Origin: Anseongella ginsenosidimutans
GTDB lineage: Bacteria; Bacteroidota; Bacteroidia; Sphingobacteriales; Sphingobacteriaceae
DNA: 64,000 bases
Direction of reading: 5' to 3'
Assembly: GCF_008033235.1 (NCBI RefSeq)
Contig: NZ_CP042432.1
Coordinates: forward strand, 4,092,001-4,156,000
In this document: in pieces, positions 1 to 64,000 of the stretch
Numbering within the stretch: position 1 is the stretch's first letter
Layout of the letters: the number at the start of each line of letters is the position of its first letter
Program-made: the position numbers and the translations under genes
The notes under the pieces: generated by a model
The model's database searches: none
Told to the model about the DNA's origin: nothing
The model's input: only the letters and a program-made list of their open reading frames with translations

Positions 1-2347
1 GGGTACTCCAGGTAGGCCTGTTCCCAGTTTTGTACAATATTTTTGGAATAGGTGAAATTTCCACGTACCGTGACCCCGATGTCGGGCGACAACTCGGTGG
101 TATAACTGATGTTTCCGTCCGCCCCGGTGCTTTTCATCCGGCCCACATTGGCAAAAGGATTGGAGACGACACCTACGTATTCCGGTACCTGGACCCTTTG
201 CTGGAAAATGCCGTTACGCTGATCCTGGAAAAAGTCGATGACAAAATCCAGTTTGTAGTCAAATAGCTTCCCTTCTATCCCGATATTGGATTTGATGGCG
301 CGTTCCCAGGCAAGGTTATCCGCCCCGATCCTGGTTTCGTTAATGGTTTCGATGTCTCCCACACCCCATACACCTCCCGAACCTACATTGACCTTGGTCA
401 GGTAAGGAAAGCGGATGTCGGAAATCCGGTCGTTGCCCACGGTACCGTAGGAAGCACGGATCTTCAAATAATTAAGCCAGGGTGCGGCTTCTTTCATAAA
501 ACCATAACTGGTAGGAACCCAACCCACAGCGATTGATGGAAAAAAACCGTACTGCCTGCCCGGCTGGAAATTTTCAGACCCGGTATAACCGAAATTGACA
601 TCCAGCAGGTAGGTATCCCGGAAACCATAGGTCAGCCGGCTGGATACCCCCTGGTAGCGCAGCGGAATGGCCTCCAGGTTGCTTGTAGCGTCGTCGGTAT
701 CTTTCGCATCACTAATGTAATAGTAAATTAGTCCGGATACGCGGTGGTCATCGCCGAATATCTGGTCGTAGTTAATGACGGATTCGAGGTGGTATTTACG
801 GTACTGCCGGGTAGACCTGTTATAGGAAGCCGATTGCTCCTGTACCGTTTCCTGCATAATAAGCGATCCGTTATAATCCCTGCCCAGGGCGGTGTAGAGC
901 GCAGGCTGTATATACCTGCGTTCCGCAAAAAAGCTGTGAATATCATAAGCGCCCTGCACACGGAATTTGAGCCCGTCCAGCACGCCGGAAAGATCCTGGT
1001 TAAGGGCCAGCGTTGATTTGCCTTTGAATACCTGGTTGGAGGCCTGGCCTGTGCGATTGATCATGACATATGGCGAGGATTGTTCTCCAGTCCCCGGCCC
1101 GGTAACAGGCCATTGGAATACTGGCCGGGGATCGCCAGCGGCGTGAGCCGCGACTGCGCACCCCAGATATAGTCGGTATTGGCTATGCCTGGCTGGTCCA
1201 GCTTGGATAAAAACCCATCCGACCCCAGGTAGACCGTCGTCGTAGGGGTCAGGTTGATATCCAGGTTAATCCGGTAGTTATACGTGTTGAAGCCCACGTT
1301 CGAACTGTAAACGCTGTTTTCATCTACCTTATAGGCCGCCGTTTCGCTGTCGCCGCCCAGGCTCAGGAAATAGCGTGCTACTTCACTCCCGCCGCGGCCG
1401 CTGACATAGTAACTCTGGCGCCAGAAGTTTTTGTTCAGGATTTCGTCCTGCCAGCTCACATCCGGGTACATGTCCGGATCCAGGCCATCCCGGATGATCC
1501 CCATTTCGGTTTCATCATAGAGCGGTGAGTCTCCCCGGATAATACTGGCTTCATTGGCCAGGCGTGCATAATCATATGCGCGCAGGTATTGAGGCAGGCG
1601 ATTGAGCCGGGAAAGGGTGGTATTGGCACGGGCCGTGATCTGGATTTGATCCACAAGCCCTCTTTTTGTCGTGACCAATACTACGCCGTTAGCGCCCCGC
1701 ACCCCGTAAACGGCGGTAGCTGAAGCATCTTTCAGGATGGAGAAACTCTCGATATCCGCCGGATCGATGGTGTTCAGGTCGCCTTCCAAACCGTCGATCA
1801 GCACCAGGGCGCTGCTGTTGGCGCCGAATGTGCCAATGCCGCGCACCCAGAAATCGGCAATGTTCTGCCCTGGCTCACCGCTGCTTTGCATAGAAATGAC
1901 GCCTGCCGCCCGTCCGCCTAAAAGGTTGGAAATGGATGCAGCAGGAGATTGCAGGTCTTTAACGTCAACGGAAGTAACGGCGGCTACAGAGCTGATTTTT
2001 CGCTGTTTTCCCATCCCCACTACGATCACCTCGTCCAGTTCCTGGCTTTCAAGTGTAATGGTAAGGTCGCTTTGATCTTCGATGGCTACATATTCCTCGC
2101 TGCTAAAGCCCACAAAGCTAAAGATCAGGCGATCGCCATACACCACCTGGATGCTGAATTTTCCCTCCTCATCGGAAGAGGTTCCCACTCCTACTTTGCC
2201 TTGAACATAAACGCTCGCCCCGGGAATCGGTTGGTTGCTGTTATCTAAAACAGTACCGGAAATGATCAGCTTCGTTTCCTGCTGCTGGGAAAACAGCGGG
2301 GTATACAGTAACAGTAGTAAGGCTAAGATCTGTATAGTTTTATTCAT
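1..2347 (-). pseudogene. SusC/RagA-family TonB-linked outer membrane receptor, frameshifted and cut by the window edge
   Basis: Outer-membrane TonB-dependent transporter of the SusC/RagA type, normally paired with a SusD lipoprotein to import glycans or peptides. The first 428 residues show a signal peptide, a carboxypeptidase-regulatory-like CNA_B domain (ISGTVLDNSNQPIPGASVYV), the SusC plug with the VVVGMGKQRK motif, and the DGLEG and ILKDASATAVYG signatures. This frame stops at 1061. In another frame, barrel sequence continues without a stop from about 1090 to base 1 (for example SPYVMINRTGQAS, then AEKRYIQPAL-like and SYGTVGNDRI stretches). Adding one G to the GGGG run at 1092-1095 (CCCC on the plus strand) joins the frames as GRGTGEQSSPYVMINRTG, the expected SusC sequence. 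The gene is therefore one receptor with a 1-base deletion or base-call error. The 3' end, and any susD, lie outside the window. It starts 16 bases after the NHL lipoprotein gene, so the two are probably one operon. Confidence 0.88.
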
Positions 2348-2363
2348 CTTTTTGCAGGTTTTC

Positions 2364-3716
2364 TTATTCGATAACTAATTTGCGGATGCGGGCATTGCTC
2401 CAGTCGGCGATATAAATATCTCCTTGCTCATTAACCGCCACGCCCCATGGGTGATTGAACAGGGATTCAACGGGACCGCCATCCTGGTAACCCGCGACAC
2501 CGGGTTGTCCGGCTACGGTAGTGACGATATTATCGGCGGATACCATGCGAATGCAGTGGTTGCCATAATCCGCCACGAACATGTTTCCGTCGTTGTCAAA
2601 CTTAATCCCTTTCGGATAGTTGAATATCGCATCCTCCAGCGGGCCATCGCGGAAACCACTGCCGCCGGGAGCATTGAGCCGTTTTACTCCCTCCTCCGGA
2701 TACCGGAGGTCTAAGACCAGAATGCCTTGCCGGTAGGTGGTAGGGCGGGCATTGGAATGGAGGGTAAAATACAGCAGCCAGGGCTTTTTCGGGTTGATCG
2801 CCTGTCCGTATTGCGATCCGTAAGGCCCCGCACCGTCGCCGTCCGCCGGGCCTATATGAACAATCTCCCCTTCCATCGTCTCGGGGTCTACTTTAGCAAC
2901 CCTTCCATCCCGGAACCGGGTATAAAGATGCCCGTCCCAGGGACAAAAACTTACAAAGTTGTTGTACCGGTCGGCTGTCACGATGGAGTTCAGATCTTCG
3001 TCGGAGAATTTGATATTTTTTTGGCGGGGGTACCAGGCCTCGCGGGGGTCGAAGGTAAAAAGCACTTCCTTTACCGATTCGTGAGCAGCGGTTACCATAC
3101 CGGTGGCGCGATCCACGCTCAGGCCGTTAGCGTATAAAATACGCTCGGCAGAGGTTTCTGCCACGATCAGCGGCGTAACAATATTCTGCTCTTCATTGAT
3201 CCGCGCTACCCCAAAGGAACCGCCATCCCGCCAGGACATAAATATATTGCCCTCGGCATCCAGCTCCAGATACTTGCCATATATCTGCGCCTCGGAAAGC
3301 GTACCTGCCTGAAAGGCTGTTTCCCCGTTTCCCGTGACAGTACTTACCTGTGCCTGGGTATGGTATGTGAACGCTTCGTCATACACCACCGAATCTTCCC
3401 CGATAACTACCGAAATGCGGGGATCCTCACCCGGAAGCCGGGGTACGATGGCATAAATACGATCACCGTTTGACGAAATAACCGATGCCTCGGCGTGATT
3501 GAAATACACCTTGATCTTTGATATATCGTTACCGAAATTACCCCCGTTCAAAAGGATCTTGTCACGCGCTCCTCCTTCCGCAGGCGCGAAAGACGTTAAC
3601 TGGACGGGTTGGTTGGGATCATGTATTTTTTTGGGAGTTTCTGCTTCTTTTTTACATGCCGAAAGGCAAAGCAAGCAACAAAATACTCCCGCCGATAAGC
3701 CGAAGATTTTTTTCAT
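2364..3716 (-). CDS. IPT/TIG and NHL-repeat lipoprotein
   Basis: Predicted surface or periplasmic lipoprotein. I start at the ATG giving MKKIFGLSAG; an ATG seven codons upstream (3737) is possible. The signal peptide ends in a lipobox (LCLSAC, then KKE). An IPT/TIG immunoglobulin-like domain follows at about residues 40-120 (SFAPAEGGARDKILLNGGNFG, then IKVYFN). The rest is an NHL beta-propeller with repeats such as NYPKGIKFDNDGNMFVADYGNHCIRM and HPWGVAVNEQGDIYIADWSNARIRK near the C-terminus. In Bacteroidota, proteins with this architecture are commonly encoded with SusC/SusD and are thought to bind ligand at the cell surface. Here the gene precedes susC by 16 bases, so co-transcription is likely. 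The substrate cannot be read from the sequence. Confidence 0.88.
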   Translation of the reverse strand: MKKIFGLSAGVFCCLLCLSACKKEAETPKKIHDPNQPVQLTSFAPAEGGARDKILLNGGNFGNDISKIKVYFNHAEASVISSNGDRIYAIVPRLPGEDPRISVVIGEDSVVYDEAFTYHTQAQVSTVTGNGETAFQAGTLSEAQIYGKYLELDAEGNIFMSWRDGGSFGVARINEEQNIVTPLIVAETSAERILYANGLSVDRATGMVTAAHESVKEVLFTFDPREAWYPRQKNIKFSDEDLNSIVTADRYNNFVSFCPWDGHLYTRFRDGRVAKVDPETMEGEIVHIGPADGDGAGPYGSQYGQAINPKKPWLLYFTLHSNARPTTYRQGILVLDLRYPEEGVKRLNAPGGSGFRDGPLEDAIFNYPKGIKFDNDGNMFVADYGNHCIRMVSADNIVTTVAGQPGVAGYQDGGPVESLFNHPWGVAVNEQGDIYIADWSNARIRKLVIE

Positions 3717-3922
3717 TCGTAAATAATTTGTGTTCAATAATTAAAGTTTAATGGTTTTTTGTTTTCTCGTCATTTACTTCCTGATTTTTCAAACCGCAAA
3801 AAAAGCGTTGGCAATTAACCCCAGCATTGGCAAGGGGTTAAGAAACCGTTAACTCTTGAGGTATATCAGGAATGGTTCAGGCTTTCAAAAGTTAATTTTC
3901 AAACCGAAGATAAACTTTCGAT

Positions 3923-4645
3923 TTGAAATACCAAAACAAAATAAAACAAATTAAAACAAAAAATAAATCCTCATGGCGGTTTTCGGGAATTTTTCGAAAC
4001 ATTTTGCAACAGTATGCAAGGGGTGAAATAAGCATACGAAGTCATATCTGTCCGGAAACGGACAGGATTGTTCATTTCCGGACAGCGCAACTCCTCCGTG
4101 TGGCCACCGGCCTACTTTACACCACTACCCTGATGATCGCCTCCTGTTCAGCGAATCCAAAGGAAGACGATCCCGCCTCTGGAAACCGCCTTTCAGCTAC
4201 ACCCCCGGGAGATTCCGCCGATCTTGAAAACCTGCTGACCCTTTCCAATGCCGAACGCGTATTGGGGGAACCGGGCTATTTAAAAGACCACAGCCTTACC
4301 GTAGAAGAGGACATTTCGGTTTACAAAGCTGCCTATGCCGCCGGCAAAGATCGACGGGCAGGAAAAAGGGGAATACTGTATGTGATGGTGGAAGATTACT
4401 CCAAGGTTTCATCGGCCGAGGAAGTTTATGCCGATATAAAACGAGCAAATGAAAACCACTCCGGGGTGAAGATACTCGCGGATCTTGGGGACGAAGCCTA
4501 TTTCCATACGGACGGAAAAAACTTCTATTTTATCATTGCCCGGAAAGCGGGAAAAATCCTTCGCCTAAAAATCAATAGAATAACCAGCAACACTTCGCTT
4601 GAGGAATTCAACCGGATCGCGCGGGAAATTGTGGCTTCGCTATGA
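3923..4645 (+). CDS. Hypothetical lipoprotein, start uncertain
   Basis: No family recognised. The open frame is 240 codons but begins with TTG and has no ATG before the hydrophobic segment, so the first 50-60 codons may be leader rather than protein. A hydrophobic stretch (ATGLLYTTTLMIASC) followed by SANPKEDD looks like a lipoprotein signal with the Cys at about residue 75; a GTG at about 4101 is the nearest in-frame alternative start. The mature part is soluble, with an alpha/beta look (ERVLGEPGYL, YVMVEDYSKVSSAEEVYADIK, VKILADLGDEAYFH, NFYFIIARKAGKILRLKINR), similar to small Bacteroidota lipoproteins of unknown role. The inverted-repeat cluster at 4048-4085 lies inside the upstream part of the frame and supports a downstream start. 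The gene is divergent from the NHL lipoprotein gene. Confidence 0.5.
   Translation: MKYQNKIKQIKTKNKSSWRFSGIFRNILQQYARGEISIRSHICPETDRIVHFRTAQLLRVATGLLYTTTLMIASCSANPKEDDPASGNRLSATPPGDSADLENLLTLSNAERVLGEPGYLKDHSLTVEEDISVYKAAYAAGKDRRAGKRGILYVMVEDYSKVSSAEEVYADIKRANENHSGVKILADLGDEAYFHTDGKNFYFIIARKAGKILRLKINRITSNTSLEEFNRIAREIVASL
4048..4085. promoter_or_regulatory. Inverted-repeat cluster with three CTGTCCG/CGGACAG half-sites
   Basis: CTGTCCG-GAAA-CGGACAG (4048-4065) is a perfect 7-bp stem with a GAAA loop. The arm CTGTCCGGAAA (4048-4058) also pairs perfectly with TTTCCGGACAG (4075-4085). The word CGGACAG thus occurs at 4059 and again exactly 20 bases later at 4079, with an inverted copy at 4048. 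Helical spacing of half-sites fits a protein operator; the two mutually exclusive hairpins would also fit an RNA switch. It lies just upstream of the lipoprotein signal sequence of the 3923-4645 gene. The function is inferred from geometry only. Confidence 0.5.
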
Positions 4646-4862
4646 TCGGTTAAAACTTTAGCGGCCAGAAAATGTCCCTTCAGATTCAGGAATAACCCTT
4701 GATGACTTATGCGGGAGAAATCATCCCCTAATATTCCTAACCATAAAAAATTATTGAGTATTTTCATCCAGCGATACTGGCAATTTAAACTGGCCCTGGC
4801 CTCTAAAATCTTTCATTTAACCCGTTTTTGCCATTGCTTGCCACTATTCTAATTTAAACTCA

Positions 4863-6233
4863 ATGATGATATCGTATAAAAGAAATCGGCTTATTTTTTG
4901 GATTCTGGGGATTCATTTCTTAGCTATATTTCCAAGCTGTCTTCAGAAGAACGAATCGACCATCAGTTCTGAAAATTTGCTGTATTTAAAAGATAAATAT
5001 AGCATCGAAACATTGAATTACTTTTATGAAACGGTTTTCCATGAGGACGACAGCAAAGAAAAATTCGATATCGTTACAAAACGGGATTCCGATCTTACGG
5101 TTGCAATTTCAGGCGATCCAACTGAAGAGGAGATAGGATATGTAAAAAGAGCGATCTCGGAGATAAATGACTTCAACCTTCCCATCAAGTTATCTCTGGC
5201 TGATACAGGTGAATCCGCATCCATGAAGATTTTTTTTGGAGATTTAAAAGAAGTTCACGCCTTTTTAAAGTTAGACAGCGTTTCCATAAGTAATAATGAT
5301 GTCGATAGACATTTTGGAATGGGGATATCAACCGTTTATGACGGTGTTATAGAGGAGGATGAGGTCGGCATTTATTTCGCTGAAAAGGACCTGGCCTCTT
5401 CAACCAGGTACAAGGTCGTGCTAGAGGAAATCGTACAATCGCTTGGTGTCATAGGCGATAGTTATAACTATCCGAGCAGCCTTTTTTTTCAGAATTACAA
5501 TCCCGCTAAATCTTTAACGCCATTAGACATTGACGTGCTGTCATTACTCTACGAACCGGCAATTCCTGCAAATTATACGAGAGAGTCATTTGAAAAGAAC
5601 TTTGCTGATGAGCTATACGTTGTTAATTCACACCGAAAGATTCAAAACGTATTGGAAAAATACCCGCAAACTTCCTATGATGACGTAGAAAAATGTTTTA
5701 CCAACGGCGTCTTGTTAAAGCACCCTAAAGAAACAAATATATATTTATATGGAGATACACAAAAGAAAGACTCACTCATCATAGAGGATGCAATTTTGGC
5801 CCTTAATGAGATATCTCCCAATATAAATCTCAAACTCACTGAGTCACCCGCTATTGAACCCGATCACGGAATTGTCCTTGTATTCCGTCAACTGAATCAT
5901 CAAAAAGCGCCGATACACGGCAAAAACGAAGCAATTGCGGGAATAAGCTGTATGTTTCAAAAACTCATTAAAAATAAAATAGTACTTTCTTTCAACGCAA
6001 CTGAACATGCCCAGGAATTAAGGCAGCGGAGTATAGTTGATGCAATCTATTACGGTTTGGTGCCAATTGCTCAAGAGCCATCTCGTACTAACGAGTTGTT
6101 TAAAGCTAAGGGGAGTGGAATCGAATTCGCCCCACGTTATGCCAGTTTATTAAAGTTGATTTATTCCAACGAATTTATAGATGGCCTGAAACTAAGCGAT
6201 TTTACGGAAATCAAAATGAGCATGGGCAAATGA
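4863..6233 (+). CDS. Lipoprotein with two DUF2927-like halves
   Basis: Predicted exported lipoprotein of 456 residues (hydrophobic N-terminus, IFPSC lipobox near residue 26). Residues about 70-235 resemble DUF2927, a zinc-protease-like fold family of unknown function: a strand-helix start (DLTVAISGDPTEEEIGYVKR), then EEIVQSLGVIGDS, a PSSLFF motif and TPLDIDVLSLLYEP. Residues about 265-440 repeat the same order in diverged form: TNIYLYGDTQKKDSLIIEDA, AGISCMFQKL, IVDAIYYGLVPIAQEPS and ASLLKLIYSNEF. The second half has lost the EE of the EExxQxLG motif, so only the first half keeps the family signature. Composition is clearly more AT-rich than the genes after 12.9 kb, which suggests accessory or acquired DNA. 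The role is unknown; the DUF2927 assignment is from memory of the motif. Confidence 0.6.
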   Translation: MMISYKRNRLIFWILGIHFLAIFPSCLQKNESTISSENLLYLKDKYSIETLNYFYETVFHEDDSKEKFDIVTKRDSDLTVAISGDPTEEEIGYVKRAISEINDFNLPIKLSLADTGESASMKIFFGDLKEVHAFLKLDSVSISNNDVDRHFGMGISTVYDGVIEEDEVGIYFAEKDLASSTRYKVVLEEIVQSLGVIGDSYNYPSSLFFQNYNPAKSLTPLDIDVLSLLYEPAIPANYTRESFEKNFADELYVVNSHRKIQNVLEKYPQTSYDDVEKCFTNGVLLKHPKETNIYLYGDTQKKDSLIIEDAILALNEISPNINLKLTESPAIEPDHGIVLVFRQLNHQKAPIHGKNEAIAGISCMFQKLIKNKIVLSFNATEHAQELRQRSIVDAIYYGLVPIAQEPSRTNELFKAKGSGIEFAPRYASLLKLIYSNEFIDGLKLSDFTEIKMSMGK

Positions 6234-6357
6234 ATATTTTGTAAGGCCAGGTACACGGATTTCAGAATCGGCCCTAATTCAGTGATTAACGATCGATATG
6301 CTGGCTAAAAAGAAAGGCAGATAAAGATGTAAAGGGATTTGGCTTCGGGATTTAGGG

Positions 6358-8028
6358 TTAACGTTGTCTTTTATTTTGCCGGTAATACAACATCCCTGTT
6401 TCCTCATCCAATGACCATGTGGAAACTATATTTGCCGTAAACTTGTTGGTTTCAGTATATGCGTTACCTTCTACCTTCAGGATGACATAATCTTTGTTGT
6501 CATGCCTTGATGCTTTTTTTTCTTCCACCGTTGGATAGGGGTTGCTCCGGATGGCTAAATAGAGATTGTCTACTTTGTCAAAAGGCTTGATTTCTGAATA
6601 TACGCCCGGGGGAATCACCACCTCCCCGGTTTTAGTGTACAAGCCAACGTGTTCCTGAACCCCGTCTTTCGTTTTCTTTTCCTGTCTTACGAATAGATGC
6701 CCGGTTCTTAATACCTTGATGCTTTTATATACCGGAGGAAGAAGCTTTTCGCCCTTCCAGTTGAGCAGGCCATGTTGAATGGATGTATCTTCCTTAAAGA
6801 CGAAGCATTCAAACCCAAGCTTGGTGATTCTCCCGAGCATAGATTTGCCTTTTTCGAGAAGCAGGATCTTTTTCCCGCTTAAGCTGTATAAGTATCCCTG
6901 CTTCTTATCATCACTTGCAGCAATAAGGAATATGTCAAAAATGCCTTTTTCTTTGGACCTGTAGGCACCACCATAATTTTTCTCCAGGTAAGGGGTATCT
7001 TCTTCCTGCGGATCGGTGATCATGCCGTTCAATAGTTTAATAAATTTGTATTGTGCAGGGATAATGGTATTTCGTCCCTTTTTCAATCCGGTTTTCCCTT
7101 CCCCGTTGGTAAACAAACGATAACCCAGGTCATTCAAATGCGCTTTTATCTCATCATCGTCCATCATCTCATACTTCAGGTGCGATGTACTACGGTCAGT
7201 AGTGTCCTGCTTATCCGGGCCGGGCGAGGTAAGCAGGCTGTCTACCTTCTTTACCTTTTCGGCAATGGACAAACCCTTGTTTTCTTTTAGAAAACCATCT
7301 ATCCTGCGCAGCTCGTCATGCTGAAACCCATCCTCGTAGTTGCTCGAGTTCCGCGATGCCAGCTTATTGAATTGCAAATCGTAAATATCCTGCCGGCCCT
7401 TTTCGGGGGAAAACTGGTAGGAGGCTTCTTTAAACTGCTCGTAAAAGCTGCCTTTGCTAGTGTCAATGGCCTGAAAAGCTGTGTAAAACGGGATGTTTTC
7501 GTAAAACCGCTGTTTGCTTAGATTGCCTTCATAGGCAATGATAAAGGTGTATTGATGCGGAAGGATCTCTTTACCGGCGCTATCAATAATTCCCTGGAAA
7601 AAAGTGCTGTCGCGCGAAATATAATACTGCTTGCTTTCCAGTTCAAGAGTTATTAAATCATAATAATGAGGTGGAATCACAAATTTCCCCTCTTTATTGA
7701 TTACTCCATAGAAATTACCTTTTCGCACAACGGCTCCGCCCTGTTTGAAACTTCTGGCATAATCAAATTGAAAATCAATGACGACGTTATTGCTTGCGTC
7801 AATATAGCCCCATTTTTCATCTTTATTTACCGCAGCAAGCTCTTCGGAGAAACCGCTTGCCGAACAGTATAGCGGGGGGATGTTTTCGGCATTGTCGTAT
7901 ATGTTTATGAAGCCACAGGCCCTTTCGGAGCAATCGTCAAAGGAGTCAACTACATTCTGCGCTCTTATTGAAAGGGACGCTGTTAACAGGAACAAAAAGA
8001 GGGTGGTATGTTTGAATACTTGTATCAT
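6358..8028 (-). CDS. WG-repeat protein with signal peptide
   Basis: Secreted or periplasmic protein built from WG (beta-hairpin) repeats. I start at the ATG giving MIQVFKHTTLFLFLLTASLS, which has a cleavable signal ending in IRAQ; the ATG overlaps the stop of the upstream gene as ATGA, so translation is probably coupled. Repeats include KWGYIDASNNVVIDFQFDYA, FYGVINKEGKFVIPPHYYDL, KTGLKKGRNTIIPAQYKFI, QHGLLNWKGEKLLPPVYKSI and HVGLYTKTGEVVIPPGVYSEI. The central part, about residues 190-310, lacks clear repeats and is charged. WG-repeat proteins are common in Bacteroidota and are of mostly unknown function. The partner gene immediately upstream is the best context clue, but it is also unidentified. 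Confidence 0.8.
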   Translation of the reverse strand: MIQVFKHTTLFLFLLTASLSIRAQNVVDSFDDCSERACGFINIYDNAENIPPLYCSASGFSEELAAVNKDEKWGYIDASNNVVIDFQFDYARSFKQGGAVVRKGNFYGVINKEGKFVIPPHYYDLITLELESKQYYISRDSTFFQGIIDSAGKEILPHQYTFIIAYEGNLSKQRFYENIPFYTAFQAIDTSKGSFYEQFKEASYQFSPEKGRQDIYDLQFNKLASRNSSNYEDGFQHDELRRIDGFLKENKGLSIAEKVKKVDSLLTSPGPDKQDTTDRSTSHLKYEMMDDDEIKAHLNDLGYRLFTNGEGKTGLKKGRNTIIPAQYKFIKLLNGMITDPQEEDTPYLEKNYGGAYRSKEKGIFDIFLIAASDDKKQGYLYSLSGKKILLLEKGKSMLGRITKLGFECFVFKEDTSIQHGLLNWKGEKLLPPVYKSIKVLRTGHLFVRQEKKTKDGVQEHVGLYTKTGEVVIPPGVYSEIKPFDKVDNLYLAIRSNPYPTVEEKKASRHDNKDYVILKVEGNAYTETNKFTANIVSTWSLDEETGMLYYRQNKRQR

Positions 8029-8495
8029 CTTCGTTTTTTTACATACGCGCAATACGAATTCCACACCGGGTCATAATTGTCGTCCAGAAAATATTCCAAC
8101 CGAATCCTGGTGACGGTTTGGTTATTAAAGGAGTCCCGGCTGCACAAAGACATGCTTTGATCGCTTTGGCTGGCCAACCATTCTACAAATTCCTCCTGAT
8201 TTTCAAAAGTGATAAGAACAGGATATGGTCCCATTCCGTCGTTTACCTCGCCAAGGGTAAATTTTCCTTCAAAAAAATACAACCCGGTGCCGCAATAATC
8301 ACGGTGTGAAAGGCGAAGCCCGCCTGAACCCACATAATACCCGTCCTCATTAAGTTCTATGGGGTCTCGTTTTAATTTTTCTGCTACTTTTCCGGCAAGT
8401 TCCCGACCATAGTTTTCCTTGTCTAAGGAATGAAAAATTTCGAGATCTTTCTCGCTGAGGTTCGGGCGTGCTATTTCGGGAAAGAACGATTTCAT
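8025..8495 (-). CDS. Hypothetical cytoplasmic protein coupled to the WG-repeat gene
   Basis: No family recognised. The 156 residues have no signal peptide or membrane segment and are acidic. Visible features are a glycine-rich turn (YYVGSGGLRLSHRDYCGTGLYF), a DGMGPYPVLITFENQEEFVEWL segment typical of small alpha/beta domains, and a C-terminal RIRLEYFLDDNYDPVWNSYC. Its stop overlaps the start codon of the WG-repeat gene (ATGA), so the two are co-translated. Size, composition and tight pairing with a secreted repeat protein recall immunity-type partners, but I see no toxin domain nearby, so this is only a possibility. Confidence 0.6.
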   Translation of the reverse strand: MKSFFPEIARPNLSEKDLEIFHSLDKENYGRELAGKVAEKLKRDPIELNEDGYYVGSGGLRLSHRDYCGTGLYFFEGKFTLGEVNDGMGPYPVLITFENQEEFVEWLASQSDQSMSLCSRDSFNNQTVTRIRLEYFLDDNYDPVWNSYCAYVKKRR

Positions 8496-8596
8496 TTATT
8501 TCGGTTGTTTACTTTCTGAATGGGAATATTATGCTGTTGCAAGTCATTGACCATTGTTGTAAAGGTTATCCTGCTCACCGCGTCGTTTCTTCGGAG

Positions 8597-8627
8597 CAAA
8601 TTTAAAGGGCCGGAAAGGCCTGAACAA
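8597..8627 (-). promoter_or_regulatory. Candidate Bacteroidota promoter for the 8495-6358 gene pair
   Basis: The minus strand reads TAAATTTG (8597-8604), matching TAnnTTTG, with TTG 20 bases upstream (8625-8627), close to the TTTG-N19-TAnnTTTG arrangement known for Bacteroidota. It lies about 100 bases before the ATG at 8495. No experimental support. Confidence 0.5.
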
Positions 8628-8915
8628 TTTTCAGCCGCATAGACAGCGACTACAAGCCTTGAGGTAAACATCTACAAAGCATCTACGAAATTTGGCACAT
8701 GTCCTGGCACATTTAAAATCTACCCAAAACTTACAGAAACACCGTTCTAACGGTTTTTTACAATCCAGGTGGCACATGTATTGGCGCATGCCCAAACATT
8801 TGATACTCCGTTGCTATTTTCAGCCATTGCGGCGTCACGCGTATTCACTGCCCGACACGCTTCAGGTGCTATTTTGCCAGGCTGATCAGGTGGCAACACC
8901 AGAACCATATCTGGC
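8628..8915. other. Gene-poor intergenic segment with a duplicated TGGCACATGT motif and a hairpin
   Basis: With the leader of the preceding gene this makes about 420 bases without a credible coding region. It holds two 20-base copies of the pattern TGGCACATGTnnTGGCRCAT (8693-8712 and 8770-8789), each itself a doubled TGGCRCAT. Between them is a short hairpin, ACCGT-TCTA-ACGGT followed by five T (8741-8759), which looks like a weak plus-strand terminator. The TGGCAC words resemble sigma-54 -24 elements, but the matching -12 TTGC is imperfect in both copies. The short open frames here look random. Confidence 0.45.
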
Positions 8916-9712
8916 ATGTCTTTTGACCCTTTCAAGCTAAATGCCGTTCCATTGAAAAAAGTTATTTTTTTCATGCTTGCCTTTGTTATCCTTTCTGCTG
9001 TTTTAAGCGGCTGTTACCGGATGCGAGCGTCAAAAGGCGGGGGTCAAATCCAGGCTGCCCGGCCAAGGATCATCAATGCAGCGGATATCAGCCTTACACC
9101 CGGGTATAAAATTGAACCGGTAGCGAAGGTGGCAAAATACTGAAAGTGTCACTCACGGGAGAAGTGGAAACGCTCGTCGATGATTTACCCGGAATGGGCG
9201 ATCATCATACCAACGGGCCTGTCATTAAGGAGAGATACATTTATTTCGCACAAGGTACGGCCACCAATTCAGGAGTTGTCGGCGAGGACAATGCCAAATA
9301 CGGGTGGCTGCTGCGAAAACCGGACTTTCACGATATTCCTTGTGACGATATCGTGCTTACCGGCGAAAACTATGCTTCCGCCAACGTATTAACCGATGGC
9401 CCCAATGATACCGCGACTACCGGCGCCTACGCTGCTTTCGGCACAGCCACTTCAGCCGGGCAGATTATTAAAGGCCGTGTTCCGTGTACCGGAGCCATTA
9501 TGAGGATTCCCCTGGAAGGAGGTGAGATCGAGCTGGTAGCCTGGGGGCTGCGAAATCCGTTCGGGCTTGCTTTTTCTCCCGGCGGCCAGTTGTATGCTAC
9601 GGAGAATGGCTATGACGGAAGAGGCAGCAGACCCGTTTGGGGAGCGGGCGACGTTTTATGGGAAATAAAGGAGGGCATGTGCTTCCTTGCACGAGTAACA
9701 GGCGATGCTTGA
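8916..9712 (+). pseudogene. Remnant of a PQQ-type sugar (sorbosone-like) dehydrogenase lipoprotein
   Basis: The first frame (8916-9143) gives a lipoprotein signal (ILSAVLSGC) and the start of the mature protein, ending GYKIEPVAK. The next frame (about 9129-9712) resumes with EGGKILKVSLTGEVETLVDDL, then DHHTNGPVI, YFAQGTATNSGVVGEDN, DFHDIPCDDI, GAIMRIPLEGG, WGLRNPFGLAFSPGG and ATENGYDGRGSRPVWGAGDVLW. These are typical of soluble-glucose/sorbosone dehydrogenase propellers. Compared with the family, about 60-80 residues are missing between the two frames, at about 9127, with a frame change. The protein then loses similarity just after VLWEIKEG (about 9678), so the C-terminal propeller blades and the usual cytochrome-like tail are gone. 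Two deletions and a frame change make it non-functional. Confidence 0.85.
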
Positions 9713-10521
9713 TTATCTTTAAGGGAATGTATAGCGGCCAAAGCGAACAAGATGTGGGCCGGTAGAAGATGGCGGTAAAAAGCGGACTTTACAGCAGGCG
9801 GATCAGGATGAAGCCGCAAGATGGTTTTCCATATGAGAATTCCTACAACGCCGCTGGCAACGCCAATGCCTAAACCGGTTAATAGCGAAGGCCGCACAAA
9901 CCCTCGCTTTAGTAAAACGTGGTAAAGATGGGTCCAGGCGGCGCCCATGGAATAGTGGGATAACCAGCCCGTTATAGCAGCATTTTTACTGTTAAGCGGG
10001 GAAAGCCGGTGAATCATCGACCCCAGCAGTCTGGGCTCCTTAAAGTTTTCCCTTAACAGGTATGACAAAAGATAACTGAACGACGTCATCAACGAAGTTG
10101 CCTTGACCGAGGCCAGCAGCGGTTTTTCGGCAGACAGCAGGTAATTCACATTGCCGCCATCGATTATCCATTGCCTGGCTTCGTCTAACCCGGAAAGACA
10201 ATAGCTTCTTATCGCTCCCAGGAATAGCGGACTAAGCCAGCTATATACATTGCGTACCCAATCTTCATCGGATACAATGGCCATTCTGTTCCATTTACTG
10301 AAATGACGAAAGCTGATAAGCAGGTAATCTAGGAGCGCAGCCGCGCTATAGCGCTCCATTTTTGTTTTGAGGACAACGATGAAGTTTATTTTTCCATAAC
10401 GGGCAGCCACCTGGTCTACTCTGCGCATTACAATTCGCTCATATTCAGCATGGTTTACACGGCCTGTGGCTTCATAGGCCACTACATCGTCCGGATATTC
10501 ACTAAGCAGCCTTAACATCAT
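9610..10521 (-). CDS. Chimeric ORF: SpoIIAA/STAS-like domain joined to a membrane protein, with a read-through tail
   Basis: Residues about 1-120 look like a SpoIIAA-like (DUF3478) STAS domain (DVVAYEATGRVNHAEYERI, KINFIVVLKTKMERYSAAAL, WNRMAIVSDEDWVRNVYSW). Residues about 135-270 look like a separate small membrane protein found in Bacteroidota: ATSLMTSFSYLLSYLLREN, FKEPRLLGSMIHRL, GWLSHYSMGAAWTHLYHVLL, GLGIGVASGVVGILIWKTI, RLHPDPPAVKSAFYRHLLPAHILF. The last 30 or so residues are the antisense of the PQQ dehydrogenase remnant and are not part of either family. The simplest reading is that one deletion fused two neighbouring genes and another cut the 3' end, so the frame now runs into the neighbouring pseudogene. 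It may or may not be expressed. Confidence 0.6.
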   Translation of the reverse strand: MMLRLLSEYPDDVVAYEATGRVNHAEYERIVMRRVDQVAARYGKINFIVVLKTKMERYSAAALLDYLLISFRHFSKWNRMAIVSDEDWVRNVYSWLSPLFLGAIRSYCLSGLDEARQWIIDGGNVNYLLSAEKPLLASVKATSLMTSFSYLLSYLLRENFKEPRLLGSMIHRLSPLNSKNAAITGWLSHYSMGAAWTHLYHVLLKRGFVRPSLLTGLGIGVASGVVGILIWKTILRLHPDPPAVKSAFYRHLLPAHILFALAAIHSLKDNQASPVTRARKHMPSFISHKTSPAPQTGLLPLPS

Positions 10522-10624
10522 TATAATTTTTAAGTCCTATCGTATGCTACCTGTTACAACCCTAAAAAATTGTTCCAAAGCGTCTGGTGTTGCAATTACT
10601 AACCTGAAGGAAATGGTCAATCGC

Positions 10625-11153
10625 TCAAGTGGATTTCCTTTCGGTTATTTTCCTGACCGCTTTTGATGCATTTCTGCCTGAAATTATCGCCCCTTCCATG
10701 GTAGCCAGAAAGGGTTGCTTTACGTAATCGCCTGCAAGGAATAAGTTTGGAAAGGGAGTCATGGTGCCAGGCTTTCCTTCTTCATTTCCCGGGGACAAGG
10801 AATAAAAGTCGTCCGGATGAAATACCGTCCGGTAGCGACACCACCCGGTCTACCGGCCAGGCAGATTCACTCAGTTCCAGCTGCAGATTTATTTCCGGCA
10901 TCGTTGGCAGCGCCAGTAATTTCTGAAAAAGACGCTCGTCAATTGTCGATTGCCTGATTATCCGCTGGGTTGCGCCCAACGGCGTGGCGAGTACCACGTG
11001 GTCGGAAGACATGCGCTCTCCGTTTGCCACCACGCCTTTCAGCTTACCATTTTCGATGAACAGCTTTCCCCGGTAACCGGCGGCCTGCAGTTCCAGTCCT
11101 GCTGTTAGTCCGGCCAGACCGGCACCTGCAATGATCACTTCTGCCTTTTCCAT
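10625..11153 (-). pseudogene. Remnant of an FAD-dependent amine oxidase / phytoene-desaturase-like protein
   Basis: The frame starting at ATG 11153 (after a 5-base gap from the upstream stop) begins with an FAD-binding motif (AEVIIAGAGLAGLTAGLELQAAGY). It then jumps directly to a late segment (KLFIENGKLKGVVANGERM, then DHVVLATPLGATQRIIR), so roughly 200 residues of the usual 400-450 are missing. After SAWPVDRVV the frame ends at 10782. In the next frame the true C-terminus continues: TVFHPDDFYSLSPGNEEGKPG, PNLFLAGDYVKQPFLATMEGA, down to a stop at 10625-10627. A second, out-of-frame deletion thus removed about another 100 residues. The gene cannot make an active flavoenzyme. It was probably co-transcribed with the DUF1264 gene upstream. 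Confidence 0.85.
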
Positions 11154-11158
11154 AATGA

Positions 11159-11941
11159 TCAAGGTCCTGCCTGAGTCGCACGCTCATGTTTCTGTGCCGC
11201 ACTATCCGCTTCATTCGTAACAGTCAGCTGGCGGACCTTCCCTTTTTCCCAGGCATTTGCTGCGGGGTCAACCTCCGGCATCGGGATGTCGGCCCGTTTT
11301 GCTTTCACTTCTTCTGTGGAAATGCCAAAACGGCGGTCCCTCTCCGCCAGAAGCTGCTGGTGAAGCTGACCGTCTGCGGTAAAGCCCATCATGATCATCG
11401 GCGAGCCTACGGGCAGAGTCCGTTCCTGGTCGGTATGCCAGGTGTGAATGGTCTTTCCGTACGTAGATACCAGCTTTTCCATTAATTCATGTTCGGCAGC
11501 ATCGGGAATACCCGGGGCAATCAGGGTGCCCGACTTCACTTCGAAATGATGAGAATGCCAAAGCAGTTTCTCTTCCCCGGGAAGTGTTTTGAATAGTTCT
11601 TCGGTGATAATATATTCAACGCCCATCAGCTTGGCGTCCTTTCCGTTCCCGTCGAAAATAATGGCTTGGTAAACATCTTCGTTCAGCTGCTGCACATAGT
11701 GGTGGGCTTCCATCTGTGCATCCATGTTCCCGTTATAAAAATGAAACCCGTCCAGGTAAACACTGAACTGCCGAAGCGGCGTTTCGTCCTGCAGCAATTC
11801 GGCGCCGGTGTTCAACACCTTATCTTCAGTGGTTTTCTCGTCTCCCGGAGCCCGGGTATTCGATGAAGTATTTTTTCCTCCGCAGGATGTTAGCATGCTG
11901 GCGGCCAGCAGAAAGTGGAAAACTGAACTTGTTCGCTTCAT
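11159..11941 (-). CDS. OBAP/DUF1264-family lipoprotein
   Basis: Member of the oil-body-associated-protein-like DUF1264 family, which is found in plants, fungi and bacteria and has no settled biochemical role. The first 20 residues are a lipoprotein signal with lipobox ASMLTSC. The domain follows from about residue 60: LDGFHFYNGNMDAQMEAHHYV, QLNEDVYQAIIFDGN, LMGVEYIITEELFKTLPGEEK, LWHSHHFEVKSG, STYGKTIHTWH, LPVGSPMIMMGFTADGQL and RFGISTEEVKAKR, all characteristic and in order. The tail is charged. Unlike its neighbours on both sides it appears intact. It leads a two-gene unit with the amine oxidase remnant. Confidence 0.85.
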   Translation of the reverse strand: MKRTSSVFHFLLAASMLTSCGGKNTSSNTRAPGDEKTTEDKVLNTGAELLQDETPLRQFSVYLDGFHFYNGNMDAQMEAHHYVQQLNEDVYQAIIFDGNGKDAKLMGVEYIITEELFKTLPGEEKLLWHSHHFEVKSGTLIAPGIPDAAEHELMEKLVSTYGKTIHTWHTDQERTLPVGSPMIMMGFTADGQLHQQLLAERDRRFGISTEEVKAKRADIPMPEVDPAANAWEKGKVRQLTVTNEADSAAQKHERATQAGP

Positions 11942-12036
11942 TTTTCAATTATTTGTTTTCCCGGATGAGCGGGAAAAATGAAACAACTGTGTAAATAATA
12001 TCCCCGCCGTGGAAATATCCTTTGCAGGGAACCTAC

Positions 12037-12396
12037 CTATACCCGGGAGACGAAGGGCGCCTTTATCGTACAGAGACTAACAGCGATCTCCAATATCCCG
12101 ACAACCAGGTGAGGCAGAAATACCATTCCCGCGAAACCGAACAGCCAGGGAGAAGCAGCCAGGAAAATGCCGGACAGCAAATCGATGGTCAGATGAACAG
12201 GCATTGGTATCATCTTCACCAGCCCTCCCTCGTAATTGGTAAACAAGGACATAACAAGGGCAACCAAGCCAAGAATGACCGGTATCGACTGCGCCGGCCC
12301 TCCGGTGGCAAAGTTGAAAATCCAGGGAGCCGCAATGAGCAATATGCCGACAACGTAATCCAGCATAGCATGAATCCGTGTGCTTATACATCTCAT
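12037..12396 (-). CDS. SPW-repeat integral membrane protein
   Basis: Small four-helix membrane protein. I start at the ATG giving MRCISTRIHAMLDYVVGILL; the 17 codons upstream in the frame have no family support. It contains two copies of the SPW-type motif: AMLDYVVGILLIAAPWIFNF and LTIDLLSGIFLAASPWLFGF, each followed by a second hydrophobic helix (VILGLVALVMSLFTN and LPHLVVGILEIAVSLCTI). Family members are membrane proteins of unknown function. The gene stands alone between the DUF1264 gene and tRNA-Phe. Confidence 0.75.
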   Translation of the reverse strand: MRCISTRIHAMLDYVVGILLIAAPWIFNFATGGPAQSIPVILGLVALVMSLFTNYEGGLVKMIPMPVHLTIDLLSGIFLAASPWLFGFAGMVFLPHLVVGILEIAVSLCTIKAPFVSRV

Positions 12397-12680
12397 GGTA
12401 AAAAAATTAAAGTTAAAAAAGCAAAGTACCTCTTCACAATAGAACAATCATGCCAGCTTGAACCACCGTTACTACTCCACGCGTCCCATCTTTCTTAAGA
12501 CCGGACTTCAGGGCCACTGCAGAAACTGTTGCCATAGCCGCAAAAACCAATAAAACAGGTAAATTTTTAAGTATTTCTTAAGGTTTCACGACGTGTTCAG
12601 CAAGAAAGGCTGTTTAACACGCCTGTGGCAATGCATAGGTTTCGCGCTTTTTTTGGAAGGAAATCACCACCGAAATCAAT

Positions 12681-12716
12681 AAAAAAAGCCCTACATGGAG
12701 TCATATAGAGCTTTTT
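12681..12716 (-). terminator. Intrinsic terminator downstream of tRNA-Phe
   Basis: On the minus strand AAAAAGCTCTA (from 12716) pairs with TAGGGCTTTTT around a 12-base loop (one G-T pair), ending in a run of T down to 12681. It starts six bases after the tRNA discriminator base. Confidence 0.8.
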
Positions 12717-12721
12717 GGGGG

Positions 12722-12794
12722 TGGTACCAGCTGGAATCGAACCAGCGACACAAGGATTTTCAGTCCTTTGCTCTACCAACTGAGCTATGGTACC
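12722..12794 (-). tRNA. tRNA-Phe (anticodon GAA)
   Basis: A full cloverleaf can be drawn: acceptor GGTACCA/TGGTACC, D-arm starting GCTCAGTTGGTAGAGC, anticodon stem GGACT/AATCC region with loop CTGAAAA (anticodon GAA), variable loop, T-arm GCTGG-TTCGATT-CCAGC and discriminator A at 12722. The CCA end is not encoded. It is 73 bases long and isolated, with its own -7-like box and terminator. No duplicated 3' end was seen nearby, so no integrated element appears to use it. Confidence 0.97.
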
Positions 12795-12808
12795 CCTTTG
12801 CAGGGCTG

Positions 12809-12816
12809 CAAATATA
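12809..12816 (-). promoter_or_regulatory. -7 box (TATATTTG) of tRNA-Phe
   Basis: TATATTTG on the minus strand matches the Bacteroidota TAnnTTTG element, 14 bases before the tRNA 5' end. I see no convincing -33 TTTG at the usual distance. Confidence 0.55.
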
Positions 12817-12913
12817 GAAGTTATTTCCAAAAATTGGAAATTTGAAAATGAAAATATAACTCCTACCTTCATAACCGGATCCGGGACTCGCCGGATCAGC
12901 AAAAAGCTATCAA

Positions 12914-14215
12914 ATGACAGGCCAGCTGATTTTCATTTTGCTCCTCATTGCCGGCGTAGGATGGTTCGTTCGGAATGTGCGGAAGATCCGGAGAAATATC
13001 CGGCTGGGACGGCCGGTTAATCGCAGCGACCGGAAAGCGACGCGCTGGAAAGTCATGTCTAAGGTGGCGCTCGGGCAGAGTAAGATGACCCGGCGGCCCG
13101 TGGCAGGGATCATGCACATACTTATTTATGCGGGGTTTATTATTATTAATATTGAAGTGCTGGAGATAATTATCGACGGCATTTTTGGTACGCACCGGAT
13201 ATTCGGTACGCTGGCGCCGGGATTGTATGCGCTACTCATTGCCTCCTTTGAATATCTTGCATTGGGTGTCATCCTGGCCTGCGTGGTTTTCCTGGCAAGA
13301 AGGAATATACTGAGGCTTCGCCGGTTTTCCGGAGTAGAGATGACGGCATGGCCGAAGAGCGATGCTAATTTTATACTCATCGCCGAAATCCTGCTGATGT
13401 CGGCATTTCTAACGATGAATGGGGCGGATTATGTCTTGCAGCTGATGGGTTCGGAGACATACGTTCGCGCAGGGGCTTTCCCTGTTTCTTCTCAGCTCAT
13501 GTTATTATTGCCCGGAACAACGGAAGGCCTGATCTTCGTCGAACGTTTTTGCTGGTGGTTCCACATAATCGGCATCCTTGCATTTTTAAATTACATTCCC
13601 TATTCCAAGCATTTTCATATTTTCCTGAGCTTTCCCAATACCTGGTATGCCAACCTGGAGCCCAGGGGGCGCTTCACCAATATGGAAGCGGTAACGCAGG
13701 AAGTAAAAGCCCTGCTGGACCCTGCTTTTACGCCTGCTTCAGCCGGGCCGCCGGAGCGATTCGGCGCAAAGGATGTGCGGGACCTTAGCCGGGTGAATCT
13801 TATGAACGCTTATTCCTGTACGGAATGCGGGCGTTGTACGGCGGTTTGCCCGGCAAACATTACCGGGAAGCTGCTTTCTCCGCGCAAGATCATGATGGAT
13901 ACGCGGGACCGGCTGGAAGAAGTAGGGAAGAATATTGACCGGCACGGAAAGGATCACAACGATGGAAAATCCCTGCTGGGCGATTACATCAGTACGGAAG
14001 AACTTTGGGCCTGCACCACCTGCAATGCTTGCGTGGAAGCCTGTCCGGTGCTGATAGATCCCCTGGAGATCATTACAGAGCTAAAGCGAAGCCTTGTGCT
14101 GGAGGATTCAAGATCGCCCCAGGGCTGGAACACGATGTTCAACAATATAGAGAACAATGCTGCGCCCTGGCAATTTCCGCCCACCGACCGCTTAAAATGG
14201 ACCGAATCAACCTGA
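12914..14215 (+). CDS. Membrane-anchored 4Fe-4S electron-transfer protein (HdrC/NarI-like fusion)
   Basis: Electron-transfer protein combining a nitrate-reductase-gamma-like membrane part (helices at about residues 3-20, 65-90, 100-130, 155-175 and 205-230) with a cytoplasmic ferredoxin domain. Two clusters are visible: CTECGRCTAVCPANITGKLL near residue 302 and CTTCNACVEACPVLIDPLE near residue 370, each CxxCxxCxxxCP, so two 4Fe-4S centres. This is the Bacteroidota protein usually followed by an HdrB-like CCG protein, as here, where the next gene overlaps by 19 bases. The pair probably passes electrons between the quinone pool and an unknown soluble or disulfide partner, by analogy with heterodisulfide reductase and LutA/GlcF modules. 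Confidence 0.85.
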   Translation: MTGQLIFILLLIAGVGWFVRNVRKIRRNIRLGRPVNRSDRKATRWKVMSKVALGQSKMTRRPVAGIMHILIYAGFIIINIEVLEIIIDGIFGTHRIFGTLAPGLYALLIASFEYLALGVILACVVFLARRNILRLRRFSGVEMTAWPKSDANFILIAEILLMSAFLTMNGADYVLQLMGSETYVRAGAFPVSSQLMLLLPGTTEGLIFVERFCWWFHIIGILAFLNYIPYSKHFHIFLSFPNTWYANLEPRGRFTNMEAVTQEVKALLDPAFTPASAGPPERFGAKDVRDLSRVNLMNAYSCTECGRCTAVCPANITGKLLSPRKIMMDTRDRLEEVGKNIDRHGKDHNDGKSLLGDYISTEELWACTTCNACVEACPVLIDPLEIITELKRSLVLEDSRSPQGWNTMFNNIENNAAPWQFPPTDRLKWTEST

Positions 14216-15015
14216 AACCTGATATTGATACCGATACGATGAACACAATAGCCGAATTAGCAGCCGCGGGTGAAGAACCGGAATTATTGTTCTGGGTCGG
14301 ATGCGCCGGCAGCTTTGATGAAAGAGCGCAGCGGATCACCCGGAGCCTTGCTAAAATACTGGATCATACAGGCATAAAATACGCTGTCCTGGGTACAGAG
14401 GAAAGCTGTACGGGCGACCCGGCAAAAAGAGCCGGAAACGAATTCCTTTTCCAAACGATGGCGCTGAGCAATATAGCGATACTCAACGGGTACAAGGTCA
14501 AAAAGATCGTGACCGCCTGCCCCCATTGTTTTAATACGCTAAAGAACGAATACCCGGAACTTGGCGGGAATTACGAAGTGATCCATCATACGCAGCTGAT
14601 CCGCCAGCTGATTGCTGATGGAAAACTGAAGGCGGCGAACGGAGAAAGTTTCCGGGGGAAAAAGATCACGTATCATGATCCCTGTTACCTGGGTCGCGGG
14701 AACGGGGTTTATGAGGCTCCCCGGGAAGTGTTGGAAGCGCTGGATGCCGACCTGGTGGAAATGAAACGAAGCCGCGCAGGCGGGCTTTGCTGCGGGGCCG
14801 GCGGCGCCCAATTATTTAAGGAACCTGAAAAAGGAAGCAAGGAAATCAATGTGGAACGCACGGAAGAAGCGCTTTCAACCGGCGCGCAGGTCATTGCCGC
14901 TGCCTGCCCGTTTTGCATGACCATGCTGCGGGACGGCGTGAAGCAGCTGGACAAAGAGCAGCAAGCGGAAGTACTGGACGTGGCCGAACTCACCGCCAGG
15001 GCTAACGGATTATAA
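14197..15015 (+). CDS. HdrB/CCG-domain (Fe-S)-binding protein
   Basis: Soluble partner of the preceding membrane Fe-S protein. I choose the ATG giving MDRINLKPDIDTD, inside the end of the upstream gene (19-base overlap); an ATG 14 codons later (MNTIAEL) is also possible. Two CCG (cysteine-rich) domains are visible: WVGCAGSFDERAQRI and ACPHCFNTLKNEYP for the first, then DPCYLGRGN, GGLCCGAGGAQLF and AACPFCMTMLRDG for the second. These domains bind the non-cubane cluster in HdrB and similar clusters in GlcF, LutA and SdhE. At 273 residues it matches the usual length. The physiological electron acceptor is not known. Confidence 0.85.
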   Translation: MDRINLKPDIDTDTMNTIAELAAAGEEPELLFWVGCAGSFDERAQRITRSLAKILDHTGIKYAVLGTEESCTGDPAKRAGNEFLFQTMALSNIAILNGYKVKKIVTACPHCFNTLKNEYPELGGNYEVIHHTQLIRQLIADGKLKAANGESFRGKKITYHDPCYLGRGNGVYEAPREVLEALDADLVEMKRSRAGGLCCGAGGAQLFKEPEKGSKEINVERTEEALSTGAQVIAAACPFCMTMLRDGVKQLDKEQQAEVLDVAELTARANGL

Positions 15016-15046
15016 AACAAGAATCAACTTTTGCGGTTATTATCAC

Positions 15047-15520
15047 ATGCATCAATTCTCGGAAACTTCAAGGGTCTGGATCTTTCAGGCGGACAGGGAA
15101 CTTAGCCCTGATGAGATAAAATGGGCTTTTCCCAAGCTGCAGGGCTTCATTAATGAATGGAAAGCCCATGGGCATGCACTGGCAGCACACACGGAAATCC
15201 GCTATAACCGTTTTATCATTGTTATGGTTGACGAGGATAATGCGGCCGCCAGCGGATGTTCTATCGACTCTTTGCACCGCTTCATGCAGGAGGTTGAAAA
15301 AGCCCTGAATGTCCGTCTCTTTGACCGCTTAAACATCGCTTACAAAGAAAACGGCAAAGTTGTTTCGGTTGGCCATACGGCTTTCGAAGAACTGCTTCGG
15401 TCAGGGAGGGTTACTGCATCCACCATCGTCTTCAATAACCTTGCCGCCACAAAAAAAGCCCTGGATGAAGACTGGGAAATCCCGCTGGTGCAAAGCTGGC
15501 ACGCACAGTTTTTTCAGTAA
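15047..15520 (+). CDS. Conserved Bacteroidota protein, often labelled 'ABC transporter ATPase'
   Basis: Soluble protein of 157 residues. Homologues are widespread in Bacteroidota and are often named ABC transporter ATPase, but I see no Walker A, Walker B or signature motif, so that name has no support here. Visible segments are SRVWIFQADRELSPDEI, FINEWKAHGHALAAHTEIRYNRFIIVMVDE, ALNVRLFDRLNIAYKENG and STIVFNNLAATKKALDEDW, suggesting a compact alpha/beta fold. It follows the Fe-S pair by 31 bases on the same strand and could be co-transcribed. The function is unknown. Confidence 0.75.
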   Translation: MHQFSETSRVWIFQADRELSPDEIKWAFPKLQGFINEWKAHGHALAAHTEIRYNRFIIVMVDEDNAAASGCSIDSLHRFMQEVEKALNVRLFDRLNIAYKENGKVVSVGHTAFEELLRSGRVTASTIVFNNLAATKKALDEDWEIPLVQSWHAQFFQ

Positions 15521-15546
15521 ACCATTGCGAAGCCGCTTCTAAAAAG

Positions 15547-15609
15547 CAAAAACTAAAAACTAAAAACTAAAACCTAGAAACTAGAAACTAGAAACTAGAA
15601 ACTAGAAAC
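15547..15609. repeat. Nine tandem heptanucleotides (TAGAAAC/TAAAAAC)
   Basis: Nine direct 7-base units fill the space between two convergent genes: one CAAAAAC, two TAAAAAC, one TAAAACC and five TAGAAAC. A tenth unit (TTAAAAC) forms the stop codon and last codons of mtgA. Read on the minus strand the unit is GTTTYTA, the same as in the array at 24968-25002. Confidence 0.9.
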
Positions 15610-16281
15610 TTAAAACCCGGTGGGTTGCATATACCGCATGATCTGCCGGGCCCGGCGGCTCACGTAAGGCCCCGGATTCCGGACCGGGTACTCCGTAGGA
15701 TTAGGAAGGATGGCGGCGATCAGGGCTGCCTCGTAACGACTAAGCTGCGATGCCGGCTTATCAAAATAATACCAGGCAGCCGCTTCCGCGCCGTAAACGC
15801 CGATACCCATTTCCGCCACGTTAAGGTACACCTCCATGATGCGTTTCTTACCCCAGAATAATTCGATAAGTACCGTAAAATAGGCTTCAAATCCTTTCCG
15901 CACATAGGACCGGCCGGGCCAGAGAAACACATTTTTAGCCACCTGTTGCGAGATGGTGCTACCGCCGCGGATCCTTTTTCCGTTTTGATTTTGCCGGTAA
16001 GCCCGCTGAATAGCTTTCCAGTCAAAGCCGTTATGCGTCAGGAACCGCTGGTCCTCTGCCGCAATAGCGGCGCTTGGCAGATGGGCGGATATATGTTTAA
16101 GCGACTTCCAATCCTTCTTCAGCTTTAACGGCCGGTCATCCCGGAATTGCTCGTAAAGGCGCTTGGTCATCAGGAAAGTAACGGGGGGAGGCACGAACCG
16201 GTAAATGATCACCCAGGAAACCGTAATGACCACATACCAGAGGAGAACTTTCCCTATGAAACGGAGTACACGTTTTCTCAT
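15610..16281 (-). CDS. mtgA: Monofunctional biosynthetic peptidoglycan transglycosylase
   Basis: GT51 glycosyltransferase that polymerises lipid II into glycan strands at the inner membrane. I start at the ATG giving [11 protein letters not shown]; the longer frame begins with TTG. An N-terminal membrane anchor ([18 protein letters not shown]) precedes the catalytic domain. The GT51 motifs are present: [17 protein letters not shown] (catalytic Glu in EDQRF), [35 protein letters not shown] and [11 protein letters not shown]. There is no transpeptidase domain, and 223 residues is the usual MtgA size. The 3' end runs into the heptad array. It is probably transcribed alone, from the box at 16288, directly behind the rplI terminator. 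Confidence 0.95.
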
Positions 16282-16287
16282 TCCAGG

Positions 16288-16295
16288 CAAATATA
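16288..16295 (-). promoter_or_regulatory. -7 box (TATATTTG) just before the mtgA start codon
   Basis: TATATTTG on the minus strand ends six bases before the mtgA ATG and begins eight bases after the rplI terminator T-tract. If used, transcription would begin at or next to the start codon, giving a leaderless message. Confidence 0.5.
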
Positions 16296-16303
16296 AACAT
16301 GTT

Positions 16304-16340
16304 AAAAAAAAGACGCTTCCTTTTTAGGGAAAGCGTCTTT
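16304..16340 (-). terminator. Intrinsic terminator of the rpsF-rpsR-rplI operon
   Basis: On the minus strand AAAGACGCTTTCCC pairs with GGAAGCGTCTTT around a short loop and is followed by eight T. It begins 22 bases after the rplI stop codon. Confidence 0.88.
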
Positions 16341-16361
16341 AAAAAATGTGTACGAAGCGGT

Positions 16362-16805
16362 TTATTCAGCCGCAACTTCAAAAGGCACCTGTACCTTCAC
16401 GTCTTTATGAAGGTTGACGTTGGCTATGTAATTCCCCAGGAATTTTACGTCTGAATCAAAGGTGATCTTGCGGCGATCCACCTCGTAACCCAGCTTTTTG
16501 ATTGCCTCGGCAATTTGCAGCGCGTTCACAGCGCCAAAGATCTTGCCGTTCTCGCCGGCTTTTGCGCCCACTTTCAGGCTCACGTCCTTCAAGCCTTCGG
16601 CGATCTTCTCAGCGTCCTTCTTTACCTTGTCCTGCTTGAACTGGGCCTGCCGGATATTCTCGGCCAGTACCTTCTTGTTCGACTCGGTCGCCAAAACTGC
16701 CATCCCCTTGGGTAGCAGAAAGTTACGTCCATAACCGGGCTTTACGTTTACGATATCGTCTTTTTCGCCCAGGTTCTTAACGTCCTGTTTCAGAATGATT
16801 TCCAT
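16362..16805 (-). CDS. rplI: 50S ribosomal protein bL9
   Basis: Ribosomal large-subunit protein that binds 23S rRNA near the L1 stalk base. The N-terminal domain has the family signature (MEIILKQDVKNLGEKDDIV, VKPGYGRNFLLPKGMA), followed by the long connecting helix and a C-terminal domain ending PFEVAAE. Length 147 is typical. It is the last gene of the rpsF-rpsR-rplI operon, 13 bases after rpsR, followed by a clear terminator. Confidence 0.98.
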   Translation of the reverse strand: MEIILKQDVKNLGEKDDIVNVKPGYGRNFLLPKGMAVLATESNKKVLAENIRQAQFKQDKVKKDAEKIAEGLKDVSLKVGAKAGENGKIFGAVNALQIAEAIKKLGYEVDRRKITFDSDVKFLGNYIANVNLHKDVKVQVPFEVAAE

Positions 16806-16818
16806 TTCAGCTTCCTCC

Positions 16819-17085
16819 TTATTTCAAGCCATCGGTTACATACGGAAGGATCGCGATATGCCTTGCGCGTTTAATAGCCTGGGCCACTTTCCGCTGGTAT
16901 TTCAGGGAAGTACCGGTAATGCGGCGGGGCAATACCTTACCTTGTTCATTTACAAACTTGGTAAGAAAGTTAGCGTCCTTGTAATCAATGTATTTAATGC
17001 CGTTCTTCTTGAAGCGGCAATATTTCTTACGGTTATCAACAACCTTAGGAGGCGTTACGTACTGAATCTGATCCTGACCTGCCAT
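16819..17085 (-). CDS. rpsR: 30S ribosomal protein bS18
   Basis: Small-subunit ribosomal protein, 88 residues. Recognised by [40 protein letters not shown] and [12 protein letters not shown]. It lies between rpsF and rplI; its ATG overlaps the rpsF stop by one base (TAATG), implying translational coupling. bS18 and bS6 bind each other in the 30S platform, in line with their adjacency. Confidence 0.98.
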
Positions 17086-17453
17086 TATGCTGTCTCTCCT
17101 TCCTTTTGTTCTCTTGATTTCCTGGTGGTTAAGCCTGCCCGCTTCCGCTCATTGTAAGAAACGCCATGCTTGTCGAGCCGGATAGTAAGAAAACGCATAA
17201 TACGTTCCTCACGCTTGTACTCAACTTCCAGTTTACTAATTAATTCGCCGGGAGCCGTGAACTCAGTTACATGATAATAACCGGTTGTTTTTTTCTGGAT
17301 CGGATAGGCCAGCTTCTTCAAACCCCAACTATCTTCGTGGATAATTTCGGCTCCGTTATCAGTCAGGTAGCTGCGGAATTTTCCGATCAGCTCCTTGGTG
17401 GCTTCTTCTGATAACAACGGGGTAAGAATTAAAACAGTTTCAAAATTGTTCAT
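17085..17453 (-). CDS. rpsF: 30S ribosomal protein bS6
   Basis: Small-subunit ribosomal protein. I start at the ATG giving [18 protein letters not shown], the conserved bS6 N-terminus; the frame extends 11 codons upstream without family similarity. Conserved parts include [20 protein letters not shown] and [16 protein letters not shown], with a short charged C-terminal tail. First gene of the rpsF-rpsR-rplI operon. A TATATTTG box lies about 40 bases upstream, giving room for a short leader in which bS6-bS18 feedback control might act, but I cannot identify the known bS6-bS18 RNA motif with certainty. Confidence 0.97.
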
Positions 17454-17494
17454 TTTCCCTATTGAGTTTTTAAATCCCGTTTTCAAACGGGCTG

Positions 17495-17502
17495 CAAATA
17501 TA
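17495..17502 (-). promoter_or_regulatory. -7 box (TATATTTG) of the rpsF operon
   Basis: TATATTTGCAG on the minus strand, 41 bases upstream of the rpsF ATG, matches TAnnTTTG. The leader contains a small dyad (GCCCGTTTGAAAACGGGA). Confidence 0.6.
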
Positions 17503-17640
17503 GGAAGATTAATTTGAAAATTTAAATGTTAAACCCCATGAAAGAGGCTAGCGCCCAATTCTTTCCATCCCTACATAGAATAGTGTAATCATCCCATTCA
17601 TAAGGCTTTATTCAACGCAGAAGTAAAACGACCTCCGGAT

Positions 17641-18180
17641 TTATTCTGAAAACGCAAATTCAGCTTTCAGCAGCCTGGAACGTATTATGCCCCGGGCGGG
17701 AGGAAAAGCTTCAAACATGCCGTTAACAAGCTGAAATCCCTGCGCTGCTTGTGTATCAGGATCAATAATCCAGTATTCGTTTACGCCGCTGCGCTCATAC
17801 ACCAGTTTTTTCTCTGTCCGGTCATAGCCCGAGGTGGACGGAGAAAGAATCTCCACTACAAGGTCCGGAGCGCCGTGCAGCCCGTTCTGCTTAATTAGGT
17901 GCAGCCGCTCCCTGCTGACAAACAGCATGTCCGGCTGAAAAGCGTTTTCCTGGTCCAGGTACACATCAAAAGGCGCAAATAAAACTTGTCCGTGGCCCTG
18001 CGAACGAATAAAATTGGCCATAGACAGTAAAATTTCAAGCAATACATGCTGGTGGGAATAAGTTGGGGCCGGTTCCATCATGATCACATTTTCGATCAGC
18101 TGCACCCTGGTGCCCTCCGGAAGGCTATTAAAAACATCCATCGCTGTGCGTGGGAAAGATTCTTTCATGATATTGTTCAT
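17641..18180 (-). CDS. Uma2-family (DUF820) PD-(D/E)XK nuclease-fold protein
   Basis: Restriction-endonuclease-like fold protein of the Uma2/DUF820 family, abundant in cyanobacteria and Bacteroidota and of unknown cellular role. Nuclease-core residues are visible in order: a Glu in helix one (LIENVIMMEPAPTYSHQ), AFQPDMLFVSRERL (PD), GAPDLVVEILSPSTSGYDR (D and ExL) and EKKLVYERSGVNEYWIID (K and Y). The protein is 179 residues; a second ATG four codons in is possible. It stands alone, divergent from dnaX. Confidence 0.88.
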   Translation of the reverse strand: MNNIMKESFPRTAMDVFNSLPEGTRVQLIENVIMMEPAPTYSHQHVLLEILLSMANFIRSQGHGQVLFAPFDVYLDQENAFQPDMLFVSRERLHLIKQNGLHGAPDLVVEILSPSTSGYDRTEKKLVYERSGVNEYWIIDPDTQAAQGFQLVNGMFEAFPPARGIIRSRLLKAEFAFSE

Positions 18181-18299
18181 ATTTGCAGAAGTTTAGGCCA
18201 AATTTAACCATTCTCAAAAAGGCTTCCAATAAAAAAAGGATAGCCAAATCGGGTAGCCTTCGCCTTCGCAAATCCTCAAATTATCCGTAATTTCGCCCA

Positions 18300-20366
18300 A
18301 TGGAAAATTTTATCGTTTCAGCACGTAAATACCGGCCGCTTCACTTCAACGCTGTGGTAGGACAGGGCCACGTGACAGGGACGCTGAAAAATGCGATAAA
18401 GAATAACCAGCTGGCCCAGGCATTCCTGTTCTGCGGCCCCAGGGGAGTAGGTAAGACCACCTGCGCCCGCATCCTGGCAAAAACCATTAACTGCCAGCAT
18501 ATCACCCCGGATTATGAAGCCTGCGACCAGTGCGAAAGCTGCCTTTCTTTCCGCAGAGGCGCTTCCATGAATATCCATGAACTGGATGCGGCCTCCAATA
18601 ACTCAGTAGATGACATCAGGAGCCTGGTAGAGCAGGTGCGTTATCCGCCCCAGGCTGGAAAATATAAGATCTATATCATCGATGAGGTACATATGCTCTC
18701 CCAAAGCGCTTTTAACGCCTTTCTTAAAACGCTGGAAGAGCCCCCCTCCTATGCCATTTTTATCCTGGCAACTACTGAAAAGCATAAGATCATTCCTACC
18801 ATTCTTTCCCGTTGCCAGATATTTGATTTCAACCGGATCAAAGTAGAGGATATTTCCCGGCACCTGGCGCATATTGCGGAGGAAGAAAAAATACCTTACG
18901 AAAACGACGGCCTTCACCTGATCGCCCAAAAATCGGACGGCGCCCTTCGGGATGCACTTTCCATGTTCGACCAGATCGTCTCGTTCTCCGCCGGCAATCT
19001 TAGTTACAAAGCCGTAATCGATAATCTGAATATCCTTGATTATGATTACTACTTCCGCCTGACGCACTTCCTGCTAAATGAGGATATTCCCGGCAGTCTC
19101 CTGCTCTTTGATGAAATATTGGGGAAAGGCTTTGACGGGAACAATTTCATTAACGGCCTCTGTTCGCATTTCCGGAATCTGCTGGTTTGCAAGGAAGAAA
19201 AAACGGTCCATCTGCTGGAAGTCAGCGAAGGCATCCGCCAGCGTTACCTTGAACAGGCCCGGACGGCTTCCACGGGTTTTCTCCTTTCGGCCCTGAACAT
19301 CGGCAATCAGTGCGATATCAACTACCGCCTCAGCAAGAACCCCCGCCTGCAGGTGGAACTGGCTCTGATGAAAATGTGCCATGTAAATGCAGTCATACAG
19401 GGAGGGGCAATTGGCAGGCAGCCCGCCGGTACTCCCACTGAGGGAGTAAAAAAAAAACGGGAACAATCAGTAAATCTTAATACGAAAGGCCCGGCCGGGC
19501 AAGAAAACGCAGCTGCACAAAAAACGGCAACGGCCGGTAGCGAAGCGGAAGCAATAAGCGGAGCGGCAGCAACACCGGCGAAAAAAGGAACAGCTGCGGG
19601 GGAAACAGCCGCAAACCAGGCAACTGAAGCAAGCCAGGCAACTGAAGCAAGCCAGGCATCTGAACCAAGCCAGCCAGCTGCAGCAAGCCCGGTAAATGCT
19701 TCCGGTGAAGCCGGCCCCGGCGAAAAAGGACCAGCTGCCGGCAAGGAATCAGCAGTCGCAGGCAAAGTAAGCGCCGGTGAAGCCGGCCCCGTACAGCAAA
19801 CCGGGCAGGCAGCGCCCGAAAAAAAGCAAAAAGAGCGGCAGCCGGCGGCGGAACATCCGCTTTCGCCCAAATGGGGTGCAATCCCTAAAATGATCGTGCC
19901 TTCTTTGTCAGGCACGGCAGGCGGCAATGAAGAAAAGAAAGAAGAAGAAGCCCTTTCGGAGAAACCGTCCGGAAGTCAGGGACAGCTACCCTCCCAGCCT
20001 TTTACTGAAAGTCAGCTGCTGGTTTTCTGGAAGGAATACGCCGGTAAGATGGAGGCCGAAGGAAGGGTCAATATGCACACGCTGATGACCACGTTTTCCC
20101 CCGTTCTCCAGGACAGGTTCACCGTGGAATTAAAAGTGGTGAATAAGGTGCAGCAGGAAAAATTCCTGGAAGAAAAGCAGGATATCATGAATTTTTTAAG
20201 AAAGAAGCTCAGCAATTACGAGCTGGAGATCAATACCGTCCTGCATGAAGATCAGGACACGCGTCGTCGCCTGTATACTTCTACCGATAAATTCAATTAT
20301 TTGGCGGAAAAGAATCCTTCCCTGATCGATCTCCGGAAAAGGCTGGACCTGGACATCGATTTCTGA
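18300..20366 (+). CDS. dnaX: DNA polymerase III subunit gamma/tau
   Basis: Clamp-loader ATPase of the replicative polymerase. AAA+ motifs: Walker A GPRGVGKTT (residues 46-54), a zinc module with Cys in CQHITPDYEACDQCESC, Walker B region IIDEVHMLS, sensor 1 ILATTEKHK, and SRC. The core ends near residue 375. A long low-complexity linker rich in Ala, Gln, Pro and Glu follows (about 385-565), containing an 18-base tandem repeat, and then a C-terminal tau-like domain (about 575-688, FTESQLLVFWKEYAGKMEAEGR). Right at the start of the linker, codons 383-386 (V-K-K-K) are encoded by a run of ten A. A one-base slip either way would end the protein at residue 390 or 393, giving a gamma-like form. Confidence 0.96.
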   Translation: MENFIVSARKYRPLHFNAVVGQGHVTGTLKNAIKNNQLAQAFLFCGPRGVGKTTCARILAKTINCQHITPDYEACDQCESCLSFRRGASMNIHELDAASNNSVDDIRSLVEQVRYPPQAGKYKIYIIDEVHMLSQSAFNAFLKTLEEPPSYAIFILATTEKHKIIPTILSRCQIFDFNRIKVEDISRHLAHIAEEEKIPYENDGLHLIAQKSDGALRDALSMFDQIVSFSAGNLSYKAVIDNLNILDYDYYFRLTHFLLNEDIPGSLLLFDEILGKGFDGNNFINGLCSHFRNLLVCKEEKTVHLLEVSEGIRQRYLEQARTASTGFLLSALNIGNQCDINYRLSKNPRLQVELALMKMCHVNAVIQGGAIGRQPAGTPTEGVKKKREQSVNLNTKGPAGQENAAAQKTATAGSEAEAISGAAATPAKKGTAAGETAANQATEASQATEASQASEPSQPAAASPVNASGEAGPGEKGPAAGKESAVAGKVSAGEAGPVQQTGQAAPEKKQKERQPAAEHPLSPKWGAIPKMIVPSLSGTAGGNEEKKEEEALSEKPSGSQGQLPSQPFTESQLLVFWKEYAGKMEAEGRVNMHTLMTTFSPVLQDRFTVELKVVNKVQQEKFLEEKQDIMNFLRKKLSNYELEINTVLHEDQDTRRRLYTSTDKFNYLAEKNPSLIDLRKRLDLDIDF
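19448..19457 (+). promoter_or_regulatory. A10 slippery tract in dnaX, candidate gamma/tau switch
   Basis: Ten consecutive A encode most of V-K-K-K at residues 383-386, immediately after the clamp-loader core. Loss of one A gives V-K-K-N-G-N-N-Q then TAA (390 residues); gain of one gives V-K-K-K-T-G-T-I-S-K-S then TAA (393 residues). In Thermus thermophilus, dnaX makes its short form by transcriptional slippage on an A run; E. coli uses a programmed -1 frameshift. The placement here fits either. Confidence 0.6.
19620..19673 (+). repeat. Three 18-base tandem repeats inside the dnaX linker
   Basis: Two identical copies of GCAACTGAAGCAAGCCAG (19620-19637, 19638-19655) and one diverged copy (19656-19673) encode ATEASQ-like hexapeptides. 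In-frame gain or loss would only change linker length. A 16-base word, GGTGAAGCCGGCCCCG, also occurs twice further on (near 19705 and 19777). Confidence 0.85.
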
Positions 20367-20535
20367 GTTTTGCCCTGGCCGGGTTTCCAGTCTGGCGACA
20401 TATCACCGGCACCCCGGACCTCGCTCCCGCGGCTCCAACCTGAATGACCCGCGGGTTTCGCCCGGAAATTCCGGATTAGTTTGCCCGTTTCGCGGGTTGT
20501 GGAATTCTTGAAAAAGAGAAAGTCAAAGCTTTTCT

Positions 20536-20543
20536 TAAATTTG
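20536..20543 (+). promoter_or_regulatory. -7 box (TAAATTTG) of icd
   Basis: TAAATTTGCAG lies 28 bases before the icd ATG and matches TAnnTTTG. No -33 element at the usual distance is evident. The remaining 150 bases back to dnaX hold nothing recognisable. Confidence 0.5.
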
Positions 20544-20571
20544 CAGCTTGTAATTTTTAAACCCGAAAAAA

Positions 20572-21804
20572 ATGTCATCTGAAAAAATCAAAGTAGCTAA
20601 CCCGGTGGTAGAACTCGACGGGGATGAAATGACCCGGATCATCTGGCAGTTCATTAAAGATAAATTCATTTTTCCTTATCTGGATCTGGATATCAAGTAT
20701 TTCGATCTTGGCATTGAGCAGCGTGATGCCACTAATGACCAGATCACGATCGATGCCGCCGAAGCTATCAAACAATATCATGTTGGCATAAAGTGCGCTA
20801 CTATTACCCCGGACGAAGCGCGGGTAAAGGAATTCGGCCTGAAAAAAATGTGGCGCTCCCCCAACGGGACCATAAGAAATATCGTGGGAGGCACAGTTTT
20901 CCGCGAACCGATCATTTGCAGCAATGTTCCCCGCCTGGTGCCCAACTGGACACAGCCGATAATGATTGGCAGGCATGCGCATGCCGACCAGTACAAGGCT
21001 ACCGATGTGGTCACCAAAGGCAAGGGTAAGTTAACTATGACCTTCACTCCTGAAGACGGCGGCGAAGCGCAAACCTGGGACGTATATGATTTCAAGGGCG
21101 ACGGAATTGCCATGAGCATGTATAATACCGATGAATCTATTTACGGCTTTGCACGTTCCTGCTTTAATACCGCGCTCCAGAAAGGCTGGCCATTGTACCT
21201 TTCGACGAAAAACACCATTCTGAAAGCCTATGACGGCCGCTTCAAGGATATTTTTGAAGAAGTTTACCAGAATGAATTCAAGGCGGAAATGAATGCGAAA
21301 GGGATCACCTACGAACACCGCCTGATCGACGACATGGTGGCTGCGGCCCTGAAATGGAACGGCGGCTTTATCTGGGCATGTAAAAACTACGACGGCGACG
21401 TGCAGTCCGACACGGTTGCGCAGGGCTTTGGCTCGCTTGGGTTGATGACGTCCACCCTGGTAACCCCTGACGGAAAGACCATGGAAGCCGAGGCCGCTCA
21501 TGGTACGGTAACCCGCCATTTCCGCCTGCACCAGGAAGGAAAAGAGACCAGCACTAATCCTATTGCTTCGATCTTTGCATGGACCCGCGGCCTTGCTTTC
21601 CGCGGAAAACTCGACAACAACCAGGAACTGATCGATTTCTGCCATACTCTGGAACGCGTCTGCGTGGAAACGGTGGAAAGCGGCAAAATGACCAAAGACC
21701 TTGCCGTTTGCATTCATGGCTCCAAAGTGACCCGCGACCAGTACCTGAGTACGCAGGAATTCCTCAACGCGATCGACGAAAACCTGCAGAAAGCGCAGGC
21801 CTGA
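20572..21804 (+). CDS. icd: NADP-dependent isocitrate dehydrogenase (eukaryote-like, subfamily II)
   Basis: TCA-cycle enzyme oxidising isocitrate to 2-oxoglutarate with NADP. The start [19 protein letters not shown] and the substrate loop [19 protein letters not shown] are those of the homodimeric subfamily II also found in eukaryotes. The metal-binding region [28 protein letters not shown] and the cofactor region [11 protein letters not shown] are intact. Length 410 is normal. It is a single gene with its own promoter-like box. I see no sign of the AceK type of kinase control nearby. Confidence 0.96.
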
Positions 21805-22029
21805 ACGTCCGTCTGATCTGCCGGCATCGCCCGTATTCCTTCGGCAAGGCCGGCGGGCATGACAAGCAGTTTAAGCCTGTTTCCTCCCCTGTTGCGGCCA
21901 TCAAGCTCGTTCAACCCAAGCCTGGTGGCTGCAACGGGGGAGATTTGACAAAAGCCCGGGCATATCCGTTCGTTGTCCCTTAATTTGGTATTGAAATTGC
22001 AAGCGTTTATGCAGTTTATTATTTCGTGC

Positions 22030-22833
22030 ATGAAATTGAATTCAATCCTGCTTTGCCTTGCCTCGATTATCTTCCTGCCGTCCTGCCTTCTTGCTACCGA
22101 TTCCCTGAACGTAGAACAGGATTCTATTGATTTTAAGCTGAATGACAGTACCATCACTATTGTCAAGCATGTGTTTGGGAAGGATAGTATCCGTTTCCTG
22201 AGCGTACATGACGACGAGAATACCGGGGTAAGCGCCGCTTTGGAGTTTATGAAAGAACACGGCGGAAGCCTGGTGGAACTTCAGTACGGCAATGAACGCA
22301 ATATAAAATTCAACCTGAAAAGCAGTGTCGACAAATGCATATTTGATCCAAATGGCATGTTTACCGATACAGGAGCCTACCGTACCCTTGATAAACACGC
22401 GCGGGTGACTCCGGAAGCAGTAAAAGCCATTCGTTCGCTGGGTGAAAAAGTACTCGAAACCTATAACTATGACAGCCTGGGATATGTCATTACCCTGCAT
22501 AACAATACCGAAGGGCTTTATTCCATACGCTATTACCTGCCCGGGAAAATGATGGATACGGCTGCCAGCAAAGTACATATAAATCCCAGGCTGGATATAG
22601 ACGATTTCGTTTTCGTCACAGAGCCTTATTTTTTCGACTACCTGAAGAAGAAGAATGTGAACGTCGTACTCCAAAGCCCTGACGCACCGAACGATGGCTC
22701 GCTATCCGTATATGCAGCCATGCAGGGGGTGCCCTACGTAAATATTGAAGTACAGGACGGACATGTGAAACAGCACCGGGAACTGATCGATATCGTTGCA
22801 GAGATGATGAAGGAGTTCCTTAAAAAACCGTAA
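22030..22833 (+). CDS. Conserved exported protein, possibly zinc-peptidase/amidase-like
   Basis: Exported protein with a signal or lipoprotein-like N-terminus (MKLNSILLCLASIIFLPSC); ATGs 7 and 19 codons further upstream are less likely starts. The mature part has conserved-looking blocks: RFLSVHDDENTGVSAALEFM, GGSLVELQYGNERNIKFNL, YVITLHNNTEGLYSIRYYL, VFVTEPYFFDYLKKKNVNVVLQ, DGSLSVYAAMQGVPYVNIEVQDGHV. The HDDEN, LHNN and VQDGH blocks supply His and Glu residues spaced as in aspartoacylase-like or M14-type zinc hydrolases, so a metal-dependent hydrolase is possible but not established. Homologues occur in Bacteroidota and some cyanobacteria. It is 34 bases upstream of the vWA gene and may be co-transcribed with it. 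Confidence 0.7.
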   Translation: MKLNSILLCLASIIFLPSCLLATDSLNVEQDSIDFKLNDSTITIVKHVFGKDSIRFLSVHDDENTGVSAALEFMKEHGGSLVELQYGNERNIKFNLKSSVDKCIFDPNGMFTDTGAYRTLDKHARVTPEAVKAIRSLGEKVLETYNYDSLGYVITLHNNTEGLYSIRYYLPGKMMDTAASKVHINPRLDIDDFVFVTEPYFFDYLKKKNVNVVLQSPDAPNDGSLSVYAAMQGVPYVNIEVQDGHVKQHRELIDIVAEMMKEFLKKP

Positions 22834-22867
22834 ATTGCTGCCTTCGGTTTTGCGAAGCACGTAATGC

Positions 22868-24963
22868 ATGGATCTTTCGTTGGTATTTAATGGTGTTTCT
22901 CCCTGGTGGATTCTCCTGTGTATCCTGGCAGGCTTTGGCTATGGCTGGTTCCTTTACAGGAAGGAAACGCACCTGAGTCCGATATTACAACGCCTTCTGT
23001 TCAGTTTCCGGACGCTGGCCGTTGCCCTCATCGCTTTTCTGCTTCTTAGCCCGCTTTTAAAAAACATCAGCCGGACAACCGAAAAGCCCATCGTTGTTAT
23101 TGCACAAGACAATAGCTCTTCTATCCTGCTGGATGAAAAGAACCGTGCCTGGTATACAGGCAGGCTGCCGGGCTTGCTGAATGGCCTGAAAAGTAAGCTT
23201 CAGGACGAATATGAAGTACAGTTTTACCACTTCAGCGAGCAGCCGAAGGCAGGCCTGCAGACAGATTTTTCCGGGAAGCAGACCGATATAAGTCTTCTCA
23301 TCCGCGAAATAAAAACGCGTTTTGCAGGAAGGAACCTGGGGGGGTAGTCTTACTGAGCGACGGCATTTACAACAAGGGAAGCAACCCGCTTTACGAAATG
23401 AAAGGGCTGGATGCGCCCTTCTATACGGTTGCGCTGGGCGATACTATTTCCCAAAAAGACCTTTTGGTTTCCTCCGTTGACCACAACCAGGTAGTTTTCC
23501 TGGGAAATGATTTCCGGATAATCGTAAATATAGAGGCAGTGGGCTCGGCCGGAGCCAATAGCCGGTTAACTGTCCTTCATAAGGGAAAAACGGTTTTTTC
23601 AAAAGTGATTGATATCAACGACAGCGATTTCCGGCTCAGTATCCCCGTAGACCTGACGGCTGCCGAAAAAGGAAGACAGAAATATGTGATCGGCCTTACC
23701 CCTCTTGCAGGCGAAGTCACAGAAAAAAATAATACCGCAACTATTTTTACAGAGGTCCTGGACAACCGCCAAAAGATCCTCCTCCTTGCCGCTGCCGCCC
23801 ATCCCGACCTGGGGGCACTGAAACAGGCGCTGGAAAGCAACCAACAGTACGAAGTGGACATCCGCCTGGCTACCAGTGGCCTGAATGACCTGCAAATCAA
23901 GCCTTACAGCCTGGTGATTCTTCATCAGCTTCCTTCGGCAAGCCATCAGCTGCCTGCCCTGCTGCAAGCCATCCGCCAGGAACAGCTGCCGGCCTGGTAC
24001 ATCACCGGGAATCAAACGGACCTGGCAGCGCTGAGCCGCGCACAGGAAGCCGTCGCTTTCTCCCGGTTTAACGGCAGCTATAATGAGGTTTTCGCGGTTG
24101 CGGATCCCTCTTTTTATCTTTTCACCATCCCCGGGGAAATCCGGAATCGCTTCAGCGCCTTCCCTCCCCTTACCGCGCCGTTTTGCGAGATCAGCCCTAA
24201 GGGGCCGGCCGTCACTCTTTTCTCCCAGCGCATCGGAACAGTAGCAACCGAACGGCCACTGATGCTCTTCAGTACCCTGGAAGGCACACGGACGGCATGG
24301 CTTTTTGGAGAAGGGATCTGGCGCTGGCGCCTCCACGATTTCCGGCTCAACGGCAACCATGATGCCGTCAATAGCCTGGTAAACATGACAGTGCAATACC
24401 TCGCCGCCCGGGAAGACACCCGGCGTTTCCGCCTGAGCATGCCTAAAGCGGTCTTTTCTGAAAACGAAAAAGTAACTTTCACCGCGGAACTATACAACGA
24501 GAGCTATGAAGCCGTAACCGGACCAGACATCCGCATCACGATCAAGGATCAGCAAAACAACACCTTTCCGTTTATTTTCAGTAAAGGAACCAATCGCTAC
24601 CATCTGGATGCAGGAATACTCCCCGCAGGAGAATACACTTACATCGCGGAAGTGAAGCTTGGCGGAGAAACAAGCAGGGCCAGCGGCACCTTCGTAATTG
24701 TCCCGCAACATGCCGAAGAGCTGCAGACCACCGCCAACCACCAGCTGCTCTTCAGCATAGCCGAAAATTCCGGCGGGCAAATGCTGTACCCCGCCGAAAC
24801 GGATCGCCTCTACGAGCTGATTTCGGAAAAGGAAACCATCAGCCCGGTCATTTACGAGCAGGAACGCTACCGCGAACTCATCAACCTCAAATGGCTCTTC
24901 TTCCTCCTCCTGGCGTTTCTGGGCGTGGAATGGTTGTTGCGTAAGCAAAACGGCCTTTATTGA
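22868..24963 (+). pseudogene. vWA-domain membrane protein, split by a frameshift in a G7 tract
   Basis: Large Bacteroidota membrane protein. The N-terminus has two helices (WWILLCILAGFGYGWFLY and FRTLAVALIAFLLLSPLL) and then a von Willebrand A domain whose metal site DNSSS follows PIVVIAQ. The first frame ends at 23347 with RFAGRNLGG and a stop. The domain continues in the next frame as VVLLSDGIYNKGSNPLYEMKG and runs to 24963, where a last helix (LKWLFFLLLAFLGVEWLL) and an Arg-Lys tail finish the protein. Adding one G to the seven at 23338-23344 restores LGGVVLLSDGIYNKG. The intact product would be about 699 residues. The gene looks healthy apart from this one base, so a sequencing error is more likely than decay. 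Function unknown; BatA/BatB-like in layout. Confidence 0.85.
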
Positions 24964-24967
24964 CCTG

Positions 24968-25002
24968 GTTTTTAGTTTTTAGTTCAAGGTTTAAAGTTTA
25001 AG
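24968..25002. repeat. Five tandem heptanucleotides (GTTTTTA-type)
   Basis: GTTTTTA, GTTTTTA, GTTCAAG, GTTTAAA, GTTTAAG follow the stop codon of the vWA gene within five bases. The first two units are identical to units in the 15547-15609 array read on the minus strand. Confidence 0.8.
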
Positions 25003-25042
25003 GTCACTCTATGACATTACCTGACGGGTGTACAAGATTTCG

Positions 25043-25140
25043 GGTTGCATGTATGAGCGGATTTTGATTTTTGAGCGCTGCGCTAAGGAATTGCGCAGCA
25101 ATTCGGACCCCAAAAATCAGCTGAGCGAATACATGCAACC
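25043..25140. repeat. 98-bp nested palindrome between convergent genes
   Basis: Perfect outer arms GGTTGCATGTAT/ATACATGCAACC (25043-25054, 25129-25140), middle arms GATTTTTG/CAAAAATC (25066-25073, 25111-25118) and an inner hairpin GCTGCGC/GCGCAGC (25077-25083, 25093-25099). The arms are separated by unpaired bulges. It could form a long cruciform or RNA hairpin and end transcription from both sides. It has the look of a REP-like mobile palindrome or small MITE. Confidence 0.75.
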
Positions 25141-25161
25141 AGAAATCGATCAATAAGCCCC

Positions 25162-26772
25162 TCAGGTAATGTGGTATCGCATCGTCGGCACAAAAGAATC
25201 CTTACTGGATTGCTTCATCAGGGCCTGGTAGCTTTCCGGAACACTATGCTCGTGCAGCAGGCAGCCCGGTTTCAGATAGGGAAATATCTGTTCAAAGGTT
25301 TTAATCTCGGTAATGCTGGTGCGGCGGTAAATATGCGAACGGTTAATCTTCGAGGGATTATCTATACCGGCGCCTCCCATCAGTTCAATAAAGCCCGCAA
25401 CCGTATCCTTTTGATAATCGGCTACCCGGACACGCTTGTCGGAGACCACAAGGCCTGCGGTCAATTCCTTCCGGTGGGTGGTCACACCTGTGGGACAGGT
25501 GTTTTTATTGCATTCCAGGGCCTGGATGCAGCCTAATGCCATCATCATGGCCCGGGCGCTGTAACAGGCATCAGCGCCCAGCGCGAGCGCCCTGAAAATA
25601 TGGAAGCCTGAAAGGATCTTGCCGGCGGCAAACAACTTGATCTTATTCCTCAGGTTAAACCCGGTTAAGGTATCATGAACGAAAACAAGGCCTTCCTTGA
25701 AAGGCATCCCCACGGAATTGGTGAATTCCAGCGGCGCCGCGCCCGTCCCTCCTTCGCCGCCGTCTACAGAAATAAAGTCCGGCAATATACCGGTTTCGAC
25801 CATGGCCTTGCAGATGGAAACAAATTCGATCTTGTTGCCCACACATAACTTGAAACCCACCGGTTTCCCGCCGGATGCTTCCCGCATCGTTGCAAGCAAT
25901 TCCAGCAGTTCTACGGGAGTTTTAAATGCCGTATGAAATGCCGGCGACAGTACGGTCGTATAGGGTTCCACTTTCCGGATTGCAGCGATCTCCGGCGTAT
26001 TTTTCCCGGCGGGAAGAATACCTCCATGCCCCGGCTTGGCGCCCTGGGAAAGCTTCAGTTCGATCATCTTAACCTGATCATGCGCCGCTGATTCGGCGAA
26101 AACTTCTGCCGAAAAATTGCCTTTTTTATCACGCGCACCGAAATAACCGGTACCCACCTGGAAAACAAGGTCGCCGCCCTGCAGATGGTAAGGGCTGATC
26201 CCGCCTTCGCCGGTATTATGGGCAAAGTTTCCAAGCTTAGCGCCTCCGTTCAATGCCATTACGGCATTTGCACTCAATGCTCCGTAACTCATCGCGGATA
26301 CATTCAGGATGCTTGCCTGGTAAGGTTGCTTGCAGCGGCCCTCGCCAACGGTGACTCGCTGATCGTGATTTATTGTGAGGTAATCTATGGCGGCGATGGA
26401 ATGGTTCATCCATTCATACCCTTCCTCATAGACATCAAGCTGGGTTCCGAAGGCGGAAGTGTCCAGTTCCTTTTTCGCACGCTGGTAAATGAGGGAACGC
26501 TCAACCCGGTTGAACGGGCGGCCGTTGATATCAGATTCAATGAAATACTGGTAGAGCTTGGGCCGCATTTCTTCCATCAGGTACCTGCCGCGGCCAAACA
26601 CCGGGAAATTACGTATGATAGCATGCCGCTTTTGTATCATATCATAGCAGCCCAGCAACACAAAAGGGCCGATGATGGCAAAGGCCCAGAAGAAGGCAGA
26701 GGACACCCAGATACCCAGGCTGGCAAAAATAAGACTTATGACAATGGAAAAGCCGATGAAATCATTACGCAT
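25162..26772 (-). CDS. FMN-binding glutamate synthase-family protein with membrane anchor
   Basis: Stand-alone glutamate synthase central/FMN domain protein. Two N-terminal hydrophobic segments (FIGFSIVISLIFASLGIWVS, FFWAFAIIGPFVLLGC) anchor it to the membrane. The catalytic barrel follows, with SYGALSANAVMALNGGAKLG, HNTGEGGISPYHLQGGDLVFQVG, ISVDGGEGGTGAAPLEF and the Cys-containing ALECNKNTCPTGVTTH. At 536 residues it fits the family of GltB-like proteins without a glutaminase domain. The true substrate of these proteins is not certain, and no small GltD subunit is nearby. It is 6 bases after the divIC gene on the same strand. Confidence 0.9.
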   Translation of the reverse strand: MRNDFIGFSIVISLIFASLGIWVSSAFFWAFAIIGPFVLLGCYDMIQKRHAIIRNFPVFGRGRYLMEEMRPKLYQYFIESDINGRPFNRVERSLIYQRAKKELDTSAFGTQLDVYEEGYEWMNHSIAAIDYLTINHDQRVTVGEGRCKQPYQASILNVSAMSYGALSANAVMALNGGAKLGNFAHNTGEGGISPYHLQGGDLVFQVGTGYFGARDKKGNFSAEVFAESAAHDQVKMIELKLSQGAKPGHGGILPAGKNTPEIAAIRKVEPYTTVLSPAFHTAFKTPVELLELLATMREASGGKPVGFKLCVGNKIEFVSICKAMVETGILPDFISVDGGEGGTGAAPLEFTNSVGMPFKEGLVFVHDTLTGFNLRNKIKLFAAGKILSGFHIFRALALGADACYSARAMMMALGCIQALECNKNTCPTGVTTHRKELTAGLVVSDKRVRVADYQKDTVAGFIELMGGAGIDNPSKINRSHIYRRTSITEIKTFEQIFPYLKPGCLLHEHSVPESYQALMKQSSKDSFVPTMRYHIT

Positions 26773-26778
26773 GATGCG

Positions 26779-27078
26779 CTATTTTTCTCCCTCCTTTACT
26801 ATGATAAATATATCCTCATTATCTTTTTTCATCAGGTAGTTTTCGCGGGCAAATTTTTCCAGCTGTTTTTTATTGCTGTTAAGCTCCATGAGGTCTTTGT
26901 TGATCTTCTCAATTTCCTCCTGGTAGTATTCCTTGTCCTGGTTGATATTATTCAGCCGGACCAAATGCCGCACTTGTGTAATAATGTCATTGGGATCAAG
27001 GAAAAGCATCCAGATCAGGAAAAGAATGGAGGTCAGGTAATACTTGTTTTTCAGAATGTATTTTATTCTTTCCAACAT
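26779..27078 (-). CDS. FtsB/DivIC-family septum formation initiator
   Basis: Small bitopic division protein, 99 residues. One membrane helix (YLTSILFLIWMLFLDP) is followed by a coiled coil (QDKEYYQEEIEKINKDLMELNSNKKQ in two pieces) and the FARENYLMKKDNEDIFIIV motif typical of FtsB/DivIC. In the divisome this family forms a complex with FtsL and FtsQ/DivIB. Its position after eno is the arrangement known from many bacteria (eno-ftsB). Confidence 0.92.
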   Translation of the reverse strand: MLERIKYILKNKYYLTSILFLIWMLFLDPNDIITQVRHLVRLNNINQDKEYYQEEIEKINKDLMELNSNKKQLEKFARENYLMKKDNEDIFIIVKEGEK

Positions 27079-27160
27079 AATCCCGAATATATGAAAAATT
27101 AATGAACTTGCTCAATCTCCCCCATGGAAAGATCAAACAAGTTCATCAAAATTTTATTTT

Positions 27161-27180
27161 CGCCGGCCCTTAGGCCCGCG
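27161..27180 (-). terminator. GC-rich hairpin after eno
   Basis: CGCGGGCC-TAAG-GGCCGGCG on the minus strand forms an eight-pair stem with one mismatch, three bases after the eno stop, followed by AAAATAAAATTTT. A second dyad, ATGAACTTG/CAAGTTCAT, spans about 27099-27145. Either may attenuate reading into divIC; the T-tract is not classical. Confidence 0.45.
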
Positions 27181-27183
27181 GGC

Positions 27184-28470
<1,287 letters not shown>

Positions 28471-28477
28471 TTATTCG

Positions 28478-29590
28478 TTAATGGTTATTCGTTTTTTTCA
28501 TCAGTTCCACGAACTCGTCAAAGAGATACCTTGAATCATGCGGCCCGGGAGAAGATTCCGGGTGATACTGTACCGAAAAAGCATTTTTCCCTTTCATCCG
28601 GATACCTTCAATGCTTTTATCGTTCAGATTAATGTGGCTTATCTCTACTTTGTCGGAGTTTTTAACACCTTCCGGGTCAATCCCGAAGCCGTGGTTCTGC
28701 GAGGTGACTTCACAATGATTGCGAAGAATATTCTTAACCGGGTGATTAATACCCCTGTGCCCGTTATGCATTTTATAAGTGCCTATCCCGTTCGCCAGCG
28801 CCAGCAGCTGATGGCCCAGGCATATGCCGAACAAAGGCTTATCTTTTTCAATGGCTTTCTGTACCGTTTCTACCGCATAGGGCATGGCAGCGGGGTCGCC
28901 GGGGCCGTTGGAAATGAAATAACCGTCCGGTTGCCATTGCTCCATTTCTTCAAAAGGAGTTTTTGCGGGGAAAACTTTCACAAGAACATCCCGGTTATCA
29001 AAATTCCGGAGAATATTCTTTTTTATGCCAAGGTCGAGGGCTGCCACCCGCAGAGAGGCGTCGGGGTCGCCGTACGTGTAAGGTTCTTTGGTACTTACCT
29101 GTGAAGAAAGCTCCAGTCCGTCCATGGAAGGTACCTTCGAAAGCTTTTCCTTCAGGAATTCCAGGTCCGTAGTTTCGGAAGAAATGATCGCATTCATAGC
29201 TCCTTTGTCGCGGATATGGCGCACAAGCGCTCTCGTATCCACGTCCGAAATAGCTACGATATTCTCATTCAGATAATAATCCTGAATGGACTGCGAAGCT
29301 AGCTTCCTGGAATAATTGTAAGTAAAATTCTTACAAACCAGGCCGGCTATTTTGATCGATTCCGACTCCACTTCGTTGTTTTGGATACCGTAATTGCCGA
29401 TATGCGCATTGGTTGTGACCATGATCTGCGCAAAATAGGACGGATCAGTAAAAATTTCCTGGTAACCGGTCATCCCGGTGTTGAAGCAGATCTCTCCGGT
29501 GGTAGTTCCGATCTTCCCTGCAGCTTTCCCGTAAAACACTGTTCCATCTTCAAGTAATAAAACAGCGGGGATATTTACAATACTTTTCAT
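28478..29590 (-). CDS. carA: Carbamoyl-phosphate synthase small subunit
   Basis: Glutaminase subunit that supplies ammonia to CarB for pyrimidine and arginine synthesis. The N-terminal CPSase domain (EDGTVFYGKAAGKIGTTTGEICFNTGMTGYQEI split over its start) is followed by the class I amidotransferase domain with ISNGPGDPA, the nucleophile Cys in GICLGHQLLA and the HPE of YHPESSPGPHD. Length 370 is normal. carB is not adjacent. A TACCTTTG box stands directly before the start codon. Confidence 0.98.
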   Translation of the reverse strand: MKSIVNIPAVLLLEDGTVFYGKAAGKIGTTTGEICFNTGMTGYQEIFTDPSYFAQIMVTTNAHIGNYGIQNNEVESESIKIAGLVCKNFTYNYSRKLASQSIQDYYLNENIVAISDVDTRALVRHIRDKGAMNAIISSETTDLEFLKEKLSKVPSMDGLELSSQVSTKEPYTYGDPDASLRVAALDLGIKKNILRNFDNRDVLVKVFPAKTPFEEMEQWQPDGYFISNGPGDPAAMPYAVETVQKAIEKDKPLFGICLGHQLLALANGIGTYKMHNGHRGINHPVKNILRNHCEVTSQNHGFGIDPEGVKNSDKVEISHINLNDKSIEGIRMKGKNAFSVQYHPESSPGPHDSRYLFDEFVELMKKTNNH

Positions 29591-29597
29591 CGGGATG

Positions 29598-29605
29598 CAA
29601 AGGTA
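29598..29605 (-). promoter_or_regulatory. -7 box (TACCTTTG) directly before carA
   Basis: Minus-strand TACCTTTG matches TAnnTTTG and ends seven bases before the carA ATG, implying a leaderless or nearly leaderless transcript, as at mtgA. Confidence 0.5.
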
Positions 29606-29670
29606 CGTAATTCCATTTGAAAATTTGAAAATGAATCTTGACCTTCGCAGAGGAATTAAATTTTTACAGC

Positions 29671-30486
29671 ATGTCCGTAAGTAAAGAACTGAAAAGGATC
29701 ACCACGCACAGCCTGCAGGAAATGAAAGCCGGCGGAGAAATGATTGCCATGCTCACCGCCTACGATTATTCCACGGCGCTTATCCTGGACGACGCGGGCA
29801 TTGACGTGCTGCTGGTGGGAGACTCGGCCTCCAATGTAATGGCCGGGCATGAAACCACCCTCCCGATTACACTCGACCAGATGATCTACCATGCTTCCAG
29901 CGTGGTACGTGCGGCGAAACGTGCCCTGGTAGTTGTGGACATGCCATTTGGCTCCTACCAGGGGGACTCCCTGGAAGCATTGCATTCAGCCATCCGCATT
30001 ATGAAAGAATCAGGCGGGCATGCCGTAAAGCTGGAAGGCGGAACAGAGGTCCGGGAGTCTGTAGAACGGATCATTTCGGCAGGAATCCCCGTGATGGGCC
30101 ACCTGGGGCTTACCCCCCAGTCCATTTACAAATTCGGCACCTATACCGTGCGGGCAAAAGAAGAAGCCGAAGCCAACAAACTGCTGGAAGATGCCCGCAG
30201 CCTCCAGGAAGCGGGCTGCTTTGCCATTGTCCTGGAAAAGATCCCGGCGAAACTTGCGGCAAAAGTGACGGCCATGCTTGATATTCCCGTGATTGGCATA
30301 GGCGCCGGCCCGGAAGTAGATGGCCAGGTACTGGTCGTGAATGATATGTTAGGAATCACCAATGGTTTTAAACCCCGTTTCCTCCGGCAATACCTGAACC
30401 TGTTTGAAACGATCGGAGGCGCCGTAGGAGAATATATTAAGGATGTAAAGGGAAAGGACTTCCCCGGTGAAAGAGAACAGTATTAG
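29671..30486 (+). CDS. panB: 3-methyl-2-oxobutanoate hydroxymethyltransferase
   Basis: First committed enzyme of pantothenate synthesis, making ketopantoate from 2-oxoisovalerate and methylene-tetrahydrofolate. I start at the ATG giving [18 protein letters not shown]; the frame extends 11 codons upstream towards carA without similarity. Signature blocks: [92 protein letters not shown]. Length 271 is usual. It is divergent from carA and overlaps the next gene by 20 bases. Confidence 0.97.
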
Positions 30487-31174
30487 CGATTCAGGGTACA
30501 GCATCCCTGTCCTTTATGAAGACAATCATATTATTGCCGTTAACAAGCCGGCCGGCGTACTCGTGCAGGCCGATAAAACCGGCGATAAGCCTCTTATCGA
30601 TATCATTAAGGACTATATAAAGGTCCGCGACAACAAACCGGGCGGGGTTTACCTCGGCTGTGTACACCGGCTTGACCGGCCTGTCAGCGGGGTGATCCTT
30701 TTTGCCAAAACGAGCAAAGCCCTGGACCGTCTGAATAAATTATTCAAAGAAAGAACTATCCGGAAAACCTATTGGGCCATTGTCAAAACGAGGCCCTCCC
30801 GTAGCGAGGGGCACCTGGCTCATTGGCTGGTAAAGGATCCGGAAACCAACAGGGTTACCGCTCACGGGAAAGAAGTACCCGGCGGACTGTTCTCCGAACT
30901 GGATTACCGGCTTCGAAAAACCGCCGACAGCTGGTTTCTCCTGGAAGTCAATCCCCTCACCGGCCGCCCCCACCAGATAAGGGTCCAGCTGGCCTCCATG
31001 GGCTGCCCTATTCGCGGCGACAAAAAATACGGCGCCCCCAAAGGCAATAACGATGGTTCCATTAACCTGCATGCAAGGAGAATTGCCTTTATTCATCCTG
31101 TAAAACGGGAACCCCTGGAAATTGAGGCGGAATTGCCGGGAAACTCCTTCTGGCAACAGGTAAAAGAGCCCTGA
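30467..31174 (+). CDS. RluA-family RNA pseudouridine synthase
   Basis: Pseudouridine synthase acting on rRNA or tRNA. It begins with GTG inside panB (20-base overlap). The family motifs are clear: [20 protein letters not shown], the catalytic Asp in [49 protein letters not shown] and GDKKYGA. There is no S4 domain, and 235 residues matches the short single-domain group seen in Bacteroidota. Which uridine is modified cannot be told from sequence. Confidence 0.93.
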
Positions 31175-31234
31175 TCATCCTTTGTAAATACCAAATCGGA
31201 TTTAAATATCAATCGGGGGAATTGAAAAACCGAA

Positions 31235-31603
31235 TCATTTTTTAAAAATAAAGTAGACGGCTAAAACCAAAAAAACGAAGCCGATAAGGTGGTTTGTCCT
31301 GAACGTCTCATTTTTAAAAACGATCAGGGTAAACGCGGTAAAAACAAGCAGGGTGATCACTTCCTGCAGTACTTTTAGCTCTACCAGGCTGAACGGCCCG
31401 CCATTTCCCTTGAATCCGAGCTTATTGGCCGGAACCTGGAAACAGTACTCAAACAAAGCGATTCCCCAGCTTATTAATATGACCGCAGCCAGCCCCAGTT
31501 TATTGAACCATTTCCATTCCGCGAACTTCAAATGCCCGTACCAGGCCAGCGTCATAAAGACATTTGAAAAGATCAAAAGTGCGATCGTCAGAAGCTGTCT
31601 CAT
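31235..31603 (-). CDS. DMT-superfamily DUF486 membrane protein
   Basis: Four-helix membrane protein of 122 residues. Matches DUF486: LLIFSNVFMTLAWYGHLKF, LAAVILISWGIALFEYCFQVPANKLGF, GPFSLVELKVLQEVITLLVF and LIGFVFLVLAVYFIF. Distantly related to EmrE-type transporters, with no proven substrate. It lies 15 bases after the TolC-like gene on the same strand, possibly by read-through. Confidence 0.92.
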   Translation of the reverse strand: MRQLLTIALLIFSNVFMTLAWYGHLKFAEWKWFNKLGLAAVILISWGIALFEYCFQVPANKLGFKGNGGPFSLVELKVLQEVITLLVFTAFTLIVFKNETFRTNHLIGFVFLVLAVYFIFKK

Positions 31604-31618
31604 AGACAGGGTTTAAAG

Positions 31619-33094
31619 TTAATCGAACTCCTGCAATTCCACGATGATCTTGCTGTTCGTTTCAAAATCATAAAGGGTAAGCCTTCGCATGGTGTGATAG
31701 GAGTTCCAGTAATTTCGCATAGCGCCGATAAAGGATTCGATCGCGCGGTCCTTTTCCTGCTGTGCCAGGTTAAGATCTGTGATGCTGATCTTGCCTATCA
31801 GGTAACGTTGCTTGGTGATCTCGTAACGCTTGACGGCAGTTTCCCGGGCTTTCGTGGCTGTGGCCAGCAGATCCCGCTGCAGGTTCCACTGGGCGGTCTG
31901 CTGGAATATTTCCTGTTCAAAGGCCAGCTGTTCCCGTTCAATGTTGGCTTTTTCCAGTTCCAGGTTTGCCTGGGCCATGCGTTTCCGGGATTTAGCCACG
32001 CCCCAGTCCATCAGGGGAATGGAAAGGGTCAGTTGCAGCCGCTGCTGGCTGTTCAGATCGTGGTAAACATCGGACAGCTCAGGGCCGTTCTGGGACAAGC
32101 CGAAATTCGCCAGCAGGTTAATGGAAAGGCTGTTCTCTCCCCTTGCACGCGCTACCTCCTCTTCGGCCTGCAGCCGCCTTCTGCGGAATTCGATCACCGC
32201 CTGTCGGTTTTGCCCGGCTTCTTCGAGGGCCTTGGCGGCATTGATCATGAAGAAAGCCGTGTCGGTTGGGATCTCCAGCTGCAGCGAGGTATTCTTATCC
32301 AGGCCAAGATAACGGATTAGATTCTGCGTAGTAAACTGGTAATTCAGCTCAGCGTTGGAAACGGCATTTCGGGCGTTCAGCAAGCTGAGTTCCATCTGAA
32401 GCAACTCGTTCTCGGCAATTTTCCCCAGCGTATAACGTCCCTGGGATATTTTAAATAAGGTATCGGTATTGGCAAGATTCAGTTCGGCAGTCCGGAGCTG
32501 TATTTGTGCGGCAAGTAAATTGAAATATTGCCGGCTGGTTTCCAGGGAGATCTGCTCCATGTTCTCCACGAACTCCCGCTTGGATGACTCATAGCGAAGC
32601 GGCTCGATTTCCCGCTGCCAGCGGTAAGGGTTATAGAACAGGGAATTCTGGGTATAGGAAATGGCAAAAGGCACCGAAGAGTACGAAGTCGTCTGGGGGT
32701 CGGAAAGGATATCAAGCCGCTCCAGGTTGGACAATACGCTGAAGGTACCGCCCGTAAAAGGCACGTTTTGCCGGAGCCCCAGGTCAAGGCTGTAAAAAGA
32801 ACGGTTCTGACGCACGAAACTCTCCGTCCCGTCCGGGTTGGTGATCTTCGTTATAGAAGTGGAATAATCAGGCAATGTGCTGTAAAGGGATAGCTGTGGC
32901 AGGAAACGCGAACGGTAGTTCCTGAACATCCAGTAGCTGGCTTCGGCCTGGTTAATCGCCTGTTTATAATCCGGTGAAGCCTGCCGGGCCATGGTAATTG
33001 CCTCCTCCAGCGTAAGCTGCGTTTCCTGGGCCCGGGCGCCGGAGAGGCCAAGGAAAAAAATCAATAAATAACTTAGAATGTACTTTTTATTCAT
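31619..33094 (-). CDS. TolC-family outer membrane efflux protein
   Basis: Outer-membrane channel of a tripartite exporter. I start at the ATG giving MNKKYILSYLLIFFLGLSG, a signal peptide ending ARAQ; the longer frame starts inside the permease gene. Two outer-membrane-efflux repeats with long coiled helices are visible (LTLEEAITMARQASPDYKQAINQAEASYW; later ALEEAGQNRQAVIEFRRRRLQAEEEV and REQLAFEQEIFQQTAQWNLQRDLL as separate stretches). About 491 residues. It overlaps the ABC permease by eight bases and is last in the adaptor-permease-channel operon. Confidence 0.93.
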   Translation of the reverse strand: MNKKYILSYLLIFFLGLSGARAQETQLTLEEAITMARQASPDYKQAINQAEASYWMFRNYRSRFLPQLSLYSTLPDYSTSITKITNPDGTESFVRQNRSFYSLDLGLRQNVPFTGGTFSVLSNLERLDILSDPQTTSYSSVPFAISYTQNSLFYNPYRWQREIEPLRYESSKREFVENMEQISLETSRQYFNLLAAQIQLRTAELNLANTDTLFKISQGRYTLGKIAENELLQMELSLLNARNAVSNAELNYQFTTQNLIRYLGLDKNTSLQLEIPTDTAFFMINAAKALEEAGQNRQAVIEFRRRRLQAEEEVARARGENSLSINLLANFGLSQNGPELSDVYHDLNSQQRLQLTLSIPLMDWGVAKSRKRMAQANLELEKANIEREQLAFEQEIFQQTAQWNLQRDLLATATKARETAVKRYEITKQRYLIGKISITDLNLAQQEKDRAIESFIGAMRNYWNSYHTMRRLTLYDFETNSKIIVELQEFD

Positions 33095-34448
33095 ATCTGA
33101 GTGCTTCAATAGGATGTTGGGCAGCCGCCCTTTTCGCGGGAGATATCCCGAATATAAGGCCAATGGATACCGACACCCCGAATGAAACCAGGATGGAAGT
33201 ACCGGATGTGATCGTGCGGATATCAGCAATCCTGTTAACCACCTCCGCTCCTACCACACCCAGGATAATGCCTAAAATTCCGCCGCAGAGGCTGATAATA
33301 ATGGCTTCAGACATAAATTGCAGCGAAATATCCTTCCCGGTTGCCCCGATAGACCGGCGGATGCCGATCTCCTTTGTGCGTTCCGTTACGGAAGCCATCA
33401 TAATGTTCATGATGCCGATCCCGCCAACCAGCAGGGAGATACCGGCGATCACGCCCAGCACCACGTTAAATATGTCCTTCGTTTTTTGCTGCTGCTGAAT
33501 GAGCTGCTGCGGAATGGACAGTTCAAAATCTTCGTTGTCATTATGCCGGCGGGTCAGCAGACGGCGGATCACTTTGGCGGAAACGATCAGGTTCTCCGGC
33601 TCGTTCACCTGGACGATCAGCTCATCCAGCTGATGCTCCGTTTTCAGGTTCTTTGGCTGGCTGCCGTCATCGTTCCTGGAGATAATGATCATGCCTCCCC
33701 CGGAAAAGTCAGGCCCGCCCTCTACCTTTAGCCGCGATCTGTTCTCAAACCTCAGCAAATAGGTTTTCAGGGGAATATACACGTCGTTATTATAATTCCG
33801 GATGCCCAGATCGGCTTCCGCTTCTTCGCTGACGAACTTTTCTTCCACCACGCCGATCACCCGCATCCACTTATCTTTCACCTTGACGTTTTTGCCGATG
33901 GGATCTTCGCCTTCAAACAGCTTCTTTTCAACGGTTTTGCCAATAATACACACAGAATATCCTTTTTCCAGCTGTTCGGAGGAAAAGTAGTTCCCGCGCT
34001 CCACCTTCAGGTTCATGATATCGAAATAATCGTTATCCACCCCTATGAGCTTACCGCTTCCTATTTTACTGCCGGTGATCAGTTCGGTATTCACCTGGAT
34101 CATAGGGCTTACCCTGATGACGGTAGGAACAATTTCGTCAATGCTTTCCGCGTCTTCAAAGGTCAGGCCGGGTGAGAACTTTTTCGGTCCGGAAGCCTTT
34201 TCAGTCGATTCTTCCTCCTCCGAATTCTGCTCTTCAACTACCGGTTTAATGATAATATTATTCGCTCCTATGAGCTTGCTCTGGGAAAGGATCTCGTATT
34301 TGGCGCCGTTTCCGATGGCGAGCATGGTGATCACAGCGGCTACGCCAAACATGATCCCCAGGCCGGTAAGCAATGCCCGGGTCTTATTGGCAGCGATCGC
34401 CTCCAGCGCAATCGAAATATTATTGGATATTCTAACGCTATTTAGCAT
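33087..34448 (-). CDS. MacB-like ABC transporter permease (no ATPase domain)
   Basis: FtsX/MacB-type permease. I start at the ATG giving MLNSVRISNNISIALEAIAANKT-like sequence; the 15 codons before it overlap the adaptor gene. The N-terminal helix (RALLTGLGIMFGVAAVITMLAI) precedes a MacB-like periplasmic domain (about residues 60-310), and three helices follow (FNVVLGVIAGISLLVGGIGIM, FMSEAIIISLCGGILGIILGVV, SILVSFGVSVSIGLIFGISP) ending PAKRAAAQHPIEALRYE. MacB proteins such as the E. coli one carry the ATPase in the same chain. Here it is absent, and no separate ATPase is in the operon. Confidence 0.92.
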   Translation of the reverse strand: MLNSVRISNNISIALEAIAANKTRALLTGLGIMFGVAAVITMLAIGNGAKYEILSQSKLIGANNIIIKPVVEEQNSEEEESTEKASGPKKFSPGLTFEDAESIDEIVPTVIRVSPMIQVNTELITGSKIGSGKLIGVDNDYFDIMNLKVERGNYFSSEQLEKGYSVCIIGKTVEKKLFEGEDPIGKNVKVKDKWMRVIGVVEEKFVSEEAEADLGIRNYNNDVYIPLKTYLLRFENRSRLKVEGGPDFSGGGMIIISRNDDGSQPKNLKTEHQLDELIVQVNEPENLIVSAKVIRRLLTRRHNDNEDFELSIPQQLIQQQQKTKDIFNVVLGVIAGISLLVGGIGIMNIMMASVTERTKEIGIRRSIGATGKDISLQFMSEAIIISLCGGILGIILGVVGAEVVNRIADIRTITSGTSILVSFGVSVSIGLIFGISPAKRAAAQHPIEALRYE

Positions 34449-35691
34449 CGGCCAGCAGGTGTATTTTTTCGGCTTTTGCTTCGTCAGGCTCATTGAGCAG
34501 CACCACGTCTTCCGCCTCCAGGCCTTTCTTAACGATCACAAAATTCTGGTTCGATTTACCCAGTTCCACCTCCTGTTTAAGGATACCCGAGCCGGCGTTC
34601 AGGTAAACGAAGCGTTTGTCGTTCTCCGTAAACACCGCTTCCAGCGGCACTGTCACGACCTCTTTTACCTCGTCAATGAGAATGGTATTGATCGTGGTCA
34701 TGCCCGGGAGCAGCGCCGAGTCCGGTTTGCTGATGGCCACCGTTACCGGGAAAATCTTCGCATCGGAGCCTTGTTTCTTGTCGCCGATATTGGCCACCTC
34801 GGTGACTTTGCCGCTTAACTTAATATTAGGAAAAGCGTCCAGCCCAATGGCTACCTGCTGCCCGACCTTTATCTTGCGAACGTCGATTTCGCTGACAAAA
34901 GTACGGGAAAGCATCTCGGAAAGATCCGGGAGCTGCGCCACATCGGGGTTCCAGGGCGAGATCTGGGAGCCCGCCTCTATCTTCGACCCGTTCCATTCCC
35001 TGACATAGGTCACGATCCCGTTGCCGGGCGCCTTCACGGTAAATTCTTCCCGTATCTTATTGATCTCGTCCAGCCGGTTTTGCACCCTTTGCAGCTGGGC
35101 GCTGGCTTCCACCATTTTCGCTTCCGCCTGCTGCTGCTGTATCTTATACTTTTCCTTGAGCTGTACCAGGCTTCTTTCGATCTTTTCCACGTTCAGGGTT
35201 TCCTGGCGAATGGTGGCGGGAGGTTCAAATTTGGATTGTTCCAGTGTGATCTTCGCCTGCTCCAGTGAAAATAGCGTATTCCTTAATTCATCCCGCACGC
35301 CCCGGAGGGTTAGCGTGGTATCCAGCCGGTTTTGTATAAACCGGGATTCAGCCGCCTGTATATCGGTTGTCGCCTGCTGGAAAGCCTGTTCCAGGGCGCT
35401 TTGGTCCAGGGTGCCCACCACGTCTCCTTTCTTCACGCGCGTCCCTTCCGGTACCAGGCTTTGGATCTTAATATCATAAATTCCCAGGCGCTGCAGGCCC
35501 ATGGGCCCTCTGATGCGTTCGGAGCGCAGCGCTGCCAGCTCCCCGGTTGTCACAATTTCATCCCTGAAATTACCCTTCTTCACCGTATAGGTAAGGTAAT
35601 TTCCCTCCGGACCGGAACGACTGAATACGAAAGCAAGGGTAATCAGCAGTATTACGGCAACTGCAAGGACAATGAGCGTATTCTTCTTCAT
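34438..35691 (-). CDS. MacA/HlyD-like periplasmic adaptor protein
   Basis: Membrane-fusion adaptor linking the inner-membrane permease to the TolC channel. A membrane anchor (TLIVLAVAVILLITLAFVF) is followed by a lipoyl-like half (GLQRLGIYDIKIQSLVPEGTR, VKKGDVVGTLDQSAL), a long coiled coil at about residues 90-210, the second lipoyl half (FTVKAPGNGIVTYVREWNG) and a beta-barrel domain (VGQQVAIGLDAFPNIKLSGKV). 417 residues. First gene of the three-gene export operon; 204 bases separate it from the divergent dehydrogenase gene, with no clear motif. Confidence 0.93.
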   Translation of the reverse strand: MKKNTLIVLAVAVILLITLAFVFSRSGPEGNYLTYTVKKGNFRDEIVTTGELAALRSERIRGPMGLQRLGIYDIKIQSLVPEGTRVKKGDVVGTLDQSALEQAFQQATTDIQAAESRFIQNRLDTTLTLRGVRDELRNTLFSLEQAKITLEQSKFEPPATIRQETLNVEKIERSLVQLKEKYKIQQQQAEAKMVEASAQLQRVQNRLDEINKIREEFTVKAPGNGIVTYVREWNGSKIEAGSQISPWNPDVAQLPDLSEMLSRTFVSEIDVRKIKVGQQVAIGLDAFPNIKLSGKVTEVANIGDKKQGSDAKIFPVTVAISKPDSALLPGMTTINTILIDEVKEVVTVPLEAVFTENDKRFVYLNAGSGILKQEVELGKSNQNFVIVKKGLEAEDVVLLNEPDEAKAEKIHLLADAK

Positions 35692-35895
35692 TGGTTTAGT
35701 ATATATATTGCATATAATTCAGGTTTCCTGCAAGGGCTAATATAGTTATTTGAGACGGAGAATAAAATAAGTCAGACTTTTTTTACGAAATTTTCGTAAC
35801 TTATCTGTTACGTGCTTTCCGGGGATTAAGCCGGTTTTCGCGCATTATACGCTGATTTATTTTAAAAATTACCGGGAAATCCATAAGTTACGAGC

Positions 35896-36852
35896 ATGAA
35901 AATCGTTGCAGTAGACGGGTACACGCTAAACCCCGGCGACCTCAGCTGGAGCCAGGTCGAAAAAATGGGAGAACTTACTGTATATGAGCGTTCAACGCCC
36001 GAAGAAGTGATTGAACGCTGTCAGGATGCCGAAATTATTCTGACCAACAAAGCCATCGTGAACGCGGCCGCCATCCGGAGCCTGCCGGCCCTGCGTTATA
36101 TAGGCGTTACGGCCACAGGCTATAATGTGGTGGATATAGAAGCCGCCAAAGAAAGAGGGATACCGGTAAGCAATGCCGCCGGTTACAGCAGCCCATCGGT
36201 AGCGCAGCACGTCTTTTCCCTCCTTCTTGCATTATGTACGCGTACGGAAGCACATGCCGAAAGCGTGCGGAACGGAGACTGGTCGCGTAGTAAGGACTTT
36301 TGCTATTGGCTGCAATCTCCTGTAGAACTTTCGGGAAAGACAATGGGCATTGTAGGCCTCGGGCAAATCGGAAAGGCGACAGCACGCATTGCATTGGGAA
36401 TGGGCATGCAGGTGATCTCCAGTCATAAGCATCCGGAACGGGACGCGATGGAAGGCGTTCGTTTTACCGACCTGGAAACCTGTTTCCGGGAAAGCGACGC
36501 AATTTCGCTGCATTGCCCCCTGAACGATCAGAATAAGGGATTTGTCAACAAGGAATTGCTGGCCACGATGAAGCCAACTGCCTACCTGATCAATACCAGC
36601 CGCGGGCCGCTTTTGAATGAACAAGACGTCGCTGATGCGCTGAATAAGGGGATCATCGCGGGGGCCGGGTTGGATGTGCTTTCCACGGAACCCCCGCCTG
36701 CCGGTAATCCCCTGATCGCGGCGAAGAATTGCCTGATCACCCCGCATATTGCCTGGGCCAGCAAAGCATCCCGCCAGCGCCTGATGGATATTGTGGCCGC
36801 TAATATCAATGCCTTCCTGGAGGGCCATCCTGTAAACGTCATTAACCGCTGA
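35896..36852 (+). CDS. D-2-hydroxyacid dehydrogenase (glycerate/hydroxypyruvate type)
   Basis: NAD-dependent D-2-hydroxyacid dehydrogenase. Nucleotide-binding motif GKTMGIVGLGQIGKATARIA; catalytic residues in INTSRGPLLNEQDV (Arg), AGLDVLSTEPP (Glu) and LITPHIAWASKASR (His). The sequence around VGLGQIG and the HIAWA box resembles glycerate dehydrogenase rather than PGDH; there is no ACT domain. 318 residues. Followed after five bases by a thioredoxin-fold gene on the same strand. Confidence 0.93.
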   Translation: MKIVAVDGYTLNPGDLSWSQVEKMGELTVYERSTPEEVIERCQDAEIILTNKAIVNAAAIRSLPALRYIGVTATGYNVVDIEAAKERGIPVSNAAGYSSPSVAQHVFSLLLALCTRTEAHAESVRNGDWSRSKDFCYWLQSPVELSGKTMGIVGLGQIGKATARIALGMGMQVISSHKHPERDAMEGVRFTDLETCFRESDAISLHCPLNDQNKGFVNKELLATMKPTAYLINTSRGPLLNEQDVADALNKGIIAGAGLDVLSTEPPPAGNPLIAAKNCLITPHIAWASKASRQRLMDIVAANINAFLEGHPVNVINR

Positions 36853-36857
36853 TCCTT

Positions 36858-37340
36858 ATGTGCCGAAAAATCATCGTTTCCTTCCTGTTTTTTTTCTGCG
36901 CCGGCGCTTTCGCGCATGCCCAGGAAATTCCTTATACCATTCCGGAATTCACTTTTTACAAGATGGACGACACGCCCTTTACGCGGGAAGACCTTAGCAG
37001 GACCAGTAATATCGTCTTTGTTTTCTTCAGTACTACCTGTCATCATTGCCAGGACGAGACCCGGGCTATGGGCGAACATTCCGGCGATTTCGACCAGTCC
37101 ACCCTTTATTTTATTTCGAAAGAAAACAAAAGCGATATCCGCAAATTCATGGACACCTATGGAAAGCAGCTGAAAGACAAGTCCAATGTACATGTACTCC
37201 GGGACCCGCAGAGCGAATTTGTACTGAAATTCAACCCGACGCAATATCCTTCGGTTTACATTTATACACCCACCCGCCAGCTGGTAAAACATTTCAGCGG
37301 GGAAACGCCTATTTCCGAAATTACCGCGGCGCTCAAATAA
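36858..37340 (+). CDS. Exported TlpA/thioredoxin-fold protein with CHHC site
   Basis: Periplasmic redox protein with signal peptide MCRKIIVSFLFFFCAGAFAHA. The thioredoxin fold is shown by FTFYKMDDTPFTREDL, NIVFVFFSTTCHHCQDETRAMG with a CxxC site (C-H-H-C) and the cis-Pro region FNPTQYPSVYIYTP. 160 residues, one domain. CHHC sites occur in TlpA/ResA-like and DsbA-like proteins. It may reduce or oxidise periplasmic thiols; no cytochrome maturation genes are nearby to specify the role. Confidence 0.88.
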   Translation: MCRKIIVSFLFFFCAGAFAHAQEIPYTIPEFTFYKMDDTPFTREDLSRTSNIVFVFFSTTCHHCQDETRAMGEHSGDFDQSTLYFISKENKSDIRKFMDTYGKQLKDKSNVHVLRDPQSEFVLKFNPTQYPSVYIYTPTRQLVKHFSGETPISEITAALK

Positions 37341-37392
37341 AATGGGTGTCACTAATCGCAACCCTTACCGTCCGGACGGGCCCCGGGGCCGT

Positions 37393-38583
37393 TCAATAAT
37401 ACCGGCCGATCATCGGGTGGTCAACAATAGCCCTTTTGAGTTCCAGCAGGTCCACGGGTCCCTGCTGGCGGTAAACTACTTTTCCACCAGGCTCTACTAA
37501 CACAGTATAGGGTAAAGCGCCGTCCCATTCGGAGTCAATGGCTTCAATGAGCGCATATTTGTCCTCTTTATTGAAAATATAATTTTTCAGGACAGAGTTC
37601 TTTTCTTCCAGGAACTTCAGCGCTTTGTCCTTTTGGGCCGGATTATCTGCGCTGAGCGAAATAAATTCAAAATCCCGCCCCATGAACATCCGGTGAACGG
37701 TTACCAGTTCAGGGTATTCGATAATGCAGGGGCCGCACCAGGTTGCCCAGAGATTGATTAGCCGGAGCTTGTCGGAATCGTTTTTCAGCAGGCTGCGGAT
37801 ACCGGCTTCGTCGATCTCCTCAAGGGATACAGGGCTGGCGGCCCATTTTTCATTCACTTCCACTGCAAAGTGGTTCTTCCAGGCCCATTTTGTAGAGCAG
37901 CCAAAGGTCTTGGTTTCAGGAACGGCCACTTCTCTTTCTTCAAGAAGCGCGTCCAGCGCATTACGAAGGTCTTCGGCATGCCCGGTACCTGGCTTCTCCG
38001 AATTGTCAATACGGCCCACATAGCGAAGCTTTCTTTCCTGATCGAACACGAAGGCATGCGGAGTGGCAACCGGCCCGTACTGAACGGAAGCCTCATGCGT
38101 ATCTCCGTCATAGAGGTAGGGGAAATTAAAGTCATGATCCCTTGCCCTTATCTTCATTTCTTCATACGTATCCCCCAGGTCGGTATACCCGCATTCTTCC
38201 GGAAGCAGTCCAATGGGCGAATTGGGAGAAATTGCCACCAGCGCGACCCCCTTTTCCCCGTAATCCACCACGATCTTTTTGATCCTTTCTTCATAGGCCT
38301 GGGCGGTGGGGCAATGGTTACACGTAAATATGATTGCCAGCACCTTTGCTTCATCAAAATCAGAAAGCTGGTAAAATTTACCGTCCACTCCCGGCAGGTT
38401 AAAGTCAGGAGCAGGCTCCCCGATTTCCAGGGTTTGCACTTCCTGCCCGGGAACTTCCTGCGGATTTGCGGTGAATCCCCCTTTCACGGCTTCATTTTTT
38501 TCCTGTTTACCAGCGGGCGCCGGGTTGCAGCTCCAGAAGCAGGCGATTGTAAAAAATGTTATAGGAATGGAAAATAGTCTCAT
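37393..38583 (-). CDS. Lipoprotein fusing a peroxiredoxin-like redoxin to a TlpA-like thioredoxin domain
   Basis: Predicted lipoprotein (ITFFTIACFWSC, then NPAPAG). Domain one, about residues 45-215, is an AhpC/TSA-like redoxin (EPAPDFNLPGVDGKFYQLSDF, IIFTCNHCPTAQAYEERI, YGPVATPHAFVFDQERKLRY). Domain two, about 235-390, is TlpA-like (LINLWATWCGPCIIEYPELV, then DGALPYTVLVEPGGKVVYRQQG). Domain one has CNHC in the position where the family has its CxxC or peroxidatic Cys; domain two has a standard WCGPC. Such fusions are common in Bacteroidota. It is convergent with the CHHC protein, so two related redox genes face each other. Confidence 0.9.
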   Translation of the reverse strand: MRLFSIPITFFTIACFWSCNPAPAGKQEKNEAVKGGFTANPQEVPGQEVQTLEIGEPAPDFNLPGVDGKFYQLSDFDEAKVLAIIFTCNHCPTAQAYEERIKKIVVDYGEKGVALVAISPNSPIGLLPEECGYTDLGDTYEEMKIRARDHDFNFPYLYDGDTHEASVQYGPVATPHAFVFDQERKLRYVGRIDNSEKPGTGHAEDLRNALDALLEEREVAVPETKTFGCSTKWAWKNHFAVEVNEKWAASPVSLEEIDEAGIRSLLKNDSDKLRLINLWATWCGPCIIEYPELVTVHRMFMGRDFEFISLSADNPAQKDKALKFLEEKNSVLKNYIFNKEDKYALIEAIDSEWDGALPYTVLVEPGGKVVYRQQGPVDLLELKRAIVDHPMIGRYY

Positions 38584-38742
38584 ACCGGTAAGATTTGCTT
38601 TATCTTTCCTAAAACTACCAATCCGGCAGCCGAAATCAAAGCAAAAAAATGTACGAGGCGTGTACGCATTTAAGTGATCGCAACACTACCGCTTTTAAAT
38701 TATTTTGTACTTTAGTTGAATAGAAAAAAACTTACCTAAACA

Positions 38743-41466
38743 ATGACCTCTTTAAAAACGCATTTGCTGATCTCCTTGGCTGGGATTTTTCTGCATTTTA
38801 CCGCCGCCGCCCAGGAAGCCGGGCTGCCTCCCTCTCTTGAACAGGTGAATACTGCGCTCAGTTCCTGGCTCCAGGATCATCCGCAGGAAAAAGTTTACCT
38901 TCATACCGACAAACCTTATTATGCGATCGGCGATACCATCTGGTTTAAAGCGTATGTAGTGCTGGGGCCCCGCCATCAGCTCTCGGCGCTCAGCGGGGCC
39001 GTCCATGTGGAATTGATCGATGAAACCGGTTCCATTGCCGAAGCATTAAAGCTCCCCCTGGTTGCAGGGACAGCCAAAGGTGATTTTGCCTTGTCTTCCG
39101 AATACAAAGAAGGAAATTACCGTCTCCGGGCCTATACGCAATGGATGCGCAATGCGGGGCCGGACTATTTTTATGATTTCACCTTCCCGGTGGGAAATGC
39201 CGTTTCACAGTCTTTAAACGGAGGTATTTCCTATGAATACGCGCAGGAAGGCGGCGAAAATGTTCTCCTGGCCACGCTCAATCTGCAGGAAGCTCCCGGC
39301 GGGAAACCTCTTGCCGGCAGCAAAGTGGAATATATATTCAGAAAGGGATTGGAAGATCATATCGGCCGTGGCGAAACGGATGCTTCCGGGAAGTTGCAGT
39401 TTCCTGTGCCGGAAGATTTCAGGTCCGGGAGCTACCTTCTTATTCGCCTGGAAGATGCGGACGGAAGGGTAATTACGAAAACCTTCCCCCTGGACCAGGG
39501 CTCCGGAACCGATGTGCAGTTCTTCCCGGAAGGCGGAGAACTGGTAAACGGCCTTCCTTCAAGGGTTGCTTTCAAAGCCACCGGACCGGGCGGACAAGGT
39601 GTTCCCATCAGCGGCTTTGTGTTTAACAGCAAGGGCGATACACTTTCAGAACTCAGAACCAAACATGCCGGCATGGGCTTCTTTACGCTGACCCCGGCGG
39701 CGGGCGAACAATACCATGCCGCGGTTAATTATCCGGACGGAAGCAAAAAAGACCTTCCCCTGCCCAAGGCCCTGGAAAACGGCTATGTACTCTGGGCGTA
39801 TCCTTACCTTGACAGCGATACCCTGCTGCTGCGTATCATGGCGGCCGAAAGCGGTTACGGGAATATTAACCTGTTGATCCACCATGAAGGCGAAGTGCTG
39901 AACGCCGCTCCGCTCAATATTACCCGTCCGTTGAGCAGCCTCCGGATTCCCTGCGGGGACTTTCCTTCCGGCATCACCACCATTACCTTATTTGACGAGC
40001 AGAACCGTCCGCTCTGCGAACGCGTTGTCTTCATCCGCCGGGACGACAGTCTGCGGCTTGCGCTGTCAGCAGGCGGGCCGGTACATGGTTCGCGGGAAAA
40101 GACAGCGGTAGGCATTACCGCCAGCGATGAAAACGGAAAGCCGGTTTCGGGAACCTTTTCGGTGGCGGTCATTGATGAAAACAAGGTCCCGCTGGAAGGC
40201 ATCAGCGAAAACACCATCTTTTCCGGGTTGCTGCTGCGGTCAGCGCTCAAGGGCTATATCGAGGACCCTGCTTATTATTTCAGGGATAACAGCCGGGAAA
40301 CCGCCGAACACCTGGACCTGCTCCTGATGACCCAGGGCTATCGCCGCTTTACCTGGAAGGAATTACTTGATGGCCCCCTTCCTGCGCCAGCATTCGCAGC
40401 AGAAGAACTGCTGACCCCGATTGGCGGCAAACTGCTTACGCTGGGAGGCAAGCCGGTGGAAGGCGGGACGATCACGCTGCTGTCGCTTTCAGGAATGATC
40501 ATGCGGGATACGGTCAGCAACGCAAAGGGCGAATTCAGCTTCGGCACCGTACTGCTGGGCAAAGACGTTTCCTTCACGGTGCAGGGGCGGAATGCCAAAG
40601 GCGGGAAAAATGTGGAGGTCATCATGGACTCCATTCCGGGGAGGGAGCCGGTCAACCCCAACCCTAACCGCGGCGATCTGAGAAACCGTATAGGAGCAGA
40701 TATCAAAACGTACCTGGCTAACAGCCGGGCACAGCTGGAAGACCTCGAAAAGCACGGAATGACCGAGCGGGTAAATATGCTCCAGGGCGTGACCGTCACG
40801 GCAAAAAGCAGCAATTCCGGCAGCAGCCCCTTTGCCATTCCCGAAGGCCATTCCGATCAGACGCTCCGGCTCACTGATCCCGGGCTCTGCAGCACGCTCC
40901 TCCTTTGCCTTCAGGGAAGGTTGCACGGGGTCACCTTCCAGTCAACGGGTACGACCATGGCCCCATATAGCCGGGGAGAGCGCATGTCGGTATTCCTGAA
41001 CGGCAGGCTGATCACCAATGAAACTGAACTGGCCGATATACTGGAAAATAATGGCGTTGCTCCGGCGGATGTGGAACGTGTTGACGTGGTACGGTCCAAT
41101 GTAGCGCTCATGGCATTATTCAGCGACCCCAGCGCTTCCAGTAACGGCGGCGCGCTGTTGATCACGACGCGCAGCGGGTCAACCCGGCCGGCGCCCTACA
41201 GCCCTGAGATCGTTCATTATACGCCGCGCGGATTTGATGTTTCGCGGGAATTTTATTCTCCCCGCTACGACGCGCCCCGCAGCAGTCTCCTGGCCGATCT
41301 TCGCAGTACAATCTACTGGAACCCTTCCCTGATAACGGGAAAGGACGGTAAAACCAGCTTCGACTTCTTCAACGCAGACCAGCCCGGCGTTTACCGGATG
41401 GTAATAGAAGGCATTGGCGGAAACGGGCAGCTGGGACGTAAGGTACTCCGGTATAAGGTGGAATAA
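38743..41466 (+). CDS. MG2/TonB-plug-domain surface protein
   Basis: Exported protein of 907 residues with a signal peptide (LLISLAGIFLHFTAAAQ). The first part resembles the alpha-2-macroglobulin MG2 domain (EKVYLHTDKPYYAIGDTIWFKAYVV, GNYRLRAYTQWMRN), with further beta-sandwich segments, a carboxypeptidase-regulatory-like repeat (GGKPVEGGTITLLSL) and a TonB-receptor plug-like segment near residues 715-810 (LLCLQGRLHGVTF, RMSVFLNGRLI, VERVDVVRSN). It ends TSFDFFNADQPGVYRMVIEGI. There is no receptor barrel. This architecture is frequent and lineage-specific in Bacteroidota; the role is unknown, perhaps in envelope assembly or trapping. Single gene. Confidence 0.85.
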   Translation: MTSLKTHLLISLAGIFLHFTAAAQEAGLPPSLEQVNTALSSWLQDHPQEKVYLHTDKPYYAIGDTIWFKAYVVLGPRHQLSALSGAVHVELIDETGSIAEALKLPLVAGTAKGDFALSSEYKEGNYRLRAYTQWMRNAGPDYFYDFTFPVGNAVSQSLNGGISYEYAQEGGENVLLATLNLQEAPGGKPLAGSKVEYIFRKGLEDHIGRGETDASGKLQFPVPEDFRSGSYLLIRLEDADGRVITKTFPLDQGSGTDVQFFPEGGELVNGLPSRVAFKATGPGGQGVPISGFVFNSKGDTLSELRTKHAGMGFFTLTPAAGEQYHAAVNYPDGSKKDLPLPKALENGYVLWAYPYLDSDTLLLRIMAAESGYGNINLLIHHEGEVLNAAPLNITRPLSSLRIPCGDFPSGITTITLFDEQNRPLCERVVFIRRDDSLRLALSAGGPVHGSREKTAVGITASDENGKPVSGTFSVAVIDENKVPLEGISENTIFSGLLLRSALKGYIEDPAYYFRDNSRETAEHLDLLLMTQGYRRFTWKELLDGPLPAPAFAAEELLTPIGGKLLTLGGKPVEGGTITLLSLSGMIMRDTVSNAKGEFSFGTVLLGKDVSFTVQGRNAKGGKNVEVIMDSIPGREPVNPNPNRGDLRNRIGADIKTYLANSRAQLEDLEKHGMTERVNMLQGVTVTAKSSNSGSSPFAIPEGHSDQTLRLTDPGLCSTLLLCLQGRLHGVTFQSTGTTMAPYSRGERMSVFLNGRLITNETELADILENNGVAPADVERVDVVRSNVALMALFSDPSASSNGGALLITTRSGSTRPAPYSPEIVHYTPRGFDVSREFYSPRYDAPRSSLLADLRSTIYWNPSLITGKDGKTSFDFFNADQPGVYRMVIEGIGGNGQLGRKVLRYKVE

Positions 41467-41477
41467 AGCGAGGCCCG

Positions 41478-42224
41478 CTACGTGGTCATTCCGCCGCAAA
41501 CGGAAATAACCTGGCCGTTCACATAGGCGCTCAGGTCCGACGCAAGGAACAGGGCCACGTTAGCGATATCCGAGGTTTCGCCCATGCGCTTCAGGGGAAT
41601 GTTCTTGATCCATTCGGAAGTTACATTCTCCGGAAGTACATCCGTCATTTCCGTCCGGATAAAACCGGGTGCTATGACATTGGTCCGGATATTCCGGGAG
41701 GCCAGTTCCTGGGCTACCGACTTGGAAAAGCCAATAATTCCCGCTTTGGAAGCGGCGTAATTGGACTGTCCTGCATTCCCTTTCACACCCACCACCGAAC
41801 TCATATTGATAAACACACCGCTTCTTTGCTTCATCATGGGGCGGGAAGACGCCTTGGTAAGGTTAAAAACAGATTTCAGGTTACTGTTCAGCACCTCATC
41901 CCATTGTTCTTCGTTCATGCGCATCAGCAATCCGTCCCGGGTGATCCCGGCGTTGTTGACCACAATATCAAGCGTACCGAAATCTTCCACAACAGCCGCT
42001 ACCAGCTCTTCGGCGGCAGCATGGTCGGCCGCGTTGGAGCGGTACCCCTTTACCTTTGTACCGGCGCTTTGCAGCTCCTGCTCCAGAGCCTGTCCCTTTT
42101 CAACGGAGGACAAATAGGTAAACGCCACGTTTGCCCCTTCTTCGGCAAAGCGTTCGGCAATTTTACGGCCTATTCCCTTGGATGCGCCTGTTATCAGCGC
42201 TGTTTTTCCTTCCAGTAATTTCAT
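41478..42224 (-). CDS. fabG: 3-oxoacyl-ACP reductase
   Basis: NADPH-dependent short-chain dehydrogenase of fatty-acid elongation. Cofactor motif ALITGASKGIGRKIAERF, NNAGITRDGLLMRM, catalytic Ser in VFINMSSVVGVKGNAGQ, and the YAASKAGIIGFSKS Tyr-Lys pair. 248 residues with the FabG C-terminus (SAYVNGQVISVCGGM). It starts two bases after sucD stops, so it is in an operon with sucD. Confidence 0.95.
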   Translation of the reverse strand: MKLLEGKTALITGASKGIGRKIAERFAEEGANVAFTYLSSVEKGQALEQELQSAGTKVKGYRSNAADHAAAEELVAAVVEDFGTLDIVVNNAGITRDGLLMRMNEEQWDEVLNSNLKSVFNLTKASSRPMMKQRSGVFINMSSVVGVKGNAGQSNYAASKAGIIGFSKSVAQELASRNIRTNVIAPGFIRTEMTDVLPENVTSEWIKNIPLKRMGETSDIANVALFLASDLSAYVNGQVISVCGGMTT

Positions 42225-42226
42225 GC

Positions 42227-43108
42227 TTACACCCCTACCTTTCCCAGCGCTTCCGCTATTGCTTTACCGATTTGTGCAGGAGATTCTACTACGGTTATTC
42301 CGCATTCAGCCATGATCTTCATTTTGGCGGCGGCAGTATCTTCCGCCCCGCCCACGATGGCCCCGGCATGGCCCATGCGCCGGCCGGCAGGAGCGGTCTG
42401 CCCTGCAATAAAGCCTACCACCGGTTTGCTGGCATTTTCTTTTACCCACCGCGCGGCTTCTGCTTCCATCCCGCCGCCTATTTCGCCGATCATCACAATA
42501 CCGTCAGTTCCCGGGTCGTTCATGAGCAGTTCCACGGCTTCCTTCGTGGTGGTGCCGATAATAGGATCACCTCCGATCCCCACCGCGGTGGAGATACCCA
42601 GGCCGGCTTTCACTACCTGGTCGGCCGCTTCATAGGTGAGCGTTCCCGACTTGGATACAATACCGATATTGCCGGATTTGAATACGAAACCCGGCATAAT
42701 ACCTACTTTCGCTTCTCCCGGGGTAATAACACCAGGACAGTTGGGGCCGATAAGCCTCGCATTTTTGTCAGATAAATAGGATTTTACCCGGATCATATCC
42801 CGGGTGGGAATACCTTCGGTGATGGCCACAATCAGCTCAATTCCTTCCCCCGCCGCTTCCATAATAGCGTCTGCGGCGAAAGCGGGAGGAACGAAGATGA
42901 TGGACACATTGGCCCCGGTTTCCTTTACTGCTTCAGCCATCGTATTGAAAACGGGCAGTTCCAGGTGATGGCTGCCACCCTTGCCGGGAGTCACCCCACC
43001 CACTACCTGCGTACCGTATTCAATCATCTGGGAAGCATGGAAGGAACCTTCGCTGCCGGTAAATCCCTGTACAATTACTTTTGAATCCTTATTGACTAAA
43101 ATGCTCAT
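42227..43108 (-). CDS. sucD: Succinyl-CoA synthetase alpha subunit
   Basis: TCA-cycle ligase subunit that binds CoA and carries the phosphohistidine. Motifs: [78 protein letters not shown] and the phospho-His loop [17 protein letters not shown]. 293 residues. sucC is not adjacent, so the subunits are encoded apart. Followed at two bases by fabG. Confidence 0.96.
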
Positions 43109-43128
43109 TATCTAAAAATTTATACCTG

Positions 43129-43136
43129 CAAAACTA
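43129..43136 (-). promoter_or_regulatory. -7 box (TAGTTTTG) of sucD-fabG
   Basis: TAGTTTTGCAGG on the minus strand matches TAnnTTTG and ends 20 bases before the sucD ATG. Confidence 0.45.
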
Positions 43137-43199
43137 AACTTATTTGATTAATTCGGAAAAGATTGTTCGCCCGGCGGGAGGCCGAAGCCCCCTCACCCA

Positions 43200-44201
43200 T
43201 TAATTGAGTACGCGGAACACCAGCTCCTTCATCAGCTCTTCCTGACCGGTATTGCCCGTGTTGTTCACACCTTTCAGGCGCATATCGTAGCTGCGCAGCA
43301 GGGAGATTATTTCCCATACTTTCGGAGGGGGATAATTGGACGCCGCCTGCTGGTACTCCCCCACGAAAAAAGGGTTCACTTTAAGGGCGGATGCAACGTG
43401 CTGTCTCGAACGGTCCTTCAGGGAGTGGTAGATCAGGATCTTCGTAAAATAGCCAGCCAGGGCGCCCATGACCACCACATGCGGGTGATCTTTGGGGTTG
43501 GCCGCAAAATAATTAATGATGCGGTTGGCCTTGAAAGCGTCTCTTTTACCAAGCGCAGCGGTTAATTCAAACACGTTGAAGTCCTTGCTGATGCCAATAT
43601 TCCCCGCTACCTCCTTCATCCCTATCGGCGTCCCCGGCGGATAGTTCAACAACAGCTTATCCAGTTCATTGGCGATTTTCTCCAGGTTGTTTCCCAGGTA
43701 TTCTGAAATAAGGGCGCATGTTTTCGGATCCGTCCGGTATCCCCTGTCGCTCAGATAGTCATTTACCCAGGCGGGAACCTTATCATCGTACAGCTTTTTA
43801 CTTTCCAGGACCACGCCGTGCTTGATTATCGCCTTGCTTACTTTCAGCCGCTTATCAAGCGCGCCGTATTTATGACAGAAAACCAGGAGTGTCGAGCGAA
43901 GCGGATTCTCAGCGTAAGCGATCAGCTCATCCCATTTTTTAATGGTCTGGGCTTCTTTCACCAAAATTAACTGGTGATCCGACATCATCGGGTACCGCTT
44001 TGCCGCGCTTACAATCTGGAGCATGTCGGTATCCTTCCCATAGAATACCGTTTGGTTAAAGCCTTTCTCCGCATCGCTGAGAATATGCTTCTCCATGTAA
44101 TCGCTTACGAGGTCTATATAGTAGCTTTCCTCCCCCTGCAGCAGGTAAAGAGGGGCGAATTTTCTTGCTTTCAGGTCCTTTAACAGTTCCGCGTAACTCA
44201 T
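43200..44201 (-). CDS. holA: DNA polymerase III subunit delta
   Basis: Clamp-loader wrench subunit that opens the sliding clamp. Recognised by the start (LKARKFAPLYLLQGEESYYIDLV), AKRYPMMSDHQLILVKEAQ, NNLEKIANELDKLLL, ISKDFNVFELTAALGKRDAFKA and HPHVVVMGALAGYFTKIL. 333 residues, close to the family norm. A partner of DnaX, whose gene is 24 kb away in this window. Divergent from the HsdR-N-like gene. Confidence 0.93.
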   Translation of the reverse strand: MSYAELLKDLKARKFAPLYLLQGEESYYIDLVSDYMEKHILSDAEKGFNQTVFYGKDTDMLQIVSAAKRYPMMSDHQLILVKEAQTIKKWDELIAYAENPLRSTLLVFCHKYGALDKRLKVSKAIIKHGVVLESKKLYDDKVPAWVNDYLSDRGYRTDPKTCALISEYLGNNLEKIANELDKLLLNYPPGTPIGMKEVAGNIGISKDFNVFELTAALGKRDAFKANRIINYFAANPKDHPHVVVMGALAGYFTKILIYHSLKDRSRQHVASALKVNPFFVGEYQQAASNYPPPKVWEIISLLRSYDMRLKGVNNTGNTGQEELMKELVFRVLN

Positions 44202-44263
44202 TGCGCCGAATTTCGTATTTCATTCCCGGATAAAAAAGGCATTTTTGCAGGAAAGCGCTTAAC

Positions 44264-44734
44264 ATGTCCCAAAGGCCTGAGAACATACTGGTGCCACTTA
44301 ATTTTCCTCCCTACCCTTTTCGTTTGCAGGAGCGGGAAGAAAAACTGTATATTTTTGACGAACTGCGGAAAAAACATCTCCTCTGCACGCCCGAGGAATG
44401 GGTACGTCAGCATCTCATCCGGTACATGATAAAACAAAAACAGTATCCGCGGGGCCTTGTACAGATCGAAGGCGGCTTATCGGTAAACGAACGAAAGCGG
44501 CGCTGCGACGTGCTTTTTTTCGGCTCCCGGGGGCAGGAATACCTGCTGGCCGAATGTAAGTCACCGGCGGTGAAGATAAGCGATAAGGTTTTCGCCCAGG
44601 CGGCCCTTTACAACACGAAACATAAAGCAAAATACCTGCTGGTTACCAATGGCCTGCACCATTTCTGCTGCGAAATGGATTATGAGGGCCATTCCTATCG
44701 TTTCATGGAACAAATTCCCGCTTTTACGCCCTGA
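44264..44734 (+). CDS. Stand-alone HsdR_N-like nuclease-fold protein
   Basis: Small protein with the type I restriction HsdR N-terminal fold (PD-(D/E)XK). Motifs: EEWVRQHLIRYMI, GGLSVNERKRRCDVLFFG (Asp), YLLAECKSPAVKISDKVFAQAALYN (ExK) and KYLLVTNGLHHFCCEMD. 156 residues with no helicase or methylase nearby. This stand-alone form is conserved next to holA in Bacteroidota, suggesting a housekeeping rather than restriction role, though none has been shown as far as I know. Confidence 0.88.
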   Translation: MSQRPENILVPLNFPPYPFRLQEREEKLYIFDELRKKHLLCTPEEWVRQHLIRYMIKQKQYPRGLVQIEGGLSVNERKRRCDVLFFGSRGQEYLLAECKSPAVKISDKVFAQAALYNTKHKAKYLLVTNGLHHFCCEMDYEGHSYRFMEQIPAFTP

Positions 44735-44794
44735 AAATCCGTAAGGCTATCCAAACCGGAAATTTTCTTTATCTTGTTGTCAATATTGAACAGT

Positions 44795-46057
44795 ATGGGC
44801 AAAATAAACCGCAGGAACTTTATCAAATCGTCGGGCTCCCTTGTTTCAGGAGCCGTTGTTTCCGGCGCACTTGTTTCGAGCGCCGCCCTGACTGGCCGCG
44901 CGCAGGCGCCTTCCTCCGGGAGAAACGCTGGCGTAAACCTGCGGGGGCCGGCGAATTTTCCAAATCCTGAAACCGCTTCAGCCGCAGCAGGGCAGCATTT
45001 TGTCCGGGTCAAAAATAAACTGCCGAAATGGCGCGGTTTTAACCTGCTTGACCTGTTTTCCCCCGATCCTTCCCAGTCCAGGCCGGCTACTACCGAAGAA
45101 CAGTTCAAATGGATGTCAGGCTGGGGATTCGACTTCGTAAGAATTCCGATGGCTTATCCTGCTTATCTTGATTTTGACAGAAGCCGGGCTATCCTGCCTG
45201 ACGAGGTATATAATATAAATGAAGAAGCCCTTGAAAAGGTAGACAATCTGGTGGCCCTGGCGCATAAATACGGCATGCATGCAAGCCTGAACCTGCACCG
45301 CGCCCCCGGTTATTGCATTAATGCCGGATTCCGCGAGCCGTATTATCTCTGGACAGACCAGGAAGCCCTGGACGCATTCTGTTTCCATTGGGAAATGTGG
45401 GCCCGGCGCTACCGGGATATTCCGGCAGGCAAGATCAGCTTTGACCTGGTAAACGAGCCCAGCATGATCGGGAATATGAATGATCAGCATTCTTCCAAAG
45501 GGCCGGTTCCCGGGCACCTGTACAGGAAAGTCGCAAAAGCGGCTTCCGAAGCTATCCGGGGAGTAAGCCCCCGCCGGCTGATCATCGCAGACGGCAATAA
45601 TGTAGGATCGGAAGTGATCCCGGAGATCACCGACCTGGATATCGGGCAGAGCTGCCGGGGATACACTCCCGGCATTATTTCCCATTATAAAGCCCCCTGG
45701 GCAAATAAAGACCCGGAAAACCTGCCGGAGCCGAAATGGCCGGGCCAGGTAGGGGACCGCTATTTAAGCCGGGAATTACTGGAAGAAGCCTATAAACCCT
45801 GGATCGCCTTACTTGAAAGCGGCACGGGTGTTCATTGCGGGGAATGCGGCTGCTGGAATAAAACACCCCATGATGTATTCCTGGCCTGGTTCAACGATGT
45901 ACTGGACATCCTGAGCAGCAACGGCATAGGATATTCCATCTGGGAATTTTCCGGGGATTTCGGCGTACTGAATTCCGGAAGGAAAGACGTGGAATACGAA
46001 AACTGGTACGGGCAGCAGCTCGACCGGAAAATGCTTAACCTGCTAATGAAATATTAG
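44795..46057 (+). CDS. GH5 (cellulase-family) glycoside hydrolase with Tat-like signal
   Basis: Secreted glycosidase. I start at the ATG giving MGKINRRNFIKSSGSLVSG; NRRNFIK fits a twin-arginine signal, and the frame upstream opens with TTG. Family 5 features: KWRGFNLLDLF, FVRIPMAYPAYLDF, HASLNLHRAPGYCIN, the acid/base Glu in SFDLVNEPSM and the candidate nucleophile Glu in GVHCGECGCW, then YSIWEFSGDFGVL. About 420 residues. Polysaccharide specificity is not clear. The gene is not beside a SusCD pair. Confidence 0.9.
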   Translation: MGKINRRNFIKSSGSLVSGAVVSGALVSSAALTGRAQAPSSGRNAGVNLRGPANFPNPETASAAAGQHFVRVKNKLPKWRGFNLLDLFSPDPSQSRPATTEEQFKWMSGWGFDFVRIPMAYPAYLDFDRSRAILPDEVYNINEEALEKVDNLVALAHKYGMHASLNLHRAPGYCINAGFREPYYLWTDQEALDAFCFHWEMWARRYRDIPAGKISFDLVNEPSMIGNMNDQHSSKGPVPGHLYRKVAKAASEAIRGVSPRRLIIADGNNVGSEVIPEITDLDIGQSCRGYTPGIISHYKAPWANKDPENLPEPKWPGQVGDRYLSRELLEEAYKPWIALLESGTGVHCGECGCWNKTPHDVFLAWFNDVLDILSSNGIGYSIWEFSGDFGVLNSGRKDVEYENWYGQQLDRKMLNLLMKY

Positions 46058-46083
46058 ACAAGATTTTTGGACCTTTCAGCCTT

Positions 46084-47319
46084 ATGAAATCGCTTGCCGT
46101 CGTTTTCTGGCTTTTACTCTTTTTTGTCATTCCTGATCATTCCCCGGGAATGACCGGGGGCATTTCAGCATCCGCGGGCCAGGATACCCTGGACAAGGAA
46201 CTTATAAGGTTGCTTCAGTCCAGGTTAAAAAATACAGGAACCGCCATATTGTCCTACGCCTTGGAAGCAGGCGAGCTGCAGGTACAGGTAATAACCGGAG
46301 AAAACGTTCATACGCTTTACCAGCCTGCGGGCAGTATCTTTTTCAGCAGGCTGCTTGCCTTGAAAAACAGCCTCCAGGCAAAAACAGGGTTTGACCGAAA
46401 GCTTGCCCACCAGCTCTACAGAAAGCTGATAGGGCCTGTAAAACCTTATCTTAAGGGGAAAGCCCACCTGGTGATTATTCCCTGCAAAAATACCGGCCTT
46501 ATTCCTTTTGAAGCACTCGTTCCGGATACCGCTTCCGGCCGGTACTTGCTGCATGATTTTGCGATCAGTTATTCCTATAGCCTCACCGCCCTTACCGGCC
46601 CCGGCTCCCGCCCCTCGGATTATGACCGCCAGAAAGTACTTGCGGTGGCTCCGTTCAATATCCCGGCGACGCAAAAAGAGATCATGAATATAAAGGCCGA
46701 CCATGTACTGGGCCGGGCGGCCAGCCTGGAACGGTTCCTTGAAAAGGCCCGCAATTATTCCATTATTCACCTGGCCACCTATGCTGCAATTAAGGATCCT
46801 CCTCATTCCTTCATTGACTTCAACCCGGGAAAAGCCGGCAATGTCAGCGCCCCTGAGGCAAGTCCTTCAGGGTCCAGGCTGTTTACCCGGGATATTCCCG
46901 GAATGGACCTGAAGAAGGTCAGCCTGATAGTACTCAGTCCCTGCCAGCCGGCTCAGTGGAATACAAACGTTTCCGGTTTGTACACGATGGCCGAGGCATT
47001 TGCCCGGGCTGGCTGCCCGAACTTTATTACTTCCCTTTGGGAAACCGAAGAAGAAACTACGCATAAAATATCCATGAAGCTGCATCAATATATTCACAAG
47101 GGATATGGATATGCACAAGCGCTGCAAAAGGCCCGGATCGATTACCTGGAGAACCCGGTGATCGATGAAAAACTGAAGTCGCCCGGGTACTGGGCCGGCT
47201 TTGTCCTGCTTGGAGAAATAAATACGGTGCCCCAAAGTCACAAAATCTTTTATTATTTTGCCCTGCTTTTGACCGTGCTGATAGTTGTTTGTATTTTGCG
47301 AAGAAGAAATCATTGTTAA
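46084..47319 (+). CDS. Exported CHAT-domain (caspase-like) protein with C-terminal anchor, catalytic His doubtful
   Basis: CHAT-domain protein (caspase HetF Associated with TPRs) without the usual TPR repeats. It has a signal peptide (LAVVFWLLLFFVIP) and a C-terminal helix (IFYYFALLLTVLIVVCIL) followed by RRRNHC, so the domain would be periplasmic. CHAT blocks: HLVIIPCKNTGLIPFEALVPD, KVLAVAPFNIP, IIHLATYAAI (residues 228-236), LIVLSPCQPA (Cys287), AEAFARAGCPNFITSLWET. The family usually has HxATH-G; here the second His is Tyr233, while Cys287 is kept. It may be an inactive protease or use His229. It sits five bases before an ABC exporter operon. Confidence 0.85.
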   Translation: MKSLAVVFWLLLFFVIPDHSPGMTGGISASAGQDTLDKELIRLLQSRLKNTGTAILSYALEAGELQVQVITGENVHTLYQPAGSIFFSRLLALKNSLQAKTGFDRKLAHQLYRKLIGPVKPYLKGKAHLVIIPCKNTGLIPFEALVPDTASGRYLLHDFAISYSYSLTALTGPGSRPSDYDRQKVLAVAPFNIPATQKEIMNIKADHVLGRAASLERFLEKARNYSIIHLATYAAIKDPPHSFIDFNPGKAGNVSAPEASPSGSRLFTRDIPGMDLKKVSLIVLSPCQPAQWNTNVSGLYTMAEAFARAGCPNFITSLWETEEETTHKISMKLHQYIHKGYGYAQALQKARIDYLENPVIDEKLKSPGYWAGFVLLGEINTVPQSHKIFYYFALLLTVLIVVCILRRRNHC

Positions 47320-47324
47320 TCCCC

Positions 47325-48236
47325 ATGCTCACCGTCCGAAACATTCTGAAACAATATGCCAATCATGTTGCTCTTGACCACGTCAGCATGGAAGTGGAAA
47401 AAGGAAGTATTTTTGGCCTGCTCGGCCCAAACGGAGCAGGAAAAACATCCCTTATCAGGATCATTAACCAGATTACCGCTCCCGATGAGGGCGAGGTATT
47501 TCTCAACGGGGAAAGGCTGCGGCCGGAGCATATACCGCTGATAGGTTATCTTCCGGAAGAAAGGGGCCTCTATAAGAAAATGGAGGTGGGCGAACATGTG
47601 CTTTACCTGGCCCGGCTGAAAGGCCTGAACAGGAGCCAGGCCGCGGAGCGCGTAAAATACTGGTTTCAAAAAATGGGAATCGAAAGCTGGTGGAAAAAAA
47701 AGGTGGAAGAACTTTCGAAGGGCATGCAGCAAAAGGTTCAGTTCATCGCAACCGTACTTCACGAGCCCCAGCTGCTTATTCTTGACGAACCTTTTACGGG
47801 TTTTGACCCGGTAAACGCCGATTTGATCAAACAGGAAATCCTGAACCTGAATAAAAAAGGAACCACGATCATTTTCTCCACCCACCGTATGGAAAGCGTA
47901 GAGGAAATGTGCGACAGCATCGTACTTATTAACAAAGCCAAAAAGATCCTGGAAGGGAAACTTTCAGCTATTAAATCACAATACCGCAGCAATACTTATC
48001 AAGTGCGTTATGAAGGAGCGCTGGGAGAAGCACTGTCATTCCAACCGGGAAAGTTCAGCCTTCTGTCTCAGGAAGAAAACCCAACCGGCGGTGGAAACCT
48101 GAAGGTCCGGCTATTGGACGGGACCAGTTCCAATGAATTACTGGGAACCCTTATCCCCCTGGTGCATGTGCAGGAAATGCGGGAAGTAGTACCCGGCATC
48201 CACGATATATTTGTAAAAAGCGTAAAAGAAGCCTGA
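47325..48236 (+). CDS. NatA-like ABC transporter ATP-binding protein
   Basis: ATPase of an ABC-2-type exporter. I start at the ATG giving MLTVRNILKQYANHVALDH; 12 codons upstream overlap the CHAT frame. Walker A GLLGPNGAGKTSLIR, Q-loop IGYLPEERGLYKKM, signature ELSKGMQQKVQFIATVLH, Walker B LLILDEPFTGFDP and switch STHRM. The C-terminal extension of about 80 residues (TYQVRYEGALGEAL) is typical of the NatA/DUF4162 type. The permease gene follows by seven bases. Confidence 0.95.
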   Translation: MLTVRNILKQYANHVALDHVSMEVEKGSIFGLLGPNGAGKTSLIRIINQITAPDEGEVFLNGERLRPEHIPLIGYLPEERGLYKKMEVGEHVLYLARLKGLNRSQAAERVKYWFQKMGIESWWKKKVEELSKGMQQKVQFIATVLHEPQLLILDEPFTGFDPVNADLIKQEILNLNKKGTTIIFSTHRMESVEEMCDSIVLINKAKKILEGKLSAIKSQYRSNTYQVRYEGALGEALSFQPGKFSLLSQEENPTGGGNLKVRLLDGTSSNELLGTLIPLVHVQEMREVVPGIHDIFVKSVKEA

Positions 48237-48243
48237 TACTCCT

Positions 48244-49554
48244 ATGAACAAGACATTGCTTATCATTTCCAGGGAATACCTGACAAGAGTCCGGAAAAAG
48301 TCCTTTATCGTTCTCACTATTCTTGTCCCGCTGCTCATTGTGGGGATGTATGCCGCCATTTTCATGTTTGCCATTGCAGGTAACAAGGAATTGAAACATG
48401 TCACGGTGCTGGATGAAAGCAAGGTGTTTAAGGACAATTTCAGGGATACCGAAAATATCCGCTTCTCTTATTCAGGGAACAGCATGGAACAAGAGAAGGA
48501 ACGCATTCTTAACCAGGATGATTCCTTCCTCCTTCATATTCCGCCCTTTGAGAAACTGCCCCGTGACGTGGAGATCCTTTCTTCGAAACAAGCCGGAATG
48601 GACCTGATTGAAACCATTGACCGTCAAATGGAAAGGGTATTAAGGGACAAGAAACTGACCGAAGCCGGCATTGACACGTCCGTACTTAATCATCTGAAAG
48701 TGGATATTTCGCTGGGAACTACCCGCCTCACCGAACAAGGAGAAGCGAAAACCAGCGCGGGCGCTTCCTATGGAGTAGCGCTGGCTGCCTGTATCCTCAT
48801 CTATCTTTTTATTTTTTTATATGGCGTCCAGGTGATGCGCGGAGTCATCGAAGAAAAGACGAGCCGCATCGTAGAAGTCATTATCTCTTCTGTTAAGCCC
48901 TACCAGCTGATGCTTGGAAAAATACTGGGCATTGCCCTGGTTGGGCTTACTCAATTCCTGCTTTGGATCATCCTTAGCCTGGCGGCAACCGGGGTGGTAA
49001 AAACAGTCCTCGCCGATGACATCCGGCTTTCTTCCAAACAGCAAATGCAGGTTATGGAACAGGCGGGAGGCGCAGCCGCCGCGGATACAGCAAATCCCGC
49101 CCTGGAAGTGCTGCAGGCAATAGGAACACTCAATCTTCCGCTTATCCTTAGCTGTTTTGTGTTTTACTTTTTGGGCGGCTACCTGCTTTACAGCGCTCTT
49201 TTTGCCGCTGTAGGATCCGCCGTAGACAATGAAACGGAAACGCAGCAATTCATGTTCCCGGTTACACTGCCGCTTCTTTTTGCTTATCTATCTTCCTTCG
49301 GGCTCATTACCAACCCCGACAGCACGCTGCTCTTCTGGTTATCCATGATCCCCTTTACGGCCCCCGTTTCCATGATGGTGAGGCTTCCCTTTGGAGTACC
49401 CGCCTGGCAAATAGGTCTTTCTATGGCTCTGCTGGTCGGCGGCTTTATCTTTACTGTTTGGCTAGCCGGCCGGATCTATCGTACCGGCATCCTGATGTAC
49501 GGCAAAAAAGTCACGTTCAGGGAATTAGGGAAATGGCTGTTTTACAAGAATTAA
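48244..49554 (+). CDS. NatB-like ABC-2 transporter permease
   Basis: Membrane half of the exporter. N-terminal helix (SFIVLTILVPLLIVGMYAAIF) after ISREYLTRVRKK, a periplasmic domain of about 130 residues, then five helices (ALAACILIYLFIFLYGVQVM, LGKILGIALVGLTQFLLWIIL, LPLILSCFVFYFLGGYLLYS, MFPVTLPLLFAYLSSFGL, IGLSMALLVGGFIFTVWLAG). The motif RGVIEEKTSRIVEVIISSVKP is characteristic of NatB/ABC-2 permeases. 436 residues. The exported molecule is unknown. Confidence 0.93.
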   Translation: MNKTLLIISREYLTRVRKKSFIVLTILVPLLIVGMYAAIFMFAIAGNKELKHVTVLDESKVFKDNFRDTENIRFSYSGNSMEQEKERILNQDDSFLLHIPPFEKLPRDVEILSSKQAGMDLIETIDRQMERVLRDKKLTEAGIDTSVLNHLKVDISLGTTRLTEQGEAKTSAGASYGVALAACILIYLFIFLYGVQVMRGVIEEKTSRIVEVIISSVKPYQLMLGKILGIALVGLTQFLLWIILSLAATGVVKTVLADDIRLSSKQQMQVMEQAGGAAAADTANPALEVLQAIGTLNLPLILSCFVFYFLGGYLLYSALFAAVGSAVDNETETQQFMFPVTLPLLFAYLSSFGLITNPDSTLLFWLSMIPFTAPVSMMVRLPFGVPAWQIGLSMALLVGGFIFTVWLAGRIYRTGILMYGKKVTFRELGKWLFYKN

Positions 49555-49732
49555 CAGCATTCTGCCAGCAATAGCGCTACACAGTTTATGCTCATTTTAT
49601 TTCTCATTTCTACTTCTTAAATACGCATTTATCGCCACTTTCTTGCTATATTACTGTGAAAAAGCATGTAAAGGGAGTGGTAGACAGCGTTTTAAGCAAT
49701 CATGTTCGATTATTTATCCTCTTTTTAAATCT

Positions 49733-49740
49733 TATTTTTG
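49733..49740 (+). promoter_or_regulatory. -7 box (TATTTTTG) before the signalling cluster
   Basis: TATTTTTG, matching TAnnTTTG, ends 17 bases before the first response-regulator ATG. The AT-rich 200 bases upstream hold no other clear motif. Confidence 0.4.
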
Positions 49741-49757
49741 ATAAATAATCATATCGG

Positions 49758-50195
49758 ATGAATGCAAACCAAGGGGTAGATCCTGAAAGGTCTAAAATGA
49801 ATTTTATTGTCATAGATGATAGCAAAGTAGATTGTTTCATAGCTGAAAAAGTGATCCAGAATTCGGGATGGTGCAGCAGCTGCCATACCTTTCAGCTGGC
49901 TACCCAGGCGCTGGAATATATCCGGGAAAACGGATCTTCTTCCCGTTCCACTATTATTTTTGTGGATGAGCATATGCCGCTGATGAGCGGGCTTGATTTT
50001 GTTAATGCCTTTGGCGTGTTGAATATCCCCGCAAAAGATAACTACCATATTTTTCTGCTGTCTTCTTCTCTTTATGAAGGCAGCCAGGAGCTTTATAAAC
50101 ATAACTTAATTAAAAAATTCATAAAAAAACCACTTATTACCAAAACTATTCATGATCTGTTCCATTTTGATTTAAAGTTCCTTTCCCATGAATAA
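49758..50195 (+). CDS. Single-domain response regulator
   Basis: Receiver domain without output domain. FIVIDDSKVDCFIAEKVI carries the acidic pair, IIFVDEHMPLMSG the phospho-acceptor Asp, HIFLLSSSLYEG the conserved Ser/Thr position and FIKKPL the Lys. A second ATG at 49797 (MNFIVIDD) is also a plausible start. It is a paralogue of the receiver at 50959. The next gene starts within its last codons (8-base overlap), so the products are co-translated. Confidence 0.9.
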   Translation: MNANQGVDPERSKMNFIVIDDSKVDCFIAEKVIQNSGWCSSCHTFQLATQALEYIRENGSSSRSTIIFVDEHMPLMSGLDFVNAFGVLNIPAKDNYHIFLLSSSLYEGSQELYKHNLIKKFIKKPLITKTIHDLFHFDLKFLSHE

Positions 50196-50916
50196 CTTAA
50201 TTTTTAAGATCAGAGCATTTAAAGCCGTGGATAACCCGGAAGCCTGCGAGAAGTACATTGAAGGCCATGCTCGTATCCTCCGCCTTTTTGGCCTGTCTAT
50301 GATCACTTCCGCTAACCCCGGATGGCTGGATGATCCCGATACCTATGTTGTTTGCGTGGAATCCGGAGATGGCAGGAAAATATATGGGGGCGGCAGAATA
50401 CAGGTAGCTTCCGGCAACTTACTGCTGCCGATTGAAACGGCCATCTGTGAGAAAGACCCCTCGATCCACCAGACAATTGACATGTATGCCCAAAAAGGTA
50501 CCGGCGAGATCTGCGGGCTCTGGAATTCGCGGGAAATGGCCGCCAATGGCGTTGGCAGCATTCACCTGGGCCGGGCGATGGTGGCCGTTGCGGGACAGCT
50601 GAACCTAAACAGCCTCTTCGCCCTTTGCGCGCCCGCCACGGTCAGAAACTGCATCCGGGTTGGTTATGAAACGGCTCGCTTTATTGGCGACAACGGCCGG
50701 CTCTGTTACCCTAAAGACCATCTTCTGGCAACGGCTATGGTGATCAAAGACCTGCAGAACCTTCCGGCAGCAGCCCCCGGAGAACGGTTGTTGATACAGG
50801 ACCTCAGGGATAACCCTTTTCAGCGAAAGCTGGAACCAGGATTGAAGGGACGGATGCTGGATGTGCAATACGAATTGGATATCAAAGAACAAGTTCCTGT
50901 ATATTGTGTGGCATAA
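50188..50916 (+). CDS. GNAT/autoinducer-synthase-like acyltransferase-fold protein
   Basis: Soluble protein of 242 residues with a GNAT-like look. Strand and turn blocks are KIYGGGRIQVASGNLLLPIETAI, GTGEICGLWNSREMAANGVGSIHL, then a helix and strand (RAMVAVAGQLNLNSLFALCAPATVR) and YETARFIGDNGRLCYPKD. The order (E-x-C/S-G/R-L-W around the central strand, then a helix, then a motif near G-Y-E) resembles LuxI-type and N-acyl-amino-acid synthases more than ordinary acetyltransferases. This is a fold-level inference from motif order, without a clear acyl-CoA loop. It lies between two receiver-domain genes in a coupled operon. Confidence 0.55.
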   Translation: MNNLIFKIRAFKAVDNPEACEKYIEGHARILRLFGLSMITSANPGWLDDPDTYVVCVESGDGRKIYGGGRIQVASGNLLLPIETAICEKDPSIHQTIDMYAQKGTGEICGLWNSREMAANGVGSIHLGRAMVAVAGQLNLNSLFALCAPATVRNCIRVGYETARFIGDNGRLCYPKDHLLATAMVIKDLQNLPAAAPGERLLIQDLRDNPFQRKLEPGLKGRMLDVQYELDIKEQVPVYCVA

Positions 50917-50935
50917 TATTTTCTTCCCGGAAAAG

Positions 50936-50956
50936 TTGTACTTTTATATAGTACAA
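50936..50956. promoter_or_regulatory. Inverted repeat directly before the second response-regulator gene
   Basis: TTGTACT-N7-AGTACAA is a perfect 7-base dyad ending two bases before the ATG at 50959, in the only real gap (42 bases) of the signalling operon. It could be an operator or a hairpin limiting translation. Confidence 0.45.
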
Positions 50957-50958
50957 AC

Positions 50959-51360
50959 ATGGATACAGGAAAGGCGGACTTTATTGTTATTGATGACAAT
51001 AAAGTAGATTGTTTTATTGCGGAGAAAGTAATTGAAAATTCGGGGAAGGGGGAGAGTTGCAGGGTATTCTACCAAGCCACCCAGGCCTTGGAATACATAA
51101 AGGAACAGCATTCCTCGCCGGGCGCTACGATCGTATTCGTAGATATCCAGATGCCGGTCATGAACGGATTTCAATTTGTCGATTATTTCGAACGCCTGCC
51201 CTTACCCAAACAACATTGCTTTTATATCTACGCCTTGTCATCTTCGATCAATCAAGGTGATATTGAAAGAATAAAAGCATTCAGATCCGTGAAAGGATTC
51301 CTTAATAAGCCCTTGACGGTTGAAATGATAAATAATGTAGTGAAAGCCGCCTTTCTATGA
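50959..51360 (+). CDS. Single-domain response regulator
   Basis: Second receiver-only protein, clearly a paralogue of the one at 49758 (FIVIDDNKVDCFIAEKVIENSG, ATQALEYIKEQ). The phospho-acceptor Asp is in IVFVDIQMPVMNG and the Lys in FLNKPLT. 133 residues with no output domain, so it probably acts by protein contact or as a phosphate relay to the kinases downstream. Its stop overlaps the start of the next gene as ATGA. Confidence 0.9.
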   Translation: MDTGKADFIVIDDNKVDCFIAEKVIENSGKGESCRVFYQATQALEYIKEQHSSPGATIVFVDIQMPVMNGFQFVDYFERLPLPKQHCFYIYALSSSINQGDIERIKAFRSVKGFLNKPLTVEMINNVVKAAFL

Positions 51361-53665
51361 ACATAGCTGTACACAAGAAAAAAACAGGAACGCTTAGCAA
51401 TATTTACAGGCCGGACTTCTTCCGGCTGCAGAAGCCCGCGGACAAAGAACGGTTTACCGCGCTGATAGATTCCGGGCCATTATTTCTTCATGACGAGATC
51501 TTCGGTCAGCTCGGGGAGCTGCTAAAATGCCGCCATCCATCCAGGCAACTCAGCAGGGAGGAGAGCGAAGCGCTGATTGCGGAACATACCGGGCCCTGCC
51601 TTGACGAATACGGCGTGTGGGTATATTATCCCTGGAATGCACGGCTGGTTCACCTGCTGGATAAAGAAGAATTTGCCGAAGTCAGGACTTCCCGGAACAA
51701 GTACAAGATCACGAGCGAAGAGCAGGCCCTTCTTTCTTCAAAAAAAGTAGGGGTTATCGGTTTATCGGTGGGGCAATCGGTTGCCGTCACAATGGCGATG
51801 GAACGCTCTTTCGGGGAGATCCGGCTGGCCGATTTTGATATCCTCGAACTCACTAATTTAAACCGCATCCGAACCGGGCTTTCTAACCTGGGATTAAAAA
51901 AAGTGATCGCGGTAGCCCGGGAAATTGCTGAAATTGACCCCTTTCTCCGGGTAACTATTTTTGACGAAGGCCTCACGGAGGAGAATATGGACACTTTTTT
52001 TACCGGGGGCGGAGTACTGGACGCGGTAATTGACGAGTGCGATGGCATAGACATCAAAATCGCCTGCCGGCAGAAAGCCCGGGAACTGGGGGTACCGGTA
52101 TTGATGGAAGCCAGCGACAAATGTACGATCGATGTGGAACGCTTTGACCTGGAGCCCTCCCGCTCCCTCCTGCACGGTTATATCGATCACCTGGACATCT
52201 CCCGGTTGAAACACCTGAAAACCAACGAGGAAAAAATCCCTTACCTGGCTCCGATGGTTGGCATAGATACGATGTCCGCACGGCTGAAAGCTTCCGCGCT
52301 GGAAGTGGGGCATTCCATTACTACCTGGCCTCAGCTTGCCTCCGCAGTAGTGATGGGAGGCGGCGCCCTTGGCGACATCTGGCGGCGCATTGCCCTTGAT
52401 CAGTTCCGCGAATCGGGACGCTACTTCATTGATATGGAAGAGCTGACGGGCAATAAAACCGTGCAGGGATCATTAACCGGAGAGAAGGAAATCCTCCCCG
52501 CTCCTCTTACAGTTTCCGGGATGGCCGCCGGACTGGACCGGTACCTTTCGGAACGCAGAGAAGCGACGTTTGCGCCACCTGAACACATTATCAGGGAACT
52601 GGTAAGGGCAGCCGGCATGGCTCCTTCCGGGGGAAACAGCCAACCCTGGAAGTGGGTTTACAAAAAGGGTACCTTGTTTCTTTTTCTGGACAAGCAGGAA
52701 GCTTATTCTTATATGAATTTCCGGGACACAGCCTCCTACATCGCCCTGGGAGCGGCCATAGAGAACCTGGTATTAAAGGCGGAGCAGTACGGGCTGCGAA
52801 TAAAGGGCGATTATTTCCCCCTGCCTGACAACGATAGCCTGACGAGCGCTTTTAGTTTCCATGAAAGCAGTTCCGCCGGTGAAGGCGTGGAACCCGTAGT
52901 GGAGGGGGCCTGGCGGATTTTATTGAAAAAAGGCATACCAACCGCAAGTTCCCGCCCAGGGAATTACTTCCGCCGGCAATATTGGATGAATTAAAGGGCA
53001 TCGCAGAAACTATACCCGGGGTAAGGCTCACTTATATCCATGCCTTAGACGAGATCATTGAAACAGGAAAGATAATCGGTATCACCGACAGGTACAGGAT
53101 ATTGACGCCTGAAAGCAACCATGATTTTATTCAGCGCGAAATGCGCTGGACGGAAGAAGAAGCTGTCAGCAGCCGCACGGGAATGGACGTGAACACGCTG
53201 GAACTACGCGAATCCGAGCTGATCGGCCTTAAATTTATCAGGGACCCGGAAGTGGTGTCATTTATATCAAAGATAAACGGGGGGCACCTGCTGAAAAACG
53301 CCTCGGTAAAGAATGCCGCCGCCGCTTCCGTATTCGGGCTGCTAACCGTGCCATCCTTCAGCAGTATGAACTTCCTGAACGGAGGAAGAGCGTCCCAGCG
53401 GCTGTGGTTAAAAGCAACACAGCTTGGGCTTGCCTTCCACCCGATGAACGTCCCTCTCGCTTATTTTGCAAGGCTGAAACATGAAAGCAGCGGCCTCTCT
53501 GCCGAAAGGCGGGCGGAAGTGGAGGCGCTTTACAGTAAGTTCAGGAAAATATTCGGCCACTCCGCTGAGCGGGAAGAGATCTATCTTTTCCGCTTATTCA
53601 AAGCAGAAGAGCCCTCGGTGAGGTCTTACCGGAAACAGGTGGACGATATACTAACCTGTATCTGA
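51357..53665 (+). pseudogene. Rv1355c/MoeY-like ThiF(E1)-nitroreductase fusion, split by one missing base
   Basis: Two-domain enzyme. Residues about 100-330 form an E1/ThiF-like adenylating domain (VGVIGLSVGQSVAVTMAMERSFG, IRLADFDILELTNLNRI, GLKKVIAVAREIAEIDPFL, VIDECDGIDIKI). A nitroreductase-like FMN domain starts near 415 (LVRAAGMAPSGGNSQPWKW). The first frame ends at 52994. The next one (annotatable from 52982) continues the nitroreductase (LTVPSFSSMNFLNGGRASQRLW). Between them, the second frame reads ADFIEKRHTNRKFPPRELLPP, the expected nitroreductase core, reached by adding one G to the five at 52904-52908. The intact protein would be about 769 residues, as in Mycobacterium Rv1355c (MoeY). 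The reaction is unknown. It is coupled to the kinase gene by TGATG. Confidence 0.85.
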
Positions 53666-55797
53666 TGCCCGGCTTTATACTACTGATAGTAACTTCTTTT
53701 TTTCTTTACCCGGGGAATGAAGTACTCATTCAGTTTCCCGGAACCAGTATTCAGTATTTTGAAGACAGCCATTCCACGCTTACCGCAAACCAGGTACTGG
53801 ATTCAAATGCTTTCCGCCCCGGCGCCAAGGAAATCCTGAATTTTGGCGTAACCAATTCCACCTATTGGTTCAGGCTGGATATCCGGAATAACAGCGCGGC
53901 CGATGAAGTTTTCTTATTGCTTGAACAACCGCTGCTTGACCTGGTTGAAGTGTATAAGGTATCCGGGAGCCAGGCCATCCTGCTGGATATTATCAGTAAG
54001 GACCAATCATTTTATACCAGGAAATTCCCGCAGATCAACCGCGTCATGAGCATTCCCATCCGCTCCGGGGAAAGCGGGACCGTACTTTTAAAAGTCAGGA
54101 GCGCTTCCACGATTATCCTGCCGCTGAAAATAGGATTCCGGGAACAAATCTTTCATTTTAACTTCAGGAAGGAACTTTGGCTCAGCGTGTACACGGGGAT
54201 CATGCTGGCCACCATTATCTACAACTTGTTCATCTTCTTTTCGATCAGGGACAGGAATTATTTACTCTATGTAGCCTACGTTTTACTCATAACGCTTACA
54301 CAGACAAGCCTTCCCGGCTTTGCCTTTAAATATTTCTGGCCGGGGTTTACCTTCCTGGCCATCCACGGGCCCCTGATCTTTTCCTGCCTCACCGGAATAG
54401 CCGCGCTGGAGTTTATTAAAGAATTTTTGCACGCCAGGGAGTTCACACCGCGGCTCACTATGGGAATCCCCCTTTTTATCGGTCTCTTTATTACCGCCAT
54501 ACTCCTCAGTTTGACCGGGTTCAGGGTAGAAGGATTTCTCATTATGCAAACCGCCACCGCTGCAGCTTCCCTCTTCTCCTTGTTCATTTCTTACCGTATT
54601 TACCGGCTCAATTACCGGCCGGCTAAATTTTTCCTGCTGGCCTGGACCATTTTGCTGGTAGGTGCGGTAGTCTTTGTCTTAAAAGATTTCGAACTGGTGC
54701 CGTATAATAATCTCACTACTTCAGCTGTACTGATCTCCTCCGCCCTGGAAGCACTTTTGTTGTCATTCGCGCTGGCTGACAAGATCAATATGCTTAGAAA
54801 GGAAAAAGAAGAATCGCGTGAGCAGGCGATGGCGGCCATGGCCGAAATAGCAAAGATAGGACGGGAACAAAATATCATACTGGAAACAAAGGTAAGCGAA
54901 CGAACGCTTGCCTTAAAGCAATCGAACGAAGAATTGAATAAGGCGATGCAGGAACTGAAGGAGGCCGAATCACAGCTGGTGGAATCGGAGAAAATGGCCT
55001 CCCTGGGCCAGCTGACCGCGGGAATTGCCCATGAGATCAATAACCCCACTAATTTTGTAACTGCAAACGTAAAACCCCTCAGGCGCGACATTGAAATGAT
55101 CATCAGGCTATTTGAACAAATCGAGGCGGTTGCCGTTTCTGCAGCGGGAGAAGAGGAGAAACAAGCCAGGATCCGTCAGCTGAAAGACGGACTGGATTAT
55201 GGCTACCTTAAGACGGAAATTAACGAACTCATCCGGGGCATTGAGGAAGGGTCGGGCCGTACCGCTGAAATTATCAAAGGATTGCGTAATTTTAGCCGGC
55301 TGGACGAAGCCACTTTAAAGAAAGCCTCCATTAACGAGGGAATAGATTCAACGATCGTAATCATTAACCATATGCTGGAAGGACAGATAGAGATCGTTAA
55401 AAACTACGGTCAGCTCCCGCTGGTGGAATGTTACCCGGGTAAATTAAACCAGGTGTTTCTGAATATACTAACCAACGGCCTTCAGGCTATCAAGGCAAAG
55501 TTCGGAAACCGGCCGGGGGGCGTTTTCACCATTAGCACCTCCGTAAGCGGCAATATTGTCAGGGGTATTTTCAAAGATAACGGCATAGGCATGGACAAAG
55601 GAACCCAGGACAAGATCTTCGAGCCATTTTTCACTACAAAAAAGGTGAATGAGGGTATTGGATTAGGCATGTCAATTGTATATAGCATTGTCCGGAAACA
55701 TAACGGAAAAATCACCGTAATGTCCACGCCGGGAGCAGGCACCGAATTTCATATCCAACTACCCGTTACACATTTCAATGGTGAACCCAACATCTGA
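53665..55797 (+). CDS. 7TM-DISM sensor histidine kinase
   Basis: Membrane sensor kinase. A signal or first helix is followed by a DISMED2-type extracellular domain (about residues 25-155, NSTYWFRLDIRNNS, LLEQPLLDLVEVYKV), seven helices at about 168-375, a coiled coil (about 375-435), then the His box LGQLTAGIAHEINNPTNFV and an HATPase domain with LNQVFLNILTNGLQAI, DNGIGMDKGTQDKIFEPFFTT and GIGLGMSIVYSIV. 710 residues. 7TM-DISM receptors are thought to sense small carbohydrates or other diffusible ligands. Its ATG overlaps the upstream stop, and the downstream gene overlaps by 20 bases. Confidence 0.93.
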   Translation: MPGFILLIVTSFFLYPGNEVLIQFPGTSIQYFEDSHSTLTANQVLDSNAFRPGAKEILNFGVTNSTYWFRLDIRNNSAADEVFLLLEQPLLDLVEVYKVSGSQAILLDIISKDQSFYTRKFPQINRVMSIPIRSGESGTVLLKVRSASTIILPLKIGFREQIFHFNFRKELWLSVYTGIMLATIIYNLFIFFSIRDRNYLLYVAYVLLITLTQTSLPGFAFKYFWPGFTFLAIHGPLIFSCLTGIAALEFIKEFLHAREFTPRLTMGIPLFIGLFITAILLSLTGFRVEGFLIMQTATAAASLFSLFISYRIYRLNYRPAKFFLLAWTILLVGAVVFVLKDFELVPYNNLTTSAVLISSALEALLLSFALADKINMLRKEKEESREQAMAAMAEIAKIGREQNIILETKVSERTLALKQSNEELNKAMQELKEAESQLVESEKMASLGQLTAGIAHEINNPTNFVTANVKPLRRDIEMIIRLFEQIEAVAVSAAGEEEKQARIRQLKDGLDYGYLKTEINELIRGIEEGSGRTAEIIKGLRNFSRLDEATLKKASINEGIDSTIVIINHMLEGQIEIVKNYGQLPLVECYPGKLNQVFLNILTNGLQAIKAKFGNRPGGVFTISTSVSGNIVRGIFKDNGIGMDKGTQDKIFEPFFTTKKVNEGIGLGMSIVYSIVRKHNGKITVMSTPGAGTEFHIQLPVTHFNGEPNI

Positions 55798-56869
55798 TAT
55801 CCGCATATTATTTATTGATGATGAGCCCAATAATCTCATCAGCTTTAAAGCGTCCTTCCGCTATAATTATACGATTTATCTTGCCGGGAACACCGAAGAA
55901 GCAGCAAAACTCCTGGACGAAGACCCTTCAATCAACATTATCTTCAGCGACCAGCGCATGGCGGGTCAAACCGGGGTAGAGTTTTTCGAAGAGATACGTG
56001 AAAAACACCCTGATCCTATACGTATTCTTATCACGGGATATACGGATGTGGAATCGGTCATCGATGCTATTAATAAAGGGCATATATTCCGCTACATTAA
56101 AAAACCCTGGGTCGATTCAGATATTCACCAGGCCATAGACGAAGCGCATAAATTTTACCTAACCGTTTCACTCCTCAAGAAAAAAAACCAAGCCCTTGAA
56201 AAGGCCTATAATGAACTGGATCGTTTCGCCTACAGCGCCACCCATGATATGCGAGGGCCTATTTTAAGCGTACTCGGAATTATTGATCTGATGAAAAATT
56301 CCACCATCCCGCCGGAGGCCAGCGAAATGATCGGGATGATAGAGAATGCCATGCTTAAACTGGACGGCTATATTAAAAGTCTCCATGAACATTATAGCAT
56401 ACGGAGGGGAGAGCTGCACTTTACCAGGATCGCAGTAGAAGAGTTGATCTGCGACATGAGTGCATTATATGATCCTGTCGCATCGCTTCGCAAGACCCGC
56501 TTCCTTAAAACGCAGGCAGGCCTGCCTGCTTTCCGGTCTGACCTCACTTCTCTTAAAATAATTCTTACCAACCTCCTGTCAAATGCTTTCAAGTACCAGC
56601 GAAAGACGGAGACGGAAAAAATGGTTATCCTTGATATCAATGTCAGCATCCAGGAAGTGATCATTAAGGTGTCGGATAACGGAATAGGCATTGCTGAAGA
56701 GAGCCAGGACGACATCTTCAATATTTTCTTTCGGGCTACACACGAAGAATTCGGTTCAGGATTCGGCCTGTATAATGTAAGGGATATCCTGAATAAATTA
56801 AACGGCGATATCCGGGTGGAATCAAAAGAAAATGAAGGAAGCACGTTTACCGTCACAATTCCTTGCTAG
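55778..56869 (+). CDS. REC-histidine kinase hybrid
   Basis: Soluble hybrid: an N-terminal receiver domain (RILFIDDEPNNLISFKASF, phospho-Asp in IIFSDQRMAGQTGVEFF, ILITGYTDVESVIDAINKG, YIKKPW) followed by a helix and a kinase core with His in RFAYSATHDMRGPILSVLG and an ATP-binding part (LTNLLSNAFKYQRK, VSDNGIGIAEESQDDIFNIFF, GSGFGLYNVRDIL). 363 residues and no membrane segment. It is likely to receive phosphate or signal from the 7TM kinase, whose gene it overlaps by 20 bases. Last gene of the coupled run; the NarL-like gene ends 10 bases on, in the opposite direction. Confidence 0.92.
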   Translation: MVNPTSDIRILFIDDEPNNLISFKASFRYNYTIYLAGNTEEAAKLLDEDPSINIIFSDQRMAGQTGVEFFEEIREKHPDPIRILITGYTDVESVIDAINKGHIFRYIKKPWVDSDIHQAIDEAHKFYLTVSLLKKKNQALEKAYNELDRFAYSATHDMRGPILSVLGIIDLMKNSTIPPEASEMIGMIENAMLKLDGYIKSLHEHYSIRRGELHFTRIAVEELICDMSALYDPVASLRKTRFLKTQAGLPAFRSDLTSLKIILTNLLSNAFKYQRKTETEKMVILDINVSIQEVIIKVSDNGIGIAEESQDDIFNIFFRATHEEFGSGFGLYNVRDILNKLNGDIRVESKENEGSTFTVTIPC

Positions 56870-56879
56870 CAATGCCGTG

Positions 56880-57533
56880 TTATATTTTCTCACCCGGAAC
56901 AATACCGTGGATACGGAAACGCTCAATCAGGTCCGTAACCCTGGAAATTGCCATTTTTTCGAAGATCCTTGTCTTATAGGTACTTACTGTGGCTACATGG
57001 AGATTAAGCCGGGTGGCTATTTCCTTTAAGCTCAGACCCTGTATCAGGAACCTGGCAATATCCAGCTCCCTGTTGGAGAGTATTTCCAGGGGATCATCAT
57101 GTTGTTTATCACCATGAAGGAAAGAGCTGATCATATTTTCCTTTACCTTCTCGCTAATATATTTTCCGGTATTAAGCATTTGTTTTACAGCATATTCCAC
57201 TTCATTTTCGCTGGCCAGCTTATGCAGGAAGCCGTCAGCCCCTGTCTGAAGGTAGCGGATAGCATACAATTGCTCATCAAGGGATGAAAATATGAGAATT
57301 TTTGATCTGGGTTGCCTGCGCCTGATAATATCAATTGCATCCTGGTAATTCCCATTTGCCATATTTACATCCAGAATCATCAGGTCAAAATGCTGCGCAG
57401 CTACGGCTTCCAGCGCTTCCCTGAAATCTCTGCTTTCAATGACGGAAACATGGGGATGAATTTTTTTTAACAGCAGCGTAAGGCCTACACGTACAATACT
57501 ATGATCATCCGCAATAAGGACTTTTAACGCCAT
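56880..57533 (-). CDS. NarL/FixJ-family response regulator
   Basis: Transcription factor with receiver (VLIADDHSIVRVGLTLLLKK; phospho-Asp in FDLMILDVNMANG; SSLDEQLYAIRYLQTGADGFLHKLA) and LuxR-type helix-turn-helix (LSNRELDIARFLIQGLSLKEIATRL, then VATVSTYKTRIFEKM). 217 residues. It starts 23 bases after the stop of the kinase gene at 57557, so the two form a two-component pair, transcribed towards and ending next to the other signalling operon. Confidence 0.94.
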   Translation of the reverse strand: MALKVLIADDHSIVRVGLTLLLKKIHPHVSVIESRDFREALEAVAAQHFDLMILDVNMANGNYQDAIDIIRRRQPRSKILIFSSLDEQLYAIRYLQTGADGFLHKLASENEVEYAVKQMLNTGKYISEKVKENMISSFLHGDKQHDDPLEILSNRELDIARFLIQGLSLKEIATRLNLHVATVSTYKTRIFEKMAISRVTDLIERFRIHGIVPGEKI

Positions 57534-57556
57534 ATTTATCTCTTAACTTATAACAT

Positions 57557-58459
57557 TCAGGAATAATAAGAACCAGGTTCGCTATTGCAGAACACCGTTG
57601 CCGTTTTGCCTGTTTCCCCTGGAATGGTCAGCGTGAACACCGAGCCGTTTCCCGGCTCCGATGCGATCTCAAGTGTTCCCTGCTGGATATCTACAAAATC
57701 CTTACAGATCAGGAGCGCAATACCGGCGCCCTTCTCCCCGGCGGTTCCCGTGTAAATTGTTTTTTCATGGCAGAAGATCGCATCCCTTGTTTCTGTATCC
57801 ATTCCAACACCGTAGTCAACTATTTGCACTTTGACCATTTTATCCGGTCTATCCCCGCCACTCTCTATGATGCATTCTATTACAGTACCCGGATAAGAAT
57901 ATTTAACGGCGTTGTTCAGAAGGTTATTTAACACAAAGCCAAGCAGCTGAGGATCGGCGTATATAATGCAACCCTCTTCATCGCCTTTAATAGTTAAAGA
58001 TATTTTTTTCCTTTTAATTTCCGAAATATTATTTTTGATTGATTCCTGCAACGCTTCGGAAGCATTGATGGCTACTGCTTTGTAGGTATACCCTTTCAAC
58101 CTGGTTTTTACCCACTTCAGCGTATTTTCAAAGGACCGCAGGTTATTCTGCGAGGTAGATTTCAACTCCGAGAAAAGCATGTCAAAGCGTTCAGGAGGCA
58201 CCTGGCCTTTCTTATAGAAATCCATCAGGGAGATAATGTTCATGAACGCTCCCCGGAAATCATGTGCAAGGATCGAAATCAGCTTTATCCGGAAATCATC
58301 CTGCTCTCCTTTGAACGTAGGTTCCGGCATAGATGCATCCGCAAGTTTTTCCTTTGGTGCAAACTGCCCGTTTAATTTCTTCAGCCTTCGATGTTGAAAA
58401 AAAATGACCGTCCCGGCGATCAACAATAACAATGATAAGATGTAAAGAGGATAGCCCAT
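57557..58459 (-). CDS. Single-helix membrane sensor histidine kinase
   Basis: I start at the ATG giving MGYPLYILSLLLLIAGTVIFF, a single membrane anchor; the longer frame begins with TTG inside the upstream gene. After a short linker comes the His box, unusual in sequence: LISILAHDFRGAFMNIISLMDF (H-D-F-R where many kinases have H-E/D-L/I-R/K). The ATP-binding domain follows (FVLNNLLNNAVKYSYPGT, VDYGVGMDTETRDAIF, GAGIALLICKDFVDI). No extracellular sensor is visible, so it may sense inside the membrane or through partners. About 301 residues. Paired with the NarL-like regulator downstream. Confidence 0.88.
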   Translation of the reverse strand: MGYPLYILSLLLLIAGTVIFFQHRRLKKLNGQFAPKEKLADASMPEPTFKGEQDDFRIKLISILAHDFRGAFMNIISLMDFYKKGQVPPERFDMLFSELKSTSQNNLRSFENTLKWVKTRLKGYTYKAVAINASEALQESIKNNISEIKRKKISLTIKGDEEGCIIYADPQLLGFVLNNLLNNAVKYSYPGTVIECIIESGGDRPDKMVKVQIVDYGVGMDTETRDAIFCHEKTIYTGTAGEKGAGIALLICKDFVDIQQGTLEIASEPGNGSVFTLTIPGETGKTATVFCNSEPGSYYS

Positions 58460-58532
58460 GTCCCTCTTTTTGCAAATATCATTCCATAAGTAACGGGTAA
58501 AATTCCAGGGAAGAGCCAGAAAATGTAACTCT

Positions 58533-58937
58533 TTAAGAATGAAGGTCGTGCAGAAGCGAAGGATCGGACTTGCCAACCTGGTTCAACAGCATACTATTAT
58601 ACTCTTCAAGCAAAGAAATGTACTTGTTTTTCCAATGGCCGAGATTTTGTGCAACCGTCGCGTCTTCCGAGAGCGCCGCATAGGGGCTGCGGGCTTCCCT
58701 TAATCCTGTTCCTGAAAGCTTAAAATCTTCGGGGGTAAACAAATGGGGAAATTCCGCGGAAAAGTCATGACGCAGGGCGCATCCTACCCGGTAAATAATT
58801 TCCGCCTTTAAGTTTCTTTGAAGGAACCAGTTGTAGATCGTTCTTCGGTTTACGTTAAGGGTACGGGCTAGTTCACTGATACTGTAACCATTTCTCCTAA
58901 TTGTACGTTCAATTGTTTCGCCGTAATGTGTGTTCAT
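58533..58937 (-). CDS. Helix-turn-helix regulator-like protein
   Basis: Small protein of 134 residues with an XRE-like helix-turn-helix at about residues 8-45 (IERTIRRNGYSISELARTLNVN, RRTIYNWFLQRNLKAEIIYRVG). The rest is helical (HWKNKYISLLEEYNSMLLNQ). It precedes the kinase gene by 73 bases on the same strand and may regulate this operon or be a third member of it. No known family name comes to mind beyond HTH_3-like. Confidence 0.8.
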   Translation of the reverse strand: MNTHYGETIERTIRRNGYSISELARTLNVNRRTIYNWFLQRNLKAEIIYRVGCALRHDFSAEFPHLFTPEDFKLSGTGLREARSPYAALSEDATVAQNLGHWKNKYISLLEEYNSMLLNQVGKSDPSLLHDLHS

Positions 58938-59076
58938 ATGTATCGTGCATTATAATTTCAATGTGATTTGAGATTAATGCATCAAAATTACCCGCTAAGA
59001 GTTTGAAAAAGTGTAATAAGTCGAGTAATTTTTTGTAATAAAATTACGACAAGTGTGTTCAAAGAATAGAAAGATG

Positions 59077-60096
59077 TTATTGCAGGTAAAATTCTTTAAA
59101 TCCTGCGGTGGAAGTGTCTGCTAACCGGCCATTTTTGTCGTAATAAACAAAAAAGGCTTCCAACCGCTTATTGCTTTTGAGCTTTTCCATAGAAGCCCGT
59201 ACCCCAAGTACCATCAGCACATTGTCCCAGGCGTCAGCGGTAATGCAATCGGGGGCCAAGACAGTCACGCTGACAACTCCGCTTTGCGAGGGAAAGCCGC
59301 TGCGGGGATCAATCGTATGTGCATAATGCTTTCCGCCCGATTCAAAAAATCGCCGGTAGTTGCCTGAGGTAGACAAGCCTTTGCCGGAAACGCTGATTAG
59401 CTTGCTTTGCGGGGCGTTTCCTCCCTCCTTACCGGGCGGCGCCTCGATCGCTATCCGCCATTGCCTGCCCTGCTCATTCACTCCCCGGACGCGTATTTCT
59501 CCTCCAAGCTCAACCAGGTAATTGCTGATCTTCCTCTTTTCCAGGAATTCCGCGAGTACATCCAGCGTATATCCCTGGGCAATCCCGTTCGCATCAATGC
59601 GGACGTCCGGATGCTTTTTAACCAGGCTGTCGCCCTTTATTTCCAGCAGACGGTAATCCACCAGCTGCAGTAATTCCTTTATTTCCGAAGAATCGGGGAC
59701 GACTGCATGACGCTCTTCGCCGAAGCCCCATGCGTCTACCAGGGGCTTTACCGTCATATCAAATGCCCCGCTGCTCCGGCGGCTTACTTCCTGCCCTTTT
59801 TTGACGACTTCTTTGAAATACCGGTCCATGATCACACCTGTTTGACTCTCATTGAACCGGTTGATAAGCGAAGCGGGGCGGTAAAGGGAAAGGGAGCTGT
59901 CAATCTTCTCCAGGATCAGCTCCATGTCTTTTTGATAATTCAGTCCTTCCCGGCTAAGGTAGGTAACGTGGTAGGTTGTGCCCTGGGCCTGGCCGTTGAA
60001 GTGGACACGCTGCAGTTCTCCTTCTTTATCACAGCCCGGCAGGGACTGGAACAACAGCAGAAAAATACCGAGAACCTTAATTATACTGGAAAACAT
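59077..60096 (-). CDS. apbE: FAD:protein FMN transferase
   Basis: Periplasmic flavin transferase that attaches FMN to Thr of proteins such as NqrB/NqrC and RnfG. The N-terminus is a lipoprotein signal (LLFQSLPGC). Motifs: GQAQGTTYHVTYL, ILEKIDSSLSLYRPASLINRFN, GAFDMTVKPLVDAWGF, VRIDANGIAQGYTLDVLAEFL, YLVELGGEIRVRG, STSGNYRRFFESGGKHYAHTIDPRSGFP and the Mg-binding region TADAWDNVLMVLG. 339 residues. It overlaps the deaminase gene by 20 bases. Confidence 0.95.
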   Translation of the reverse strand: MFSSIIKVLGIFLLLFQSLPGCDKEGELQRVHFNGQAQGTTYHVTYLSREGLNYQKDMELILEKIDSSLSLYRPASLINRFNESQTGVIMDRYFKEVVKKGQEVSRRSSGAFDMTVKPLVDAWGFGEERHAVVPDSSEIKELLQLVDYRLLEIKGDSLVKKHPDVRIDANGIAQGYTLDVLAEFLEKRKISNYLVELGGEIRVRGVNEQGRQWRIAIEAPPGKEGGNAPQSKLISVSGKGLSTSGNYRRFFESGGKHYAHTIDPRSGFPSQSGVVSVTVLAPDCITADAWDNVLMVLGVRASMEKLKSNKRLEAFFVYYDKNGRLADTSTAGFKEFYLQ

Positions 60097-60529
60097 CTAC
60101 TCCGAATTTCCTTAAAAATTCAATGCCTTCATCCAGGGGAAGCCCTTTGTATGCCGCATAAGAATGCTTGTAGATCATTTTCCTGACACCGGACGAATAG
60201 ATCAGCCGCGCGCAGGACAGGCAGGGCGATAAAGTGGTATAAAGTGTCGTCCCTTCCAGGCTTACACCATTCCTGACCGCATAGATGATAGCATTTTCTT
60301 CCGCATGCAGGGCCAGGGAGCAGCTTCCCTTTGAATCCCGGGCGCAGCCGGTTTCCGGCCATTCTTCATCGCAATTATGCGTTCCAGAGGGCGGCCCGTT
60401 ATAGCCAATGGAAATAATACGCGTGTCGCGGGTCAGTACCGCGCCGACCTGGGCCTTTACACAATGCGACCGGCGGGCCAGGTCGACCGCCAGGTTCATA
60501 TAAATGTCATCAAATTCGGGTTTACCCAT
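60077..60529 (-). CDS. dCMP deaminase family (ComEB-like) zinc deaminase
   Basis: Zinc-dependent deoxycytidylate deaminase supplying dUMP for thymidylate synthesis. Zinc motifs: LALHAEENAIIYAV (HAE) and TLSPCLSCARLIYSSG (PCxxC), plus the nucleotide-binding region GYNGPPSGTHNCDEEWPETG with its usual extra Cys-rich loop. 150 residues, normal for the family. Middle gene of MFS permease, deaminase and apbE, all overlapping. Confidence 0.93.
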   Translation of the reverse strand: MGKPEFDDIYMNLAVDLARRSHCVKAQVGAVLTRDTRIISIGYNGPPSGTHNCDEEWPETGCARDSKGSCSLALHAEENAIIYAVRNGVSLEGTTLYTTLSPCLSCARLIYSSGVRKMIYKHSYAAYKGLPLDEGIEFLRKFGVDVFQYN

Positions 60530-61802
60530 GCTGCTGACGCCCGATCTTATGCCCTTTTACTGCAAAAAACAAGATAAAGAGATAGCAGGGGATCATGACC
60601 CAATAGGCGTGCTGAGGATTAACCACATCAGCCAGCTTGCCATAAATGGGGGGAATGATCGCGCCGCCGGCAATACCCATAATAAGCAAAGCGGACCCGA
60701 TCTTGGTAAAACGGCCCAGGCCTTCAAGGGCAAGCGGCCATATGGCCGGCCACATAATGGAATGTGCCAGTCCCAGCAGGGCAATGAACACGATAGAAGT
60801 GAACCCGGTAGTAAAAAGGGCGGCCAGTAGGAAAAGCATTCCCATCACGGAAAATATGGCCAGGGCCTTATCTTGTTTCAGGTATTTCGGAATGGTGATA
60901 ATGCCGATAAAATAACCGATCACCATGCAGATCAGCACATACGTGGGGAATACTTTGGTCGTACCCAGGTCAAACCCGAAATAGGAACCATAGGAGGCGA
61001 TAGTATCCACGGCCATGACCTCTACGCCGACATAAAAGAAGATCGTAAACACACCCAGCACCAGGAAAGGAAACTGGAGTACGCTGGTCTTCTGCTGCCG
61101 CGGCGCCGCGCCTTCTTCGGGCTGAACTTCTTCATCCAGCTCCACTTCAGGCAGGCGGGAAACCTTTACCAACAGCGCGAGGCCCAGCATCACCACGGCC
61201 AGCACGATCGCCGGCGCGATCACCCGCATGGCAAGGTCGCTCAAAAATGCCTCTCGGTGATCCAAAGCCATCTGCGCCAGCTGCGCATTCACTTCATCTT
61301 CACTCGCCAGGTTCTTAAAGACTACCGCGCCTAAAATAAGGGGGCTTAACATCCCGGCGACTTTGTTACAAACGCCCATGATGCTGATCCTTTTAGCGGC
61401 GCTTTCCACCGGTCCGAGAATAGTAGCATAGGGGTTTACGGCTGTTTGCAGAATAGCCATGCCGGTACCCATCACAAACAATCCGAGTAAAAATATGATG
61501 TATGCCCTGGACATAGCTGCAGGAATAAACAGCAGGGCGCCTATACCGATAACCAGCAATGCCAGCGCCATCCCGTTAACCAACCCTGTTCGTTTGAGTA
61601 TCCAGGAAGAAGGTATTGCCATAAAAAAGTAGGCGATATAAGAGGCGAACGTTACCAGGTAAGATTCAAAATTCGTCAACTCACATGCAATGCGCAGGTA
61701 AGGGATGAGGATAGAATTCAACCAGGTAACAAATCCTAAAACAAAAAACAAAATACCGATAACCGTAATCTGGTATGTGTATCCTTTGAGTTTCTCTGAC
61801 AT
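60522..61802 (-). CDS. Sugar MFS transporter of the fucose permease-like (FGHS/NagP) type
   Basis: Major-facilitator sugar:proton symporter with 12 predicted helices. Features: FFVLGFVTWLNSILIPYLRIACEL, FMAIPSSWILKRTGLVNG, GTGMAILQTAVNPYATILGP and HSIMWPAIWPLALEGLGRFT, all typical of the FucP/NagP/GluP group in Bacteroidota. The second half has a cytoplasmic insert rich in acidic residues (VELDEEVQPEEGAAPRQQ). 426 residues. The sugar is not identifiable; no sugar catabolic genes adjoin. It overlaps the deaminase start by eight bases. Confidence 0.92.
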   Translation of the reverse strand: MSEKLKGYTYQITVIGILFFVLGFVTWLNSILIPYLRIACELTNFESYLVTFASYIAYFFMAIPSSWILKRTGLVNGMALALLVIGIGALLFIPAAMSRAYIIFLLGLFVMGTGMAILQTAVNPYATILGPVESAAKRISIMGVCNKVAGMLSPLILGAVVFKNLASEDEVNAQLAQMALDHREAFLSDLAMRVIAPAIVLAVVMLGLALLVKVSRLPEVELDEEVQPEEGAAPRQQKTSVLQFPFLVLGVFTIFFYVGVEVMAVDTIASYGSYFGFDLGTTKVFPTYVLICMVIGYFIGIITIPKYLKQDKALAIFSVMGMLFLLAALFTTGFTSIVFIALLGLAHSIMWPAIWPLALEGLGRFTKIGSALLIMGIAGGAIIPPIYGKLADVVNPQHAYWVMIPCYLFILFFAVKGHKIGRQQHG

Positions 61803-61916
61803 GTGAGGTATAGATTTAGCGTTTAGGTTTCGAACATAAAGAAGTTTTTCGACATTTTCGAAAAAAATTACGCAAAACGAGCCCTCTTATGACTTAATCC
61901 AGCCCACACCGCAGCG

Positions 61917-63713
61917 CTACTGTTTCCCGGACGGAACTCGAAGGGAACCGGCCGGCGATCCTACCCCGGAACTATTGAACTGCAGGTCATAAAGCCGTTT
62001 ATAACTGCCATTGAGTTTTAGTAATTCCTGGTGGGTGCCTTGTTCGATGATCTCGCCCCGGTCAAGTACAATGATCTTATCGGCATGCTGAATAGTGGAT
62101 AGCCGGTGCGCAATTACTATGGAAGTACGGCCCTCCATAAGGCGGAGAATGGCATTTTGTATCAGTTCTTCGGTTTCGGTATCAACGGATGCGGTGGCTT
62201 CGTCCAGGATCAGGATGGCCGGGTCGTATACCAGGGCACGGATAAAGGACAGCAGCTGCGCCTGCCCCGCAGACAGGGTGGCGCCTCTTTCCATCACGTT
62301 GTAATCAAAACCGCCGGGCAGCTTCCTGATAAAATTGTCCGCTCCTACCTCCCTTGCGGCCTGCGCCATCCTTTCCAGGCTAATCTCCGGGTTCCGGATG
62401 CTGATATTATTGCTGACTGTATCAGAGAACAGGAATACGTCCTGCAGTACCGTCGCGATGGAAGAACGCAGCGATTCCAGTTTGTATTCCCGTATATTCT
62501 TTCCGTCTATTTCAATCGTTCCTTTGTTGATCTCGTAAAAACGGTTCAAAAGATTGATAACCGAAGATTTTCCCGCTCCCGTTGCCCCTACCAGCGCAAG
62601 GGTTTCGCCAGGCTTCACCGAAAAGGAAATATCTTTCAGCACGTATTGTTCATCTGTATAGGCAAACCATACCTTATCAAAACGGATAGCCCCCTCTACG
62701 CGCGAAGGAGCATGCTGCCCGGTATCCGGCGTCTGTTCTTTGGTATCCAGCACCTTAAAGATGCGCTCGGCGCTCACCATTCCCATTTGCAGGGTATTGA
62801 AACGGTCGGCAAGTTCGCGGATAGGGCGGAATAACATGCTGATGTACAGCAGAAAAGATACCAGCACACCGGGAGAAGTAACCCCTTGCAGGACTCCTTT
62901 TGCCCCATACCATACCAGGAGCCCCAGGGAAATCGCCGAAACAATTTCCACTACCGGGAAAAAGATGGAATAATACAGGTTAGAACGAATATGCGCGTCC
63001 CGGTGCCTCCCGTTGATGGTCTTGAATTTCGCCATTTCCTGCTTTTCGCGGGCAAAAAGCTGCACCACACTCATCCCGGTAATATGTTCCTGCAGGAAGG
63101 CATTCAGCCGAGCTACTTCCGTTCGCACCTGCTGGAAAGAGGCTTTAATGGCTTCCTTGAAAATATAAGTGGCCAGCATAAGCAGCGGAATGGGCGCCAG
63201 GACCACCAGCGTTAATTCCCAGTCGGTATAAAACATCACCAGCATGATGGTAATGATTTGCAGGATATCGCCGATAATGATGATAAGGCCCTGGGAAAAT
63301 ACATCTCCTATCGTTTCAAGGTCGGAGACATTGCGGGTGATCAATGTGCCTATAGGTGTTTTGTCAAAATATTTAAGACGAAGCGAAGTAATGTGATTAA
63401 AGGTATCGGTACGCATGTCCCGCACCACGGACTGACCCAGCACGTTCGTATAAAAGGTGTGGGTGTATTTCACAAAAACTTCCAGGAGCAGCGCTACGAA
63501 CATCAGCAATATCATCAGTTCCAGGCCGCGAAGGTCATTAACTGAAATATATTTATCAACTGTATATTCGATCATCCAGGGACGAAGCGGCGCCAGCACA
63601 GCCAGCGTAATGGTCAGCACAATAGACCAGAAAAAAATTTTCCGGTAAGGCCGCGCGTACCGCAGTACCCTTTTTATCAAACTCAGATCAAGTGCGTTTC
63701 CCGTAATGGCCAT
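61917..63713 (-). CDS. MsbA-like ABC exporter (permease-ATPase fusion)
   Basis: Homodimeric ABC exporter of the MsbA/LmrA type. I start at the ATG giving MAITGNALDLSLIKR, two codons after an in-frame TTG. Six helices in the first 320 residues, then the ATPase: Walker A LALVGATGAGKSSVINL, Q-loop VLQDVFLFSD, signature TLSAGQAQLLSFIRAL, Walker B AILILDEATASVDTE and switch IVIAHRLST. About 598 residues. Substrate lipid or drug unknown. It follows truA with a two-base gap; 114 bases separate it from the MFS gene downstream. Confidence 0.95.
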   Translation of the reverse strand: MAITGNALDLSLIKRVLRYARPYRKIFFWSIVLTITLAVLAPLRPWMIEYTVDKYISVNDLRGLELMILLMFVALLLEVFVKYTHTFYTNVLGQSVVRDMRTDTFNHITSLRLKYFDKTPIGTLITRNVSDLETIGDVFSQGLIIIIGDILQIITIMLVMFYTDWELTLVVLAPIPLLMLATYIFKEAIKASFQQVRTEVARLNAFLQEHITGMSVVQLFAREKQEMAKFKTINGRHRDAHIRSNLYYSIFFPVVEIVSAISLGLLVWYGAKGVLQGVTSPGVLVSFLLYISMLFRPIRELADRFNTLQMGMVSAERIFKVLDTKEQTPDTGQHAPSRVEGAIRFDKVWFAYTDEQYVLKDISFSVKPGETLALVGATGAGKSSVINLLNRFYEINKGTIEIDGKNIREYKLESLRSSIATVLQDVFLFSDTVSNNISIRNPEISLERMAQAAREVGADNFIRKLPGGFDYNVMERGATLSAGQAQLLSFIRALVYDPAILILDEATASVDTETEELIQNAILRLMEGRTSIVIAHRLSTIQHADKIIVLDRGEIIEQGTHQELLKLNGSYKRLYDLQFNSSGVGSPAGSLRVPSGKQ

Positions 63714-63715
63714 TT

Positions 63716-64000
63716 TCAATTTATATATGCATAAGCCACCCGGGCCAGGTACAGCCCTTCGGCCGGAACCGATTCGCCGGCAGCTGCCCGGTTTCCCTTC
63801 TCCAATATCTGCTGAAGATCATCCAGGCTGATCTTTTGCCGTCCCAGGTCCAGCAGCGTCCCGACGATGGCACGTACCATATTTCTCAGGAACCGGTCCG
63901 CGCTGATATGAAATATCACCCTGCCGGGGGAAACTTCCTCCCAGCGGGCCTCGCTAAGCCTGCATAAGGTCGTTTTCGAACCCGCATGGCTTTTACAGAA
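63716..64000 (-). CDS. truA: tRNA pseudouridine synthase A, C-terminal part
   Basis: Makes pseudouridine at tRNA positions 38-40. Only the C-terminal third is inside the window; the frame is open to the edge. It reads FCKSHAGSKTTLCRLSEARWE, then the conserved VIFHISADRFLRNMVRAIVGTLLDLGR region and ends EGLYLARVAYAYIN. The catalytic Asp lies outside. It stops two bases before the ABC exporter start, so the two genes are co-transcribed. Confidence 0.95.
   Translation of the reverse strand, partial: FCKSHAGSKTTLCRLSEARWEEVSPGRVIFHISADRFLRNMVRAIVGTLLDLGRQKISLDDLQQILEKGNRAAAGESVPAEGLYLARVAYAYIN

Follow-up and report, generated by a model that had tools for sequence, protein, structure and literature searches.

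The window analysed here, a stretch of 64,000 nucleotides from Anseongella ginsenosidimutans, carries six genes on its plus strand between positions 49758 and 56869. A first-pass annotation had described them as one strand of six genes with all junctions but one overlapping, and we reproduced both the coordinates and the junctions. The features are given below, the fourth gene in two fragments.

49758..50195, plus strand: RR1, a receiver-only protein of 145 aa (Pfam Response_reg 25.7 bits, cut-off 30.2)
50188..50916, plus strand: AT, a FeeM/AHL-synthase-like N-acyltransferase of 242 aa, putative N-acyl-amino-acid synthase (from its predicted structure)
50959..51360, plus strand: RR2, a receiver-only (CheY-like) protein of 133 aa, of the 'recB' type (Pfam Response_reg 42.3 bits)
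51357..52994, plus strand: tailoring gene, fragment 1, ThiF/E1-like cyclase and start of the flavin (FDO) domain (NF005901, 2e-167)
52934..53665, plus strand: tailoring gene, fragment 2, in another frame, remaining FDO domain (NF005901 positions 484-719, 2e-59)
53665..55797, plus strand: 7TMR-DISM histidine kinase (DISM-kinase) of 710 aa (PF07696, PF07695, PF02518)
55778..56869, plus strand: REC-histidine kinase hybrid (REC-kinase) of 363 aa (PF00072, PF02518)

RR1 and AT overlap by 8 bases, AT and RR2 are separated by 42 bases, RR2 and the tailoring gene meet in an ATGA, the tailoring gene and the DISM-kinase gene in a TGATG, and the two kinase genes overlap by 20 bases. The earlier suggestion that such overlaps reflect stoichiometry was not supported, as overlaps alone do not demonstrate it. 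Pfam confirmed the domains that had been named (two receivers, ThiF plus nitroreductase, a 7TM-DISM kinase and a REC-kinase hybrid), with a weak receiver match for RR1. The DISM-kinase matched 7TMR-DISMED2 (5.6e-26), 7TMR-DISM_7TM (1.7e-42) and HATPase_c (6.2e-21), and the HisKA matches of both kinases fell below the Pfam cut-off. The operon is genuine and most of its first description stands; the point to correct is that the E1-nitroreductase gene carries a frameshift.

That gene had been read as a single fusion. Both the ThiF and the nitroreductase domains are present, but not in one open frame: the ORF at 51357-52994 stops inside the flavin domain, the rest, up to 53665, lies in another frame, and the shift falls somewhere from about 52890 to 52940. 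The tailoring gene is a single uninterrupted frame of 778 aa in the one congener examined (L144), and a single frame of 752-795 aa in 50/50 ThiF-FDO loci among the best 80 loci described below; programmed frameshifting is therefore thought unlikely, and the break may be a sequencing error or a recent mutation. The first ORF alone scored 558.6 bits against the NCBIfam model of the Rv1355c family (NF005901, cut-off 476), which bears out the Rv1355c-like assignment and places the tailoring protein, by sequence, in the TrzS/Rv1355c family. Residues N167, R170, K182 and D229 are invariant in six aligned proteins, two of them actinobacterial, and the equivalents of R170, K182 and D229 are conserved in 65/65 proteins; we take these E1 residues to have the adenylation roles of their MoeB/ThiF counterparts. 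According to PMC12856293, the Rv1355c family makes N-acyl oxazolones, and the proposal that the two enzymes make a signal thereby gains a chemistry; the same paper describes oxazolones as being broken down by acid and by alcohol.

The AT matched no Pfam family at E 0.1, including the autoinducer synthases, and a sequence search of the PDB returned nothing meaningful. Structure prediction, which had been put forward as a check, gave an AlphaFold2 model (pLDDT 87.4, pTM 0.87) with an acyltransferase fold. Foldseek ranked BjaI first (E 8.8e-8) and also found FeeM (E 8.8e-7). In the VIA fold comparison FeeM ranked first (Z 16.0, rmsd 2.7, 178 residues aligned), with general GNATs (Z 15.1-15.2) within about 1 Z of it and LasI, RpaI and BjaI at 15.1, 14.4 and 13.9; identity to the FeeM and AHL-synthase structures was 9-14% in the alignments shown. 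By its model, the AT has a FeeM-like GNAT fold with CoA-dependent AHL synthases also among its closest structural matches, in agreement with the likeness to LuxI-type or N-acyl-amino-acid synthases noted at first, and it is a putative N-acyl-amino-acid synthase. A profile comparison (hhalign) with TrzA-like proteins, taken from beside two actinobacterial TrzS genes, pointed to a possible distant relation (E 5.3e-5, probability 67%, 166 columns), weaker in the single-sequence comparison (probability 6%) and with hmmsearch (best match E 0.016). Searching three plasmid records with alignment A3 gave no match supporting TrzA/OxzA homology, and a Streptomyces GNAT encoded beside a ThiF gene showed no relation to the AT.

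A scan with the window's AT sequence alone found no relative; the alignment query A1 found 398, of which the best 80 were kept for locus analysis. Within the gene run of the AT, a 7TMR-DISM kinase was encoded at 79/80 of these (the contig ends at the exception, L085) and a REC-kinase at 74/80. Thirteen of 395 Bacteroidota genomes, the window's included, were AT-positive, and in 13/13 the run contained the DISM-kinase. In the window's order the AT was present in 221/400 genomes, and among 60 loci fetched from these positives a DISM protein was found at 60/60 and a REC-kinase at 57/60. The cassette is thus conserved in many genomes, more than expected by chance and far beyond the genome in which it was noticed; its hosts are soil and water Bacteroidota. 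The H-box His456 of the DISM-kinase is conserved in 76/76 proteins, Asp58 and His156 of the REC-kinase in 74/74, and the receiver Asp in 48/48 recB proteins, the RR2 type that is common in the cassette. No RR1-like ORF was found upstream of the AT on the L144 contig, and no DNA-binding output domain in the cassette proteins scanned. A search for solo receptors gave sensor matches (E 1e-35) in 66/395 genomes; in the 13 genomes with an AT the best match was the kinase in the AT's own gene run, and no AT lay near the sensor matches in the stretches fetched from AT-less genomes (13 places, 10 genomes).

The gene that accompanies the AT is interchangeable. At the best 80 loci this slot held an E1-FDO fusion in 50 cases, E1 alone in 15, a SAM methyltransferase (MT) in 8 and a VAO-type gene in 6, one being cut by a contig end; an ICMT-type gene occupied it in two further genomes. 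Length and inspection gave the MT and VAO assignments, which BLAST then confirmed (8/8 MT slots match L088 at 42-100% identity, 6/6 VAO slots match L048 at 48-100%), with Pfam run on three of each. L055 was typed ThiF-FDO, and so, for the trees, was L067, where the contig begins within the gene and only the flavin part is present.

We then compared how the slot type is distributed on trees of the cassette proteins, with the DISM-kinase divided into ED2 (about residues 24-165), 7TM (166-380) and kinase half (440-710). The locus set comprised 94 loci (the best 80, the window and 13 others), 90 of them with a whole DISM-kinase after L059, L076, L085 and L108 were dropped as incomplete; the trees used 75, leaving out the 13 others and L052 and L093, where no REC-kinase was recognised. 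The slot type changed 4 times on the 7TM tree and 4 on the ED2 tree, and 11, 12 and 14 times on those of the AT (a quickly built tree in which several loci, L040, L041, L037 and L032 among them, sit on long branches), the kinase half and the REC-kinase; bootstrap means were 4.3, 6.4, 12.6, 12.8 and 13.4 in the order 7TM, ED2, AT, kinase half, REC-kinase. A replicate used 39 of the 60 fetched loci (17 were left out at over 95% likeness to the first set, others because they were near-identical to each other or their DISM- or REC-kinase was not recognised) and gave 5, 6, 12, 13 and 17 changes in the same order. In the combined set of 114 loci, from which loci with an identical sensor stretch had been removed, there were 7 changes on the 7TM tree versus 28 on the kinase tree. 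The nearest 7TM neighbour shared the slot type at 73/75 loci and 38/39 replicate loci, the nearest kinase-half neighbour at 51/75 and 20/39, and the nearest AT neighbour at 50/75 and 29/39. At kinase identities of 40-60%, same-type and different-type pairs were hardly distinguishable. Among the E1-bearing loci co-variation was moderate, E1 sharing 35 of 60 tree splits with 7TM, 29 with AT and 24 with the kinase half. At 40 loci with the tail-AT gene order the changes numbered 2 for AT, 3 for ED2, 3 for 7TM, 4 for the kinase half and 4 for the REC-kinase, a comparison of little power.

Windows of 75 aa along the DISM-kinase placed a sharp step at residue about 370-440. In the Sphingobacterium pair L095 (MT) and L111 (E1), identity is 89% for the AT and 82% for the kinase half, versus 22% for ED2 and 27% for 7TM. 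Swap pairs, this one included, were selected by inspection as combining closely similar ATs with unlike slots, and not at random. In the three pairs compared as DNA, detectable similarity is lost no more than about 90 bases from where the AT ends and returns at kinase residue about 333-384. The trees and the DNA comparison show that the sensor half and the tailoring enzyme are inherited and exchanged as one block, while the AT, the kinase half and the REC-kinase stay. This is the agr-like pattern, in which the sensor half co-varies with the signal-modifying gene and the flanks do not, and the sorting of a kinase sensor half by a tailoring enzyme is a new observation. It supports the earlier proposal that the kinases read the product, and makes the DISM-kinase the candidate cognate receptor.

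We infer the product, ligand and output of the cassette as follows. The AT would acylate an amino acid, most likely an aromatic one, with acyl-CoA (or ACP) as the acyl donor. The ThiF/E1 domain would adenylate this N-acyl amino acid and cyclise it, giving an oxazolone that the FMN domain would desaturate; cyclisation and desaturation by these domains have been shown for mycobacterial TrzS. The other slot enzymes (E1 alone, SAM-MT, VAO, ICMT) would yield a differently finished product. With its desaturase half out of frame, the tailoring gene of this genome would give a saturated oxazolone, the product also anticipated for E1-only species, unless the break is a sequencing error. The ED2/7TM sensor would detect the lipophilic product, most likely within the 7TM bundle or next to it, and the DISM-kinase would signal through the REC-kinase and the receiver-only proteins to targets encoded elsewhere. 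Exchange of the sensor half and the tailoring enzyme as a block would then represent exchangeable signal/receptor types resembling agr pherotypes.

With putative synthase and candidate receptor encoded together at 79/80, 13/13 and 60/60 loci, we consider it likely that the operon both makes and perceives a signal, its DISM-kinase sensing a tailored N-acyl-amino-acid product. The original idea, that the enzymes make a signal and the kinases and receivers read it, is supported by conservation, the AT fold, oxazolone chemistry and sensor sorting. Of the two outcomes named in advance as refuting it, a neighbourhood confined to this genome and a 242-residue protein with a structure unrelated to acyltransferases, neither was observed. 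With somewhat less assurance, we favour a new class of quorum sensing, with N-acyl-amino-acid autoinducers, at least five interchangeable types of finishing enzyme (a cyclase forming oxazolones, alone or joined to a desaturase, a VAO-type oxidase and two methyltransferases of separate origin, a count held with the same reserve), a matched receptor half, pherotype cassettes traded between genera and a signalling role for oxazolone-type lipids.

Other readings were weighed against this one. The kinases could sense external stress, the acyl-amino-acid or oxazolone lipid being a membrane or stress output; excerpts of PMC12856293 describe the role of oxazolones as unsettled and propose stress adaptation, and M. 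tuberculosis tyrazolone was, in excerpts of PMC10404671, in cell pellets and not supernatants. We regard this as unlikely, since the sensor half alone would have no cause to follow the finishing enzyme if the lipid were an output. Because the tailoring gene adjoins the sensor in the AT-tail order, co-transfer could also be linkage, diverged neighbours being swapped together by recombination in the conserved AT and kinase flanks without any functional match. The exchange junctions do lie close to the edges of the conserved AT and kinase, and where the AT itself falls within the exchanged tract it tracks the slot type, as in the two AT changes at the 40 tail-AT loci. Linkage nevertheless leaves unexplained why half a kinase gene is split into classes matching the enzyme classes, 7 type changes against 28, and we judge it improbable, a shade more so than the stress reading.

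Less probable again is an antibiotic or interference compound monitored by the 7TM kinase for self-protection or production timing: Stieleria N-acyl tyrosine derivatives are antimicrobial (cited in the excerpted text of PMC12856293), but the recurring neighbours among the labelled families are receivers and kinases. That molybdopterin (MoeY-like) or other cofactor enzymes lie beside kinases by chance is hardly credible despite the ThiF/MoeB similarity of the tailoring protein, which passes the TrzS/Rv1355c cut-off; we rejected this reading because the same gene run recurs as a conserved block and its E1 slot is replaceable by a methyltransferase or an oxidase.

The cassette as we read it suggests an undescribed cell-to-cell signalling system in Bacteroidota. 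No prior description of the gene set was found among the PMC matches listed, most subscription papers and all preprints lying outside the scope of that search. The authors of the tryptazolone study regard what oxazolones do physiologically as a major question still to be answered (PMC12856293); here, one operon encodes both oxazolone-related enzymes and a membrane kinase, the sensor half of which goes with the finishing enzyme, and natural swap pairs such as L095/L111 make the signalling idea directly testable. If the idea is true, communication by small molecules through one shared system would be common in Bacteroidota, a new kind of quorum sensing would be present in more than half of the genomes sampled from one order, 7TMR-DISM kinases would gain a proposed ligand class, and small-molecule pherotypes would evolve as agr peptide pherotypes do.

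Among known systems, TrzAS (Rv1356c-Rv1355c), TyzACB and OxzAB resemble the cassette in having an N-acyltransferase beside a ThiF cyclase to which a flavin desaturase is either fused or encoded next door; the cassette differs in that its AT matches no Pfam family, its second enzyme can be exchanged and its operon includes a kinase pair. The M. tuberculosis locus adjoins c-di-GMP genes (excerpts of PMC12856293), whereas the locus described here has the sensor kinase pair. The stieleriacine and thalassotalic acid clusters, from Planctomycetota and Pseudomonadota, combine an N-acyl amino acid synthase with ThiF and nitroreductase proteins, and in Stieleria also a methyltransferase, with no sensor kinases described in the excerpted text of PMC12479983. 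FeeM and LuxI/BjaI/RpaI share the predicted fold of the AT but differ from it in sequence, as the low identity and the missing Pfam match indicate. LuxM/LuxN and CqsA/CqsS are quorum-sensing systems that act through a membrane kinase and, like the cassette, pair a synthase with a multi-TM kinase for a small lipophilic signal; the cassette differs in its 7TMR-DISM sensor, its synthase and tailoring chemistry, its Bacteroidota hosts and in that its signalling is our proposal. In agr and comQXP, conserved flanks enclose a signal-modifying gene and the sensor half of a kinase, which diverge together and are transferred jointly. The cassette would do the same with a small molecule instead of a peptide, and it spans genera, its tailoring enzyme changing class and not only sequence.

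The genes of the operon at 49758-56869 and the junctions between them are present as the first-pass annotation gave them, and so are the domains that it named. Its fusion of a ThiF-type E1 domain with a flavin (nitroreductase) domain, hereafter E1-FDO, holds for the domains but not for a single intact gene, which is split across two frames in the window: the ORF at 51357-52994 stops inside the flavin domain, and the rest, up to 53665, lies in a different frame. Both parts match NF005901 (Rv1355c family) colinearly, at profile positions 6-469 (2e-167, exceeding the curated cut-off) and 484-719 (2e-59). In the one congener compared, G395, E1-FDO is one unbroken frame of 778 aa, to whose counterpart region the window's first fragment is 66% identical; the gene order is AT (the acyltransferase, 50188-50916 in the window), the receiver RR2, E1-FDO, the 7TMR-DISM histidine kinase (DISM-kinase) and the REC-kinase hybrid (REC-HK), and the receiver RR1 was not found in this cassette. 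Among 80 named loci, the ThiF-FDO gene is in a single frame of 752-795 aa in all 50 that have it whole. Together with the congener, these loci indicate that the window genome, or its assembly, has a frameshift. It lies at 52890-52940, divides the E1-FDO gene and leaves the rest of the operon intact; the cause may be a sequencing error or a recent mutation, or the product may have changed. Directly 3' of the cassette (56880-58937) are convergent genes for a LuxR-type response regulator, a histidine kinase and an HTH protein, which may be output genes; similar-looking ORFs adjoin the cassette in the congener (L144:7795-9849).

No Pfam family matched AT (242 aa). An AlphaFold2 model built on a 48-sequence alignment (pLDDT 87.4, pTM 0.87) retrieved in Foldseek the CoA-dependent AHL synthase BjaI at rank 1 (8.8e-8) and the N-acyl amino acid synthase FeeM at 8.8e-7, and a second structure comparison put FeeM at the top, at Z 16.0 and rmsd 2.7 over 178 aligned residues; LasI scored Z 15.1, and the general GNATs 1xeb (15.2) and 5z6n (15.1) came within about 1 Z of FeeM. 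With BjaI, FeeM, LasI and GNATs as top structural matches, the modelled fold is that of an acyltransferase; coverage and gene context favour, but do not prove, a FeeM-type use. One locus (L055:8756-10717) carries two differing AT genes in tandem between its E1-FDO gene and DISM-kinase.

A search of 395 Bacteroidota genomes with NF005901 found a real Rv1355c-type E1 region, judged by reading scores and in one case at a contig edge, in 11: the window's genome and ten others, all ten with AT and DISM-kinase in the same gene run. The AT profile was positive in 13 of the 395, namely those 11 plus G126 and G383, and DISM-kinase lies in the gene run of AT in 13/13, the window's genome included. In G126 and G383 the place of E1-FDO, which we call the slot, is occupied by an ICMT/PEMT-type membrane methyltransferase of ~213 aa (L142:7703-8344, L143:9262-9903), a fifth tailoring type. 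Within the window's order AT was found in 221/400 genomes and 20/22 genera. Scanning contigs of 84,980 species, one genome each, gave 398 AT relatives, and the 80 best were retained; 79 of these are titled Bacteroidota and one is labelled Azovibrio, a doubtful label because L045 has the identical AT (L044 and L045 are MAGs titled Azovibrio and Bacteroides, and both taxon labels are doubtful). Four genomes of one family (L148-L151) encode 7TMR-DISM proteins of ~500-550 aa that have no kinase match and score high with the cassette sensor profile; no AT was found within the fetched stretches.

Slot gene in the best 80 of 398 AT relatives
E1-FDO: 50/80 loci
E1 alone: 15/80 loci
Class I SAM methyltransferase: 8/80 loci (Pfam run on 3/8)
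VAO/p-cresol-methylhydroxylase-type flavoenzyme: 6/80 loci (Pfam run on 3/6)
Slot cut by contig end: 1/80 loci

The VAO-type protein of L048 has a best PDB match at 4.6e-61 and matches 4-cresol dehydrogenase at 1.8e-59; since known enzymes of this family act on 4-hydroxyphenyl compounds, an N-acyl tyrosine would suit it as substrate. There are two gene orders, AT preceding or following the slot gene. Around them, in the same 80 loci, DISM-kinase shares the run of AT in 79 (the exception is a 3.6-kb contig), REC-kinase is present in 74 (4 of the 6 others lie at contig ends), the receiver-only recB in 47, and recA, a 154-aa receiver mostly on the opposite strand, in 71. The phospho-acceptor His is intact in 76/76 DISM-kinases, His and Asp in 74/74 REC-kinases, and Asp in 48/48 recB and 71/71 recA; scans of two recA, one recB, RR1 and RR2 showed no output domain.

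A kinase that senses the finished molecule would be expected to have a sensor half (ED2 plus 7TM) that tracks the slot enzyme. This prediction was tested by counting changes of slot type on the tree of each protein part, where fewer changes mean closer tracking.

Changes of slot type on trees of cassette parts
90 loci (IQ-TREE quick trees, five slot types, minimum 4): 7TM 10, ED2 12, kinase half 20, AT 21
75 loci (common set, four slot types, minimum 3): 7TM 4, ED2 4, AT 11, kinase 12, REC-HK 14
Same 75, mean of 24 bootstrap replicates each: 7TM 4.3, ED2 6.4, AT 12.6, kinase 12.8, REC-HK 13.4
39 replicate loci (shuffled labels, 19 on average): 7TM 5, ED2 6, AT 12, kinase 13, REC-HK 17
114 pooled loci: 7TM 7, ED2 9, AT 19, kinase 28, REC-HK 27
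74 pooled loci with AT preceding the slot gene: 7TM 5, ED2 7, AT 18, kinase 20, REC-HK 18

Windows of 75 aa inside DISM-kinase residues 20-409 gave 4-8 changes and those from residue 370 or later 11-17, with 9-15 in AT and 13-15 in REC-HK. Leaving out AT pairs above 80% identity, the nearest neighbour had the same slot type in 73/75 loci for 7TM and 71 for ED2; the figure was lower for AT (50), kinase (51) and REC-HK (53). The replicate set consisted of 60 fetched loci out of the 221 from the order (E1-FDO 27, E1 18, MT 14, VAO 1), with a DISM protein adjoining AT or the slot gene in 60/60 and REC-kinase in 57/60; removing duplicates and incomplete loci left 39, in which nearest neighbours agreed in 38 for 7TM, the single miss being the sole VAO locus, 34 for ED2, 29 for AT, 20 for kinase and 21 for REC-HK.

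Three natural swap pairs were compared. Sphingobacterium sp. SGG-5 (L095, methyltransferase slot) and S. tabacisoli (L111, E1 slot) share 89% identity in AT, 82% in the kinase half and 73% in REC-kinase, but 22% in ED2 and 27% in 7TM. Detectable DNA similarity between them stops near the AT end and is back at kinase residue ~384; the corresponding points are near the AT end and ~374 in L118/L035, and the AT end itself and ~333 in L048/L050. In all three pairs, picked for high AT identity, tailoring gene and sensor half form a block flanked by conserved sequence. Linkage alone could keep the two together, and once sensors have diverged recombination does require conserved flanks; we nevertheless consider this explanation improbable. 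In the 40 loci that have AT placed between these two genes, the contrast has little power (AT 2, ED2 3, 7TM 3, kinase 4, REC-HK 4 changes). Against a sensor that follows the slot we also count the moderate co-variation of E1 with the sensor among E1-bearing loci, and the observation that, in pairs with 40-60% kinase identity, sensors of same-type and different-type loci hardly differ.

Among the records listed from an open-access literature library we found no prior description of the Bacteroidota operon, its swappable slot or the co-exchange of the sensor, which does not prove absence. We read the cassette as a probable case of two-component small-molecule signalling, and lean towards the bolder reading of a new quorum-sensing class with exchangeable small-molecule pherotypes.

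The window's second enzyme falls in the TrzS (Rv1355c) family and is colinear, at 34 and 37% identity, with a pair of TrzS proteins from actinobacteria; three catalytic E1 residues (Arg, Lys, Asp) are kept in 65/65 cassette proteins. M. smegmatis TrzS has been shown to cyclise N-acyl tryptophan in an ATP-dependent step and to desaturate it in an O2-dependent one, and oxazolones have been proposed as signals from their resemblance to known signals and the adjoining c-di-GMP genes (PMC12856293). Counting against a signal, M. tuberculosis tyrazolone was in pellets and not in supernatants (PMC10404671), while acyl-tryptophan intermediates accumulated mostly in supernatants (PMC12856293). A Streptomyces plasmid (L126:5158-8072) has a ThiF-type E1 gene overlapping one annotated as beta-ketoacyl-ACP synthase 3, possibly a different acyl chemistry. 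The proteins of L124 and L147 called TrzA-like for their position beside TrzS (mutual identity ~41-44%) appear, by profile comparison, to be distant relatives of AT (E 5.3e-5, 166 columns, probability 67%); a single sequence gave a probability of 6%, hmmsearch 0.016, and the profile search of genomes no match. On the Rhodococcus plasmid of L124 (3970-8172), TrzS, TrzA-like and GGDEF genes lie together, and the GGDEF gene recalls the c-di-GMP neighbours of M. tuberculosis trzAS.
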